From a bacterium (GTDB lineage Bacteria; UBP15; UBA6099; DSWB01), in NCBI GenBank assembly GCA_020061125.1, contig JAGUYV010000437.1, positions 1 to 8,559 of the forward strand: a DNA stretch of 8,559 bases. The letters are read 5' to 3'. The position numbers and the translations under genes were made by a program. The first letter of the stretch is position 1. Each line of letters starts with the position of its first letter. The notes beneath the pieces were generated by a model that did no database searches, had not been told where the DNA came from, and saw only the letters and a program-made list of their open reading frames with translations. Positions 1 to 8,559 of the stretch are shown here, piece after piece.

Positions 1-325
1 CATGAAAGAGCAGGCCGACAGCCTCTACTATGTGGGAGATTTCCCGGTTCCGGAGACCCCCGAACCGGGCCAGGAACCGGGCCATGTCCAGAAGATCTTT
101 GGCCCCGAGAAAGCCCCAGTGCCCGCCGCTGCCGTGGATGTGGATGTCAATGAGGCCGGGACACAGCAGAGCGCCGCATGCGTCGGCCACGCGGCCCGGG
201 TCCGCGGGCGCGCCCGCGTCCACGGCGGCTATGCGCCCATTTTCAATAGTCACGAACCCATCTGCGATCACGCGCTCCGGGGTCACAATCTCCGCGTTGA
301 CGATGCTCCATCGTTCCATGTCCAT
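1..325 (-). CDS. nagA: N-acetylglucosamine-6-phosphate deacetylase-like amidohydrolase, N-terminal part (cut by window edge)
   Basis: The first 108 residues are visible; the gene continues past position 1. The start resembles NagA and related amidohydrolases: a small beta-sandwich segment (residues 7-35, including NAEIVTPERVI and a TIENGRIAAV strand), then LLCPGLIDIHIHG at 53-65. His62 and His64 form the H-x-H metal site used by many NagA proteins; the E. coli enzyme lacks both histidines. NagA removes the acetyl group from GlcNAc-6-phosphate in the cytoplasm, giving glucosamine-6-phosphate. The neighbour upstream is a NagB-II-like SIS protein 62 bp away, which supports the assignment and an operon. 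ATG at 325 is preferred: an AAAGG lies at 339-335, 9 nt upstream; a second in-frame ATG lies at 319. Odd point: after MARFLARFG (81-89) the usual flexible 'GvTsflPT' stretch is not seen and the chain goes straight to an amphipathic helix. The amidohydrolase class is fairly sure; NagA specificity rests partly on context. Confidence 0.72.
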   Translation of the reverse strand, partial: MDMERWSIVNAEIVTPERVIADGFVTIENGRIAAVDAGAPADPGRVADACGALLCPGLIDIHIHGSGGHWGFLGAKDLLDMARFLARFGGLRNREISHIVEAVGLLFH

Positions 326-387
326 CCGCACCAGCCTTTTAAGTTTTAATAGCTTTTAGTAACTATAGTTCAACGGCATTTGCGTTT
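326..387 (-). other. Short AT-rich spacer between the SIS gene and nagA
   Basis: This 62-bp gap is markedly AT-richer than the genes around it. It holds the nagA ribosome binding site (AAAGG, minus strand 339-335) and a perfect 10-bp palindrome AACTATAGTT at 361-370. I see no hairpin followed by a T-run, so read-through from the SIS gene into nagA is the simplest reading. The palindrome is short and may be chance. Confidence 0.5.
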
Positions 388-1431
388 TTACACGGTTTTC
401 GTGACTTTCTTCAAAAACCTCGGATTGTCGGGATCAATGCCCCGGGACTGGGAAATGAAGCACGCCAGGAACTGGAACGGCACGATGTAGAACAGGGGGC
501 TGATTGGCTCGTCCGGTGTCACAGGCATGGGGATGGCGATGGCGGCGCGGTCGAGCGCGGCCTTGTCCGAGGACACCACAACGGTCTCCACGCGGCGCGC
601 GGACAGGTCCGCGATGAGCCGGTTCACGCCCTGCGCCATGCGGCCCGGGGCCGCGGCCACGAACACAGGGAACCCCTCGCCCGCCATGGCGATGGGGCCG
701 TGCATGAAGTCCGCGGTGGAGAACGGCTGCGCCACCACATAATTGGTTTCCATGAGCTTGAGAGCGGCTTCGCGCACCGTGCAGTAGTTGTAGCCGCGGC
801 CGATGATCACGCAGTGCTGCATGTAGCGGTAGCGGGCGGCGATTTCCAGGATGCGGGCTTCGGTTTCGAGGGTTTTCTGCATCTGGTGGGGAATGGACGC
901 GAGGCGGTCGAAGGAGTTGCGCGCGCCGTTGAGGGCCGCGGACAGCATGGCGATGGCCAGAAGCTGCGCGGTGTAGGTCTTGGTGGCGGCCAGGGCGTTT
1001 TCCGCGCCCGCGCGCAGGCGGATGCTGGCTTCGGCCACTTGCGTTATGGCCGAGCCTGCGGTGTTGGTGATGCCGACGGTGAACGCGCCCTGTGCGCGCG
1101 CGCGGGACAGCACTTCGTTGATGTCCGTGCCCTCGCCGGATTGCGAGATGCCGATGACCACGCTGCCCTTGAGGTCAATGTCCTTTTTGTACACCGTGGT
1201 GATGGAGGGCGCGGCCAGATTGCAGGGGATCCCGTTTGCGCCCTCGAACAGGTACTTGGCGTAAGTGGCGGCGTTGTCGCTGGTGCCGCGCGCGGCCAGC
1301 ATGATGAAGCGCGGCCCCATGTCCAGAATGCGCCGGGCGATGCGCCGCACATTTTTTTCTTCGAGGCGCAGGGTTTTTTCCAGGGCCGCGGGCTGCTGGT
1401 GGATTTCCTTGAGCATGGTTGGCGTTTTCAT
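388..1431 (-). CDS. Double-SIS glucosamine-6-phosphate deaminase/isomerase (NagB-II / GlmS C-domain type)
   Basis: This 347-residue cytosolic protein has two SIS (sugar isomerase) domains and no glutaminase domain, matching the isomerase half of GlmS. First SIS: AARGTSDNA at 46-54, GISQSGEGTD at 94-103, then GAENALAATKTYTAQ at 142-156. Second SIS: GRGYNY at 211-216, EAALKLMETNY at 221-231 and HGPIAM at 244-249. Catalytic positions of E. coli GlmS appear kept: Glu228 (for Glu488), His244 (for His504) and a lysine in the C-terminal tail KKVTKTV at 341-347 (for Lys603). Such stand-alone proteins usually act as NagB-II, converting glucosamine-6-phosphate to fructose-6-phosphate and ammonia; AgaS-like isomerases are the alternative. 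A NagA-like gene follows after 62 bp with no terminator between, fitting amino-sugar catabolism. ATG at 1431 is supported by GGAG at 1441-1438, 6 nt upstream. Family is near certain; the exact substrate is inferred from context. Confidence 0.9.
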   Translation of the reverse strand: MKTPTMLKEIHQQPAALEKTLRLEEKNVRRIARRILDMGPRFIMLAARGTSDNAATYAKYLFEGANGIPCNLAAPSITTVYKKDIDLKGSVVIGISQSGEGTDINEVLSRARAQGAFTVGITNTAGSAITQVAEASIRLRAGAENALAATKTYTAQLLAIAMLSAALNGARNSFDRLASIPHQMQKTLETEARILEIAARYRYMQHCVIIGRGYNYCTVREAALKLMETNYVVAQPFSTADFMHGPIAMAGEGFPVFVAAAPGRMAQGVNRLIADLSARRVETVVVSSDKAALDRAAIAIPMPVTPDEPISPLFYIVPFQFLACFISQSRGIDPDNPRFLKKVTKTV

Positions 1432-1739
1432 GAAAGGCTCCGTGGGTTAGAGATGGTTCCAAGCGCTAAACGATTGAGCACGATCCGGGATGCTGCCTTG
1501 TACAGGTCATCAAGAAACACGATAACTCAAAAATAACGGGCGTCGCATGATTGAAAAGGAATTTTGTATGGAGTGCGGCGATTCATCGCCGCTTTGTATT
1601 GGCCGGGAATCAATTCCCGTCATGAAAGCGGCAATAAATTGCCGCACTCCAAATCTGAAAATGCTTTTCCCCCATACGGTTTTTTTTGTGATGACGATTA
1701 AACCGCCATGTTCGAGTGCTTTCAGAAATTGTATGGTCG
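1432..1739. other. 308-bp intergenic region between the PLP enzyme gene and the SIS gene
   Basis: Both flanking genes are on the minus strand. The region is lower in GC than its neighbours. It contains the compound palindrome at 1570-1650, a T8 run on the plus strand at 1680-1687, and the SIS gene Shine-Dalgarno at 1441-1438. An inverted pair TCTGAAA (1654-1660) and TTTCAGA (1720-1726) lies between the palindrome and the PLP gene. A core AGCGCT palindrome sits at 1462-1467, in the SIS leader. I could not find a convincing -35/-10 pair for the SIS gene on the minus strand, nor a classic rho-independent terminator for the PLP enzyme gene: no T-run follows any hairpin in the minus direction. A short reading frame from 1743 to 1510 crosses the region and is treated as a finding. 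Confidence 0.6.
1570..1650. repeat. 81-bp compound palindrome with three hairpins (REP/MITE-like element)
   Basis: The outer arms are GGAGTGCGGC (1570-1579) and its reverse complement GCCGCACTCC (1641-1650). Comparing the left half with the reverse complement of the right half, 23 of the first 26 positions agree. Inside are three stem-loops. Hairpin 1 has an 8-bp stem, GCGGCGAT (1575-1582) pairing with ATCGCCGC (1585-1592), with a 2-nt loop. Hairpin 2, at the centre, pairs CGGGAAT (1604-1610) with ATTCCCG (1613-1619), with loop CA. Hairpin 3 pairs GCGGCAAT (1628-1635) with ATTGCCGC (1638-1645), with loop AA. GCCGCTTT (1588-1595) and AAAGCGGC (1625-1632) give a further inverted pair. Hairpins 1 and 3 differ by paired changes (G-C against A-T) that keep the stem, which suggests structure is conserved. 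No transposase lies in the window. A dispersed repeat family is my inference; the structure itself is seen directly. Confidence 0.85.
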
Positions 1740-2843
1740 TCACATATCCTCGGGCTGCTCGAAGAATTTGTGGAATTCCTCGGGCAGTTCGTGGTAGTCC
1801 TGGTTGTTGACGATGTCTGAAAAATCCGCGGAGCTGAAGGTGTGCCAGTAGAGGGCCGTTTTGCCGTGGAGTTTGCCGGCGCGGGCGTCGGCGATCAGAG
1901 CGGACGCGGCCTTGCCCGTGTACACGCCTTCGAGCTTGAGGCCCGCATGCTCGCGGAGCATGTCCACGGCTTCGTTGCCCTGTTCGGTGTGGCGGCCGTA
2001 TTCGCCGCCGAAGAACTCGCTGCGCAGAGTCATGTCCTGCGGCATGAATACATGGAAGGGGAAGGAGGGGTCCGCGGCGCGCAGGCGCGCCACGGCGAAG
2101 GTGGCGAGCTGCGCCTGGGTGAATTTGTTGGCCATGTACCACTCGGCCACGCGCACGGCCATGACCTGGGACTTGAGGCCCGCGGCGCGGCAGCCCGCGG
2201 CCAGGCCCGAGGAAGTGCCGCTCGATCCGTTGGCCACATAAATGACATCCGGCTCGGGCAGGGCGCCCTGCTCGATCTGGCGCTTGAGTTCGAACGCCGC
2301 GTTGATGTAGCCGAGCACGCCAACCGCGGACGAGCCGCCGCCGGGCACATAGTATGGCGGAGCGCCCTTGACCGTGCTGGCGGCGATGACCTCGAGCATT
2401 CTGGCGGGGATGGCCGCGGCCGAGGGGCACAGGTGCAGTTCGGTTCCGAAGTGCGCATACAGCAGCAGATTCTTTTTCACATGTGCGTCCACGGGCTGCG
2501 GGACCACGCACCCGATGGTGTCCATGCCGTGGGCCGCGCCGTGGATGGTGGTGGCCAGCAGATGGTTGGAGCCGATGCCGCCCAGGGTGATCAGTTTCTT
2601 AAAATTCATTTTCCGGGCGTGCGCGATGAGAAATTCGAGTTTGCGCACCTTGTTTCCGCCGTACTGGGCGTTGCTCAAATCGTCGCGTTTGATGAACACG
2701 CGGTCCGCGCCGATGGCCGCGGCCAGCGCCCCGCATTCCTGCACCGGCGTGGGGAAAGAGCCGATGGGCGTCCACGGGATGCGGTCGCGAAGGCGCGGGA
2801 ACAGATCGAAAATCACGGGTTCGGAATATGGGGAATCCGTCAT
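1740..2843 (-). CDS. PLP-dependent D-cysteine desulfhydrase / ACC deaminase family enzyme
   Basis: This 367-residue protein is a fold-type II PLP enzyme. The cofactor lysine is Lys65 in QYGGNKVRKLEF (60-71), preceded by FIKRDDLSNA (50-59). GIGSNH (89-94) is the substrate loop with the Ser-Asn pair; PGGGSSAVGVLGYINA at 167-182 and the phosphate-binding loop NGSSGTSSGLAAG at 205-217 follow, then EYGRHTEQG (281-289) and GVYTGKA (306-312). Two positions separate the family members: ACC deaminase has Glu295 and Leu322, whereas D-cysteine desulfhydrases carry Ser/Thr there. By hand alignment these fall on Thr309 (VYTGK) and Thr335 (YWHTF), so D-cysteine desulfhydrase-like activity (D-cysteine to pyruvate, sulfide and ammonia) is more likely than ACC breakdown. 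The protein is slightly longer than the usual 330-340 residues. ATG at 2843 has a strong GGAGGA at 2858-2853, 9 nt upstream. It probably has its own promoter. Family is sure; substrate is inferred. Confidence 0.9.
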   Translation of the reverse strand: MTDSPYSEPVIFDLFPRLRDRIPWTPIGSFPTPVQECGALAAAIGADRVFIKRDDLSNAQYGGNKVRKLEFLIAHARKMNFKKLITLGGIGSNHLLATTIHGAAHGMDTIGCVVPQPVDAHVKKNLLLYAHFGTELHLCPSAAAIPARMLEVIAASTVKGAPPYYVPGGGSSAVGVLGYINAAFELKRQIEQGALPEPDVIYVANGSSGTSSGLAAGCRAAGLKSQVMAVRVAEWYMANKFTQAQLATFAVARLRAADPSFPFHVFMPQDMTLRSEFFGGEYGRHTEQGNEAVDMLREHAGLKLEGVYTGKAASALIADARAGKLHGKTALYWHTFSSADFSDIVNNQDYHELPEEFHKFFEQPEDM

Positions 2844-2852
2844 GGGGAAAAA

Positions 2853-2911
2853 TCCTCCGCAGATAAATTGTCAGCCGGGAACATTATAGCGTATGGCCAG
2901 GGGGATGGCAG
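2853..2911 (-). promoter_or_regulatory. Predicted sigma70-type promoter and ribosome binding site of the PLP enzyme gene
   Basis: On the minus strand a perfect TATAAT lies at 2888-2883. Exactly 17 nt upstream is CTGCCA at 2911-2906, which matches four of the six bases of TTGACA. Transcription would start near 2876, giving a leader of about 33 nt that carries the GGAGGA ribosome binding site at 2858-2853. The promoter lies wholly in the 88-bp gap after the kinase stop codon, so the PLP enzyme can be expressed without the kinase. Confidence 0.6.
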
Positions 2912-2931
2912 CAAAAAGCGCGGGGGAAGCG

Positions 2932-5900
2932 TCACGCGGTCAAAGAAGCGATTGTGTCGAGGAAAGCGTCAATCTCAAAGGGTTTTGAGAAGAAACCGTT
3001 TGCGCCTGCAACGCGGCTTATGGCCGAAAGTTCGTCATGGCTCTTTGCGCTGACCAGGTAAACGAACATGCCGGCCCAGGCCGGGTTACTGCGGATGCGC
3101 TCGCACATTTCCTGTCCCGTGCATCCCGGGAGCATCACGTCCAGCAGCGCCAGGTCCGGTGTCATTCTTTCGAGAATTTTCATGGCGCTGTCGCAGTCGG
3201 GCGCGGCCAGCACATCGTAGCCCTCGGCAAAGAGCAGGCTTTCCACGAAATCCAGGAAATCGGGGTCGTCGTCCACCACCAGGATGGAGCGCACGGAGAG
3301 CGTTTCCGTATGCTCGCGCATTTCCTTGACGGGCAGGAACACCTGGAACACGCTGCCGCGGCCCGGCTCGGACTCCACGCGCACCCGGCCCTTGTGCGCC
3401 TCGATGAACTCCTTGACGATGCTCAAGCCCTTGCCCATGCCGTCGCTCAAGGGGTGGCGGCCCTGGCGCAACTGGTAGAAGGGTTTGAAAATGTTGTCAA
3501 TTTCCGAGGGGTCAATGCCCACGCCCGAGTCGTGCACGGCGATGACCGCGTGCCCGTCGCGCAGGTCCGCGGTGAACCTGAATTCCAGGCAGTGGCTGGG
3601 CGAGTACTTGACCGCGTTTTCGAGCAGGTTGTCCAGCACCTGGCGAATGCGCTCGCTGTCGCAGTACACCACGGCGCCCTTGAGCGCGGGGTCCAGTTGC
3701 TTGTCGAAGGTGAACCGTCCGTCGCGGTAGCGCTTGCTCACCAGGCTGTCGAGCATCACGCGCGCCTCTCCGAGATAGCTCTCGAGGAATTCCCACAGGG
3801 GCACATCCGCCATCTGGAACTTGGTTTCGCCGCTCTCGAACTGGGCCAGGGTGATGAGTTCCTCCACGAGCTTGAGTTCCTGGCGGCCGCGCTCGTTGAT
3901 GATCTTGAGCTTTTTTCGCACATTGTGGGGCAGGTTTTCTCGCAGCAGCATTTCGGAATAGCCGAGGATCAGGGACAGGGGCGTGCGCAGTTCGTGGGAG
4001 ATGGAGCCGAGGAAATTGATCTTGGCCTGGTCGAGTTTGCGGCGCTCGGTGATGTCCAGATCCATGCAAATGATTTCGCTGACCTGGCCGCCGCGGAACA
4101 GGGGGAACATGGTGGAATAGACCCAGCGTTCCTCGCCGGTGCGCGTGTGCACCGGCCACTCCGCGGGCGTCTTGGCCTGCCCCGTGCCCCAGATTCCATT
4201 GAGAGTTTCGAGGAACACAGCCGAGGATTCCTCATCCATGAGCAGATCCTGGAGTTTGCGGCCCACGGCTTCCGCGGCCGAATACCCATAAAGGGTTTCC
4301 GATGCGCTGTTCCACAGGTGAACGGTCCCGTCGCGCCTGAAGCCCTGTACGGCGATGAGAGGTGTGTTCTCGATGACCGCCTCGAATCGGTCCAGGGCCT
4401 GGCGCACGGCCTGCTCCGCGGCTTTGCGTTCCGTGATGTCGCGTACCAGGGCGATGCACCCGGAACCTGGCTCGCCGGGCCTGCCCTTGGGAGAAAAAAT
4501 CGCCTCGAAGGTGTGCGCGCCATCCGGCAAAGGCAACTCATATTCGATGGATGTCTTTTGGCGGTTGTTCTGCACGGCCCTGTTTGCGGCCGTGAGTTGT
4601 TCCGCCGCGTCCGCAGGCAGTACATCCTGGATAGATTTGCCGATGAACTGTCCCGGCGGCGTATAAAGGCCGCTGTCGCTGGTGGCGTGATAGTTCAAGA
4701 AAACGCCGTCCGGGTCCAACTCGAAGAGCATGTCCGGCAGGGCGTTGAGCGTGGCTTCGAGGCGGTCCTTGGTCTCGCGCAGCGCTTCTTCGGCGATTTT
4801 CCGCTCGGTAATGTCGCGGGATACTCCGAGAACGGCGTTGACCGCGCCGCCGGACTCATCGTGCAGGGGCGAAAGCTGTGTCCCCAGCCATAGGACGGTT
4901 TCTCCAAACCCGATGCGGCTTTCTTCATAAACTGCCTCGCCGGTGCGGAACACGGTTTCGAGATTCGCGCGCATGGAGGCGTAATTGTCTCTGGGGAACA
5001 GCCGTTCCAGAGGGATGCGGAAAAGCTGTTCGGGCGTGCTGTGGAACATCCCCGCGGCGAATTCGTTCACATACTCCACACGGAAATCGTCACTAATGAT
5101 AAAGATGGCGTCCTGTGCGGATTCGGCCAGGTTGCGGTAGCGCTCCTCGCTCTGGCGCAGCGCCCGTTCCGCGGCCTTGCGCTCGGTGATGTCTATGGTG
5201 AGCATCTGGAACCCGGCGAGTTCATGACCTCTCATGATGCGCGAGGGGTAGACCTCGATCCAGCGCTGCGTGCCGTCGGGAATGGTCAGCTCGATTTCCA
5301 CGCTGCCCAGGTCTTCACCGGTGACAAGGCGGGTGAACATCTCGGAGTAGCGGGGCAGGTGCCGCTCCTCGATGGCGTTGAATTCCGTGAAGTGTTTTCC
5401 GATGATCTGCTCGCGCGTGAAGCCCGTGGCCGCGAACCCGGCTTTGTTGATGTCCGTGACCCGGCCCTCGAGGTCCATGACGATGATGGTTTCGGGGTGG
5501 GAGTTGAACAGGCCGCGGAACCGCTCTTCGCTCTGGCGCAGCGCGTCCTCCATGAGGCGGCGCTGCGTGATGTCCTCGTGCATGACCACGAAGTTTTGAA
5601 TGCGGCCCGAGGCGTCGCTGATGGGGAAGGTGACAGCGCGTACACAAACCTTTCTGGGCGGCGCACCGGGGAAACTTTTTTCCGTGTCGTACCATATTCC
5701 GCTGTCGAGGAACGCTTCTCCGGCTTTGAGCGACAAAACGCTCTCTGTGCGCCCTGTTTCAATGAGATTCGGATCCTTGAACAGATTGTATTCCGAGGAC
5801 ACGGTGGCTCCGAACAGCTCGACCAGGGCCTGGTTGCAGCGCACGAAGTTACCGTCTCCATCAAAGATGCAGATGCTGTAGGGGTTGTAATCAATGATGT

Positions 5901-7515
5901 TGTCGAGCGTTGCGCGTTCCTGTTCCAGGGCTTGCTCGGCGCGTTTGCGGTCCGTGATTTCGAGAGCGGTTTCCACGGCGCCGGCCACGCGGCCGCGCTC
6001 GTCGCGGATCGGAGAGCTGCGAATGGACCACACCTTTCCGTCGGGCGTGGTGATTTCGTCTTCCACGGGCCGGCCGCTCTCCAGAGCCTTAAGCACGGGG
6101 CACTCGCAGCACGGTTCGTCCGTGCCGTACCAGAGCCGGTGGCAGTTCCTGCCGGTGAGATCCCGCGGGCGCATGCCCAGAGAATCGGCCGCGGCGCGGT
6201 TGGCCCACACGATGTTCAGATTCGTGTCGTAATACAGCACATGCTCCATCATGCTGTTGAGCACTTCTGCTTTTTCGCGTTCGCTGTCGGCCAGTTCCTG
6301 CTCGGCGCTCTTGCGGTCCGTGATGTCGCGCACCATGGTTATGACGCGCGTCACAAGCCCCTTGTCCATGACCGGAATCTTGCGGGTTTCGGTCACGACC
6401 GTGCGCCCGTCGAAATCGTTCTGTTCCTCGGTGATCAGGATTTCTCCGTGCCGGAACACCGAGGCGTATTGTTCGAGAACGGATTCCGTAAGGAACGGAT
6501 AAATGTCGGGCAGCCGCTTGCCCGCGATGTCCTGTGGCAGGCCGAGTTCGCGGTTGAATTCCTCCATGCGCCTGTTGTGCAGGATGATATTGAGATCCTG
6601 ATCCACGACATGAACGATGTCTTCCATCCAGTCTATGGTGGAGCGGTAGAACTGCTCGGAGGCCAGGAGCGCGCGCTCTGTGGCCTTGCGGTCCGTGATC
6701 TCGAGGGTGAACTCGACCACGCCCTGAACTGCGCCTTCGCCGCTCATGATGGGGTATCCGCGGATGAACCAGTGGCGGCCGTCGGGGGAGGTGATTTCCT
6801 GGTGGTGCGGCGCGCCGGTTTGCATGGCGCGAAGCACCGGGCATTTTTCGCAGGGCGCCGGGGACTCGTGCCACACTTCGTGGCAGCGGAGGCCCACCAG
6901 GCTCTGGGGCGACACGCCCGCGGAATCGGCCGCGGCCTGGTTCGCCCACAGGATGCGAAGATCCGTGTCGTGGTACACCACATGCTCGACCATGCTGTCG
7001 AGCACGCTGCGCAGTTCGGTCTCCGTGCGCTTGAGATCGTCCTCGGCGGCCTTGACCCGTGAGATGTCGGACATGACGCCGATGAAACCCGCGGGCCGTC
7101 CCTGCTCGTCGCGCAGCAAAGTCGTGATCATCCAGGTGGGGAATTCCACGCCGTCGCGCCGCACATGGCCCACTTCGCCGCTGTGCCGCCCGTTCTGGAG
7201 CACGAGGTCGTTGAACGGGATGACATCGCGCTCGAGCTGCTCCGGGGTGTGGAACATGGACAGGTTTTTCCCGAAAAACTCCTCGGGCCGGTACTGGTGC
7301 ATTTCCGCGAACCGGCGGTTGCAGAAGCGCACCGTGCCGTCCAGCGCGGCCACGGCGATGCCTTCGCCAACCTGGTCCATGATGCGCTCGAGCAGGGCCA
7401 TGCCGGCTTGCTCGTCCAATCCTAATGCGGACGCGGCGCGCGTGCGCAGAACTTCGCGCTCAAGCTCTTCCACGCGCCTTTGAAGTTCCTCGTATGTCGG
7501 CTTTTTGTCCGCCAT
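2932..7515 (-). CDS. Cytosolic hybrid sensor histidine kinase with nine PAS domains and a C-terminal receiver
   Basis: This 1527-residue protein has no membrane segment or signal peptide, so it should sense an internal signal. A short coiled coil (residues 6-24) leads into nine PAS domains, roughly 39-153, 166-277, 284-402, 413-523, 533-652, 660-779, 786-905, 913-1030 and 1037-1158; eight end in a DIT/EIT-(D/E/Q)-R-(K/R) linker helix and the first in DISRVK. Then comes HisKA with SISHELRTPL (phospho-acceptor His1174), and an HK-type ATPase: N box NLLENAVKYS (Asn1300), G1 DSGVGID (1329-1335), F box region 1343-1350, G2 GMGKGLSIV (1359-1367). The receiver spans about 1409-1523, with Asp1415/Asp1416, phospho-acceptor Asp1459, Ser1489 and Lys1511. 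All catalytic residues are present, so both modules should be active. PAS2 and PAS4 carry a matching Cys-x10-Cys-x2-Cys set. No HPt or response regulator gene is nearby. ATG at 7515 has only a weak AAAGG (7531-7527), 11 nt upstream; the KPTYEEL start just after Met is usual for such kinases. Confidence 0.95.
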   Translation of the reverse strand: MADKKPTYEELQRRVEELEREVLRTRAASALGLDEQAGMALLERIMDQVGEGIAVAALDGTVRFCNRRFAEMHQYRPEEFFGKNLSMFHTPEQLERDVIPFNDLVLQNGRHSGEVGHVRRDGVEFPTWMITTLLRDEQGRPAGFIGVMSDISRVKAAEDDLKRTETELRSVLDSMVEHVVYHDTDLRILWANQAAADSAGVSPQSLVGLRCHEVWHESPAPCEKCPVLRAMQTGAPHHQEITSPDGRHWFIRGYPIMSGEGAVQGVVEFTLEITDRKATERALLASEQFYRSTIDWMEDIVHVVDQDLNIILHNRRMEEFNRELGLPQDIAGKRLPDIYPFLTESVLEQYASVFRHGEILITEEQNDFDGRTVVTETRKIPVMDKGLVTRVITMVRDITDRKSAEQELADSEREKAEVLNSMMEHVLYYDTNLNIVWANRAAADSLGMRPRDLTGRNCHRLWYGTDEPCCECPVLKALESGRPVEDEITTPDGKVWSIRSSPIRDERGRVAGAVETALEITDRKRAEQALEQERATLDNIIDYNPYSICIFDGDGNFVRCNQALVELFGATVSSEYNLFKDPNLIETGRTESVLSLKAGEAFLDSGIWYDTEKSFPGAPPRKVCVRAVTFPISDASGRIQNFVVMHEDITQRRLMEDALRQSEERFRGLFNSHPETIIVMDLEGRVTDINKAGFAATGFTREQIIGKHFTEFNAIEERHLPRYSEMFTRLVTGEDLGSVEIELTIPDGTQRWIEVYPSRIMRGHELAGFQMLTIDITERKAAERALRQSEERYRNLAESAQDAIFIISDDFRVEYVNEFAAGMFHSTPEQLFRIPLERLFPRDNYASMRANLETVFRTGEAVYEESRIGFGETVLWLGTQLSPLHDESGGAVNAVLGVSRDITERKIAEEALRETKDRLEATLNALPDMLFELDPDGVFLNYHATSDSGLYTPPGQFIGKSIQDVLPADAAEQLTAANRAVQNNRQKTSIEYELPLPDGAHTFEAIFSPKGRPGEPGSGCIALVRDITERKAAEQAVRQALDRFEAVIENTPLIAVQGFRRDGTVHLWNSASETLYGYSAAEAVGRKLQDLLMDEESSAVFLETLNGIWGTGQAKTPAEWPVHTRTGEERWVYSTMFPLFRGGQVSEIICMDLDITERRKLDQAKINFLGSISHELRTPLSLILGYSEMLLRENLPHNVRKKLKIINERGRQELKLVEELITLAQFESGETKFQMADVPLWEFLESYLGEARVMLDSLVSKRYRDGRFTFDKQLDPALKGAVVYCDSERIRQVLDNLLENAVKYSPSHCLEFRFTADLRDGHAVIAVHDSGVGIDPSEIDNIFKPFYQLRQGRHPLSDGMGKGLSIVKEFIEAHKGRVRVESEPGRGSVFQVFLPVKEMREHTETLSVRSILVVDDDPDFLDFVESLLFAEGYDVLAAPDCDSAMKILERMTPDLALLDVMLPGCTGQEMCERIRSNPAWAGMFVYLVSAKSHDELSAISRVAGANGFFSKPFEIDAFLDTIASLTA
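5935..6264 (-). repeat. Intragenic duplication, copy 2 (PAS4 of the kinase)
   Basis: This stretch encodes kinase residues 418-527, the partner of the copy at 6676-7005. Cysteines 458, 469 and 472 sit at exactly the positions of Cys211, Cys222 and Cys225 in copy 1, and this copy has one extra cysteine, Cys470. Conserved cysteines against a background of 55% identity suggest a kept function for them. Confidence 0.85.
6676..7005 (-). repeat. Intragenic duplication, copy 1 (PAS2 of the kinase)
   Basis: This stretch encodes kinase residues 171-280. It aligns without gaps to residues 418-527 (copy at 5935-6264), with 60 of 110 residues identical by hand count. The copies are offset by 247 codons (741 bp). 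The shared features are an EHV start, ANxAAADS, a CH..W segment, PCxxCPVL and ITxPDG, ending in LEITDRK. The other PAS domains of the protein are visibly more distant, so these two are recent paralogues within the gene. Confidence 0.85.
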
Positions 7516-7777
7516 GCCGCCCGGAACCTTTCACAATTCCGCTGCTATCATCACCCCGCCTCTCATGCGGGACGGCTTTCTGTATGGAGCGAAAAACCAC
7601 TTTTCTATAATTTGATATTTTAACTTAACTTCAGCGCCCGCGCGTCCTCGGCCTGCAAAAAAAACATGGTTCCGGCAACCGGCATGACCGCGGCAATGCA
7701 TTTCGGGTGTTGTGGCCCACGGCCCGGTTCTGCTACAATTTCTCTTGCGCCAATTACATTTCCGGAGGGTTATTCTC
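7516..7777. other. Divergent intergenic region between the kinase and acyl-CoA dehydrogenase genes
   Basis: This 262-bp region must hold promoters for both divergent genes. The plus-strand promoter is listed separately. An AT-rich island at about 7590-7636 is the most likely site of the kinase promoter, but I could not find a good pair of hexamers on the minus strand. The same island shows TATAAT on the plus strand at 7606-7611, with no -35 match 17 nt upstream. A run of eight A lies at 7657-7664, followed by a small hairpin GGTT/AACC (7668-7671 and 7677-7680). No open reading frame here looks like a gene. Confidence 0.5.
7710..7739 (+). promoter_or_regulatory. Predicted extended -10 promoter of the acyl-CoA dehydrogenase gene
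   Basis: TACAAT at 7734-7739 matches five of six bases of the -10 consensus and is preceded by TGC (7731-7733), the extended -10 TGn motif. A partial -35, TTGTGG, lies at 7710-7715 with an 18-nt spacer. Transcription would start near 7746. A strong ribosome binding site, GGAGGG at 7764-7769, follows and stands 8 nt before the ATG at 7778. Confidence 0.55.
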
Positions 7778-8559
7778 ATGTTTGACTTCATGTTGACGGA
7801 ACAGGAAATCGGAGTTGTCAAAGAATCCATAGATTTCGTGAAGAGTCTTCCCAAACAGCTCATGCGGGACATGGACGAGGAAAAGATCGAGTATCCCAAA
7901 GAATTCGTGCAGGAAGCGGGCCGCCGCAATCTGCTCGGGCTGCGGTTCCCCAAAGAATACGGGGGCCGCGGCATGGGCTGGAGCTGCGAGGTGGCGGCCC
8001 TTGAGGAAGTGGGCGTGCTCGGCATGGCCCTGGGGTGCGCGTACTCCATGCCCAGCATCGTGGGCGAAGCCCTGAACAAATTCGGCACCGAGGTGCAGAA
8101 GCAGAAATATCTGGTTCCCATGCTCAAGGGCGAACTGATCTCCGCCGAAGCCCTGACCGAGCCGCGCGGGGGCAGCGACTTTTTCGGCGCCACCACCACG
8201 GCCGAGAAAAAAGGCGGCGTGTATGTGCTGAACGGCCAGAAACGCTTCATCGTGGGCGCCAAGGGCGCGGATTTCTTCGTGGTGTATGTGCGCACCAACA
8301 TGGACCCCAAGGCGCCTGGTCACGAGAGCATCAGCCTCATTTTGGTGGAGCGCGGCATGGGCGTGGAAGTGCAGGATGTGTACGGCCTCATGGGCACGCG
8401 CGGGGGCGGAACGGGCCGCCTGGTGTTCAATAATGTTGAAGTTCCTGTCGAAAACTTGATAGGACCTGAACATGGCGGGGCCATGATTTTCAACTCCATG
8501 ATGGTGCCCGAGCGCATGACCAGCGCGGCTGGCGCCGTGGGCGCGGGCCGCGCCGCCAC
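7778..8559 (+). CDS. Acyl-CoA dehydrogenase, N-terminal two thirds (cut by window edge)
   Basis: The first 260 residues are visible; the frame is open to the window end. Family members are usually about 380-400 residues. The enzyme is an FAD flavoprotein that oxidises acyl-CoA to trans-2-enoyl-CoA and passes electrons to ETF. The N-terminal helical domain contains [12 protein letters not shown] (58-68). The middle beta domain has the flavin-contacting signature [14 protein letters not shown] (124-137), then [20 protein letters not shown] (151-170) and [16 protein letters not shown] (208-223). The C-terminal helical domain begins around 232, with [18 protein letters not shown] at 243-260. The common NGxKxWIT motif is replaced by NGQKRFIVG, a variant I associate with a subset of family members. 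The catalytic glutamate of the C-terminal domain lies beyond the window, so chain-length class cannot be judged. ATG at 7778 is fixed by GGAGGG at 7764-7769. It is transcribed away from the kinase. Confidence 0.95.

Follow-up and report, generated by a model that had tools for sequence, protein, structure and literature searches.

What is the palindrome that lies between two genes in this stretch of DNA from a bacterium of the UBP15 lineage, and by what could it have been moved? The stretch analyzed, here called the window, is 8,559 nt long and belongs to a 4.1-Mb MAG (G000) of 513 contigs that is 79% complete. The preliminary description had reported an 81-bp near-symmetric palindrome at positions 1570 to 1650, with GGAGT/ACTCC arms and three stems of 7 to 8 bp with 2-nt loops. 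The coordinates and the stems were confirmed, as was the location between the PLP enzyme and SIS genes, in the gap from 1432 to 1739 (Table 1). In order, hairpins of 8, 7, and 8 bp follow one another between GGAGT and ACTCC; the spacer after the first is 11 nt and that after the second is 8 nt, and the loops are 2 nt in all three hairpins. The outer stems, GCGGCGAT/ATCGCCGC and GCGGCAAT/ATTGCCGC, are one compensated pair apart, in agreement with the claim that their differences are compensated.

Table 1. Features of the palindromic element and its neighbors (window coordinates)
Feature	Position	Strand	Remarks
SIS-domain sugar-phosphate protein, GlmS/NagB-II-like	388-1431	-	Neighbor, context only
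Left flank common to this copy and C467 (second full copy) only	1538-1566		Absent from the family; two-copy alignment
Left terminal trinucleotide TAT (relatives, T[T/C]T)	1567-1569		Outer left limit of conservation
Whole inverted repeat	1569-1595/1625-1651		Arms of 27 nt, 89% complementary
Left tag GGAGT	1570-1574	+	Invariant across the 14-copy alignment, which was selected on GGAGTGCG
Hairpin 1, GCGGCGAT-TC-ATCGCCGC	1575-1592	+	Perfect 8 bp; 98.2% of cells paired; 3 pairs changed on both sides
Central hairpin CGGGAAT-CA-ATTCCCG, untagged	1604-1619		Perfect 7 bp; 85.7% of cells paired; weaker covariation
Hairpin 3, GCGGCAAT-AA-ATTGCCGC, inverted REP-like unit	1628-1645	-	Perfect 8 bp; 98.2% of cells paired; 5 pairs changed on both sides
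Right tag ACTCC (GGAGT on the - strand)	1646-1650	-
Right terminal trinucleotide AAA	1651-1653		Outer right limit of conservation
PALP-fold PLP enzyme, D-cysteine desulfhydrase/D-cysteate sulfo-lyase-like	1740-2843	-	Neighbor, context only

The folding energy of positions 1540 to 1680 is far below that of dinucleotide shuffles (z scores of -6.7 for RNA and -5.6 for DNA; 0 of 200 shuffles as low). Seven hairpins with a stem of 7 and a loop of 2 are present in the window, compared with 0.92 per shuffled window, and the hairpin triple within 70 nt was found in none of 100 shuffles of the window. A cloverleaf plan had also been proposed. This plan stands in part: a single molecule on its own folds preferentially as one long hairpin in both RNA and DNA folding, whereas the covariation between copies supports three local hairpins. 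In the 14-copy alignment, 95.4% of the cells of the three-hairpin structure are paired, and 10 pairs (24 cells, compared with 6.9 in shuffles) are changed on both sides. The covariation score is 0.205, compared with 0.094 in shuffles, and was reached by 0 of 500. For the alternative of one long hairpin, 85.9% of the cells are paired, 7 cells are changed on both sides, and the score is 0.089; it is therefore the local hairpins that are conserved. The two outer hairpins together have eight pairs changed on both sides and are almost perfectly paired, as expected of REP palindromes, which may be perfect or imperfect and are 20 to 50 nt long with a compensated stem. Stem sequences are uniform inside one genome and differ between genomes but are still paired. 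The helix formed by the tags is invariant, in part because the aligned copies were chosen by their tag.

The element was described as a member of a repeat family, with a single genomic copy as the alternative, and the family was borne out. BLAST searches of G000 identified a second copy in contig C467 (89% identical) and short matches in C291 and C253. The pattern GGAGTGCGN{50,80}CGCACTCC gave three full copies in G000, compared with none for the reversed-pattern control; the genome has a low total of three full copies and one partial copy. The copy in C291 follows this plan, but its stems differ. Within the order of the window, exact-pattern copies were also found in genomes G001 (nine) and G005 (eight), and none was found in 53 genomes of other groups. 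A covariance model built on the 14 copies, whose counts cover both strands, the element being palindromic, had matches in all seven genomes of the order (G000 and six others) and in 26 of the 33 genomes to which named loci led. The remaining seven (G064, G065, G067, G069, G070, G078, and G092) had no match at 1e-8, and part of the pattern matches are therefore single units or chance.

In a sequence collection of 257 Gb, the tag-plus-hairpin pattern occurred in at least 120 stretches, compared with about 8 expected by chance, an estimate based on 18 specified bases and both strands. Among the matches listed, all organisms that could be identified are members of the Planctomycetes-Verrucomicrobia-Lentisphaerae group or of a neighbor of it, including Victivallis, Geminisphaera, Opitutaceae, Puniceicoccales, Spartobacteria, Lentisphaerae, many Planctomycetes, one Omnitrophota MAG, and the order of the window itself; the repeat is thus widespread in Verrucomicrobia-like genomes, as the preliminary description had suggested. 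No match was found on plasmids, and only five stretches were found in 2.9 million viral contigs. A literature search for the DNA motif and for the peptide strings encoded by it found no paper. The copies are multiple, dispersed, and mostly intergenic, as in REPINs: 10 of 35 copies lie inside ORFs, compared with 75% of random positions, and some of these 10 ORFs are made by the repeat itself.

Tag and hairpin were also found to go together in a test that does not rest on the hairpin. In transposase loci, a perfect hairpin with a stem of at least 6 bp comes after TTGGAGT at 36 of the 41 places where this heptamer occurs. In the named loci, which were themselves fetched with a hairpin pattern, such a hairpin comes next at 123 of 216 places, whereas six control heptamers gave 2 of 309. 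The element ends sharply. At 26 tag ends in G001, positions -3 to -1 (T[T/C]T) carry 1.2 to 1.6 bits and positions farther out carry at most 0.54 bits; conservation thus ends 3 nt outside GGAGT, and the neighboring sequence is unrelated between copies. Six copies in G001 (L225, L227, L232, L233, L235, and L236) have in common a ACTTGAATTT-like flank outside the ACTCC end, perhaps a preferred target or the end of a longer subfamily.

The 27-nt terminal inverted repeats and the low-copy, dispersed distribution would also suit a MITE of a DDE transposon, moved by an unrelated transposase. However, no target-site duplication or direct repeat was found at the inspected copies, each arm is a compensated hairpin, which a DDE element does not need, and the palindrome lies on the flanks of a clade of Y1 transposase genes (see below); we consider such a MITE very improbable. 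One locus pair (L262/L184) bears on insertion: half an element is present in one species and missing at the orthologous site of the other, a difference that could be a deletion between short repeats instead of an insertion. Adjoining it, at about 982 to 1040 of L262, there is a second, palindrome-free indel of ~60 bp relative to L184. The copy at L257/L268 is common to both loci, with no empty site.

The very stable RNA fold, the mostly intergenic copies, and the compensated stems are also what would be expected of a structured RNA, or of a transcription terminator or processing signal between co-directional genes, kept for regulation and copied by chance. However, an Rfam search gave no family at the element, its sole match being a sub-threshold msiK elsewhere, and there is no U-run after the window palindrome in the direction of the neighboring - strand genes, so that a terminator role is not indicated. 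Moreover, the copies stand beside unrelated sequence, with conservation ending just outside the tag, and the palindrome flanks transposase genes, which makes this explanation highly improbable.

Mobilization in trans by a RAYT transposase had been suggested for the element, and a candidate enzyme was found in another genome. Contig C2 of genome G004 contains an intact gene for a 178-amino-acid Y1 transposase (P0001), with a full palindrome on each side as well as half copies. A search of 41 genomes with P0001 gave 12 loci at ≥42% identity, and the palindrome was present in the flanks of all 12, on both sides in 11; these are repeat-flanked genes. The carrier genomes were picked by the palindrome, but the control consists of further Y1 genes taken from these very genomes. 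Among the other Y1 loci first compared, many of them from the same genomes, 1 of 25 had the palindrome (Fisher P = 7e-9). In six genomes rich in the palindrome but lacking the cognate gene, 2 of 30 further Y1 loci (L278 and L292, with one copy each) had the palindrome within 1.5 kb, and several of these 30 carry ordinary GTAG or GTGG REPs. A homologous gene on a Planctomycetaceae contig (L101) has one palindrome end 3' and seven tandem palindromes with a period of ~126 bp 5' (positions 861 to 1725), adjoining the gene; the middle of these copies is unrelated to the central hairpin of the window. The palindrome is also found in frame within a transposase gene (L200; 1489 to 2181, - strand), ahead of the conserved domain.

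The 11 longer proteins of the P0001-like clade form one group (support 100/97). P0001 scores above the cut-off of NF047646 (REP_Tyr_transpos; 92.3 versus 80), with two relatives slightly under it, and above the cut-off of Pfam PF01797. Residues N63, H64, Y65, and H66, together with Y125, are invariant in the clade profile (A4), matching an HUH motif and a catalytic tyrosine. The only PDB match of the profile is 4ER8, E. coli TnpA-REP, and this match at the sequence level indicates the fold of the enzyme. The RAYT link is therefore well supported for the family by sequence comparison, and from it we infer mobilization. The suggestion is thus supported for the family, on the basis of the flanked loci in other genomes, but no cognate gene was found in G000 itself, with either the single P0001 sequence or profile A4, in an assembly 79% complete.

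The cognate gene was likewise not found in about 20 other carrier assemblies, some of them nearly complete, and carriers and enzyme are therefore not strictly co-occurring. The enzyme may often have been lost after a burst or be hidden by incomplete assemblies, or another enzyme may act. Several carriers without it hold dozens of palindrome matches (86 in G071, 54 in G080, and 40 in G082, both strands counted), which, together with the almost perfect pairing of the outer hairpins, would suit an element that was formerly mobile and is now kept by the host for another, transposase-independent role (a nucleoid or gyrase site, mRNA stability, or recombination). However, the within-genome uniformity of the stems and their difference between genomes are expected from spread inside each genome, copies cluster at transposase loci (e.g., the tandem array at L101), and incomplete MAGs can hide a gene; we regard a host-kept role as very unlikely.

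Y1 genes in G000 and G001 other than the P0001-like ones were also inspected. A gene of G001 (L040; 1315 to 1977, - strand) stops within a few bases of an intact palindrome. It was rejected as the cognate enzyme and taken as a chance neighbor because its HUH motif is broken (FPDSLHL) and the gene is outside the clade; its product is possibly a domesticated or decaying enzyme. Two Y1 genes of G000 (L047 in contig C79 and L043 in contig C406) are 86% identical and are flanked by GTAG-tagged hairpins (TTGTAGGGCGGGGTCACCGCACCCCGCC). These are ordinary GTAG REPtrons of G000, separate from the GGAGT family. Near both sides of a further Y1 gene in G000 (L034, contig C460) there is a 28-bp direct repeat, GGGACACCATACTTAATTATTGACAAAT-like, at 525 to 552 and 2084 to 2111, which is flanking repeat material of another type.

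In the copies analyzed, the GGAGT family has sharp ends and stems that are compensated and specific to each genome, and it is found on the flanks of a single clade of Y1 (HUH) transposase genes. Window positions 1567 to 1653 very probably constitute a non-autonomous REPIN-like element tied to this clade and probably orphan in its own genome, where the transposase gene probably was lost or else is in the fifth that the assembly lacks. The element consists of two REP-like units, each comprising GGAGT and a perfect 8-bp hairpin, placed head to head around a short middle, which in the bacterial order of the window carries a third hairpin. By analogy with the TnpA-REP enzymes of E. coli, Stenotrophomonas, and Marinomonas (PMC8266576), the transposase would bind tag and hairpin in single-stranded DNA, cut at a short site that the tag determines, and move the units without target-site duplication. 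The cut dinucleotide may be chosen by pairing with the tag; in this family the cut would lie beside T[T/C]T, the CT of which could pair with the AG of GGAGT.

By definition, a REP carries a conserved 5' tetranucleotide, GT[A/G]G, at its hairpin foot (PMC3686654, PMC8266576). No GTAG or GTGG tag is present at the window element, and since the tag is GGAGT in all aligned copies, the element falls outside the strict REP definition. It nevertheless contains two inverted tagged hairpins (GGAGT-hairpin ... hairpin-ACTCC), and the whole unit folds into a larger hairpin, as in a REPIN. It shares with REPINs and BIMEs two tagged head-to-head hairpins, a size of ~90 bp, intergenic and dispersed copies, genome-specific stems, and the lack of target-site duplication, but it differs in having GGAGT in place of GT[A/G]G and, in the order of the window, an additional untagged central hairpin. 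As in REPtrons (Quentin 2018, PMC6006769; Di Nocera 2013, PMC3733652), an HUH-Tyr Y1 gene is flanked on both sides (L194, L101, L200, and others). The NHYH, W[FHY], and YVH[NQ]N motifs of the clade resemble NHYH, W[YH], and YIHYNP of TnpA-REP subclass 2.8. However, that subclass is cyanobacterial with GT[AG]G tags, whereas the clade described here is from PVC-type bacteria and has GGAGT. Class 3 TnpA-Y1 genes of Planctomycetes are associated with CnGA-footed hairpins (Quentin 2018, PMC6006769) and share with our clade the presence in Planctomycetes and the atypical tagged hairpins that flank the gene and have copies in the genome. They have CnGA, Y----Q, and NHVH, whereas our clade has GGAGT, YVH[NQ]N, and NHYH.

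The TIR repeats of TIRYT genes (Di Nocera 2013, PMC3733652) are inverted or double-palindromic non-GTAG repeats that flank RAYT-like genes and are repeated in the genome, and in this description they resemble the GGAGT family. The available text of that report names no TIRs from Planctomycetes or Verrucomicrobia, and it gives O. terrae (Verrucomicrobia) as rich in GTAG REPs. The in-frame insertion in the coding gene at L200 is reminiscent of Rickettsia palindromic elements and in-frame REP insertions; compared with the Rickettsia elements, the GGAGT family is mostly intergenic and has another sequence and another host group. With its REPIN architecture and RAYT association, the GGAGT family belongs with the known REP/REPIN repeats, as a variant that carries another tag and is not a kind of its own. 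In a broader proposal, which we judge to have an even chance of being correct, GGAGT would be a third guide tag beside GT[A/G]G and CnGA, used by a separate RAYT clade that spread with its repeats across PVC-type bacteria, tag and transposase having changed together, and most present carriers, G000 among them, would have lost the enzyme and kept orphan repeats. Automatic REP searches required GT[A/G]G. A GGAGT family that has a RAYT clade to itself and is common in Planctomycetes, Lentisphaerae, and Verrucomicrobia would be a tag exchange made by nature, on which the control of TnpA-REP cleavage by the guide sequence could be tested.

The suspicion that the repeat is read as protein was correct: spurious ORFs run over the tandem copies at L101 and yield strings such as AAINRRTPKRLWSAGIYSRF. 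The two peptide strings named are likewise genuine, GDESPHS being present in a spurious ORF of the window and ECGDSSPL being the forward translation. ECGDSSPL also occurs in a real protein, the L200 transposase, in which the in-frame palindrome is read as LECGDSSPLSGK...AAHSK just upstream of the conserved domain. The palindrome thus accounts for a group of spurious ECGDSSPL- and GDESPHS-like peptides annotated in genomes of Planctomycetes, Lentisphaerae, and Verrucomicrobia and likely for some contig breaks in metagenome assemblies of these bacteria. In G002 and G004, the palindrome lies inside a larger repeat of ~258 to 270 bp with 95 to 99% identity (L261, 713 to 982; L272, 1411 to 1667; L131, 1 to 270; L060; and L065), which is often at contig ends and therefore likely breaks these assemblies. 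Elsewhere in the window, a 1,527-amino-acid ORF (2932 to 7515, - strand), reads, as judged by eye, as a histidine kinase that has numerous PAS-like repeats and, at its C terminus, a receiver domain.
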